Shown: positions 1-36,007 of the stretch, piece by piece
How the letters are laid out: every line of letters starts with the position of its first letter
How positions within the stretch are numbered: the first letter of the stretch is position 1
Assembly (NCBI GenBank): GCA_028873525.1
Contig: JAGWIM010000010.1
Span: forward strand, 1-36,007
Source of the DNA: Pseudomonadota bacterium
GTDB taxonomy: Bacteria > Pseudomonadota > Alphaproteobacteria > Rickettsiales > SXRF01
DNA length: 36,007 bases
Direction: 5' to 3'
The notes under the pieces: generated by a model
Told to the model about the DNA's origin: nothing
The model's database searches: none
The model's input: only the letters and a program-made list of their open reading frames with translations
Translations under genes and position numbers: made by a program

Positions 1-237
1 TAATTCCAATTTCCATTTACGATTCCATTTCTTTATTTGTTTTTCTCGCGTTATCGCCGCTTCGATATTCTCCGTTGCTTCGTACCATACCAGCATGTGT
101 ACGCCATATTTTTTCGTGAATCCATCGGCTAGGTCATTCTTATGCTCACATACCCGCCTGATAAGATCGTTTGTCACTCCGATATACAAAGTTCCATTGC
201 GTATATTGGCGAGAATGTAAACATAGTACATTTTCAT
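1..237 (-). CDS. GIY-YIG nuclease family protein (C-terminus runs off window start)
   Basis: Own translation of the reverse strand: [79 protein letters not shown]; typical [19 protein letters not shown] signature. Confidence 0.9.
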
Positions 238-284
238 CCCAGCCTCTCCATCCTTACTTTCTTGCCATTCCCAGGTCTCTTCTA

Positions 285-396
285 CTTTGTCATTCCCGCG
301 AAAGCGGGAATCCAGTGCGCCGCGTCTGCGGCGCAGAAGGACTTATACCGCGCCCACGGCGCTTTACTGGATTCCCATTTTCATGGGAATGACAAG
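285..396. repeat. Dispersed palindromic repeat with inverted ends (cattcccgcgaaagcgggaatccag ... ctggattcccattttcatgggaatga)
   Basis: Two hairpins in opposite orientation; translates to the VIPAKAGIQ / SRESGNP type peptide; related copy at about 7578-7607. Confidence 0.75.
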
Positions 397-1605
397 TTAT
401 ACTGTCACATCCGTCCACAATTCACTCTCCGCCGGTTCCGGACTCTGTTGCGCGAATTCAGCGGCTTCGGCGATGACGGCTTTGATTTCCTGGTCGATTT
501 TCTTGAGCGCATCCTCCGTCGCCACGCCGCCGGCGACGAGCCGTCCTTTCAAGCCCTCGATGGGGTCGTGGTGCGATTTGTACTCCTCGACCTCTTCCTT
601 GCTGCGGTATTTCGCCGGGTCGGACATCGAATGGCCGCGATAACGGTAGGTCTTCATCTCCAATAAAAACGGCCCGTTGCCGCCCTTCACGTATTTCACC
701 GCTTCCATCCCCGCCGCGCGCACGGCCATCACATCCATGCCGTCGACCTGCCGGCCGGGGATGCCGAAGCCTTCGCCGCGTTTGTATAATTCCGTCGTTG
801 CCGAGGCGCGCGCAAGCGACGTGCCCATCGCATACTGGTTGTTCTCGATGATGTAAATCACCGGCAGCTTCCACAAGCTCGCCATGTTGAACGATTCATA
901 GACCTGCCCCTGGTTCGATGCGCCGTCGCCGAAATAGGCGAGGCACAATGCGCCGTCCTCGCGGTATTTATGGGCAAAGCCGATGCCGGTGCCGATCGGC
1001 ACCGACGCGCCGACGATGCCGTGCCCGCCGTAGAAATGCTTCTCGGTCGAGAACATATGCATCGAGCCGCCCTTGCCGTGCGAGAATCCGCCTTCGCGGC
1101 CGGTCAGTTCGGCCATGATGCCCTTGGGGTCCATGCCGCAGGCGATCATATGCCCGTGGTCGCGGTAGCTGGTGATGACGGAGTCCTTAGCGCTGATGCA
1201 GCTCTGCATCCCTACGACCACCGCCTCCTGTCCGATGTAGAGGTGGCAGAAGCCGCCGATTAATCCCATGCCGTAAAGCTGCCCGGCCTTTTCCTCGAAC
1301 CGGCGGATCAGCAGCATGTCGCGGTAGAGCGAAAGCATCGCCTGCCTGGACAGCGCGGCCTTGGCTGCCGGCAATGGATGAATTTGCGCTTTGCTCATGG
1401 GTTTCTCCTCTTTGCCCGGCAGGTCAAGAAAATCATTGGCGGTGACTTCGCCGCCGGTGATTTTTGCCAGCCGCGTCAGGAATTCCTTGCGCGGGATGCG
1501 CTCGCCGCGCAGATATTTATAAATGGCCTGCGCCGAGATGCCCGCTTCCTGAGCGAAGGACTCAATGCTTTGCCGGGTTTCGGCAAGGTAGGCTTCCAGT
1601 TTCAT
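397..1605 (-). CDS. pdhA: Pyruvate dehydrogenase E1 component subunit alpha with N-terminal HTH (XRE-like) extension
   Basis: GDGASNQGQVYESFNMASLWKLPVIYIIENNQYAMGTS and RYRGHSMSDPAKYR are E1-alpha signatures; first ~70 aa (MKLEAYLAETRQSIESFAQEAGISAQAIYKYLRGERIPRKEFLTRLAKITGGEVTANDF) look like a complete small HTH protein; internal ATG at 1398 preceded by AGGAG. Confidence 0.9.
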   Translation of the reverse strand: MKLEAYLAETRQSIESFAQEAGISAQAIYKYLRGERIPRKEFLTRLAKITGGEVTANDFLDLPGKEEKPMSKAQIHPLPAAKAALSRQAMLSLYRDMLLIRRFEEKAGQLYGMGLIGGFCHLYIGQEAVVVGMQSCISAKDSVITSYRDHGHMIACGMDPKGIMAELTGREGGFSHGKGGSMHMFSTEKHFYGGHGIVGASVPIGTGIGFAHKYREDGALCLAYFGDGASNQGQVYESFNMASLWKLPVIYIIENNQYAMGTSLARASATTELYKRGEGFGIPGRQVDGMDVMAVRAAGMEAVKYVKGGNGPFLLEMKTYRYRGHSMSDPAKYRSKEEVEEYKSHHDPIEGLKGRLVAGGVATEDALKKIDQEIKAVIAEAAEFAQQSPEPAESELWTDVTV

Positions 1606-1708
1606 GCGGGCGTTATACAAAATGGATAAGGGCGATGCAAGCAGAAGATTTGCTGCGATGCAATAATCTCTTTTCTCTCTCCCTCTCAGGGAGAGGGGGG
1701 AAGTAAGC

Positions 1709-2311
1709 TTACGCCCGTTTCCTGCCCACCCAGCCGCGCACGCGCTGCTTGGCTTTTTCGATGCTCATGACGTTTTCGATGCGCCGGTCGAGGAACGCCC
1801 AGGTCTCTTTGCTGCCTTCGCTTCTGTCGTTCAGCCAGACCAGCAGCGTCGAGGAATAGACGCCGGCCAGCAACAGCCGTTTGGTGTAGAAATTAAAGTC
1901 GGTGGAAGCGTCGCCCGCCGCCCGCCAGATGGCGTCCACCGTCGCGTATAAGCCTTTCAGCGCCGGCGGGGCATGGTGCGGCAGCGCCAGCAGCGCCACC
2001 GCCTTCCGCACCGCTTCCCGGTGCGCCGCCATGCCGGAAAGCCTGATCCGCACCAGCGCGGCGATGCGCCGGCGGATGTTCATGGCCTCGCCGCCCAGCG
2101 CATGGAATTCTTTGAGCATCTGCGCGTCCTGCGCCCGCAAAAACCACTGCGCCGCCTCCACCCCGCCGCCGGGAAATACCCGCACCGCGTCGGTTCCCAG
2201 GTAGCCCGCCGCCTTCGCCGCGCTTTCAAGCGTCGTTTCGCTCCAGCCATCGAACGGCACGAGCGGCAGGGCTTTTTCGATGATGTCGGCGGCAGCTTTT
2301 TGTTTATCCAT
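1709..2311 (-). CDS. COQ9 family protein (ubiquinone biosynthesis)
   Basis: ALPLVPFDGWSETTLESAAKAAGYLGTDAVRVFPGGG...TDFNFYTKRLLLAGVYSSTLLVWLND is a COQ9 pattern; start set at MDKQKAAA. Confidence 0.85.
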   Translation of the reverse strand: MDKQKAAADIIEKALPLVPFDGWSETTLESAAKAAGYLGTDAVRVFPGGGVEAAQWFLRAQDAQMLKEFHALGGEAMNIRRRIAALVRIRLSGMAAHREAVRKAVALLALPHHAPPALKGLYATVDAIWRAAGDASTDFNFYTKRLLLAGVYSSTLLVWLNDRSEGSKETWAFLDRRIENVMSIEKAKQRVRGWVGRKRA

Positions 2312-2451
2312 GCTTCTACCCCGCATAAGCGCAGCGCACCCGCCCCGGCGAAGCAATCCTTCGCTACGGCGTGGCCGATTTACCCCCTGCGCTTCGGACT
2401 GTGCCTTCGGCTTGTCCCCGGCCGCTCCCCCTCGGGAGGGGAGCCAAGGAT

Positions 2452-3099
2452 TTAGCCATGCGCGAAAATATCCTCGTTCTCCCAGCCGGCCAAATCCAGT
2501 TCGGCGCGGCAGGGGAGGAAATTGAAGCAGGACTGCGCCAGATCCTCGCGGCCTTCGCGGGAAAGCATTTCATCGAGCTTGTCGCGCAGGCGGTGCAGGT
2601 ACAACACGTCGGCGGCGGCGTAATCGATCTGCTCGCGGGTGAGCGATCCGGCGCCCCAGTCGGAGCTTTGCTGCTGCTTGGAAACATCGACGCCGAGCAG
2701 TTCCTTGCAGATTTCCTTGTAGCCGTGCCTGTCGGTATAGGTGCGCACGAGGCGCGACGCGGTGCGTGTGCAGAACACCGGCGTAATCCTGATACCGAGG
2801 TAATGGCGCATGATGGCGAGATCGAACCGCGCGAAATGGAAAATCTTGGTGCGCTTGGGATCGGCCAGCAGCTTCTTCAGGTTCGGCGCGTCATAATGTA
2901 CATGCGCCACCGCTTCGCTGCTTGAGCGCGGCGCTTGCGCAAACTGCACGAGATGCGCGTCGCCGTTGCCGTCAGAAAGCTGCACGAGGCACAGCCGGTC
3001 GCGCTTGTTGTTGAGGCCCATCGCCTCGGTATCGACCGCGATGTCGCCCTTCAGCGTCACTCCGGCGGGCAGGTCGCCCTGATGCAGATGATTGGTCAT
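2452..3099 (-). CDS. Ribonuclease D-like 3'-5' exonuclease
   Basis: IAVDTEAMGLNNKRDRLCLVQLSDG, HFARFDLAIM, QIDYAAADVLYLHRLRDKL: DEDDy exonuclease motifs. Confidence 0.9.
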   Translation of the reverse strand: MTNHLHQGDLPAGVTLKGDIAVDTEAMGLNNKRDRLCLVQLSDGNGDAHLVQFAQAPRSSSEAVAHVHYDAPNLKKLLADPKRTKIFHFARFDLAIMRHYLGIRITPVFCTRTASRLVRTYTDRHGYKEICKELLGVDVSKQQQSSDWGAGSLTREQIDYAAADVLYLHRLRDKLDEMLSREGREDLAQSCFNFLPCRAELDLAGWENEDIFAHG

Positions 3100-3179
3100 A
3101 ATCCCCTTGTAACCCAACCGGCAACGGCGGCAAGCGATAATTAGATCGACATATTATTATTTTGTAATAAAATCCTCCC

Positions 3180-3842
3180 ATGCAGAACCTCGCCGCCCAG
3201 GCGCGCCACGCGCCGCTGCTCAATCTCGACGTGCTGGCCGCCGCCCCGCCGCTGCGTGACCCGTATCCGCACGTCCTCACCGCCGGGATGCTCTCGCCCG
3301 CCGATATGCCGACGCTGAAGCGCGATTTCCCGGACATCGCCAAAACCGGCTTCCTGCCGCTGTCGGCATTGCAATGCGAAGGGGCGTTCGCCGATTTGAT
3401 TGCCGAACTGCAGGGGGCGGATCTGGCCGCCATCCTGTCCGACAAGCTGGGGCTGGAACTGCGCGACAAACCACGCATGATCACCATCCGCAAATGGTCG
3501 GCGGGCAATGACGGCCGCATCCATAACGACGGCGAAGCGAAAATCGCCACCTCGCTGCTTTATCTCAACGACACCTGGCCGGAAGGCGATGGCGGCCGCC
3601 TGCGCGTGCTGCGCAGCAACAAAAGCTTCGACGACACGGCGCTGGAAGTCCCGCCGATATACGGCACGTTCTTTGCCTTCGCCCGCGCTGACAATTCCTG
3701 GCACGGCCACAAGCCTTTCAGCGGCGAGCGCCGCGTCGTGCAGATCACCTGGCTTCGGAGTCAGGAGGATTACGACCGCAAGGAAAAGCGCGGCAAATTC
3801 GCGCTGCTGATGAAGAAAATTTTCAAAGGTTCCGAATATTAA
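3180..3842 (+). CDS. 2OG-Fe(II) oxygenase superfamily protein
   Basis: IHNDGEAKIATSLLYLNDTWPEGDGGRLRVL ... GTFFAFARADNSWHGHKPFSGERRVVQITW: HxD...H...R facial triad. Confidence 0.85.
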   Translation: MQNLAAQARHAPLLNLDVLAAAPPLRDPYPHVLTAGMLSPADMPTLKRDFPDIAKTGFLPLSALQCEGAFADLIAELQGADLAAILSDKLGLELRDKPRMITIRKWSAGNDGRIHNDGEAKIATSLLYLNDTWPEGDGGRLRVLRSNKSFDDTALEVPPIYGTFFAFARADNSWHGHKPFSGERRVVQITWLRSQEDYDRKEKRGKFALLMKKIFKGSEY

Positions 3843-4296
3843 GCATTGGCTGATTAAATCCGAACCCTCCGTCTGGTCGTGGGCGATGCAGCGGGCGGCG
3901 GGCGCCCAAGGCACGGCGTGGACCGGCGTGCGCAACCACCTCGCCAGGCAGCATCTGATGGCGATGAAACACGGCGACCGCGCGTTTTTCTATCATTCGA
4001 ACGAGGGCAAGGACATCGTCGGCATCGTGGAAGTGATTCGCGGGCATTACCCCGACCCGACGGCGGAAAAAGGCGAACCCTGGCTAGTGGTGGATGTGAA
4101 GGCGGTTAGCGCGCTCAAAACGCCGGTGACGCTGGCTGCCATCAAAGCCAACCCGAAACTTTCAAAAATGTCGCTCGTCACCTCCGCCCGCCTCTCCGTC
4201 CAGCCGGTGACCGAGGCGGAATGGGAGGTGGTGTGCGAGATGGGGGGGTGGCCAATTCCGGCGCAGGTTCATTCATTCTTAACCCCCGTATGTTAA
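3838..4296 (+). CDS. EVE domain-containing protein (likely ATT start overlapping upstream stop)
   Basis: KHWLIKSEPSVWSWAMQ...GTAWTGVRNHLARQHLMAMKHGDRAFFYHSNEGKDIVGIVEV is EVE/PUA-like; no ATG in frame before the conserved N-terminus. Confidence 0.85.
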   Translation: MKHWLIKSEPSVWSWAMQRAAGAQGTAWTGVRNHLARQHLMAMKHGDRAFFYHSNEGKDIVGIVEVIRGHYPDPTAEKGEPWLVVDVKAVSALKTPVTLAAIKANPKLSKMSLVTSARLSVQPVTEAEWEVVCEMGGWPIPAQVHSFLTPVC

Positions 4297-4380
4297 AGTG
4301 CGGGTAGTTGTGCGCGTTATGCCGGTGCGTGCCGGAATAGTCAGGGCACCTTCGGTAAAAAGATACGAAAGGAATGATTT

Positions 4381-5202
4381 ATGTTCAATGGCACCGGCAA
4401 AAGGGCGGAACGCGGCGCCGAAGCGGACGCTCCGGAAATAACCGATGCGCCACCGAAGACGCCGGAATTCCCGCTGTTTTTCAGCAAGCCGTCGGTTATC
4501 AACTCGGAGCGCCATGCCAGGGCCGGCATACGCGCGAACCTCCCGCCGACTTTTGCCCGCGCGACCAACTCCATTCCGCTTACCGTGGGAGAATTCATCG
4601 AGGCCGCCAAATATTATCCTGTCGTTTTCACCGGCAATGATCCGGTGATGCCTGTTGTCATCGTCGGGCTGGAACAGAATAATTATTTTGTTGGCCAGGA
4701 CGGCAAATGGAGGGAAAATACCTATATTCCGGCCTATGTGCGAAAATATCCGTTCGTGTTCATGGAAACGCCGGGATCCGATCAGTTGACGCTGTGCATC
4801 GATGAGGGCGCGCCGCAATTTACGGCGCGGGCGGAAGGCGACGATACCCCCCTCTATGAAGCCGGCAAGCCTTCGGCATTTACACGCAATGCGCTGGCGT
4901 TCTGCACCGCTTTCCAGGAGCAGCACGCATTGACCCGCCAATTCTGCAGCAAGCTGAAGGAGCTGAATCTGCTGGCGCCCAATCGTTCGGATGCCAAGCT
5001 TGATACCGGACGCATGATTCAACTGGGAGGCTTTCAGGTCATCGATCAGGAAAAGCTGGGGCGACTGCCGGGCGATACCATCGGCGAATTGCATAAACAG
5101 GGTTGGCTGCCGCTGATGTACTACGCTCTATTGTCCACGTCGAGCTGGCGTAACCTGGTCAATCTGGCCGCCGAGAGCGAACGCAAAAATGAATCGGATT
5201 GA
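4381..5202 (+). CDS. SapC family protein
   Basis: KYYPVVFTGNDPVMPVVIVGLEQNNYFVGQDGKWRENTYIPAYVRKYPFVF is SapC-like. Confidence 0.85.
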   Translation: MFNGTGKRAERGAEADAPEITDAPPKTPEFPLFFSKPSVINSERHARAGIRANLPPTFARATNSIPLTVGEFIEAAKYYPVVFTGNDPVMPVVIVGLEQNNYFVGQDGKWRENTYIPAYVRKYPFVFMETPGSDQLTLCIDEGAPQFTARAEGDDTPLYEAGKPSAFTRNALAFCTAFQEQHALTRQFCSKLKELNLLAPNRSDAKLDTGRMIQLGGFQVIDQEKLGRLPGDTIGELHKQGWLPLMYYALLSTSSWRNLVNLAAESERKNESD

Positions 5203-5468
5203 TAATCCGCGGGCATTACCCCGGCCCGGCGGCGCAAAAAGGCGAACCTGCCTGCGCGAAGCCGGGGCTTCGCTCCGGCGTAGGCAGGCCGTGGGCGGTG
5301 GATGTGAAGGCGGGTAGCGCGCTCAAAACGCCGGTGACGCTGGCTGCCGTCAAAGCCAACCCGAAACTTTCCAAGATGTCGCTCGTCACCTCCGCCCGCC
5401 TCTCCGTCCAGCCGGTGACGGCAGCGGAGTGGGAGATTGTGTGCGGGATGGGTGAAATTTCAAACTGA
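5199..5468 (+). pseudogene. Partial duplicate of the EVE-gene 3' half, interrupted in-frame by a palindromic repeat
   Basis: IRGHYPGPAAQKGEP-[ACAKPGLRSGVGRP]-WAVDVKAGSALKTPVTLAAVKANPKLSKMSLVTSARLSVQPVTAAEWEIVCGMG parallels IRGHYPDPTAEKGEPWLVVDVKAVSALKTPVTLAAIKANPKLSKMSLVTSARLSVQPVTEAEWEVVCEMG of the intact gene. Confidence 0.85.
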
Positions 5469-5478
5469 ATTTCTGACC

Positions 5479-5934
5479 TTATACTTCCTGAGGTGCAATT
5501 ACCCACCCATGTTTTTCGGCGGCCAGCGAGAGCAATCGTTGGAACTCTTTCCACTTCTTTTTTTCGGCAGTAGGTTTATCAGCAAAAGGTGGAGTTGTTG
5601 TAATAAGAGAGTGTGCAGGGCGGTCTTCTTTTTTGTCAAAAATTATGTCGTGTGCACGACTTGTATTACTGTCTGCCAAAGAAGCATTGCCGCTTATCGC
5701 TCTCACTTCTTTTGCCTGAATTTTCACCACAGCATTTGTAGAATCAAATTGCGCTTCCTGAGGAGAGAAAAGTAGAAGTGCACGATCTACTGAAGGTGTG
5801 TATGTCCTATCATTCCAAATACCCCGACTGAGCCTTAACATTCCATCTATAACTTCATAATGATGATTAGGATCTGGTATCTGAAATGGACGATAAAACC
5901 ATTCATCGTTGCCAATTTCTAGAGGGGTCATCAT
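5479..5934 (-). CDS. Hypothetical protein (islet gene 3)
   Basis: 151-aa ORF abutting the preceding ORF on the same strand; no confident family. Confidence 0.75.
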   Translation of the reverse strand: MMTPLEIGNDEWFYRPFQIPDPNHHYEVIDGMLRLSRGIWNDRTYTPSVDRALLLFSPQEAQFDSTNAVVKIQAKEVRAISGNASLADSNTSRAHDIIFDKKEDRPAHSLITTTPPFADKPTAEKKKWKEFQRLLSLAAEKHGWVIAPQEV

Positions 5935-6462
5935 TTAAACCCCTAAAATTAGCCATCTCAATTTAGAAGGTAAGGCGGTATTTGTAAGAATGCCTGTAGT
6001 GATTTTTGGAGAATTGTCAGCATTTCGTGTTTCAGAAAATATAACCTCGTTGCCTGAAATGTCTAAAGTCAAATTCCTATCTTTATACCACCACTCTAGA
6101 ACCAAATCTCCTTCTTCGTCTGTGCTAATGAAAGGTTTGCGCCACTCATAGTCATGTTGTGCCACTAAGGAATAAATTTTACGGCCCCAATTTTTTGCAT
6201 TCTTTATGGAGACAGATTTAGGTTTTGCCGACCCATTGCCATCCCAGTTCCTAGTCCATGAATGCAGTAAATTGATTTCGTCGATGAATTGATGCCATTC
6301 TGCAAGAATTTTTTGCCGTTTCATTTTCTCATCAGTATTCCCGATCTCTGAATCTGCTGAAACTGCAAAAGGTCTTAAAAATGCCCTTACACGGTCTGAA
6401 CAAACTGAAGATAACGGCGTATATCCACTAACTATTGGTTGTAAAGCGAGAGCTTGCCTCAT
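5935..6462 (-). CDS. Hypothetical protein with NWDGNGSAKP motif (islet gene 2)
   Basis: 175-aa ORF overlapping the upstream gene stop by 4 nt. Confidence 0.75.
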   Translation of the reverse strand: MRQALALQPIVSGYTPLSSVCSDRVRAFLRPFAVSADSEIGNTDEKMKRQKILAEWHQFIDEINLLHSWTRNWDGNGSAKPKSVSIKNAKNWGRKIYSLVAQHDYEWRKPFISTDEEGDLVLEWWYKDRNLTLDISGNEVIFSETRNADNSPKITTGILTNTALPSKLRWLILGV

Positions 6463-7202
6463 GATATTAGAATCTCCGTTTTGTCGGTTATCGAGGATTT
6501 AAAAACGAAATTCTTTTGGTCTCTAAGTATTTCGATGCGGTCTTTTAATCCCTTGGTGCCAGGCTTGAAGTGTTTGTTATCAAATACATCAATATCAAGA
6601 AGAATAGATGAACATCCTGGCTTTGTAGGTTGAACGACTGTTTGAGTTATATTTGCCACCCCTCCTTCTTTTTGAGGAAGAGGAATTTGTGCCTGCATAA
6701 CAAAACCTGCGACTTTGACGTTTATATCGTCGTCGAATAAGTGTGGATACACTTTGAAATATTCTTTGAGCTCAAAACTAGTCTCAGGAATATCGATTCT
6801 GTTAATGTAACGAAGTGCTTGGCGAACTACTTTCTGAGGCTTAAAAATACGCTTATAAACATTCCAATATTTATATGCATCTTTGCTGAAAGTTTCCCAA
6901 CGATCATAGTAATTTAATATGCTAAAAGCATATCCATTTTCCCGAGCCTGTATTACATATCTACCGTCAGGACTTTCCAATCTAATGCCGACCTTTTTTT
7001 TACTTTGAGAATTATTTTGCTGATCTTCTCCGATATGAAACTCCAGCAGCATTTCATCAATATCTTTTGACGTGTACCCCTTAGATAATTCGCTTTTTAT
7101 ATCTTCGTAAAAAGACTTATTGAATCCCTCACATGGCAAAACCTGTAAGGCTAAAACTGCCTCAATAATCGGGGCTTTTGGATAGTGCATCAATTTCTTC
7201 AT
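6459..7202 (-). CDS. TIGR04255-like family protein (islet gene 1)
   Basis: N-terminal MHYPKAPIIEAVLALQV and ...LLDIDVF... C-terminal pattern resemble TIGR04255. Confidence 0.7.
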   Translation of the reverse strand: MKKLMHYPKAPIIEAVLALQVLPCEGFNKSFYEDIKSELSKGYTSKDIDEMLLEFHIGEDQQNNSQSKKKVGIRLESPDGRYVIQARENGYAFSILNYYDRWETFSKDAYKYWNVYKRIFKPQKVVRQALRYINRIDIPETSFELKEYFKVYPHLFDDDINVKVAGFVMQAQIPLPQKEGGVANITQTVVQPTKPGCSSILLDIDVFDNKHFKPGTKGLKDRIEILRDQKNFVFKSSITDKTEILIS

Positions 7203-7300
7203 ATTACTATATATAGTAGTATTTCGCGATTATAAAACATATTTATGACAAAATAGTAAATATCCGGGAAGAGGGAAAATTAAAATAAATATTTTAAATC

Positions 7301-7385
7301 TGGTGCCCAGGAAGGGACTCGAACCCCCACGCCTCGCGGCGCTAGCACCTGAAGCTAGTGCGTCTACCAATTCCGCCACCTGGGC
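7301..7385 (-). tRNA. tRNA-Leu(CAG)
   Basis: Reverse strand GCCCAGGTGGCGGAATTGGTAGACGCACTAGCTTCAGGTGCTAGCGCCGCGAGGCGTGGGGGTTCGAGTCCCTTCCTGGGCACCA; loop TTCAGGT. Confidence 0.95.
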
Positions 7386-7567
7386 ACTCTCATACAAAAT
7401 CCACATGTGGGATTTTGTTCCTTATAATCTTCTGGATCCCCCTTCGCCCTGCGGGCTTCGGAGGACGACAGATTTCTTACCACTCGTGCCTCGTGGAGAA
7501 ATCTGGTCGATTCCGCCACCTGGGCACATTCGTACAAAATCCACATGTGGGATTTGTTTCTTAATAC
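7370..7567 (-). repeat. Partial tandem duplication of the tRNA-Leu 5' end plus its upstream palindrome
   Basis: ttccgccacctgggcac..t[cg].tacaaaatccacatgtgggatttt occurs at about 7371-7418 and 7511-7556. Confidence 0.85.
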
Positions 7568-7750
7568 TTTATCTTGTCGCTGGATTCCCGCCTGCGCGGG
7601 AATGACAGAAAGCAAAGGAACTGCCTTATAGCCGCTTTGCGGCGGTTGTCAATCGCACCGCATCAAAACAGTTGAGTTTCATGGCTTTTCGGTTTTTACT
7701 CTTAAAATCATTGCTCTAATTGCGCTGGCGTCAATTCTCGGAAGGTACGC

Positions 7751-8683
7751 ATGGAAAATCTCATCATCACCATCGTCGGCGGCACGGGCTTCCTCGGGCG
7801 GTATGTCGTGCGCGATCTGGCGCGGGCGGGTTACCGGCTGCGCGTCATCGCGCGCCATCCCGACGCGGCGCTGTTCCTCAAAACGGCGTGCAGTCCCGGC
7901 CGGATTGTGCTGGAGCGCGGCGACATCGTGCGCCCGGAATCGCTCGCCCATAAAATCGGCGGTTCCTGGGCGGTCGTCAATCTCGCCGGCATTCTCCATG
8001 AATCAGGCCGGCAGACCTTTTCCGCCGTTCATGCGCGCGGGCCGGAAAAGCTCGCCGAGATGGCGCGCGCCGCCGGCGTTTCGCGCTTCATCCACGTCTC
8101 GGCGCTCGGCGTCGGCGAAAGCCAAGGCTCGACATATGCACGATCGAAACTGCTCGGCGAAAAGGCGGTGCTGGCGGCGTTTCCCTCCGCCACCATCCTG
8201 CGCCCTTCCATCATCTTCGGGACGGAAGACAATTTCTTCAACCGCTTCGCGCAGATGGCCAGGTTTTCTCCCGTCTTGCCTTTAATCGGCGGCGGGCGCA
8301 CGCGCCTCCAGCCGGTATATGCCGGCGATGCCGCCAAGGCCGTCCTCGCCTGCCTCGCCCGCGCCGACGGCGCCGGCTGCATCTATGAACTCGGCGGCCC
8401 GCAGATTTACACCTTCCGCGAGCTGATGGAATACATCTTACACGTCACCGGCAGGCGCCGCGCGCTGGTTTCCGTGCCGTTTAGCGTCGCCTCATGCAAG
8501 GCGGCGTTCCTTGAATTGCTGCCCCGTCCGCCGCTGACGCGCGATCAGGTGCGGCTGCTGCGCGCCGACAACGTGGTGGCCTTAAGCGCGTTGACCTTCG
8601 CCGACCTCGGCATCTCGCCCACCGCGATGGAAATGATCGTACCGGAATATCTGTCGCGCTTTCACCGGAAAATGGCGGCATGA
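7751..8683 (+). CDS. NDUFA9-like / NAD(P)-dependent epimerase-type SDR
   Basis: IITIVGGTGFLGRYVVRDLARAGYRLRVIAR, YARSKLLGEKAV, ILRPSIIFGTEDNFFNRFA. Confidence 0.88.
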   Translation: MENLIITIVGGTGFLGRYVVRDLARAGYRLRVIARHPDAALFLKTACSPGRIVLERGDIVRPESLAHKIGGSWAVVNLAGILHESGRQTFSAVHARGPEKLAEMARAAGVSRFIHVSALGVGESQGSTYARSKLLGEKAVLAAFPSATILRPSIIFGTEDNFFNRFAQMARFSPVLPLIGGGRTRLQPVYAGDAAKAVLACLARADGAGCIYELGGPQIYTFRELMEYILHVTGRRRALVSVPFSVASCKAAFLELLPRPPLTRDQVRLLRADNVVALSALTFADLGISPTAMEMIVPEYLSRFHRKMAA

Positions 8684-8684
8684 C

Positions 8685-10091
8685 ATGCTGGAATTCACCG
8701 ATACGCCGCAGCATTATCCGCAACCAAAGGCAGCGGATAAGCGCAGGCGCGACTTCAATGAAATTTACGCCGCCTTCGACCCGGCCGAAGCCGCCGTGCA
8801 GGCAGCGCGCTGCTCGCAGTGCGGCATCCCGTTCTGCCAGATTCACTGCCCGCTGGCCAACAACATCCCCGACTGGCTGAAGCTTACCGCCGAAGGCCGC
8901 CTCGAGGAAGCCTACGCCATTTCCTCCGCCACCAATACCTTCCCCGAAATCTGCGGCCGCATCTGCCCGCAGGACAAGCTCTGCGAGGGCAACTGCGTCA
9001 TCGAAAAGGGCTTCAAATCCGTTACCATCGGCGCGGTGGAAAAATACATCACCGAAACCGCCTTCGCCGAGGGCTGGGTGAAACCCATCGTCCCCGCGCG
9101 CGAGACTGGTTTTTCCGTCGGCATCATCGGCGCCGGCCCGGCCGGGCTGGCGGCGGCGGACATGCTGCGCCGCAACGGCCACGCGGTGCATGTCTATGAC
9201 CGGTACGACCGCGTCGGCGGCCTGCTGATTTATGGCATCCCCAATTTCAAACTGGAAAAGCACATCGTGGCGCGCCGCCACCGATTGCTTGAAGACGGCG
9301 GCATTACATTTCATTTGAATCATGACGTGCGGAATATCGGGGAACTCCGTGCAAAGCACGACGCCGCGCTGATCGCCACCGGCGTCTACAAGGCGCGCGA
9401 AATCGACATTCCCGGCGGTGATTTGGAAAACATCTTCCCCGCCATGACGTACCTCACCGCCGGCAACCGCACAGGCCTCGGCGACAACGTGCCGGAATTT
9501 GAGAGCGGCAGGCTCAACGCCGAAGGCAAAAAAATCGTCGTCATCGGCGGCGGCGACACGGCGATGGATTGCGTCCGCACCGCCGTGCGCCAGGGCGCCA
9601 GGAGCGTCACCTGCCTTTACCGCCGCGACCGCGCCAACATGCCCGGAAGCGCCCGCGAAGTGAAAAACGCCGAGGAGGAAGGCGTGCAGTTCCTCTGGCT
9701 TTCCGCGCCGCGCGCCTTCGCCGGAAAGAAATCCGTCAACCAGATTCTGGCGCAGCGGATGCGGCTCATCGCGCACGATGCCTCCGGCAGGCAGGCGGTA
9801 GTGCCCGCTCCCGGTGAAACCTTCGCGCTGCCCTGCGACATGGCGATAAAAGCATTGGGCTTCGACGCCGAGGATTTACCCGCGCTGTTTGCCGCGCCGG
9901 AACTCAAAGTCAGCAAATACGGCACGATCGCCATCAACCGGAAAAACTTTGAAACCAGCCTGCCCGGCGTGTTCGCGGCGGGCGACATCGTGCGCGGCGC
10001 GTCGCTCGTCGTCTGGGCCATCAAGGATGGCCGCGAGGCGGCGGCGGCCATACATCAACATCTTGCAACAAGTGAAAGGGCAGCAGCATGA
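8685..10091 (+). CDS. gltD: Glutamate synthase small subunit
   Basis: AARCSQCGIPFCQIHCPLANNIPDWLKL, ICPQDKLCEGNCVIEKGFKSVTIGAVEKYI, GAGPAGLAAADMLRRNGHAVHVYDRYDRVGGLLIYGIPNFKL. Confidence 0.95.
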   Translation: MLEFTDTPQHYPQPKAADKRRRDFNEIYAAFDPAEAAVQAARCSQCGIPFCQIHCPLANNIPDWLKLTAEGRLEEAYAISSATNTFPEICGRICPQDKLCEGNCVIEKGFKSVTIGAVEKYITETAFAEGWVKPIVPARETGFSVGIIGAGPAGLAAADMLRRNGHAVHVYDRYDRVGGLLIYGIPNFKLEKHIVARRHRLLEDGGITFHLNHDVRNIGELRAKHDAALIATGVYKAREIDIPGGDLENIFPAMTYLTAGNRTGLGDNVPEFESGRLNAEGKKIVVIGGGDTAMDCVRTAVRQGARSVTCLYRRDRANMPGSAREVKNAEEEGVQFLWLSAPRAFAGKKSVNQILAQRMRLIAHDASGRQAVVPAPGETFALPCDMAIKALGFDAEDLPALFAAPELKVSKYGTIAINRKNFETSLPGVFAAGDIVRGASLVVWAIKDGREAAAAIHQHLATSERAAA

Positions 10092-10645
10092 AACACTATC
10101 TTATCATTATCATCTGCCTCATCCCCTCCGCCGCCTTCGCGCAGTCGCGCATCCGTGATTTGTCGCTGCCGCCGGACGAATCGCTGAACCAACCCGACAC
10201 GCCGTCCTATAACAATCTCCAGCCGCTCACGAACCCGAACGGCAATGCCGCGCCGGACATTCCGATCGACCGGAATAATCCGCAGCAGCAGGCAACCGCG
10301 CATTTCATCGACGGCTATTGCGATCCGAATTTCAAGCCGCTGATTGCCAATATGCCCGGGCTGGCCGGGATGCAGGACTGCCTGGAACAGCAGAAACAGC
10401 AGTCGTGCAGCACCTTCCATTCCCTGCCTGCCGACGCAAAACGCGCCGTCAGCGACGCTGTGGACTGCCGCTATCAGGCTACAAATGGCGACACGCAAAC
10501 CGCGCCTGACTGCGGCGCCAGCGACGCGCTGCGCCTGCAACTGCTTAAAAAATACTGGGGTAACGGCGATACGGCGCAAGCGCTGGTTTTCCTGCCTGGC
10601 GACGTGCTCGGCACCTCCGGCAAATGCACAGGGGGCACGCACTGA
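10088..10645 (+). CDS. Small secreted hypothetical protein between gltD and gltB
   Basis: Signal peptide-like MKHYLIIIICLIPSAAFAQ; overlaps both gltD and gltB ends by a few nt. Confidence 0.75.
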   Translation: MKHYLIIIICLIPSAAFAQSRIRDLSLPPDESLNQPDTPSYNNLQPLTNPNGNAAPDIPIDRNNPQQQATAHFIDGYCDPNFKPLIANMPGLAGMQDCLEQQKQQSCSTFHSLPADAKRAVSDAVDCRYQATNGDTQTAPDCGASDALRLQLLKKYWGNGDTAQALVFLPGDVLGTSGKCTGGTH

Positions 10646-13600
10646 TGTGCGGCGTCGGCTTCATCGCCTCCGTTCACGGCAGGCCGAGCCGCGCCATTGT
10701 CGAGATGGGCATCTCGGCGCTTAAAAACGTTTACCATCGCGGCGCGGTGGACGCCGACGGCAAAACCGGCGACGGCGCCGGACTTTCCATCCAGATTCCG
10801 TTCGATTTTTTCTGTGACCATATCGAACGCACCGGCCAGAAACTGGAAGGCGATACATTAGCCGTCGGGATGCTGTTTTTACCGAAAAAAAATTTTGCGG
10901 CGCAGGAAACCTGCCGCGCCATCGTCGAAAGCAAAATTATCGAGATGGGCTATCGCATCTATGGCTGGCGGCAGGTGCCGGTCATCGCCTCGGTCATCGG
11001 CGACGTGGCCGCCGATTCGCGCCCGGAAATCGAGCAGATTCTGATTGCTCCCCCTCTCCCGGAGGGAAAGAGGTTTGATGAACCCGGCTTCGAGCGCGAT
11101 CTCTATGTTATCCGCCGCCGCATCGAAAAAGCCGTGCGCGCGCAGGCCATCAATGATTTCTACATCTGTTCGCTGTCCTGCCGGTCGCTGATTTACAAAG
11201 GTCTCTTTAAGGCCGAACAGCTTACCGCGTTTTATCCTGATTTGCTCGATGAGCGCTTCGTCTCTTCCTACGCCATTTTCCACCAGCGCTTTTCCACCAA
11301 TACTTCCCCGGCCTGGCACCTGGCGCAGCCTTTCCGCATGATCGCGCATAACGGCGAAATCAATACGCTGAAAGGCAACATCAACTTCATGAAAAGCCAC
11401 GAGGCGACGTTCCACTGCGAGGAACTGGCCGGTTTCGAGCCGGACGTCGTGCCGGTCATTCCCGACAACACCTCCGATACCGGCGCGCTCGATTCGGTGA
11501 TGGAAATCCTCACCCGTGCCGGCCGGCCGCTGCCGCTGGCCAAGCTGATACTGGTGCCGCCGGCCTGGAGCCTGACCTCCGACCTGCCGCAGGAGCACAA
11601 GGACATGTTCTCCTGCCTCAACTCCGTCTCCGAGCAGTGGGACGGCCCGGCGGCCATCGTCGCCACCGACGGGCAGTGGGTCATCGCCGGCATGGATAGA
11701 AACGGCCTCCGCCCCATGCGCTACCAGTTGACGAAAGACGGCATCCTCATCGCCTGTTCCGAGTCCGGCATGGTGGAGGCCGCTGGTGCCGACATCGTCG
11801 AGCGCGGGCGCTTAGGCCCCGGCGACATCATCGGCATCGACCTCAAGGCAGGAAAACTTTACCATGACCGCGAACTGAAGGACTATCTCGCCGGGCAGCA
11901 GCCGTATGGCGAATGGGTGAAGAAGATAATATCGCTGCGCGATATAGTTGGCAGCGGTCAGCGGCCGGCGGCCAGTAAAAAAAAGAAGGGTTCTTCCACG
12001 GATCGCTGGCCACTGGCCGCCGGCCGCTTACACCAGCTACAACTTGCTGCGGGACTGACGCACGAGGACATCGAAACCATCCTGCATCCGATGGCCGCCG
12101 AGGGTAAGGAAGCCATCGGCTCGATGGGCGACGACACGCCGGTGGCGGTGCTCTCGGAACAGCCGCGCGGATTCCATCATTTCTTCCGCCAGAATTTTTC
12201 GCAGGTCACCAACCCGCCGATTGATTCCCTGCGCGAGCGGCGCGTCATGAGCCTTTTCACCCGCTTCGGCAACGACGGCAATTACCTGGCGCTCGACCAG
12301 TCGCACAGCCGCATATTGCTGTGCGAAACGCCGGTGTTGCTGACGCCTGAGCTTTCCGCCATCCGGCAGCATTTCGCCAGGCGTATCTGTGAGATTGACA
12401 CGCTGTTCGATGTCACCTTCCCCCACGGGGGGAGGGACGGGGCGGGGGCATCCCTGGAAAAGCATCAGCCGCCGGGCAAACACGCTCCCCTCCTGACCGC
12501 CCCCCTGCCAGGAGAGGGAATGCGTCAAGGTCTCGACCGCATCGTGCAGCAAGCCGAGGCCGCCGTCCGCAGCGGCAAAAATTATGTCGTGCTAACCGAC
12601 GAGCGCGTGGACGAATCGCGCGCGGCGATACCGATGATACTGGCCGTCTCCGCGGTGCACAGCCACCTGGTCACGCACAAGCTGCGCAAGAAAGTTTCCA
12701 TCCTCGTGCGCACCAGCGAGTGCATTGAAGTCCATGCCTGCGCCGTGCTGATTGGCGTCGGCGCGACGGTGGTGAATCCCTATCTGGCGGAGGAAATAAT
12801 AAAGGAAAGATATAAGCGCGGGCTTTTTACTTCTACCTCCCCCTCGAGGGGGGCGGTCGCAAGCCCCGCACGTGTTGCGGGGCGAGCGGGAGGGGGTAAG
12901 TCTGCGCAAGATACCCCCTCCCTAACCCTCCCCCCTGCAGGGGGAGGGGAATGTCTTGCCAACTACCGCGACGCCATGAGCAACGGACTCCTCAAGGTCA
13001 TGTCGAAAATGGGCATCGGCGTGATTTCCGCCTATCGCGGCGGGCTGAATTTCGAGGCCATCGGCCTGTCGCGCGCGCTGGCCGCCGAGTTTTTCCCCGG
13101 CCTGCCTTCGCGCATTTCCGGCATCGGGCTGGCGGGGATTGAGAAGCGCGTGCGGGCATTGCATGGAAAAGCGTTCGGCGAGGTATCAGGCGCCGGGTGT
13201 CAGGTGGCGGACAAGAAAGACTCTTCCGCCACCCGTTACCCGTCACCCGTCATCCCCCTTCCCATCGGCGGTTTTTACCGCTGGCGGGCGAACGGTGAGA
13301 AACACGCGTGGGAAGGGTCATTCGTGCATCTGCTGCAAAGCGCGGTGGGCAGCGGCAGCTACGCGCTCTACCGGCAATATGCCGAGAGCGTGCGCGCCGG
13401 GCCGCCTGCCGCGCTCCGCGATCTGCTGGATTTCAATTCACCGAACGCGCCGATCCCCATCGAGCAGGTCGAATCCATCACTGAGATTAGGAAACGCTTT
13501 GTCGCACCCGCCATGTCGCTCGGCGCGCTGTCGCCGGAAGCGCACAGGACGCTCGCCATCGCCATGAACCGCATCGGCGCGGCGTCCAACTCCGGCGAGG

Positions 13601-15465
13601 GCGGCGAAGGGCCGGAACGCTACAAACCTCTCCCGGGCGGCGACAACGCCAATTCCACCATCAAGCAAGTCGCCTCGGCGCGGTTCGGCGTCACGGCGGA
13701 ATATTTGGGCAGCGCGCATGAGTTGCAAATCAAAATCGCGCAAGGCGCCAAGCCCGGCGAAGGCGGGCAGCTTCCCGGCTTCAAGGTGACCGGGGACATT
13801 GCCCGCCTGCGACACGCCACGCCGGGCGTCACGCTCATCTCGCCGCCGCCGCATCACGATATTTATTCCATCGAAGATCTGGCGCAGCTCATCTACGACC
13901 TCAAGCAAATCAATCCCACCGCGATTGTCTCGGTCAAGCTCGTCGCGCAATCGGGCATCGGCACGATCGCCTCGGGCGTCGCCAAGGCGATGGCCGATAA
14001 AATCGTCATCGCCGGGCATTCGGGCGGCACCGGCGCGTCGCCGTGGTCTTCCATCAAACACGCCGGCATCCCGTGGGAGATGGGACTCTCCGAAGCAAAT
14101 CAAGTGCTGACGCTCAACCGCCTGCGCCACCGCGTAAAGCTGCAGACCGACGGCGGGCTGAAAACCGGCCGCGACATCGTCATCGCCGCCATGCTCGGCG
14201 CCGAGGAATATGCGCTGGGCACCGCCAGTCTTGTCGCCATGGGCTGCCTGCTCGTGCGGCAATGCCACATGAACACCTGCCCGGTCGGCATCACGACGCA
14301 GAATCCGGCACTGCGTGAAAAATTTGCAGGAACAGTGGACAAAGTCATCAATCTGTTTTCCTTCGTCGCCGAGGATGTGCGCGAGATTCTGGCATCGCTC
14401 GGCTTTACCGGCCTGAACGAAATCATTGGCCGTTCCGACCTGCTGATGCAGGTTAACCGCGGCAGCGCCGACATGGTGGATATTGACCTCAACAGCCTGC
14501 TGGCGCAGGCCGACGCCGGCGCCGGCGGGCGCATCTTCTCGCTTCCCCCCCTTTCGCAAGCGGGAGGGGGCAAGGGGGGACACCGCAACGAAGTCCCCGA
14601 CACACTCGACGCCGAAATGCTGAAAGACGCGCACGAGGCGCTGGCGCGGGCTGAGAAAATCCAGCTCGCCTACACGGTGAAAAACACCATGCGCGCCATC
14701 GGGGCAAGATTGTCGTGTCAAATCCTGCGGCACCGCGAAGCGGTGAGCGTGGGATCCATGGCACAAGACCCTGTGCAATCGCTCCGCGATTCACAGGATT
14801 TGGTGACGCTCAAGCTCCACGGATCGGCGGGGCAGTCGCTCGGCGCGTTTGCCGTGCGCGGCCTGAAGATTGAACTCTATGGCGACGCCAACGATTATGT
14901 CGGCAAGGGACTTTCCGGCGGCACCATCGTCGTGCGCCCGCGCGCGTCCAGCCCGCTTGCGCCGCATGAGAACACCATTATCGGCAACACCGTGCTCTAC
15001 GGCGCCACGGCGGGAAAATTATTCGCAAGCGGCCAGGCCGGCGAGCGCTTCGCCGTGAGGAACGCCGGGGCGGAATGCGTCGCCGAGGGCTGCGGCAGCA
15101 ACGGCTGCGAATACATGACGGGCGGCACGGCAGTATTGCTTGGCACCGTCGGCCACAATTTCGCGGCGGGCATGACCGGCGGCATGGCCTTCGTCTATGA
15201 TCCGGCGAACGTTTTCGCCGCGCGCGTCAATGCCGAGTCCGTTGTCTACCAGCGCGTCGAAAGCGCGCACTGGGAACAGATACTCAAAAATCTCATTGCC
15301 GGGCATTTCTCCGAGACCGCCAGCCCGCGCGCCGAAAACATCCTCTCCGGCTGGGAATATGAACTGCCGAAATTCTGGCAAATCTGCCCGAAGGAAATGG
15401 TGGCGCGGCTGGAATGGCCGTTGTCCGATGAAAGCGGCCAGCGGTCAGCGGCCGGCGGCCAGTAA
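10645..15465 (+). CDS. gltB: Glutamate synthase large subunit with multiple in-frame repeat insertions
   Basis: True start MCGVGFIAS (Cys nucleophile); RFSTNTSPAWHLAQPFRMIAHNGEINTLKGN; SGEGGEGPERY; IVSVKLVAQSGIGTIASGVAKAMADKIVIAGHSGGTGASPWSSIKHAGIPWEMGL; GDANDYVGKGLSGGTIVV. Confidence 0.95.
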   Translation: MCGVGFIASVHGRPSRAIVEMGISALKNVYHRGAVDADGKTGDGAGLSIQIPFDFFCDHIERTGQKLEGDTLAVGMLFLPKKNFAAQETCRAIVESKIIEMGYRIYGWRQVPVIASVIGDVAADSRPEIEQILIAPPLPEGKRFDEPGFERDLYVIRRRIEKAVRAQAINDFYICSLSCRSLIYKGLFKAEQLTAFYPDLLDERFVSSYAIFHQRFSTNTSPAWHLAQPFRMIAHNGEINTLKGNINFMKSHEATFHCEELAGFEPDVVPVIPDNTSDTGALDSVMEILTRAGRPLPLAKLILVPPAWSLTSDLPQEHKDMFSCLNSVSEQWDGPAAIVATDGQWVIAGMDRNGLRPMRYQLTKDGILIACSESGMVEAAGADIVERGRLGPGDIIGIDLKAGKLYHDRELKDYLAGQQPYGEWVKKIISLRDIVGSGQRPAASKKKKGSSTDRWPLAAGRLHQLQLAAGLTHEDIETILHPMAAEGKEAIGSMGDDTPVAVLSEQPRGFHHFFRQNFSQVTNPPIDSLRERRVMSLFTRFGNDGNYLALDQSHSRILLCETPVLLTPELSAIRQHFARRICEIDTLFDVTFPHGGRDGAGASLEKHQPPGKHAPLLTAPLPGEGMRQGLDRIVQQAEAAVRSGKNYVVLTDERVDESRAAIPMILAVSAVHSHLVTHKLRKKVSILVRTSECIEVHACAVLIGVGATVVNPYLAEEIIKERYKRGLFTSTSPSRGAVASPARVAGRAGGGKSAQDTPSLTLPPAGGGECLANYRDAMSNGLLKVMSKMGIGVISAYRGGLNFEAIGLSRALAAEFFPGLPSRISGIGLAGIEKRVRALHGKAFGEVSGAGCQVADKKDSSATRYPSPVIPLPIGGFYRWRANGEKHAWEGSFVHLLQSAVGSGSYALYRQYAESVRAGPPAALRDLLDFNSPNAPIPIEQVESITEIRKRFVAPAMSLGALSPEAHRTLAIAMNRIGAASNSGEGGEGPERYKPLPGGDNANSTIKQVASARFGVTAEYLGSAHELQIKIAQGAKPGEGGQLPGFKVTGDIARLRHATPGVTLISPPPHHDIYSIEDLAQLIYDLKQINPTAIVSVKLVAQSGIGTIASGVAKAMADKIVIAGHSGGTGASPWSSIKHAGIPWEMGLSEANQVLTLNRLRHRVKLQTDGGLKTGRDIVIAAMLGAEEYALGTASLVAMGCLLVRQCHMNTCPVGITTQNPALREKFAGTVDKVINLFSFVAEDVREILASLGFTGLNEIIGRSDLLMQVNRGSADMVDIDLNSLLAQADAGAGGRIFSLPPLSQAGGGKGGHRNEVPDTLDAEMLKDAHEALARAEKIQLAYTVKNTMRAIGARLSCQILRHREAVSVGSMAQDPVQSLRDSQDLVTLKLHGSAGQSLGAFAVRGLKIELYGDANDYVGKGLSGGTIVVRPRASSPLAPHENTIIGNTVLYGATAGKLFASGQAGERFAVRNAGAECVAEGCGSNGCEYMTGGTAVLLGTVGHNFAAGMTGGMAFVYDPANVFAARVNAESVVYQRVESAHWEQILKNLIAGHFSETASPRAENILSGWEYELPKFWQICPKEMVARLEWPLSDESGQRSAAGGQ

Positions 15466-15558
15466 AAAGTTGTTTGCAATGCAGACTTCCATTATGAATA
15501 GCCACATGCTTGATAATCACTTCACTGACCGCTGGCCGCTGGCCGCTGCTTACTGCTC

Positions 15559-16227
15559 ATGAGACAGCTCTACCACACCCACCTCTCGCCCTTCTGCCGC
15601 AAGGTGCGCATGATGCTGAAGGAAAAAGGCCTGGAGTTCGGGCTGGTCTGCGAGAACCCGCTGGACAAGAATCTGGAGCTGTTCGCGCAGAACCCGGCGG
15701 GTGAAATCCCGGTGCTGGTCGAGGAGGATGGCACGGTCGTCTCCGGCGCCTACGCCATCGGCGAATATCTGGAGGAAATCTATCCGGAAATCACCCTGCT
15801 TGGCGTCAGCGCGCCTGAGCGCGCCGAGGTGCGCCGGCTTGCCGACTGGTTCGATCACAAATTCGATTACGAGGTGACGCAGAACATCGTCTTCGAAAAA
15901 GTGTTCAAGAATTATGCCGGCGGCGGCCAGCCGGATTCCGCCGCCATCCGCGAAGGCCGCCACCACCTGCTCTATCATCTCGATTATATCGGCCACCTGG
16001 CGCACGAGCGCTATTTCCTCGCCGGCGACAACCTGACGCTGGCCGACCTCGCGGCGGCGGCGCATCTGTCAGCGCTCGATTATCTCGGCGACGTGCCGTG
16101 GGACTATAACCCGTCGGCGCATCAATGGTACGCGCTGATGAAATCGCGTCCGAGCTTACGCTGCATCCTCATCGAGCGCGTGCGCGGCGTCCGCCCGCCC
16201 GCCTATTACGAGAATCCGGATTTTTAA
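15559..16227 (+). CDS. Glutathione S-transferase family protein
   Basis: MRQLYHTHLSPFCRKVRMMLKEKGLEF...NPAGEIPVLVEEDGTVVSGAYAIGEYLEE. Confidence 0.92.
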   Translation: MRQLYHTHLSPFCRKVRMMLKEKGLEFGLVCENPLDKNLELFAQNPAGEIPVLVEEDGTVVSGAYAIGEYLEEIYPEITLLGVSAPERAEVRRLADWFDHKFDYEVTQNIVFEKVFKNYAGGGQPDSAAIREGRHHLLYHLDYIGHLAHERYFLAGDNLTLADLAAAAHLSALDYLGDVPWDYNPSAHQWYALMKSRPSLRCILIERVRGVRPPAYYENPDF

Positions 16228-16231
16228 TTTA

Positions 16232-16309
16232 AACTCGCAATTCCCCGTGGCTTGCCACGGGGACAAAGGGAAAGTTTGAACTCGCAATTCCCCGTGGCTT
16301 GCCACGGGG
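16232..16309. repeat. Two direct copies of a 31-nt palindromic unit (aactcgcaattccccgtggcttgccacgggg)
   Basis: Identical copies at 16232-16262 and 16279-16309. Confidence 0.95.
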
Positions 16310-16317
16310 TAGGATTG

Positions 16318-16392
16318 ATCCTGCGGGCGGCGAAGCCGCAGCGCAGGATCCGGCTTGATGATCCTGTGCAGACGCTTCGCGTCTCACAGGAT
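16318..16392. repeat. Two-hairpin composite repeat at the 3' end of the K+ channel gene
   Basis: atcctgcgggcggcgaagccgcagcgcaggatc ... atcctgtgcagacgcttcgcgtctcacaggat; homologous element inside gltB at 14722-14799. Confidence 0.85.
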
Positions 16393-17271
16393 TGATACAA
16401 CCTCATGAAACCTTCGGTAATCCACTTCTATCCCGCCGTCGCCGGTGCGGCGGAGGATATCGGCGAAGGCGTGGCCGAACGCCACTTCCTCGGCGATGTA
16501 GGAGTATCGCGCGTGGATAATCTGCGAAAGCGTTTCATCGAGGCCGGTCAGCGAGATGACGATTTCCATGTTGCCGTCGCGCAGCATCTCCGGCGTCAGG
16601 CCATGAAGCGGGCTTTTCTCGTCGAGCGGGTGCATCACCGTCCAGGTGAGCTGCAGCACCGGCACGCGCTCGCGCACCGGCGGCAGGTCGTGGAACCTCC
16701 GCATCTTATGACCTTCCGCGCTCACCTCGTCGCGCAGCACCGTGACATGAACCTTGGCGTCGACGATGCGGTTGCCGCGCTGGTTGGCCAGTCTGAGCAT
16801 CAGGTGCGGCACGCCGTTATACGGGCAGACCACCGCCTTGTCGGAAAACAGCACGCGCGCGGTGGGGCGCGAGAATTTGGCGAACATCAGGCCGGTGACG
16901 ACGGCGAAATAGGCGAAGCCCAGCATCGCCTCTACCGTCACCAGCAGGTTAGCCGCCGTGCCGCTCGGTGACAGAGTGCCGTAGCCGATAGTGGATAAGG
17001 TCTGGACGCTGAAGAAAAACGCATCGGCGAACGAGCCGGGACGCGCGCCGTTGATGCCGTCCGCGGCCACATAAGCAGCGGCGAAGATCAGGTTAAGCGT
17101 CAGGTAAAGCGCCGCGAAGCCGCAGAACAGAAACGGCCAGCGCACCTCCATCAGCCGCACATAAATATCCTCGCGCCAGCGGCGGCGGTGGCCGAGCCGC
17201 ACGGCGTGAAACGCGCCCTCGCGCGGCAGCAGGCGCGCCTGCGCGGATGCTTTATCGCTATTGCCGTTCAT
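16384..17271 (-). CDS. Inward rectifier potassium channel (KirBac-like)
   Basis: SFADAFFFSVQTLSTIGYGTLSPSG selectivity filter; cytoplasmic Kir domain PTARVLFSDKAVVCPYNGVPHLMLRLANQRGNRIVDAKV. Confidence 0.93.
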   Translation of the reverse strand: MNGNSDKASAQARLLPREGAFHAVRLGHRRRWREDIYVRLMEVRWPFLFCGFAALYLTLNLIFAAAYVAADGINGARPGSFADAFFFSVQTLSTIGYGTLSPSGTAANLLVTVEAMLGFAYFAVVTGLMFAKFSRPTARVLFSDKAVVCPYNGVPHLMLRLANQRGNRIVDAKVHVTVLRDEVSAEGHKMRRFHDLPPVRERVPVLQLTWTVMHPLDEKSPLHGLTPEMLRDGNMEIVISLTGLDETLSQIIHARYSYIAEEVAFGHAFADILRRTGDGGIEVDYRRFHEVVSIL

Positions 17272-17306
17272 GCGGATTGTTATAGCATAACCGTCATGAA
17301 AGACCG

Positions 17307-17385
17307 CATAAAACAGCAGGCAACCTTTCCGCCTACGCGCAAAACCGCGACTATCACGATGTCATCAAGAAAAAGCTGAAGGTGC
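17307..17385 (+). pseudogene. Partial duplicate of an internal queG segment
   Basis: cataaaacagcaggcaacctttccgcctacgcgcaaaaccgcgactatcacgatgtcatcaagaaaaagctgaaggt parallels queG 18229-18307. Confidence 0.85.
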
Positions 17386-17538
17386 TTGATGTGCTTGTAA
17401 CTGCTTAATCTGTAAGCCTTCCTACCATTCAGCCATCCTGGATAATTCTCCTTATTAATCTAGGCCATCCCAAAAATTATTTGACTAATTCTTGTTAATA
17501 TAAGAGAGTCTGTCTTTAGGTTTTTGGAAAGGGTTCCC

Positions 17539-17922
17539 ATGTCTACGTCTACGCAGCATAACCGTTTTGAAGATTTAGCAATTGCTGTTTTTAAGGAGAA
17601 TCAGCTCTTCCTCAGTGTGGATCCAGATGCGGACAACGGTAAAGGTAAAATAGAAATCTCGTTTCCTGACTTTCAACCTTACAAGTTACGTGATTTGAAA
17701 TTAGCCGCTATGATAATGAGCGACAAACTTTGTGCTAATTCTCATTACGTTGAGGGAAATAATCGTGGGGTTACTATTACAGGCGAAAAATCTGATTGCT
17801 ATTCCAGTAAAGAATTCAATAATGTAGGAAATTCGGTAGTAGCTTTAGCTGGTATTTTGGCAGATGCTGGGGTCAATTTTCCAGGATCCGAACGATATAA
17901 ATCTAAAGAAAAGTCTGCTTAA
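17539..17922 (+). CDS. Hypothetical protein (MSTSTQHNRFEDLAIAVFKENQLFLSVD...)
   Basis: ORF with GGAAAGGG upstream; lower GC than neighbours. Confidence 0.7.
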   Translation: MSTSTQHNRFEDLAIAVFKENQLFLSVDPDADNGKGKIEISFPDFQPYKLRDLKLAAMIMSDKLCANSHYVEGNNRGVTITGEKSDCYSSKEFNNVGNSVVALAGILADAGVNFPGSERYKSKEKSA

Positions 17923-17949
17923 TCGGAGTGATTAATCCCAAGACCTATC

Positions 17950-19026
17950 ATGTTTGGGTTTTACCCGAATGATATGAAGTCAAAAATTCAACAGCAGGCG
18001 CTCTCACTCGGCTTCGATGCCGTCGGGTTTTCACTGCCTGTGCTTGGCGAAAAAGCCAAGGCCGGACTTCAGGAATTTATCGCAAGCGGCGCGCACGGCG
18101 ACATGCAGTGGATGGAAAACAACGCCGACCGCCGCGCCGATCCCAAGGTGTTGTGGCCGGAGGTGCAGTCCATCATCGTCGTCGGGCATAATTATGCGCC
18201 GCCGTTTAATCCGATGGAAAAATTGCAGCATAAAACTGCGGGCAACATCTCCTGCTACGCGCAAAACCGCGATTATCACGACGTCATCAAGAAAAAGCTG
18301 AAAGCACTCGCAGGCTGGGTGGCGGAGCAGTACGGCTGCGAGGTCAAAGTCTTCGTCGACACCGCGCCGGTGATGGAAAAACCGCTGGCGGCGCAGGCCG
18401 GCCTCGGCTGGCAGGGCAAGCACACCTGCCTCGTTTCCCGCCGGTTTGGCAGTTGGTTGTTTTTAGGGAGTATTTTTACTACCATCCCCGCACTTGTTGC
18501 GGGGTCCGGTGATTCAGAAATACCAGACCCCGCCATTCGGCGGGGTGGATGCGGATCCTGCACGCGCTGCCTCGATGTCTGCCCGACGCAGGCCTTTGAC
18601 AGCGCAGGAAAACTCGACGCGCGAAAATGTATCGCCTATCTCACCGTCGAGCATAAAGGCCAGGTACCGCTTGAATTCCGTAAGGCCGTCGGCAACCGCG
18701 TCTATGGCTGCGACGATTGCCTGGCCGTCTGCCCTTGGAACAAATTCGCCAGCGTTTCCAGCGAGATGGCCTATCATGCGCGCGCCGGGCTGGAAACGCC
18801 GCAACTGCGCGACCTGGCCACGCTGGACGATGCCGGGTTCCGCCGCCTGTTTTCAGGCTCGCCGGTTAAGCGCATTGGCCGCGACCGATTCGTTCGTAAC
18901 GTGCTGATTGCAATAGGTAATAGCAACGATTCCTCGCTGGCCAAAACGGCAGCGGCACTTACCAATGATTCCTCACCGCTGGTGGCGGAAATGGCGGCGT
19001 GGGCGGTGAAGGAACTAAGTGCTTAG
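17950..19026 (+). CDS. queG: Epoxyqueuosine reductase with in-frame repeat insertion
   Basis: ISCYAQNRDYHDVIKKKLKALAGWV, VFVDTAPVMEKPLAAQAGLGWQGKHTCLVSRRFGSWLFLGSI, CGSCTRCLDVCPTQAF, YGCDDCLAVCPWNKFA. Confidence 0.95.
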   Translation: MFGFYPNDMKSKIQQQALSLGFDAVGFSLPVLGEKAKAGLQEFIASGAHGDMQWMENNADRRADPKVLWPEVQSIIVVGHNYAPPFNPMEKLQHKTAGNISCYAQNRDYHDVIKKKLKALAGWVAEQYGCEVKVFVDTAPVMEKPLAAQAGLGWQGKHTCLVSRRFGSWLFLGSIFTTIPALVAGSGDSEIPDPAIRRGGCGSCTRCLDVCPTQAFDSAGKLDARKCIAYLTVEHKGQVPLEFRKAVGNRVYGCDDCLAVCPWNKFASVSSEMAYHARAGLETPQLRDLATLDDAGFRRLFSGSPVKRIGRDRFVRNVLIAIGNSNDSSLAKTAAALTNDSSPLVAEMAAWAVKELSA

Positions 19027-19031
19027 TTTTT

Positions 19032-19080
19032 AGTGCTTAGTGCTTAGAATTATGCTTAGATAAACCAAGCACTAAGCACT
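19032..19080. repeat. 14-bp perfect inverted repeat (agtgcttagtgctt / aagcactaagcact) between queG and grxC
   Basis: Arms 19032-19045 and 19067-19080; extra partial copies of gtgcttag overlap the queG stop. Confidence 0.85.
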
Positions 19081-19093
19081 GGGCACCAAGCAC

Positions 19094-19345
19094 ATGATTA
19101 TCATCTACACTAAAGACTACTGCCCCTACTGCGTGAAGGCCAAGGTATTGCTTTCTCGTAAGAAAGTGCCGTTTACCGAGATCGACATCACGCGCGATGA
19201 AGCGCGGCAAAAAGAAATGATCGAAAAATCCGGCGGCCGGCGCAGCGTACCGCAGATTATCATTAATAATCATTCTATTGGCGGCTGCGACGATTTATAC
19301 GCGCTGGAAGCGGCGGGAAAACTGGACGCCATGCTGGCAAAATAG
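19094..19345 (+). CDS. grxC: Glutaredoxin 3
   Basis: IYTKDYCPYCVKAKVLLSRKKVPFTEIDI...RRSVPQIIINNHSIGGCDDLYAL. Confidence 0.95.
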   Translation: MIIIYTKDYCPYCVKAKVLLSRKKVPFTEIDITRDEARQKEMIEKSGGRRSVPQIIINNHSIGGCDDLYALEAAGKLDAMLAK

Positions 19346-19525
19346 CTATTTTTGTTGCTTTTATGCAACAATACCAGATTTTCGTACTACTTTCACCTTC
19401 GATACTACATATAGTTAGTGCATCAATGATGAATTTTCTGTAAATAAATCATAAAATTTTAGCTAAATTATACTCGACAGGCCGAAAACCTGTGGATGAA
19501 TTTTTGAAGATGAGGTGATTACAGG

Positions 19526-20851
19526 GTGTTAGTTTTTAGATTGTGGAGAGAGTATATGGAGCGGTGCGCTGAAATCAACCTCGGTGGCGCTGCCCACTCC
19601 CCGTCCCGCCGGACATCCTTCCAAAAAAGGCTGAAAAAATGCCCGGAAAATAGCAAAAAAATAGAAAACAATACCCGGATAATCGCTGAAAATACCCCGG
19701 AAACCGGCCTCTCCCTCGTCGAAAAATACCGGTGCCTGACCGAATTCGGCACGCAGATTCTCTGTCTGTTCGATGGCAAAAACGGCTGTACCTACCTTTC
19801 GCAGAACGTTGAAACCATTACCGGCTGGAAGCAACCGGCGCTGCTCGGGAAAAAATTCTTCGGCATTATCGACAATGACTTCCGCGCCCGCCTGAAGGAA
19901 GCGCTGGCCGCTCCGGCGGAGGCCGGTAAGCCGTACCGCCTGCGCGGCAAACTGCGCCACGCCGATAAAAACCGGGAGTGGTATGAATTCACGCTGCATA
20001 TGCAAAGCGCGGGCGGGCACGTCGCTATCATCGAAAACATCCACGACAACATGCAGACGCAGCACACGCTGCAAAAAGCCAAGCTCGAAGCCGAGCTGGC
20101 GCTGCGCACGCGCTCGGAATTCCTCGCCAGCATGAGCCATGAGCTGCGCACGCCGCTTAATGCCGTCATCGGCTTTTCGCAGATCATCGAAAGCCAGATG
20201 TTCGGCAAGATCGACAACCCGCAATATCTTGATTACATCCAGCACATCCAGGAAAGCGGCTACGATCTGCTGACAAAAATCGAGGATCTGCTCGACATCG
20301 CCAGCATCGACGCCGGGCGCGTGCAGATCGCGCGCGAGGAAGTCCTGGCCTCCGACCTGCTGCGGCACGTCGTCGAGGCGCAGATACACCACGCCAACAC
20401 CGCCAAGGCGACACTGAAAGCCGAGGCGCCGGAAAACGACGTCCTGCTGTTTATCGACCGCCGCAAACTGCAGCACGTCCTCGTCCATCTCACCGCCAAT
20501 GCCATCCGCTTCAGTCACGAAGGCGCGGGCGTCGCCGTCGCCGCGGCGGCATCGGAAAAAGGCGAGATTACCTTAAGCGTGCGCGACGCCGGCTGCGGCA
20601 TGAGCGAGGAGCGGCTCAGCGGCATCACTTCGGCGCTCGACCAGGAACATTGCTGGACATCCGACAGCAGCCGCAGCATCGGCCTCGGGCTGGCGCTGAC
20701 GCGCGAGTTCGTGGCGCTGCACGGCGGCAGCGTGCGCGTCCAAAGCCGCGAGGGCGAAGGCACCACCGTCGAAATCACCCTGCCGCCGGATTGCGTCCGC
20801 GCCATCGCCACGCCCGCCCGGCCGGAATACCTGCTGCAGGCGGCGAATTGA
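19526..20851 (+). CDS. PAS-containing sensor histidine kinase
   Basis: HisKA box SEFLASMSHELRTPLNAVIGFSQII; HATPase motifs VLVHLTANAIRFS, DAGCGMSEE, GLGLALTREFVALHGG; start may be further downstream. Confidence 0.92.
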   Translation: MLVFRLWREYMERCAEINLGGAAHSPSRRTSFQKRLKKCPENSKKIENNTRIIAENTPETGLSLVEKYRCLTEFGTQILCLFDGKNGCTYLSQNVETITGWKQPALLGKKFFGIIDNDFRARLKEALAAPAEAGKPYRLRGKLRHADKNREWYEFTLHMQSAGGHVAIIENIHDNMQTQHTLQKAKLEAELALRTRSEFLASMSHELRTPLNAVIGFSQIIESQMFGKIDNPQYLDYIQHIQESGYDLLTKIEDLLDIASIDAGRVQIAREEVLASDLLRHVVEAQIHHANTAKATLKAEAPENDVLLFIDRRKLQHVLVHLTANAIRFSHEGAGVAVAAAASEKGEITLSVRDAGCGMSEERLSGITSALDQEHCWTSDSSRSIGLGLALTREFVALHGGSVRVQSREGEGTTVEITLPPDCVRAIATPARPEYLLQAAN

Positions 20852-20934
20852 GAGCCAACGCCAACCAGCCTGGGTTATTCGTTAAAAGCCCAGAGAAACC
20901 CTTAGCTTTAAGGCCGCCGCGCGGCAAGACAATA

Positions 20935-20959
20935 CTCCGCTGCCTGCGGCGGGGTTTTT
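20935..20959 (+). terminator. Candidate rho-independent terminator
   Basis: ctccgctgcctgcggcggggttttt: short GC hairpin plus T-run after the kinase gene. Confidence 0.55.
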
Positions 20960-21038
20960 GACTCAGCGGGACGGCGAACCTGAAGAACAGTCCTTGCGCT
21001 GCCTACCGTAAGTAGTTATAAAGGCATCCTTCTTTCAT

Positions 21039-21115
21039 CGGAGTGTAGCTCAGCCTGGTAGAGCACTACGTTCGGGACGTAGGGGCCGGAGGTTCGAATC
21101 CTCTCACTCCGACCA
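21039..21115 (+). tRNA. tRNA-Pro(CGG)
   Basis: CGGAGTGTAGCTCAGCCTGGTAGAGCACTACGTTCGGGACGTAGGGGCCGGAGGTTCGAATCCTCTCACTCCGACCA; loop TTCGGGA; acceptor stem CGGAGTG/CACTCCG. Confidence 0.96.
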
Positions 21116-22621
21116 TTTTACAATATCATCACATTTGGCGAACTCGCTAAAGGGAAACCGCATTGAATACTCTAGCTTTTTCCCTTTTAATTTTAGGTTC
21201 AAAAATACAAAATTGAGCAGATCGCGTTTTTCGGCGAAGTTTGAACCCCGGAACCGGTCAAGCGCGCCTGCGGATAAATTAAGTAGGTCTATTAGGCGGT
21301 TAGTAAAAGCGTCATCTGCCTCGTCATAACTGCGTATAAGGTCGTCAATTTCGTACTGCCGATCTTTGAGCCTGCGTTTCTTGGCCTCAAACTCTTCCTT
21401 GCTAATTACCTTCTCCATCATCAGGTCAAGGAGCTTATCGAGCTTTTCTTCAATCTCGGTATGTTCTTTTTTCAGCACCGCCGTTTGCTTTATATGGAAT
21501 GCCTTTTTGCTTTCGTTCGTTTGAAAGATGTGTGAGGTAATATTCTGGAGCAGCTTTTCATTCTTTATAGCCAGCGTTTCAAGCGCGGCCTCCACCTGTT
21601 CGAGCACCTGTTCTTCGCGTACCCACACTTTCTTTTTTGGATCGTCAGGATTCCATGATGAAAGGTAAATCCATTCATCCCTGCCGCCGTGCTGATAAGT
21701 TTTGCTATGGCGTTCGGCAGAAATAGTTTTGCCGGTCGTGGCGCAGGTTAAGATGCCACGGAACACGAAGTCAATGCCCGCATATTTAAATGGTTTTTTC
21801 TCCCAGCCCAAACGCACCTCCTGACAGCGATCAAATAGCGCTTTCGATATTAACGGAGGATAGCGATGTGGGTGTTCTTCGCCATTCTTTTTTATTTTCA
21901 TCACCCCGTAATAAAACGGATTGGTGAGAATTTTATACATCTGCGATTTATTGACCAGCTTTTTTAACCGCTTAGAATTGGTCAATCCCCATTCCTGCGC
22001 GAATTCCATCATCTCACCCAGCGTATGGCTGCCGGTGGAATAGGTTTCATAAATACGCGTTACCAACGCCGCGCGCGCTTCGTCGACAATGACATCGGCT
22101 CTGCCGCGCTCATCGCGTGTATTCAAATAGCCGATAGGTGCCAATCCGATACATTCGCCTTTTTTCAGCTTTTGGCTTTTAGAGCGATTGACGTTATCGC
22201 GCAACGAATCGACATAACTCTGCGCCATCATGACGCTCATATTCCACATCAACCTTTCCATAGATGTGGAATTCTGGTGGATGATGCAATTTTCGACGTG
22301 AAAATGTAGTTCGATTTTCCCGCGATTGACCAGGTCATCCAGCAACGGCGTTTCCTTAAAGCTACGCTGGATGCGATCAACTTTATCGGCGACAATGGCA
22401 ATCCTTGTCCTCTGCTGCTTGGCGAAGGCGATCATCTCCATGAAGTGCTTGCGGTCGCCATTGGTCGATGATTCGATGATGGTGAAGGATTTTAATACCT
22501 CAAGCCCTTTTCGCCGACAATATTCTTGCAAGCGATTGAGCTGAGCGTCAATCGAATAACCTTCCTCCTGTTCACGCGTCGACACGCGCGCCAGGATGAT
22601 AGCTTTAGTTGCTTGTGTCAT
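21104..22621 (-). CDS. Large serine recombinase (resolvase + recombinase + zinc-ribbon-like/coiled coil)
   Basis: AIILARVSTREQEEGYSIDAQLNRLQEYCRRKGLEVLKSF ... IVADKVDRIQRSF. Confidence 0.93.
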   Translation of the reverse strand: MTQATKAIILARVSTREQEEGYSIDAQLNRLQEYCRRKGLEVLKSFTIIESSTNGDRKHFMEMIAFAKQQRTRIAIVADKVDRIQRSFKETPLLDDLVNRGKIELHFHVENCIIHQNSTSMERLMWNMSVMMAQSYVDSLRDNVNRSKSQKLKKGECIGLAPIGYLNTRDERGRADVIVDEARAALVTRIYETYSTGSHTLGEMMEFAQEWGLTNSKRLKKLVNKSQMYKILTNPFYYGVMKIKKNGEEHPHRYPPLISKALFDRCQEVRLGWEKKPFKYAGIDFVFRGILTCATTGKTISAERHSKTYQHGGRDEWIYLSSWNPDDPKKKVWVREEQVLEQVEAALETLAIKNEKLLQNITSHIFQTNESKKAFHIKQTAVLKKEHTEIEEKLDKLLDLMMEKVISKEEFEAKKRRLKDRQYEIDDLIRSYDEADDAFTNRLIDLLNLSAGALDRFRGSNFAEKRDLLNFVFLNLKLKGKKLEYSMRFPFSEFAKCDDIVKWSE

Positions 22622-22636
22622 GGTGCTGACCCTTGG

Positions 22637-22885
22637 TTAATTAGCAGGTTCCTCACCATCTATATTACATAAATTATCCTCATTTACCAGCATGTTGCGG
22701 TGTTTTTTACCCAATCCCATCACCGTTTCACAGAAGCCTATTAAATTGCGCGTTGCTTCGATAGATTCTTTTTCACTTAAGCTGCCGCCTGACATTTCCT
22801 GTATCTGCTGCCGCACTTCCTCGAATATTTCTCCCGTAGTGCGCGTGTCCTTTTTAATGAAGTCCCAAAGGTCGTCCTTATTCAT
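22637..22885 (-). CDS. Hypothetical protein
   Basis: 82-aa ORF colinear with neighbours. Confidence 0.6.
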   Translation of the reverse strand: MNKDDLWDFIKKDTRTTGEIFEEVRQQIQEMSGGSLSEKESIEATRNLIGFCETVMGLGKKHRNMLVNEDNLCNIDGEEPAN

Positions 22886-23052
22886 AACGACCTACCAGCC
22901 AGTGCCTTGCCGGGCGCTGACGCAAAACGAGAATGAAAATGCGGGGGGATTGCTCTATGGCGGATGCATTTTGACGCATCTCTCGCGAGCATGTTGGATA
23001 GTATGCCAAATTATGTTCGCGCTGTTTAGTCCTTTTTTGTTCGAACATTTTG

Positions 23053-23442
23053 CTACCCTCCCTGCCGCGCATTCAGGCGGGTAACGATTTTCAGCAGCGC
23101 CATGACCCACATTTGCCAGGCTTTGGTACGGCCACAGCCGATTCGCCAGCATATTTGCTTCCAGTAAACACGCTCGGCCCGGAGCCATACCAGCCGCCGT
23201 TCGTCTTCATCATCGAGCAGGAAAATCCAATGGATGGTTTCTTCCATGCGGCTTATGGCTTCCGCAGATGGAGGCCCACGGCGCAACGGTTCCTGTTCGG
23301 CCTGCATCTGCTCCATAATGGTGCGCACGATGGGCGGCCAGGTGTTGAAATATCCTTTTACCGTGACCGGCGGCATGCGCCGGAGCGTTTTTGCCGCTTC
23401 CTCGAAACGGTCGGCAATATCGGTCATTGTCCATTTTTCCAT
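23053..23442 (-). CDS. DUF6362-like phage/mobile-element protein
   Basis: MTDIADRFEEAAKTLRRMPPVTVKGYFNTWPPIV; family call from memory. Confidence 0.65.
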   Translation of the reverse strand: MEKWTMTDIADRFEEAAKTLRRMPPVTVKGYFNTWPPIVRTIMEQMQAEQEPLRRGPPSAEAISRMEETIHWIFLLDDEDERRLVWLRAERVYWKQICWRIGCGRTKAWQMWVMALLKIVTRLNARQGG

Positions 23443-23445
23443 TGT

Positions 23446-24657
23446 TTAGCCCTCCGTGGTGAGTTCGACGCCCGTCACGCGCGCGCCGGTTTTCGTGGCC
23501 TCTGCAAACCAGCGGTTGAGGTCGGCCAGGTAGTGTCGGGTGATCCAGTCGACGACGAATTTGCTGGGGCATTGCAGCGTGGCTAATGCCCTGCCTGAAT
23601 GCGACTTCGTGTTGGTGACCACGGTATTGGCCAGCCAGCTGCGGCAGGTATCCCGGCTGTATTTTTGCTCAAAGGAACGCAGCACGCTGCCCCACGCTTC
23701 CTGCAAAGCGATGACGTTGCAGGCGGGCGGCTTCGGTGGATGATTGCCGCCTGAAAATCCGCCCTCGAGGATTTTAGCGACGTGGTCGGAAGATTCGACG
23801 GCCCAGTTCAGGTCAATCGTCCAGCCTTTGCCCTCGATTTTGCCGAGGCAGAAATCCGATGCGCCGATGACCTGGCAGTAATACTGCCATGCCCGCATGT
23901 CCTGCTGGAAATCTTCCAGCCATCGCAGCGTCATCTGCTCTTTGCGTTTTGGCGTTAAAATCGCCTTCTGCCCTCTGGTGAGCTTACTTTGTACCTCTGA
24001 ATTCCAGACGTCGAGCATTTGTAAAAGGGTGCCGCTAGCGTCTGGCTTCTGATCGGTGGCTTGTCCACCGATCTTCTGTTTTTCCCTCTCGCGCTCTCCC
24101 TTTTCTTCTCTCGCTCTAAGTTTTTTATCTGAATCTTTTTTTAAATCTTTTTCTGCTTCTACCTCTGCCTCTTTTTCTGGTTCTGCACTCTGCGATCTGT
24201 TTTCTGCTTCTGAATTCTGTAATCTGTTATCTCTCTCTGTATCTGTCTTTTTTTGCGTACTTTTTTGTTGCGCGGCGTTTCCCGGCGTTGCATCGCGTTG
24301 CATCGCGTTGCATGACGCTGCATCGCGTTGCGTCTTGGCGCGGGATTTCTTGGAACGCTCGGTGGGGCTTGTGTATTGACGCTTATCCCAGCTGGTAAGG
24401 CGGTTTTCTGCCGTGAGCAAATTCTTTTCGTAAAAGCCGTTAATGATTTTGATAACGTCTTCTGTTTCAAGATTTTGCAGCACGGCGATTTGCTCGGCAT
24501 CAATCACCACGTTGCCGCGCGGATTATTCTGCGACGCCATATCGAGCAGGCACACCCACACCGATAGCACGCTGGCCATCGGCTGCTTGGTGCGGTGCGC
24601 GATCACCTTTAATTTGGTGTCCTGCGGCATACCGTGATAAGCCCTGTACCAGTCCAT
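23446..24657 (-). CDS. Replisome-organizer-like replication protein with C-terminal DnaA N-domain-like region
   Basis: N-term DWYRAYHGMPQDTKLKVIAHRTKQPMASVLSVWVCLLDMAS; middle SDFCLGKIEGKGWTIDLNWAVESSDHVAKILEGGF; C-term ALQEAWGSVLRSFEQKYSRDTCRSWLANTVV...LQCPSKFVVDWITRHYLADLNRWF. Confidence 0.75.
   Translation of the reverse strand: MDWYRAYHGMPQDTKLKVIAHRTKQPMASVLSVWVCLLDMASQNNPRGNVVIDAEQIAVLQNLETEDVIKIINGFYEKNLLTAENRLTSWDKRQYTSPTERSKKSRAKTQRDAASCNAMQRDATPGNAAQQKSTQKKTDTERDNRLQNSEAENRSQSAEPEKEAEVEAEKDLKKDSDKKLRAREEKGEREREKQKIGGQATDQKPDASGTLLQMLDVWNSEVQSKLTRGQKAILTPKRKEQMTLRWLEDFQQDMRAWQYYCQVIGASDFCLGKIEGKGWTIDLNWAVESSDHVAKILEGGFSGGNHPPKPPACNVIALQEAWGSVLRSFEQKYSRDTCRSWLANTVVTNTKSHSGRALATLQCPSKFVVDWITRHYLADLNRWFAEATKTGARVTGVELTTEG
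24281..24330. repeat. 10-bp phased direct repeats (catcgcgttg type), candidate iterons
   Basis: cccggcgttg/catcgcgttg/catcgcgttg/catgacgctg/catcgcgttg at exact 10-bp spacing. Confidence 0.8.
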
Positions 24658-24666
24658 GCCACCCCG

Positions 24667-24903
24667 CTAATCGAGTAGGCTTGGTTGGTTCGCATCCGCT
24701 TCCTGTTCCTCGCGTTCCTGTCCTTCTTGCTTAAGTGCAAGCGCCGCTTCAATGCAGCCTTTGGTGAGCTTGGCTCGGTCTAATTCCCGCGTGGCTTGCT
24801 TCCTCAATCGCAGCAGCGTTTCCATGTCCATGCTGTGCATGGTTTTGATGGTGAGATGACAAATTTCGTCAAAGGCAGAAATAGGTTTTGATTCGTCGTT
24901 CAT
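24667..24903 (-). CDS. Hypothetical protein
   Basis: 78-aa ORF, colinear, ATG start. Confidence 0.6.
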   Translation of the reverse strand: MNDESKPISAFDEICHLTIKTMHSMDMETLLRLRKQATRELDRAKLTKGCIEAALALKQEGQEREEQEADANQPSLLD

Positions 24904-25208
24904 GCGGGCCTCCGTTGGTTAAAACGGTTCGTTTGTTCGAACTGTTCGGACAGAAAGCTGCATGACGACACGGGGGGACGGCGTGGACCTGGATGGGACT
25001 TTGGTGAGGGATGAAAGGGGGATAGAAATTCGTTCTTACGTTCTAAAATGAGGCAAAATTAGCCTGTCAACAACCTTGGGTGGGGATGAAGTGGTACATA
25101 GGGTGGGGATGAAAGGGGGATGGAAAAAATCCCGTCATTGAAAAATAAACGGAAAAGCCCCTTGAAGGGGGACAAGGCGGGGATAAAGATGGATCAGGCG
25201 CTACTTAT

Positions 25209-25931
25209 TTAGGCGGCAATGGCTTCTTGCTCATGCAGATTCAGCCGATAATAACCGCGCCTGTTGGAAGCGACAATTTTATTCCAATCGCTTTTGCTCT
25301 TGAACACATCGCGTAACCGCAGCGCTTTTGAATGCGCGCCGGAGAGCAATGTTTTGCCATGCACCCACTGATTCCGACTCTGGTATGCATCATGCAGTTG
25401 CTGCACAATGCTGGCCTGCACATCCCCTAAATGGTATTCTTCTCCATTCAGCGTTAGGTGATGGTAATTAGCCGACACAGAAAATTCCTGCTGATCGATT
25501 TTTTCCTGTTTTGGACAAATGGCTCTGGCCGCTGCTATTCCATACGCCTGCTCAAATTCCAATTGATCCTGGCGCAATACCACCAGATCATGAATGTGGA
25601 CAATGACCGCTGGTTGCGGTGGCTCGTATGCTATCCGTAAAATATGTGCTTTCTGTCTCACCGAGCCGAAAATACGCAACTCGGCGCAGCCGGTGCTGCA
25701 AATGTGGTGAAAATCTTCCGGGCGTAACCTGATGAAGCCTTCTTTATGTTCATACTCGATGTAAAGAAACTTTTTGTCCTCGAACACGCCGCGTTCCATG
25801 TAACGAAGCGGCATCCAGACGCACACGCGCAACAGGCCATTTTCGATAGCGTAATAAACATCTTCCTGCGTGAGGCCCCACCGCTTTTGCAAACTATGCA
25901 GACGATCATATGTTTTTTCAGGTAACGGCAT
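25209..25931 (-). CDS. Hypothetical mobile-element protein (possible C-terminal winged-helix)
   Basis: 240-aa ORF; LPEKTYDRLHSLQKRWGLTQEDVYYAIENGLLRVCVWMP N-term looks DNA-binding-like. Confidence 0.65.
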   Translation of the reverse strand: MPLPEKTYDRLHSLQKRWGLTQEDVYYAIENGLLRVCVWMPLRYMERGVFEDKKFLYIEYEHKEGFIRLRPEDFHHICSTGCAELRIFGSVRQKAHILRIAYEPPQPAVIVHIHDLVVLRQDQLEFEQAYGIAAARAICPKQEKIDQQEFSVSANYHHLTLNGEEYHLGDVQASIVQQLHDAYQSRNQWVHGKTLLSGAHSKALRLRDVFKSKSDWNKIVASNRRGYYRLNLHEQEAIAA

Positions 25932-26090
25932 AACATCTCCCCTGTTAACGTGTTATATTTTCTGTTTTTTTAACCTCATTTTTTATATTTCCTTATTACT
26001 TTACTACAACCTTAATAGATATATTTCATTTTGTAAAACACGCCAAGGTTGAAACATTGGGCGCAGTAACCCCCGTTTTCTGTCATTCTA

Positions 26091-26327
26091 TTACCACCCC
26101 ATGAGCCAGTTCGGCGTTACGTTCAACACTCGCGCAATGGCATCCAGCTCCTTGTCTTTTACCGAACGTATGCCCCGCTCGATGGTGGAAATTTGTACGC
26201 GCTCAAGATTGACATTATAGTCAACACAAAGCGTCGCCGCGAACTCCACCTGAGATAGCCCAAGTTTTTGCCGCGCTTCTTTTATTTTTTTGCCGACGAT
26301 GTTGCCTTTGACTTGTGATAATGACAC
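26091..26327 (-). CDS. XRE/Cro-CI family regulator
   Basis: IVGKKIKEARQKLGLSQVEFAATLCVDYNVNLERVQISTIERGIRSVKDKELDAIARVLNV. Confidence 0.85.
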   Translation of the reverse strand: MSLSQVKGNIVGKKIKEARQKLGLSQVEFAATLCVDYNVNLERVQISTIERGIRSVKDKELDAIARVLNVTPNWLMGW

Positions 26328-26487
26328 TTTCTTTTTTCACCTTTCCAGCGTAACGTACTGGAGGCGAAAGTTTCTTGCGAAACGCTAGGCTTTCATTTTT
26401 ATAGCGGCATCGATAATCGCCCTTGATTTATCGGCAGCTTAACGGCATAATAACGGCATTAACCGCTGCCTATAAACTGCCGAAAAC

Positions 26488-27576
26488 ATGCCATTCACGC
26501 CGAAATTCACCATTACCGCGAAAGTCGCCAGCTGCCTGATGCGTATCGAGGCGGCAAAGCAGGCGGTGCAGGATTTACCGATTACGCCTTCTGTGCTGGC
26601 GTCTTTGCGCGAAACGGCGCGGTTATTTTCCACGCACTATTCCACCATGATCGAGGGCAACCGGCTGACCCAGGAACAGGTGTCAAAAGTGATCGAGGAC
26701 AAGCAGCATTTTCCGGGGCGTGAACGCGACGAAAAAGAAGTGCTGGGCTATGACGCCGCGTTGGAAAAACTGGAGCAGCTTACCGCTTCCGGCAGCGCCG
26801 TCACCGAAACGCATATCCAAACGCTGCATGCGCTGGTAATGGCCGAGGGTCGGAAAAAGGTGAAGCCCACGCCCTATCGTGACGGCCAGAATGTAATCCG
26901 CGATAGCCGCAGCCGTGGCCTTGTGTACATGCCGCCCGAAGCCAAAGACGTACCGCCGCTAATGAAGGAAATGGTTGCGTGGGTAGCCTCTACCGGGGGC
27001 AAGGAATTGCCGTGCCCGATTCGTGCCGGTATCGCGCATTATGAATTCGCCACCATCCACCCATATTATGATGGCAATGGCCGCACGGCGCGGCTGCTTA
27101 CCACGCTCATTCTGCATCTAGGCGGGTATGATTTGAAAGGTCTATATTCGCTGGAAGAATACTATGCCCGGAATCTAGGCGCATATTATGAAGCGCTCAC
27201 CATCGGCCCGTCGCACAATTATTACGAAGGGCGCGCTAAAGCCGATATTACCAAGTGGGTGGAATATTTCTGCGAAGGAATGGCGGATAGCTTTGAGAGT
27301 GTGAAACGCCGCGCACTGGAAGCTGCTGGCAGCGGGGCGCAAGATCGCTCCCCGGCGCTGCGCCGCCTTGACCCACGCCAACGCAAGGCGCTTGAATTAT
27401 TCCGCGACAGTAACGCGATCACCAGCCGCGATATCGCAAGCCTGTTTAGAATCTCGGAGCGCGCCGCACGCAATTTGCTTACCGCATGGGTGGATGATGG
27501 TTTTCTGGTGATCGCTGACCCAGCGAAGAAAAGCCGCAAGTATGAATTGGCCGGTGAATTTAGGGAGATTTTGTAA
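26488..27576 (+). CDS. Fic family protein with N-terminal inhibitory motif and C-terminal winged helix
   Basis: Fic core HPYYDGNGRTARLL; STMIEGN matches the (S/T)xxxE(G/N) inhibitory motif; C-term RDIASLFRISERAARNLLTAWVDDGFL. Confidence 0.93.
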   Translation: MPFTPKFTITAKVASCLMRIEAAKQAVQDLPITPSVLASLRETARLFSTHYSTMIEGNRLTQEQVSKVIEDKQHFPGRERDEKEVLGYDAALEKLEQLTASGSAVTETHIQTLHALVMAEGRKKVKPTPYRDGQNVIRDSRSRGLVYMPPEAKDVPPLMKEMVAWVASTGGKELPCPIRAGIAHYEFATIHPYYDGNGRTARLLTTLILHLGGYDLKGLYSLEEYYARNLGAYYEALTIGPSHNYYEGRAKADITKWVEYFCEGMADSFESVKRRALEAAGSGAQDRSPALRRLDPRQRKALELFRDSNAITSRDIASLFRISERAARNLLTAWVDDGFLVIADPAKKSRKYELAGEFREIL

Positions 27577-27961
27577 GACTGGAGCGTGGACTGTTTTTCA
27601 GCGCATCCGGCTCCTTATAGGCATAATCGGCTGCATCATCCACAGCGACAACAACATGGCCAAGCTGCTTGCATGCCGCCTGCAATACGTGGCATAGGTG
27701 AAAATCGCGGGCCAGGCGGGATTCATCCCTTACAAGTATGCAATGCGCGGATGCCCCCTGCAGAAACTGCATCATCTCTCGCAGCCCATGGCGATTGGCA
27801 TTATTGCCGGATTTTCCGGAGTCATAAAATACGCCACTAATATCAAAGCCGCGCGTTGCTGCGTAGGTACGGCATTGTGCTTCCTGCGCCAGAATCGCAA
27901 GATCGTTGTGTGAACCGCATGCGGTTCGGCAATAGATCACTGCCATAGTCGGTTCCATCAC
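27560..27961 (-). CDS. Stand-alone serine-recombinase catalytic-like domain with Ser-to-Ala active site
   Basis: MAVIYCRTACGSHNDLAILAQEAQCRTYAATRGFDISGVFYDSGKSG...ILVRDESRLARD; Y-x-R-x-A instead of Y-x-R-x-S. Confidence 0.8.
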   Translation of the reverse strand: MMEPTMAVIYCRTACGSHNDLAILAQEAQCRTYAATRGFDISGVFYDSGKSGNNANRHGLREMMQFLQGASAHCILVRDESRLARDFHLCHVLQAACKQLGHVVVAVDDAADYAYKEPDALKNSPRSSLTKSP

Positions 27962-27967
27962 TCCTCC

Positions 27968-28567
27968 TTATAATAGCTCATAGTACCGTGGCTGGCAGTT
28001 TTTCATGGGCTGGATAAGTCCGGCCTTAAGCAATCCTTTCAGATCGCGTCGGGCAGTTTTGGCATGAATCTGCCATGTATCCACCAGATTTCCGGCGTGC
28101 ATGATATAACCCTGCTGCAGTTGTCCTAAGAACCATAGCTGACGCTGGTTCAATTGCACAGCCGTATGCGCATCAACCCGGACATAGATATGGACAAATT
28201 TGTCCCTTTCCATCGACAATTTATTCCGGTTTTTACACTTTTCATCCAGCCGCGTGCGCATGGTTTCAACGATACCCATACGCATTGCTTCCTGCCAGAG
28301 AGAGCCGAAACCCATATGCTCAAGCAGCATTTGCAGCACCTGCGGATAAAGTGAAGCAATTATCAGCAAGTGATTGGATTTAGGCGTATATTCATACTTA
28401 TACCATTTCCCGACAGTGCTGTAGGAGATACCGGTGTTTCTTGCGATATGCCGAAGCGATGCGCTCATATCGGCATGCGCTTCTAGTAACGCGGCACGTA
28501 CCATTTTGCCGAGTATTTTGTTGGTAATTCCGGAATGGCCGGAGTGGCCTTTTTTTGTGACAGACAT
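27968..28567 (-). CDS. HTH-containing hypothetical regulator
   Basis: SLRHIARNTGISYSTVGKWYKYEYTPKSN N-term HTH; C-term AKTARRDLKGLLKAGLIQPM winged-helix-like. Confidence 0.7.
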   Translation of the reverse strand: MSVTKKGHSGHSGITNKILGKMVRAALLEAHADMSASLRHIARNTGISYSTVGKWYKYEYTPKSNHLLIIASLYPQVLQMLLEHMGFGSLWQEAMRMGIVETMRTRLDEKCKNRNKLSMERDKFVHIYVRVDAHTAVQLNQRQLWFLGQLQQGYIMHAGNLVDTWQIHAKTARRDLKGLLKAGLIQPMKNCQPRYYELL

Positions 28568-28578
28568 GGTTTTACTCC

Positions 28579-28596
28579 CTTGTTAAAGTTAACAAG
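28579..28596. promoter_or_regulatory. Palindrome CTTGTTAA-AG-TTAACAAG in a divergent intergenic region
   Basis: Perfect 8-bp arms with 2-nt spacer between divergent regulator and recombinase genes. Confidence 0.6.
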
Positions 28597-28652
28597 AGAG
28601 AAAATGGCTTTATTCTCAGGCAACTGGGGATCAGTTTTTTATTGGATTCAGT

Positions 28653-30215
28653 GTGCAGAAATTTTCAAATACACAGGGCAAAGAGCAAAAGGTGCCGCCT
28701 AAGAAAGCGGCTATGTATGTGCGCATGTCCACCGACCACCAGAAATACTCCACGGAAAATCAGGCCGACGCCATCCGCGCCTATGCTGACCGCTACCATA
28801 TAGAAATCATTAAAACCTACACCGACTCAGGAAAAAGCGGCCTGAGCATCGATGGCCGCGATGCGCTGAAACAATTGATTGATGATGTACAATCCGGTGT
28901 AACGGATTTTTCCATTATCCTGGTACTGGATATCACGCGCTGGGGCCGGTTCCAGGATGCCGACGAAAGTGCCTATTATGAATATATATGCCGCCGCGCC
29001 GGTATTGACGTGCGATACGTGGCAGAGCAATTTGAAAATGACGGCAGCCTGAGCGCCACAGTCATTAAAAGCATGAAACGCGCCATGGCCGGGGAATATA
29101 GCCGCGAGCTTTCAGTCAAAGTATTTGCTGGGCAATGCCGCCTGATCGAGCTTGGCTATCGCCAGGGCGGCCCTGCCGGGTATGGGCTGCGCCGCGTATT
29201 GATCGATGAGCGTGGGGAACAAAAAGCGGAGCTTAAGCGCGGCGAACATAAAAGCCTGCAGACCGACCGAGTAATCCTGATGCCGGGGCCGGAGGAAGAA
29301 ATAGAAACCGTGCGCTGGATATACAGTTCCTTTTGCGACGGCATGCCGGAAAGCAAAATTGCAGCGCTGCTCAATCAACGCGGCGTCATTACCGATCTTG
29401 GCCGCGCCTGGACGCGCGGCACTGTGCATGAGGTGCTGACCAATGAGAAGTATATCGGCAATAACATTTTTAACCGCACATCCTTCAAACTGAAAAAGCG
29501 CCATGTTGTCAATACGCCCGATATGTGGGTGCGCAAGGAAAAAGCCTTTCAGCCGGTCATCGAGCCCAGCTATTTTTATGTGGTGCAGCAGATTATTCTG
29601 GAACGCAGCTACCGATTTAGCAACGAGGAAATGTTGGAAAAGCTGCGCCAGCTGCATGATCGCCAGGGCTGGCTGTCCGGGGTGGTTATCAATGAAGCCG
29701 AGGATATGCCTTCCAGCAGCGCCTATCAGCACCGCTTTGGCAGCCTGATACGCGCCTACCAGCTGATCGGCTTTACGCCCGCCCATGATTACCGCTATAT
29801 CGAAATCAACCGCCGCCTGCGCCAGCTGCACGGCGATATCGTTAAGGATACCATTGCTAAAATCGAGCAGTTGGGCGGCAAGGTGCGCATCGAGCCGCAA
29901 ACAGAATTGCTGGTCATCAACGAAGAATTGAAATGCTCGCTGGTGATTTGCCGCTGCCAGCAGACACAGGCGGCGGCCTATCGGTGGAAAGTGCATCTTG
30001 ATACCGGCCTGCTGCCGCATATCACCATCGCCATACGGATGGACGCGCGCAATGAAAAACCCATGGATTACTACCTGCTGCCTGCGCTCGATATCGAAAA
30101 CCCCAGGCTGCGCCTGGCGGAAAGCAATGGGCTGGCGCTTGATGCCTATCGCTTCGATGATCTTGAGGTATTTTTTCAACTAACCGAACGTATTGCCATA
30201 GAGGAAGTCGCATGA
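28653..30215 (+). CDS. Large serine recombinase (second)
   Basis: KKAAMYVRMSTDHQKYSTENQADAIRAYADRYHIEIIKTYTDSGKSGLSIDGRDALKQLIDD. Confidence 0.93.
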   Translation: MQKFSNTQGKEQKVPPKKAAMYVRMSTDHQKYSTENQADAIRAYADRYHIEIIKTYTDSGKSGLSIDGRDALKQLIDDVQSGVTDFSIILVLDITRWGRFQDADESAYYEYICRRAGIDVRYVAEQFENDGSLSATVIKSMKRAMAGEYSRELSVKVFAGQCRLIELGYRQGGPAGYGLRRVLIDERGEQKAELKRGEHKSLQTDRVILMPGPEEEIETVRWIYSSFCDGMPESKIAALLNQRGVITDLGRAWTRGTVHEVLTNEKYIGNNIFNRTSFKLKKRHVVNTPDMWVRKEKAFQPVIEPSYFYVVQQIILERSYRFSNEEMLEKLRQLHDRQGWLSGVVINEAEDMPSSSAYQHRFGSLIRAYQLIGFTPAHDYRYIEINRRLRQLHGDIVKDTIAKIEQLGGKVRIEPQTELLVINEELKCSLVICRCQQTQAAAYRWKVHLDTGLLPHITIAIRMDARNEKPMDYYLLPALDIENPRLRLAESNGLALDAYRFDDLEVFFQLTERIAIEEVA

Positions 30216-31108
30216 TCAAACAGCATAACGCCACTATCAAAATCATCCCGGTGGACAGCGTCCATATTCTCAATCCGCGCGTGCGCAACGCCAAGGTTTT
30301 TGAGGGGATTGTCGATAACATCACCAAGGTGGGGCTTAAGCGCCCGATTACCGTTACGCATTCCCGTTCTAGGTTCGAGGGCAAGGAATATGACCTGGTG
30401 TGCGGCCAGGGACGGCTGGAAGCCTTTATGGCCTGCGGGCAAAAAGAGATTCCGGCTATGGTTATCGACGCCAGCGAGGAACAGGCGCTGATCATGAGCC
30501 TGGTGGAAAATGTCGCGCGCCGCAAACATAAGCCGTTTGAACTACTGCAGGGCGTCGAAATATTGCGCAAGCAAGGCTATGACGCCAAGACTATCGCCGC
30601 TAAAATCGGCCATAAGCCGGAATACACTATGGGCGTTATCAAGCTACTCGAACAGGGTGAGGAAAAGCTGGTGTCGGCGGTGGAAGCCGGGCATATCCCG
30701 ATTACCCTGGCCATCAACATTGTGCAGTCGCCGCAGAATGAGCAGGCCGCGTTGCAGGAAGCCTATGAAACGGGCAACCTCAGCGGCCATAAATTCATGA
30801 AAGCAAAGCGCCTGCTGGAAGACCGCAAAAACACTGGCAAAGTTTTGCGCGACAAAAGGAAGCGCGGGCCGCAGCGCCGCACTGAAGATGTGTCGGCGCG
30901 CGAGATACTCAAAGCCTATAAGCGGGAGGTGGAACGCAAACGCCTGCTATCGCGCAAGGCGGATGTGGTCAATACGCGGCTATTATTCCTGGTGGAAGCC
31001 ATGCGTTGCTTGATGCAGGAAGACCATTTTACCACGCTGCTGCGTGCAGAAAGCCTGGAAACGATGCCCAAACAGCTGGCCGGGCTGCTGGCAGCAAAGA
31101 GAGGATAA
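30212..31108 (+). CDS. ParB/RepB-like partition protein 1
   Basis: LKRPITVTHS...DLVCGQGRLEAFMACGQKEIPAMVIDASEEQALIMSLVENVARRKHKPFELLQGV; starts 4 nt inside recombinase stop. Confidence 0.88.
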   Translation: MIKQHNATIKIIPVDSVHILNPRVRNAKVFEGIVDNITKVGLKRPITVTHSRSRFEGKEYDLVCGQGRLEAFMACGQKEIPAMVIDASEEQALIMSLVENVARRKHKPFELLQGVEILRKQGYDAKTIAAKIGHKPEYTMGVIKLLEQGEEKLVSAVEAGHIPITLAINIVQSPQNEQAALQEAYETGNLSGHKFMKAKRLLEDRKNTGKVLRDKRKRGPQRRTEDVSAREILKAYKREVERKRLLSRKADVVNTRLLFLVEAMRCLMQEDHFTTLLRAESLETMPKQLAGLLAAKRG

Positions 31109-31110
31109 CC

Positions 31111-32010
31111 ATGTCAAAGCAACCGCCCATTGGATTCGATACGGATACCATAACGCTAAAACTGGAGGATATTTCGCCGTTGCGGATCGTAACTCCCGCC
31201 ATGCGCGAGAGCGATAAATTCCAACAGATAGTAGCCTCCATTCGGGAAATCGGCATCATCGAGCCACCCGTAGTGGCGCGCAAGCAAAAGAATCAGGAAA
31301 AACATTTGCTGCTAGATGGCCATTTGCGTGTCGAAGCCTTGAAGGAACTGGGCGAAAAAGAGGTGACATGCCTGGTATCCACCGACGACGAAGCCTTCAC
31401 CTACAACAAATATATCAGCCGCCTGTCGACCATCCAGGAACACCGCATGATCGTGCGTGCCGTTAAGCGCGGCGTATCGGAGGCGAAACTGGCGCGGGCG
31501 CTTAATCTCAATGTCGCCAATATAGTGCGCAAGCGCAATCTGCTGCAGGGTATTTGCCCGGAGGCAGTTGAATTGCTCAAGGATAAGATGGTGGCCAGCA
31601 ACGTGTTCAAAATCATGCGGCGCATGAAAGCGGTGCGACAAATCGAAGCCGCCACTTTAATGAACGATGCGAATATTTATTCGTTTCCTTATATCCAGGC
31701 CTTGCTGGTCGGAACGCCAAAGGCGCAGCTGGTCGATCCAGAAAAACCAAAGACAGTAAAAGGTTTGGATGATGAACAGATGGCGCGCATGGAGGCGGAA
31801 ATGGGCAGCCTGCAGGGAGAATACCGGCTGATCGAGGAAAGCTACCGCACCAACGTGCTGAATTTGACGGTGGCGCAGACTTTTCTTTCCACGCTGCTTG
31901 GTAATGCGCGGGTGACAAAATACCTCACCCAGCATTACCCGGAATTCCTAACGCAGTTCCAGAAAATTGCTAGCATGACATCGCTGGGCGGCGGCGAGGT
32001 CACGTCATAG
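31111..32010 (+). CDS. ParB/RepB-like partition protein 2
   Basis: GIIEPPVVARKQKNQEKHLLLDGHLRVEALKELGEKEVTCLVSTDDEAFTYNKYISRLSTIQEHRMIVRAV; start MSKQPPIGF with GAGAGGA upstream. Confidence 0.88.
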   Translation: MSKQPPIGFDTDTITLKLEDISPLRIVTPAMRESDKFQQIVASIREIGIIEPPVVARKQKNQEKHLLLDGHLRVEALKELGEKEVTCLVSTDDEAFTYNKYISRLSTIQEHRMIVRAVKRGVSEAKLARALNLNVANIVRKRNLLQGICPEAVELLKDKMVASNVFKIMRRMKAVRQIEAATLMNDANIYSFPYIQALLVGTPKAQLVDPEKPKTVKGLDDEQMARMEAEMGSLQGEYRLIEESYRTNVLNLTVAQTFLSTLLGNARVTKYLTQHYPEFLTQFQKIASMTSLGGGEVTS

Positions 32011-32103
32011 GCATTGCATGGCCAACGCCAGGCACAGAGACCGGGATTCTGTATAAGCGCCGGGACTGCGGGAGACGCTGCACCAGGGGCAGATCGAGCG
32101 CAG

Positions 32104-32241
32104 TGGCAGGAATGGCGGCGATCCCGCTGGAGCCTGCCAGGCCAGCTGTCTTTTCGCTGGCCGACTGCGCGTTGCATATGGCCGCGCAGCAGGGAAACAC
32201 ACCGGTGTTGTAGCTGCCATTGCGCTCCACCGGTGTGTTTC
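32104..32241. other. Chain of four perfect-stem hairpins (structured intergenic element, possible ncRNA, centromere or recombination site)
   Basis: tggcagg/cctgcca 32104-32139; ggccagc/gctggcc 32140-32162; ctgcgcg/cgcgcag 32165-32189; gaaacacaccggtg/caccggtgtgtttc 32194-32241. Confidence 0.7.
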
Positions 32242-32507
32242 TTTACCCCTTAGCCGCTAGATCGCCGCAGAATGGACGCACTCAACAGTAAAGCGCTAAG
32301 TCAGGCAAAAACTATCCTAATGAGTTATAAAACCTTGCTTTTCCTAGATATAAGTCCTAGTTTTGTGCCGATATAAAACAGAAAAATACGAACTATGGCC
32401 AACGTAAATGACAACTGTATAATGTGCGTGATCTGATAGTGTTCCCTTTTGCCTTGTCGGCTGGCCTGCTTTCGACAACCTTCCTCTTTATTTAGTTAAT
32501 TATTTAT

Positions 32508-35249
32508 ATGAATATCGGTAAAATTGAAGAAAACATACAGCAGTTGGTTAAGACCCCTTCCCAGGAAGAATTCATCTATGGCCTGCTGCTTGCTTACGGT
32601 TTGCCGAAGGCCTCAATTACGCGCCTAAAAGATGGTGCGTATAACCTTTCAAAGAAAAAAGGCACGATCCTCTGGAAGAAAAAACTGTTGTTTCAAGAGG
32701 TTTTTGACCAAGACCTACATGCCTGTATCGACCAGCTGCGCCGCAATGAGGACGCCATAAAGCATAGCCCACGCTTCGTGATCGTGACGGATTATGAAAC
32801 GCTCCTGGCATACGATACCAAAACCAAAGATACGCTCGATACCAAGCTAAAAGACCTGGCCAAGTATTTTGATTTCTTCCTGCCGTGGTCAGGTCGAGAG
32901 AAAGCCCAGGCCAAACTGGAAAATCCTGCTGACGTCAAAGCCGCCGAAAAAATGGCGAAGCTATACGATAACATCCGGCAGGATAACCCGCACCAATTCC
33001 ATGATTATAAATCGCTGCACGAGTTAAACGTATTCCTTTCGCGCCTGCTATTTTGCTTCTTTGCTGAAGACACGGAGATTTTTCCTAAGAAGCTGTTCGT
33101 CAATAGCATCGCCTCCCATACCCAGCCGGATGGCAGCGACCTCTCGGAGTACCTGGAACGCTTATTTGAGGTGCTAAATACCAAGCACTCGGATCGCAAA
33201 GGCTTTCCCGAATATCTAAAAAAGTTTGAATATGTGAATGGTGGGCTGTTTTCCGATAGCTATACAGCACCGAAATTTACCCCACGCTCACGAAAAATGC
33301 TGATTGAGTGCGGCGAACTGGACTGGTCGGAAATCAATCCTGACATTTTCGGCTCGATGATCCAGGCGGTGGTACATCCCGACCAGCGCGGCGGCATGGG
33401 TATGCACTATACCTCCGTCAGCAATATTATGAAGGTGATCGAGCCATTATTCTTGAATGAGTTGAACGAGGAATTTGAGAACAACCAGCATAACCCGCAG
33501 AAGTTGGATAAGTTGCTGGGCCGTCTCTCCACCATACGCATATTTGACCCTGCGTGCGGATCGGGCAATTTCCTGATTATTGCGTACAAGGAACTGCGCC
33601 TGCTTGAAATCAAAATCCTAAAACAGCTAAAAGCTCTGAGCGAAGGGACAAGCGAATTAGATGACGTGCAGGCGTCGTTGATTCCAAAAGCGCAAATGAG
33701 TTTAGCGTCCACCTACGTTCCACAATTATTTTCGCGCGTTGATCTCTCTCAATTTTATGGAATCGAATTAGATGATTTTGCCCATGAAATTGCTATCCTC
33801 TCCCTCTGGCTTGCTGAACACCAGATGAACGTGAAGTTTAATGAGGCGTTCCAAAAGAAACTGCCATCACTACCGCTTAAGCAAGGCGGAAAAATTATCT
33901 GTGACAATGCTACACGGTTGGATTGGGAAAAAGTTTGTACAAAAGACAAAGATTCCGAGGTTTATATCCTTGGTAATCCACCGTATTTAGGCTTTAATGT
34001 TTTGAGCGCCGAGCAGAGAAAAGACATAGAATTTGTTTTGCCTGAATTAGATAATCTAAAATTCTTGGATTATATAACATGCTGGTTTATTAAGGCTGCG
34101 CGTTACACGAAGGGTAATTGTCGTTTTGCTTTCGTAACAACAAATTCAATTTGCCAGGGTGTTCAGGTTCCCATCGTATGGCCGCATATTTTTAATCAAA
34201 ATTTGGAGATTAATTTTGCACACTCGGAATTTGCTTGGTCAAATAATGCCAAAAAGAATGCTGGTGTAATATGCTCCGTAATTGGCCTGCGGCCAATCAG
34301 CAATAAACCAAAATATTTCTATGAAAATACAACTAAAATCGAGGTAAAAAATATCAATGCTTACCTAGTAAATGGGGGCAACATAATAGTTGAAAAGCGT
34401 CAAACCCCATTATCGAATCTTCCAAAAATTTCTACCGGAAATATCCCATACGATGGTGGCAACCTTATTCTAACAAGTGAGGAAGCCAAATCGTTGCTTC
34501 TTAATTATCCCCAATCTCGAGAGTTCATAAAAGAGCTTTCCGGGTCTGTTGAATTTATTAGGGGAATTACGAGGTATTGTCTTTGGATCGAGGATAATCA
34601 AGTTGTTCTTGCTAGATCAAGTGCACCAATTCAGGCTCGAATTGAGGCGGTAAAAAAATCTCGTGAGCAAGCAGGTAAGATCGCAAAAAATTATGCTCAT
34701 GTTCCCCACAAATTTTACATGACTAATCGCGCAAAAGAATCACAAATTATAATCCCGCGCGTTTCTTCTGTGCGACGAAAATATATCCCAATGGGATTCT
34801 TAAAAAGTGATGTAATAATCTCAGATTCAGCGCAAGCAATTTATGATCCAGAAACGTGGGTATTCGCGGTCATTACCTCCTACATGCACATGGTATGGGT
34901 TAAGGCAATAGGCGGAAAACTAAAAAGCGATTATAGATATTCTGCGGTAATTTGTTACAATACATTCCCTGTTCCCGATCTATCATCTCAGCAAAAAGCT
35001 ACTCTGACTACGCATGTTCTGAATGTGCTTGAGGAGCGTGAAGCCCATTCAGAAAAAACGATGGCTGAATTATATGATCCAGAAAAAATGCCAAAAAGTC
35101 TTAGGGATGCCCACGCTGGCTTAGATGAGGCCGTTGAACGCTGTTACCGCATCAAGCCTTTCACTAGCGACGAAGAACGCTTGGAGTATCTCTTCAAACT
35201 CTATGAGGAAATGACCGTTGCAGGAAACCGGAGGGCGGCTAATGAATAA
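32508..35249 (+). CDS. MmeI-like class I SAM-dependent adenine DNA methyltransferase
   Basis: FDPACGSGNFLIIAYKELR (motif I), ILGNPPYLGF (motif IV), FLSRLLFCFFAEDTEIF. Confidence 0.9.
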   Translation: MNIGKIEENIQQLVKTPSQEEFIYGLLLAYGLPKASITRLKDGAYNLSKKKGTILWKKKLLFQEVFDQDLHACIDQLRRNEDAIKHSPRFVIVTDYETLLAYDTKTKDTLDTKLKDLAKYFDFFLPWSGREKAQAKLENPADVKAAEKMAKLYDNIRQDNPHQFHDYKSLHELNVFLSRLLFCFFAEDTEIFPKKLFVNSIASHTQPDGSDLSEYLERLFEVLNTKHSDRKGFPEYLKKFEYVNGGLFSDSYTAPKFTPRSRKMLIECGELDWSEINPDIFGSMIQAVVHPDQRGGMGMHYTSVSNIMKVIEPLFLNELNEEFENNQHNPQKLDKLLGRLSTIRIFDPACGSGNFLIIAYKELRLLEIKILKQLKALSEGTSELDDVQASLIPKAQMSLASTYVPQLFSRVDLSQFYGIELDDFAHEIAILSLWLAEHQMNVKFNEAFQKKLPSLPLKQGGKIICDNATRLDWEKVCTKDKDSEVYILGNPPYLGFNVLSAEQRKDIEFVLPELDNLKFLDYITCWFIKAARYTKGNCRFAFVTTNSICQGVQVPIVWPHIFNQNLEINFAHSEFAWSNNAKKNAGVICSVIGLRPISNKPKYFYENTTKIEVKNINAYLVNGGNIIVEKRQTPLSNLPKISTGNIPYDGGNLILTSEEAKSLLLNYPQSREFIKELSGSVEFIRGITRYCLWIEDNQVVLARSSAPIQARIEAVKKSREQAGKIAKNYAHVPHKFYMTNRAKESQIIIPRVSSVRRKYIPMGFLKSDVIISDSAQAIYDPETWVFAVITSYMHMVWVKAIGGKLKSDYRYSAVICYNTFPVPDLSSQQKATLTTHVLNVLEEREAHSEKTMAELYDPEKMPKSLRDAHAGLDEAVERCYRIKPFTSDEERLEYLFKLYEEMTVAGNRRAANE

Positions 35250-36007
35250 TCATGCTATAGGGCAGGATTATGAGGATTTTGTTGAGACCGTTTACAAAGC
35301 GATCTTAGAAGCCGAACGGCGCCAAGGAAAAACTGCGCCGGTGACTATTGAACGGAATAAAATCATTACCTCAAAAAGCGGAACGCCAGCAGAGATAGAT
35401 ATTTATTGGGAATATCAGGTGGCGGGAATCACGCATAGGGTGGCGATTGAGTGCAAAAATTATAATAAAAATATCGATATCCCAAGGGTACGCGATTTTG
35501 CTAGGAAAATTGAACATCTCAGCGGCCTCAAAGGCCTGATGGTTACGAAAAAGGGATTTTCAGAAAATGCCATAGCCGAAGCGTCAGCGGATAATATCGA
35601 CCTTCTCATTATTCGTGAGCAAAGAGATCAGGATTGGGATGGTCGTATAAAGCAAGTCAACGTGCGGATACATATACTCTCCGCCTCTAGAACGATTAAA
35701 ATTATTCCCACATTTAATAAAAGCTGGATGCTAAATAATGGCTTCAAAGAGGGTGATTTAATTAACTATAGCACCACAAATGAGTTGATCATTATTGAGG
35801 ATGCAGCGTCAGCATTCAAACACACTCTACGCCAGTTAGAACAAAGTGATTTCTTTGAACAAAAAGAGCCAGGAACTCATGTATGGCAGAAGCAATTTCA
35901 AGATGGGTGGATATCCTTCGATCAAATAAAATTAAAGTTAGATTCAATCGCGGTTGAATACAACAAACCGAATATAATGCAGCAAGAAGTAAATGTTAAT
36001 TTTGAAC
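35242..36007 (+). CDS. Mrr-like PD-(D/E)XK restriction endonuclease (truncated by window end)
   Basis: Own translation: MNNHAIGQDYEDFVETVYKAILEAERRQGKTAPVTIERNKIITSKSGTPAEIDIYWEYQVAGITHRVAIECKNYNKNIDIPRVRDFARKIEHLSGLKGLMVTKKGFSENAIAEA; starts 8 nt inside methyltransferase ORF. Confidence 0.88.
   Translation, partial: MNNHAIGQDYEDFVETVYKAILEAERRQGKTAPVTIERNKIITSKSGTPAEIDIYWEYQVAGITHRVAIECKNYNKNIDIPRVRDFARKIEHLSGLKGLMVTKKGFSENAIAEASADNIDLLIIREQRDQDWDGRIKQVNVRIHILSASRTIKIIPTFNKSWMLNNGFKEGDLINYSTTNELIIIEDAASAFKHTLRQLEQSDFFEQKEPGTHVWQKQFQDGWISFDQIKLKLDSIAVEYNKPNIMQQEVNVNFE

Follow-up and report, generated by a model that had tools for sequence, protein, structure and literature searches.

The replication initiator gene and its neighborhood

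The window, i.e. the whole stretch of 36,007 nucleotides analyzed in this study, contains on the minus strand a replication initiator gene (23446-24657) whose 403-aa product matches PHROG replication initiation families. Profiles and a structural model divide this product into an N-terminal helix-turn-helix-like domain, a linker whose coding sequence carries a repeat array, a helical middle part and a C-terminal part resembling DnaA domain I. The AlphaFold model, derived from 24 sequences with a mean pLDDT of 60, has confident N-terminal (pLDDT of about 70-90 for most of residues 12-90) and C-terminal domains and predicts residues 95-206, the linker, to be disordered. Codons 1-105 (24343-24657, minus strand) encode the N-terminal domain, which was classified as phage-replisome-organiser-like from the PHROG families, the model and PF09681 (Phage_rep_org_N). 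The latter profile was found in 17 out of 22 relatives with a best E-value of 1.4e-6, and was not listed for the window protein itself. The C-terminus, encoded by approximately codons 316-403 (23449-23712, minus strand), is a candidate contact to the host DnaB. A DnaA N-terminal domain profile matched the C-terminus of all 22 relatives, and that of the window protein was matched by PF11638 (E 8.8e-11) and by 4tps (E 1.2e-7). The structure 4tps, a DnaA domain I, was also the top Foldseek hit for this domain, with a probability of 1.00 but an E-value of 0.017.

Protein searches found one copy of the initiator in its own genome. A four-unit pattern scan of this genome gave no matches, but was uninformative on second copies, since the array of the window itself fails the exact pattern. 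No confirmed relative resulted from searching viral contigs with the single initiator protein.

A DUF6362 (phrog_6836) gene, conserved in this position, is located just downstream of the initiator gene (23053-23442, minus strand) and is followed by a gene for a large serine integrase (phrog_95; 21104-22621, minus strand). This gene order is common to the window and two relatives (G004 and L341). Two other relatives carry a tyrosine-type integrase (phrog_1) downstream instead. In our interpretation, the replicon that hosts these genes is an integrative element, and the draft genome containing it measures 2.0 Mb. Elsewhere in the window, two adjacent ParB/RepB-type partition genes (30212-32010) have as neighbors an MmeI-type restriction enzyme and another serine recombinase, the second in the window, in which no ParA was recognised. 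The ORFs at 3886-4296 and 5199-5468 share a near-identical segment (KTPVTLAA.KANPKLSKMSLVTSARLSVQPVT), and the latter has an extra in-frame stretch (ACAKPGLRSGVGRPW). This pair is perhaps a partial duplication with repeat insertion. Upstream of the initiator operon, in the window and in part of the relatives, there are intergenic CATCCCC-type repeats, mostly on one strand (24907-25208, minus strand, in the window). They represent an unexplained second cis element and possibly a rival origin or an operator.

A phased pentamer array under DNA-level constraint

The part of the gene that encodes the predicted disordered linker contains an iteron array (24262-24331, minus strand), as established from the sequence, TRF and homologues. 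It is composed of seven 10-bp units, each with the core pentamer GCAAC and a drifting 5-bp spacer. On the coding strand, units 1 and 2 read GCAACGCGAT (24331-24322) and GCAGCGTCAT (24321-24312), units 3 to 5 GCAACGCGAT, GCAACGCGAT and GCAACGCCGG, and units 6 and 7 GAAACGCCGC (24281-24272) and GCAAC(AAAAA) (24271-24262), with the codon phases 2,0,1,2,0,1,2. TRF reported a period of 10 at 24285-24331 (4.7 copies) and a derived period of 30. Sequence and TRF thus confirmed the units of 10-bp period which the original prediction had placed inside the replication ORF, and the array was delimited to the seven units given above.

Three further identical pentamers follow at 10-bp spacing in the window array, compared to at most two in 40 Markov-simulated windows. 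The same simple count was tied at one other site of the window, around position 7809 on the plus strand. Identity at lags of 10 and 20 bp was 0.644 versus 0.47 expected from synonymous recoding (P ~5e-5), and shuffling of the synonymous codons within the linker gave a P-value of only 0.08. Hence, the single window sequence is merely suggestive, and the homologues are decisive. DnaA boxes were rejected as an explanation of the array, since only boxes with one mismatch occurred, none of them within the initiator gene; an exact DnaA box was not found in the window.

The relatives were drawn from the same order (Alphaproteobacteria/Rickettsiales MAGs), and 24 distinct linkers were analyzed. A lack of linker repeats in homologous genes would have refuted the original prediction. 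Instead, the array of pentamers phased at 10 bp is retained in 24 out of 24 homologues whose linker is intact, and is degenerate in a few of them (L009 and L016). Identity within the 24 linkers was 0.54, 0.53 and 0.55 at lags of 10, 20 and 30 bp versus 0.21-0.36 at the other lags tested. This corresponds to a Z-score of 19 against synonymous recoding and of 10 against synonymous permutation; under either null, none of 1000 sets reached such a value.

Four versions of the pentamer (GCAAC, GTAAC, GTGAC and GTCAC) occur in the family, and pentamers are found in each of the three reading frames. In all 24 genes, T or C at pentamer base 2 in frame 0, where the exchange is non-silent (Val/Ala), matches the silent T or C in frame 1 (Fisher P 7e-7, not corrected for phylogeny). 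GTAAC and GTGAC never occur in the frame in which they would create a stop codon and are replaced by GAAAC there, whereas GCAAC and GTCAC, which are harmless in this frame, do occur in it. Between units in different frames, pentamer positions 1, 3, 4 and 5 agree at 0.75-0.96 and spacer positions 7-10 at only 0.27-0.45. Conserved pentamers with drifting spacers cannot be explained sufficiently by plain duplication of whole 10-bp units. The argument that a repeat of 10 bp, which is not a multiple of 3, must be constrained as DNA was borne out by the frame, synonymous-site and stop-phase evidence. As judged from these sequence comparisons, the constraint on the array is one that acts on DNA.

Within the gene, the array is followed by an asymmetric tract (24056-24260), a candidate unwinding region defined by its composition and by CAGA counts. 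The original prediction had described about 200 bp of flanking pyrimidine-rich and AT-rich DNA. The composition held, with 77% pyrimidine on the plus strand and an A+T content of 59.5%, and no other part of the window has a 205-bp stretch as rich in pyrimidines as the one overlapping the tract (0.785 at 24060, versus at most 0.654 elsewhere). The strand view had to be corrected. Since the gene is encoded on the minus strand, the tract is purine-rich with CAGA/ACAGAT repeats (CAGA/AGAT) on the coding strand and located 3' of the array. An asymmetric tract follows the array in 23 out of 24 family members. In these 23 tracts, CAGA was observed 298 times, compared to 73 and 239 expected from synonymous recoding and synonymous permutation, respectively. 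That the tract constitutes the unwinding or single-strand recognition part of an origin is an inference, as is unwinding itself.

The predicted basic helix and its relation to the pentamer class

Directly after the N-terminal domain, a basic helix of the form ER-x1-xx-x4-R is predicted with low model confidence. In the window it is SPTERSKKSRAK, encoded by codons 97-108 (24334-24369, minus strand), with Ser at residue 102 as x1; its assignment rests on the model (low pLDDT) and on covariation. Within the family the residue x1 follows the pentamer in 24 out of 24 cases, namely Ser with GCAAC (12), Met with GTGAC (5), Val with GTAAC (4) and Ala with GTCAC (3). All five loci that were not used for spotting this relation agree with it (L014, L046, L292, L299 and L341), among them L292, whose array mixes GTAAC and GCAAC. 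In a set of diverse viral sequences, GTCAC was accompanied by K, Q or A at x1, GTAAC by V or Q, and GCAAC by S. Mutual information between x1 and pentamer was 0.92 in this set (n=52), versus a shuffle maximum of 0.55. The helix motif had been fixed before x1 was tabulated, and relatedness was not corrected for. Two GCAAC entries of this set are probably non-initiators, and for one GTAAC entry the motif hit is spurious.

Pentamer classes differ despite similar N-terminal domains, both between the window and L003 and L004 (85-87%) and between L036 and L042 (97%). On a tree of the N- and C-terminal domains at least 8 class changes were required, and 5 out of 5 independent pairs on supported branches agree with the relation, although five such pairs alone are too few for significance. 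The genes of L036 and L042 are 91-100% identical along their DNA except for a block of about 135 bp (62-73%) containing helix and array. Since these two genes differ mainly in the block holding both elements, helix and array seem to be transferred together, and the sequences suggest an exchangeable cassette of reader plus target. Physical linkage could explain part of the association of helix and pentamer within the family. A functional reading code is favoured because the x1-pentamer relation is also found in distant initiators. Among four genomes with two initiator copies of known class, three carry copies of different classes (G004, G059 and G328) and one carries GCAAC twice (G027). A fifth two-copy genome (G323) has two GCAAC copies, one truncated at a contig end. 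Differing classes in two-copy genomes give a hint of an escape from incompatibility.

We take the helix and its targets to resemble eukaryotic bZIP basic regions, as a lead only. The bZIP half-sites GTCA, GCAA and GTAA show a degeneracy as in the pentamers. PDB searches with the helix peptide returned nothing, and the peptide is too short to decide on this match.

The same layout was found in distant phage initiators, such as those of Pseudomonas phage Marin (four copies of GTCACGCAAT), Escherichia phage Tritos, an Aeromonas phage, ctOK67 and cyanophage Cy-LDV1. In viral contigs we scanned for four GTCAC pentamers at fixed spacing without reference to genes. At spacings of 10 or 11 bp, the matched ORFs mostly belonged to replication initiation, DnaD-like, replisome organizer and primosomal families. 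With 9-bp spacing, tail-fibre and collagen-like families were matched, and the 25 top-ranking families included none for replication initiation; with 12-bp spacing, most matches were to tail fibres and a few to initiators. An excess of raw counts at period 10 over 9 and 12 was not supported. Each of these three periods gave at least 120 matches. It is gene context and not count that separates periods 10 and 11 from 9 and 12. Counts per family do not represent the union over proteins, and no exact fraction is claimed. The array is not universal either, since many matches in a small, pattern-blind sample drawn by PHROG profile lacked an obvious array; some of these matches were weak, or the wrong ORF was possibly chosen.

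Short-period tracts of other kinds, e.g. ACAGATAAAGATAAAG, AGAGAAGAGAAG and CCTAGCCTAGCC, often come after the array in viral initiators. Five viral loci (L059, L064, L093, L126 and L162) have tracts of 5-bp period, such as CCTAGCCTAGCC or CCGTGCCTAGCCGTGCC, directly after the array. As 5 is not a multiple of 3, these may likewise be constrained as DNA. In the viral set, purine richness was 0.58 before as well as after the array and thus not specific to the latter side. It was higher around arrays of period 10 or 11 than around those of period 9 or 12. In a further five viral loci of the PHROG 15931 type (L056, L105, L116, L119 and L136), GTCAC arrays apparently lie in the coding region of the N-terminal domain and not in the linker. 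A pattern of GTAAC,GTAAC,GAAAC,GTAAC was found in few viral records, several of them being DUF3489 genes and not initiators. DUF3489 (PF11994) genes with 10-bp phased arrays were located at L410:10295-10789, L416:5824-6348, L418:2171-2644 and L420:2757-3284, the first with GCAAC and the others with GTAAC versions including the stop-avoiding GAAAC. An initiator might use these arrays as decoy, satellite or second binding sites.

A putative origin inside the initiator gene

Lambda and Stx phages are established examples of repeats beside an AT-rich region within the gene of the initiator; the central part of their gene O contains both the repeats bound by the initiator and an A+T-rich tract for unwinding (PMC7466680). 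SPP1 oriL is another established example, with direct repeats and an AT-rich DUE inside gene 38, the gene of the origin-binding protein (PMC6316719). By analogy, the present case would work like these. The original prediction had compared the locus with lambda O. The layout agrees in that, within the initiator gene, iterons are followed by a tract that is asymmetric and richer in A+T, and to this extent the analogy is supported by inference. The unit type differs, with 10-bp direct units around a pentamer core here and four and six larger iterons in lambda and Stx phages, respectively. In contrast to lambda O, the window protein has a DnaA-domain-I-like C-terminus and its basic helix tracks the iteron sequence. 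PF04492 (Phage_rep_O, lambda O) was not significant (one out of 22 relatives only, E 0.083); the 'O-like' profile PHROG 345 matched at 9.8e-15. The arrangement of direct repeats beside an asymmetric, A+T-richer tract is shared with SPP1 oriL. SPP1 has a separate helicase loader and helicase (gp39 and gp40), and none of this type was recognised in the window. The N-terminal domain class is shared with phage replisome organisers (PF09681, PHROG 3729/21423/9474), of which many members in the viral scan carry phased pentamer arrays, but their C-terminal domains vary (DnaT, Phg_2220_C and others), with DnaA domain I in the family of the window. Bacterial oriC also combines a double-strand initiator site, the DnaA box, with an adjoining short-period, strand-specific tract, the DnaA-trio or DnaD recognition element (PMC10201434). 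In contrast to the trinucleotides of the DnaA-trio, the tract in the window has periods of 5-6 bp, and there is no evidence of a binder. In the literature searched we found nothing relevant on GTCAC-type phage origins, and neither 10-bp pentamer arrays with stop avoidance nor the helix-pentamer relation nor the one-block swap, which does not exclude a prior description.

The explanation we prefer, with a probability of roughly 0.8, is that the array forms the iteron half of a replication origin which is contained in the coding sequence of the cognate initiator itself. Owing to the 10-bp phasing, the seven GCAAC-type pentamers would face the same side of the DNA helix, be occupied by several molecules of the initiator and be read at least partly by the basic helix ER-S-KK-S-R behind the N-terminal domain. 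The complex of initiator and array would then open or capture the adjoining purine/pyrimidine-asymmetric CAGA-repeat tract, and the DnaA-domain-I-like part would recruit the host replicative helicase DnaB. The sequence data themselves demonstrate the array, its phasing, its constraint at the DNA level, its association with initiator genes and the covariation of helix and pentamer. Binding, unwinding, helicase recruitment and origin activity are inferred here in the absence of binding or replication data. Further points against this explanation are the initiators without an obvious array, the arrays in DUF3489 genes, the degenerate arrays of some homologues, the lack of an exact DnaA box and the upstream CATCCCC region, to which origin functions could also belong.

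Iterons of plasmids are often also used for control. At this locus, the array might be an initiator-binding site for autoregulation, copy control or incompatibility, with the true origin elsewhere, e.g. in the upstream CATCCCC region at 24907-25208. At least three copies of CATCCCC indeed precede the gene in the window and in L282, L284, L287, L288, L290, L299 and L302, almost always on one strand. Among the 21 relatives examined, the other 13 have a single such repeat or none, whereas the array in the linker is kept in 24 out of 24 and is followed in 23 out of 24 by an asymmetric tract, as an origin would have, which makes a role restricted to control unlikely. It is also conceivable that another protein, encoded by the element or the host, binds the array and that the initiator helix covaries through physical linkage alone, because the helix adjoins the array and both can move as one block, so that linkage could hold them together within the family. 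We regard this as improbable, since the relation of S, V and A(K) to GCAAC, GTAAC and GTCAC recurs in otherwise distant viral initiators, and the class changes on the domain tree, with all independent pairs agreeing, also speak against it. A purely peptide-level or slippage origin of the repeat, without any DNA function, could draw on the tolerance of disordered linkers for repeats and on the weak synonymous permutation result of the window alone. It is largely refuted by the homologue-wide synonymous nulls, the silent covariation, the replacement in the stop phase, the drift of the spacers and the different gene contexts of periods 10/11 and 9/12, and only a very slight chance remains for it.

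Beyond this locus, we tentatively propose, at somewhat less than even odds, that in many initiators of phages and integrative elements specificity resides in a cassette of about 120-150 bp that can be exchanged. Its reader would be the bZIP-like basic helix ER-x1-xx-x4-R and the target an array of GNNAC pentamers in phase with the DNA helix, with a simple residue-to-base relation of S-GCAAC, V-GTAAC, M-GTGAC and A/K-GTCAC. Origin specificity would be switched by a single recombination event, perhaps escaping incompatibility with a co-resident relative. Most origins of phages and integrative elements are unmapped. If the proposed relation is true, the origins of a large set of initiators could be located from sequence alone, and the cognate repeat could be predicted from one amino acid. 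With reader and target lying within about 150 bp, origin specificity, incompatibility and recombinational switching would become directly testable.

What the first reader, a model, noticed from the sequence alone, without database searches (positions are those of the whole stretch)
28653..32010. Serine recombinase - ParB - ParB operon without ParA
Recombinase and ParB1 overlap by 4 nt and ParB2 follows after 2 nt, so the three are co-expressed. Two different ParB/RepB-like proteins lack a ParA and are fused operonically to a large serine recombinase. ParB-type clamps could act as recombination accessory factors (site choice, directionality or synapsis) rather than in segregation. I recall similar gene sets in alphaproteobacterial islands, but no described mechanism.
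Basis: partly seen in the sequence, partly recalled or inferred. Interest (0 to 1): 0.78.

Follow-up and report, generated by a model that had tools for sequence, protein, structure and literature searches.

The report
Recombinase–ParB–ParB module with structured RNA
A widespread 4-kb mobile gene module pairs an unusual DNA-cutting recombinase with two ParB-like clamp proteins, a repressor-like gene and, the new part, a conserved structured RNA missing from the RNA database searched; it may be a new way of moving genes between phages, plasmids and chromosomes.

Summary
The trio is real and strongly conserved. In 113 of 115 loci with enough upstream sequence, ParB2 is directly preceded by ParB1 and the recombinase; the three proteins co-evolve (distance r 0.84-0.91). 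No ParA was found nearby. (1) A divergent HTH gene (27968-28567, -), found in 68 loci. (2) A roughly 215-nt structured element after ParB2 (32031-32245), found in 99 of 152 loci: 25 covarying pairs including a pseudoknot, 98.4% of cells paired, no Rfam match. The four genes (in one pair with the RNA) recur as a 3.9-4.0 kb unit in unrelated contexts, once twice in one genome, so the module is mobile. The recombinase keeps the large-serine-integrase core but lacks the zinc-ribbon end. ParB1 keeps the CTP-pocket motifs; ParB2 has lost one. Divergent RNA copies also occur without the trio, several next to phage tail genes; in two loci paired copies bracket defence-like cargo. Best reading: a recombination module whose ParB clamps and terminal RNA element replace the usual directionality parts. 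The mechanism is inferred. A guide-RNA role found no support. In the window the module lies beside a separate canonical serine integrase at tRNA-Pro.

The parts
27968..28567 (-). divergent HTH gene (199 aa), fourth conserved gene of the module, presumed repressor
   Evidence: cluster of homologues directly upstream and divergent in 68 loci; weak HTH matches
28579..28596 (.). perfect palindrome CTTGTTAA-AG-TTAACAAG between HTH start and recombinase; candidate operator overlapping a promoter-like site 28589-28616
   Evidence: sequence; similar inverted repeats at the same place in several other loci; promoter scan
28653..30215 (+). serine recombinase, 520 aa: catalytic domain + recombinase domain + helical HNH_repeat-like domain + beta-rich C-terminal domain; no zinc ribbon
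30212..31108 (+). ParB1, 298 aa, ParB_N + RepB; conserved NPRxR, CGxGR and ENxARR motifs
31111..32010 (+). ParB2, 299 aa, ParB/Noc/KorB-like fold; ENxxR motif replaced by TYNKxxxR
32031..32172 (+). conserved structured RNA core (model R1), incl. hairpin 32036-32049, pseudoknot 32041-32044 / 32060-32063, and 3' hairpin 32140-32162
   Evidence: nhmmer, covariation, covariance model
32193..32242 (+). terminal hairpin followed by T's; right end of the RNA and probably of the module
   Evidence: inverted repeat at this place in most RNA loci; similarity between several related loci in different contexts stops there

Best explanation
A self-contained ~4-kb mobile recombination module: [HTH repressor] <-> [serine recombinase - ParB1 - ParB2 - structured RNA/terminal hairpin]. 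Shown: conserved gene order, co-evolution, recurrence of the unit in unrelated contexts, the structured element, and loss of the zinc-ribbon end that normally helps control direction in large serine integrases. Inferred: the HTH protein silences the divergent promoter. When it is relieved, the recombinase acts on sites at the module ends. ParB1 loads as a CTP-dependent sliding clamp, with ParB2 as a pocket-altered partner, on DNA of the module and gives the synapsis or directionality normally provided by the missing domain and its directionality factor. The structured element marks the 3' end of a mobile unit, either as an RNA partner of the complex or as a folded DNA/RNA end that the machinery recognises. 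Its reappearance behind separate defence-like cargo suggests that other units can carry the same tag.
For: Trio order in 113/115 testable loci. Distance correlations rec-ParB1 0.86, rec-ParB2 0.84, ParB1-ParB2 0.91, permutation maxima <=0.14. 3904-bp unit of the four genes 96.9% identical in unrelated contexts of two pAt plasmids. Two 84%-identical 3.97-kb copies in different contexts in one genome, similarity ending just outside the terminal hairpin. Rhodobacteraceae loci diverge directly after the hairpin. RNA covariation 0.321 against 0.02-0.09 for slid pairings. Ser26 and the LSR core invariant, and no CxxC..CxxC pair in 118 C-terminal parts; fold matches to integrases cover about the first 320 residues. 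ParB1 pocket motifs >=95% conserved in 134 proteins. Tandem units: L080 trio-RNA then 1162-aa ORF-PIN gene-RNA, RNA copies 87% identical over 197 nt; L279 nSTAND1-FGE gene lying between two RNA copies.
Against: No recombination site is established: no direct repeat at the ends of the two in-genome copies and no conserved target next to the right end. About a third of trios lack the RNA (53 of 152), so it cannot be essential to the proteins in all lineages. In another class most RNA-bearing genomes have no ParB2 at all (12 of 14), so the RNA has a life of its own. Several of 22 viral records with a trio carry a second serine recombinase and six a tyrosine integrase, so there the trio need not be the phage integrase. 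No clamp loading, CTP binding or RNA expression was measured.
Confidence: 0.42

Rival explanations
1. The recombinase mobilises the module by itself; ParB1 and ParB2 are KorB-like transcription regulators of the element or its host phage/plasmid, and the RNA is a 3' UTR that protects or terminates the operon transcript.
For: KorB, a plasmid transcriptional repressor of the ParB family, is among the fold and sequence matches; the RNA lies 1-97 nt behind ParB2 and ends in a hairpin; an HTH regulator and palindrome are already present.
Against: The proteins co-evolve tightly with the recombinase; the RNA is far more complex (pseudoknot, covarying multi-helix core) than a terminator and recurs away from the operon.
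Confidence: 0.25
2. The trio is a hitch-hiking homing-like element that parasitises prophages and plasmids; the HNH_repeat-like C-terminal domain of the recombinase aims it and the ParB proteins help it find or protect its target.
For: HNH_repeat similarity below cut-off; frequent position beside phage tail genes, in several records opposite a second serine recombinase; plasmid copies in unrelated contexts.
Against: No nuclease motif established in the C-terminal domain and no PDB fold match there; target not identified.
Confidence: 0.15
3. A defence or plasmid-exclusion system in which the recombinase is the effector, ParB clamps are sensors and the RNA is a guide or antitoxin.
For: Neighbourhood with Fic, WYL, helicase/methylase, STAND and type IIL RM genes.
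Against: No PADLOC model matches the trio convincingly; no RNA-flank complementarity above chance; conserved serine-integrase core and repeated unit boundaries point to mobility.
Confidence: 0.08
4. A partition system using a ParA in trans for an excised circular form.
For: RepB-type ParB domains; many carriers are plasmids or prophages.
Against: No ParA near any trio; two ParB proteins with different pocket motifs; frequent chromosomal residence.
Confidence: 0.06

Closest known systems
Large serine recombinases/integrases (phiC31, Bxb1, LI integrase type)
   Same: Resolvase catalytic and Recombinase domains, catalytic Ser26, fold match over about the first 320 residues
   Different: zinc-ribbon Cys pairs absent; helical HNH_repeat-like plus beta-rich region instead; fixed co-operon with two ParB proteins
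ParB/Noc/KorB CTP-dependent DNA clamps
   Same: ParB1 has the pocket motifs; ParB2 folds like ParB, Noc and KorB
   Different: no ParA, no identified parS; ParB2 lost ENxxR and has LLDGHxR, with weak fold matches to sulfiredoxin and free serine kinase
RepABC plasmid partition protein RepB (PF07506)
   Same: RepB family domain in both ParB proteins
   Different: operon partner is a recombinase; no RepA-type ATPase next to it
IS607/IS605 omega RNA and IS110 bridge RNA systems
   Same: recombinase/transposase element with a structured RNA at its end (comparison from general knowledge)
   Different: no complementarity between RNA and flanks above chance; no TnpB in the module
Integron cassettes (attC)
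   Same: structured element at the 3' end of units with varied cargo; tandem units in L080 (comparison from general knowledge)
   Different: serine, not tyrosine, recombinase; element is pseudoknotted and highly conserved in sequence; the recombinase is inside a unit

Membership tests
Large serine recombinase | catalytic serine and resolvase + recombinase domains | tested here: met
   PF00239 77.5 bits, PF07508 76.4 bits; R24-M-S26 invariant in alignment A3
Large serine recombinase | C-terminal zinc ribbon with coiled coil | tested here: not met
   0 of 118 have CxxC..CxxC in the C-terminal part; fold match ends near residue 320
Large serine recombinase | directional attP x attB recombination | not testable with these tools
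   needs bench assay
ParB CTPase clamp (ParB1) | CTP-pocket motifs and ParB_N domain | tested here: met
   ParB_N 37.9 bits; NPRxR, CGxGR, ENxARR >=95% in 134 sequences
ParB CTPase clamp (ParB2) | ENxxR motif | tested here: not met
   replaced by TYNKxxxR in 147 sequences
ParABS partition system | ParA partner | tested here: not met
   none near any trio
ParABS partition system | parS sites | not tested
   no dedicated search for clustered parS-like sites
RNA-guided recombination (bridge/omega RNA) | RNA segments matching donor or target flanks | tested here: not met
   longest matches equal mismatched-pair controls for the 150-nt right flank and an approximate left flank
Any Rfam family | covariance model match | tested here: not met
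   only a sub-threshold CRISPR-DR match elsewhere, up to E=5, in window 26-34 kb
Integron | tyrosine integrase IntI | tested here: not met
   module encodes a serine recombinase

The most novel reading that the evidence does not exclude
A new kind of cassette-mobilising system: a serine recombinase without its own directionality domain, driven by a pair of ParB clamps, that recognises a conserved pseudoknotted RNA (or its folded DNA) as the 3' tag of mobile units. It would move itself and, in trans, RNA-tagged cargo such as defence genes, among phages, plasmids and chromosomes.
Probability: 0.2. Interest if true: 0.95.

Novelty: new variant of a known kind. Interest (0 to 1): 0.8.

Why it matters
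CTP-switched ParB clamps are known mainly for segregation and repression; a fixed partnership with a recombinase would extend them to DNA recombination and make a testable model for synapsis and direction control. The RNA is a strongly covarying family not found in Rfam 15, also present without the trio in another class of the phylum, so its function is an open and approachable question. Serine recombinases that lack the usual directionality domain could also be useful genome-engineering tools.

Tried and rejected
Guide-RNA idea: longest RNA-flank matches (means 7.5-8.8 nt) equal controls. General tRNA targeting: few intact tRNAs near trios and no enrichment of T-arms at the right end; a weak left-end excess only, although individual loci (pAt L032/L184, L083, L241) do abut tRNA-like sequence. 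A conserved target motif next to the right end: none. Long direct repeats at module ends: none at 9-mers for L234/L235. Sphingobium L033 against the trio-free L187 gives an insertion between arsH and DUF2493, but with a ~75-bp imperfect repeat and mixed lineages, so no exact site. attR for the tRNA-Pro element: only the one copy in the window. My regular expressions for ParA missed annotated ParA controls, so the claim rests on a ParA tblastn. Paper searches found no description of the module or RNA; subscription papers and preprints are mostly not in that library.

Full report
OBSERVATION. Domain hits confirm a serine recombinase and two RepB-type ParB proteins. The genome is a 2.0-Mb draft of 156 contigs and the window is one whole contig.

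CONSERVATION. ParB2 relatives were found in plasmids, in 582 confirmed places in bacterial genomes, of which the best 80 were fetched, and in 67 viral-contig loci. Wherever at least 3.6 kb upstream was held, ParB1 and the recombinase precede it in 113 of 115 cases. Mean pairwise identities are 59% (recombinase), 48% (ParB1) and 48% (ParB2); the distance matrices correlate at 0.84-0.91 against permutation maxima of 0.14 or less. No ParA was found next to any trio.

FOURTH GENE. ORF clustering shows a divergent HTH-type gene directly upstream in 68 loci; in the window it is 27968-28567 (-). A palindrome sits between it and the recombinase (28579-28596), with comparable inverted repeats at the same place in several relatives, over a promoter-like site.

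STRUCTURED RNA. Related loci keep similarity beyond the ParB2 stop into a non-coding stretch. A nucleotide profile finds it in 99 of 152 loci with a mapped ParB2 stop, on the same strand and 1-97 nt after that stop (L080 has a second copy further on). The alignment of 53 non-redundant copies (A2) supports 25 pairs including a pseudoknot: 98.4% of cells paired, 16 pairs with changes on both sides, covariation 0.321 against 0.02-0.09 for slid pairings. A terminal hairpin follows in most copies. No Rfam family matches. Single-sequence folding is only modestly better than shuffles (z about -2.3), so the case rests on covariation.

DISTRIBUTION OF THE RNA. In 289 genomes of the class, all 16 strong matches lie behind a ParB2 gene or its C-terminal remnant; one weak match (E 5e-4) does not. 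In a wider sample of the phylum, weaker matches (E 2e-4 to 7e-18), up to four per genome, appear mostly without a trio. Twelve of 14 such genomes lack ParB2. These copies fit the same structure with strong covariation (0.63 against 0.06-0.16, on an alignment fitted to the model and including three copies from trio-bearing loci). Several lie beside phage tail genes; one pair has an nSTAND1-FGE gene between the copies. In L080 the trio and its RNA are followed by a 1162-aa ORF, a PIN-domain gene and a second RNA 87% identical over 197 nt.

MOBILITY. The four-gene unit is 96.9% identical over 3904 bp in unrelated contexts of two Agrobacterium plasmids, with a tRNA T-arm-like sequence at its junctions. 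One genome holds two 84%-identical 3.97-kb copies in different contexts. Rhodobacteraceae and in-genome copies diverge just outside the terminal hairpin. On the recombinase tree presence/absence of the RNA needs 14 changes (at least 8 forced by well-supported branches), it occurs on both sides of the drawn root, and distant hosts mix; this fits an old RNA with repeated loss or divergence and horizontal transfer.

PROTEINS. The recombinase keeps the serine-integrase core, but zinc-ribbon Cys pairs are absent in all 118 sequences and the C-terminal region is a conserved helical and beta-rich one. ParB1 keeps the pocket motifs; ParB2 folds like ParB/Noc/KorB (weaker matches to sulfiredoxin and SerK) but has lost ENxxR.

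CONTEXT. In the window a canonical serine integrase abuts tRNA-Pro (21039-21115) 6 kb to the left, and a type IIL restriction enzyme follows the module. Several viral records show a comparable pairing, with the trio near one end and a second serine recombinase near the other. So the trio is best seen as its own module, not simply the integrase of its carrier.

MECHANISM. The best-supported account is a mobile recombination module in which ParB clamps and the terminal structured element take the place of the missing directionality parts. Sequence supports the parts and the mobility; the roles of ParB1, ParB2 and RNA are inference. Rivals are ParB proteins as repressors, a homing-like parasite, a defence system, or partition in trans.

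NOVELTY. The recombinase and ParB families are known. Their fixed union, the replaced integrase end and the RNA were not found in the libraries or papers searched. I therefore rate it a new variant of a known kind, with a smaller chance of a wholly new cassette system.

Noticed in passing
window 21039-22621: tRNA-Pro directly abutted by a canonical large serine integrase, with a phage-type replication gene at 23446-24657 (-); no second tRNA 3'-end repeat in the contig.
   Followed up: partly
window 27560-27961 (-): a 133-aa stand-alone resolvase catalytic domain between Fic and the HTH gene; no counterpart next to other trios.
   Followed up: partly
window 32508-36007: MmeI-like type IIL restriction-methylation enzyme followed by a restriction-endonuclease-like ORF cut by the contig end.
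   Followed up: no
L032, L184-L186, L190 and their plasmids: T-arm-like repeat YYTTGANNGGRAYYGAACC, 1-11 copies per Agrobacterium plasmid (up to one mismatch), strand-biased, none for the reversed control; bounds trio, VapBC and AbiEii-type modules.
   Followed up: partly
L279 452-6677: an nSTAND1-FGE sulfatase-domain gene, a candidate defence gene, lies between two direct RNA copies without a trio.
   Followed up: partly
L241 7850-8500, L083 after ParB2: ParB2 remnant or end lies directly next to a tRNA gene or tRNA 3' half.
   Followed up: partly
window 31309-31329 (ParB2 residues 67-73): LLDGHxR pocket motif, with weak fold matches to free serine kinase and sulfiredoxin, suggests a nucleotide pocket other than the CTPase type.
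   Followed up: no
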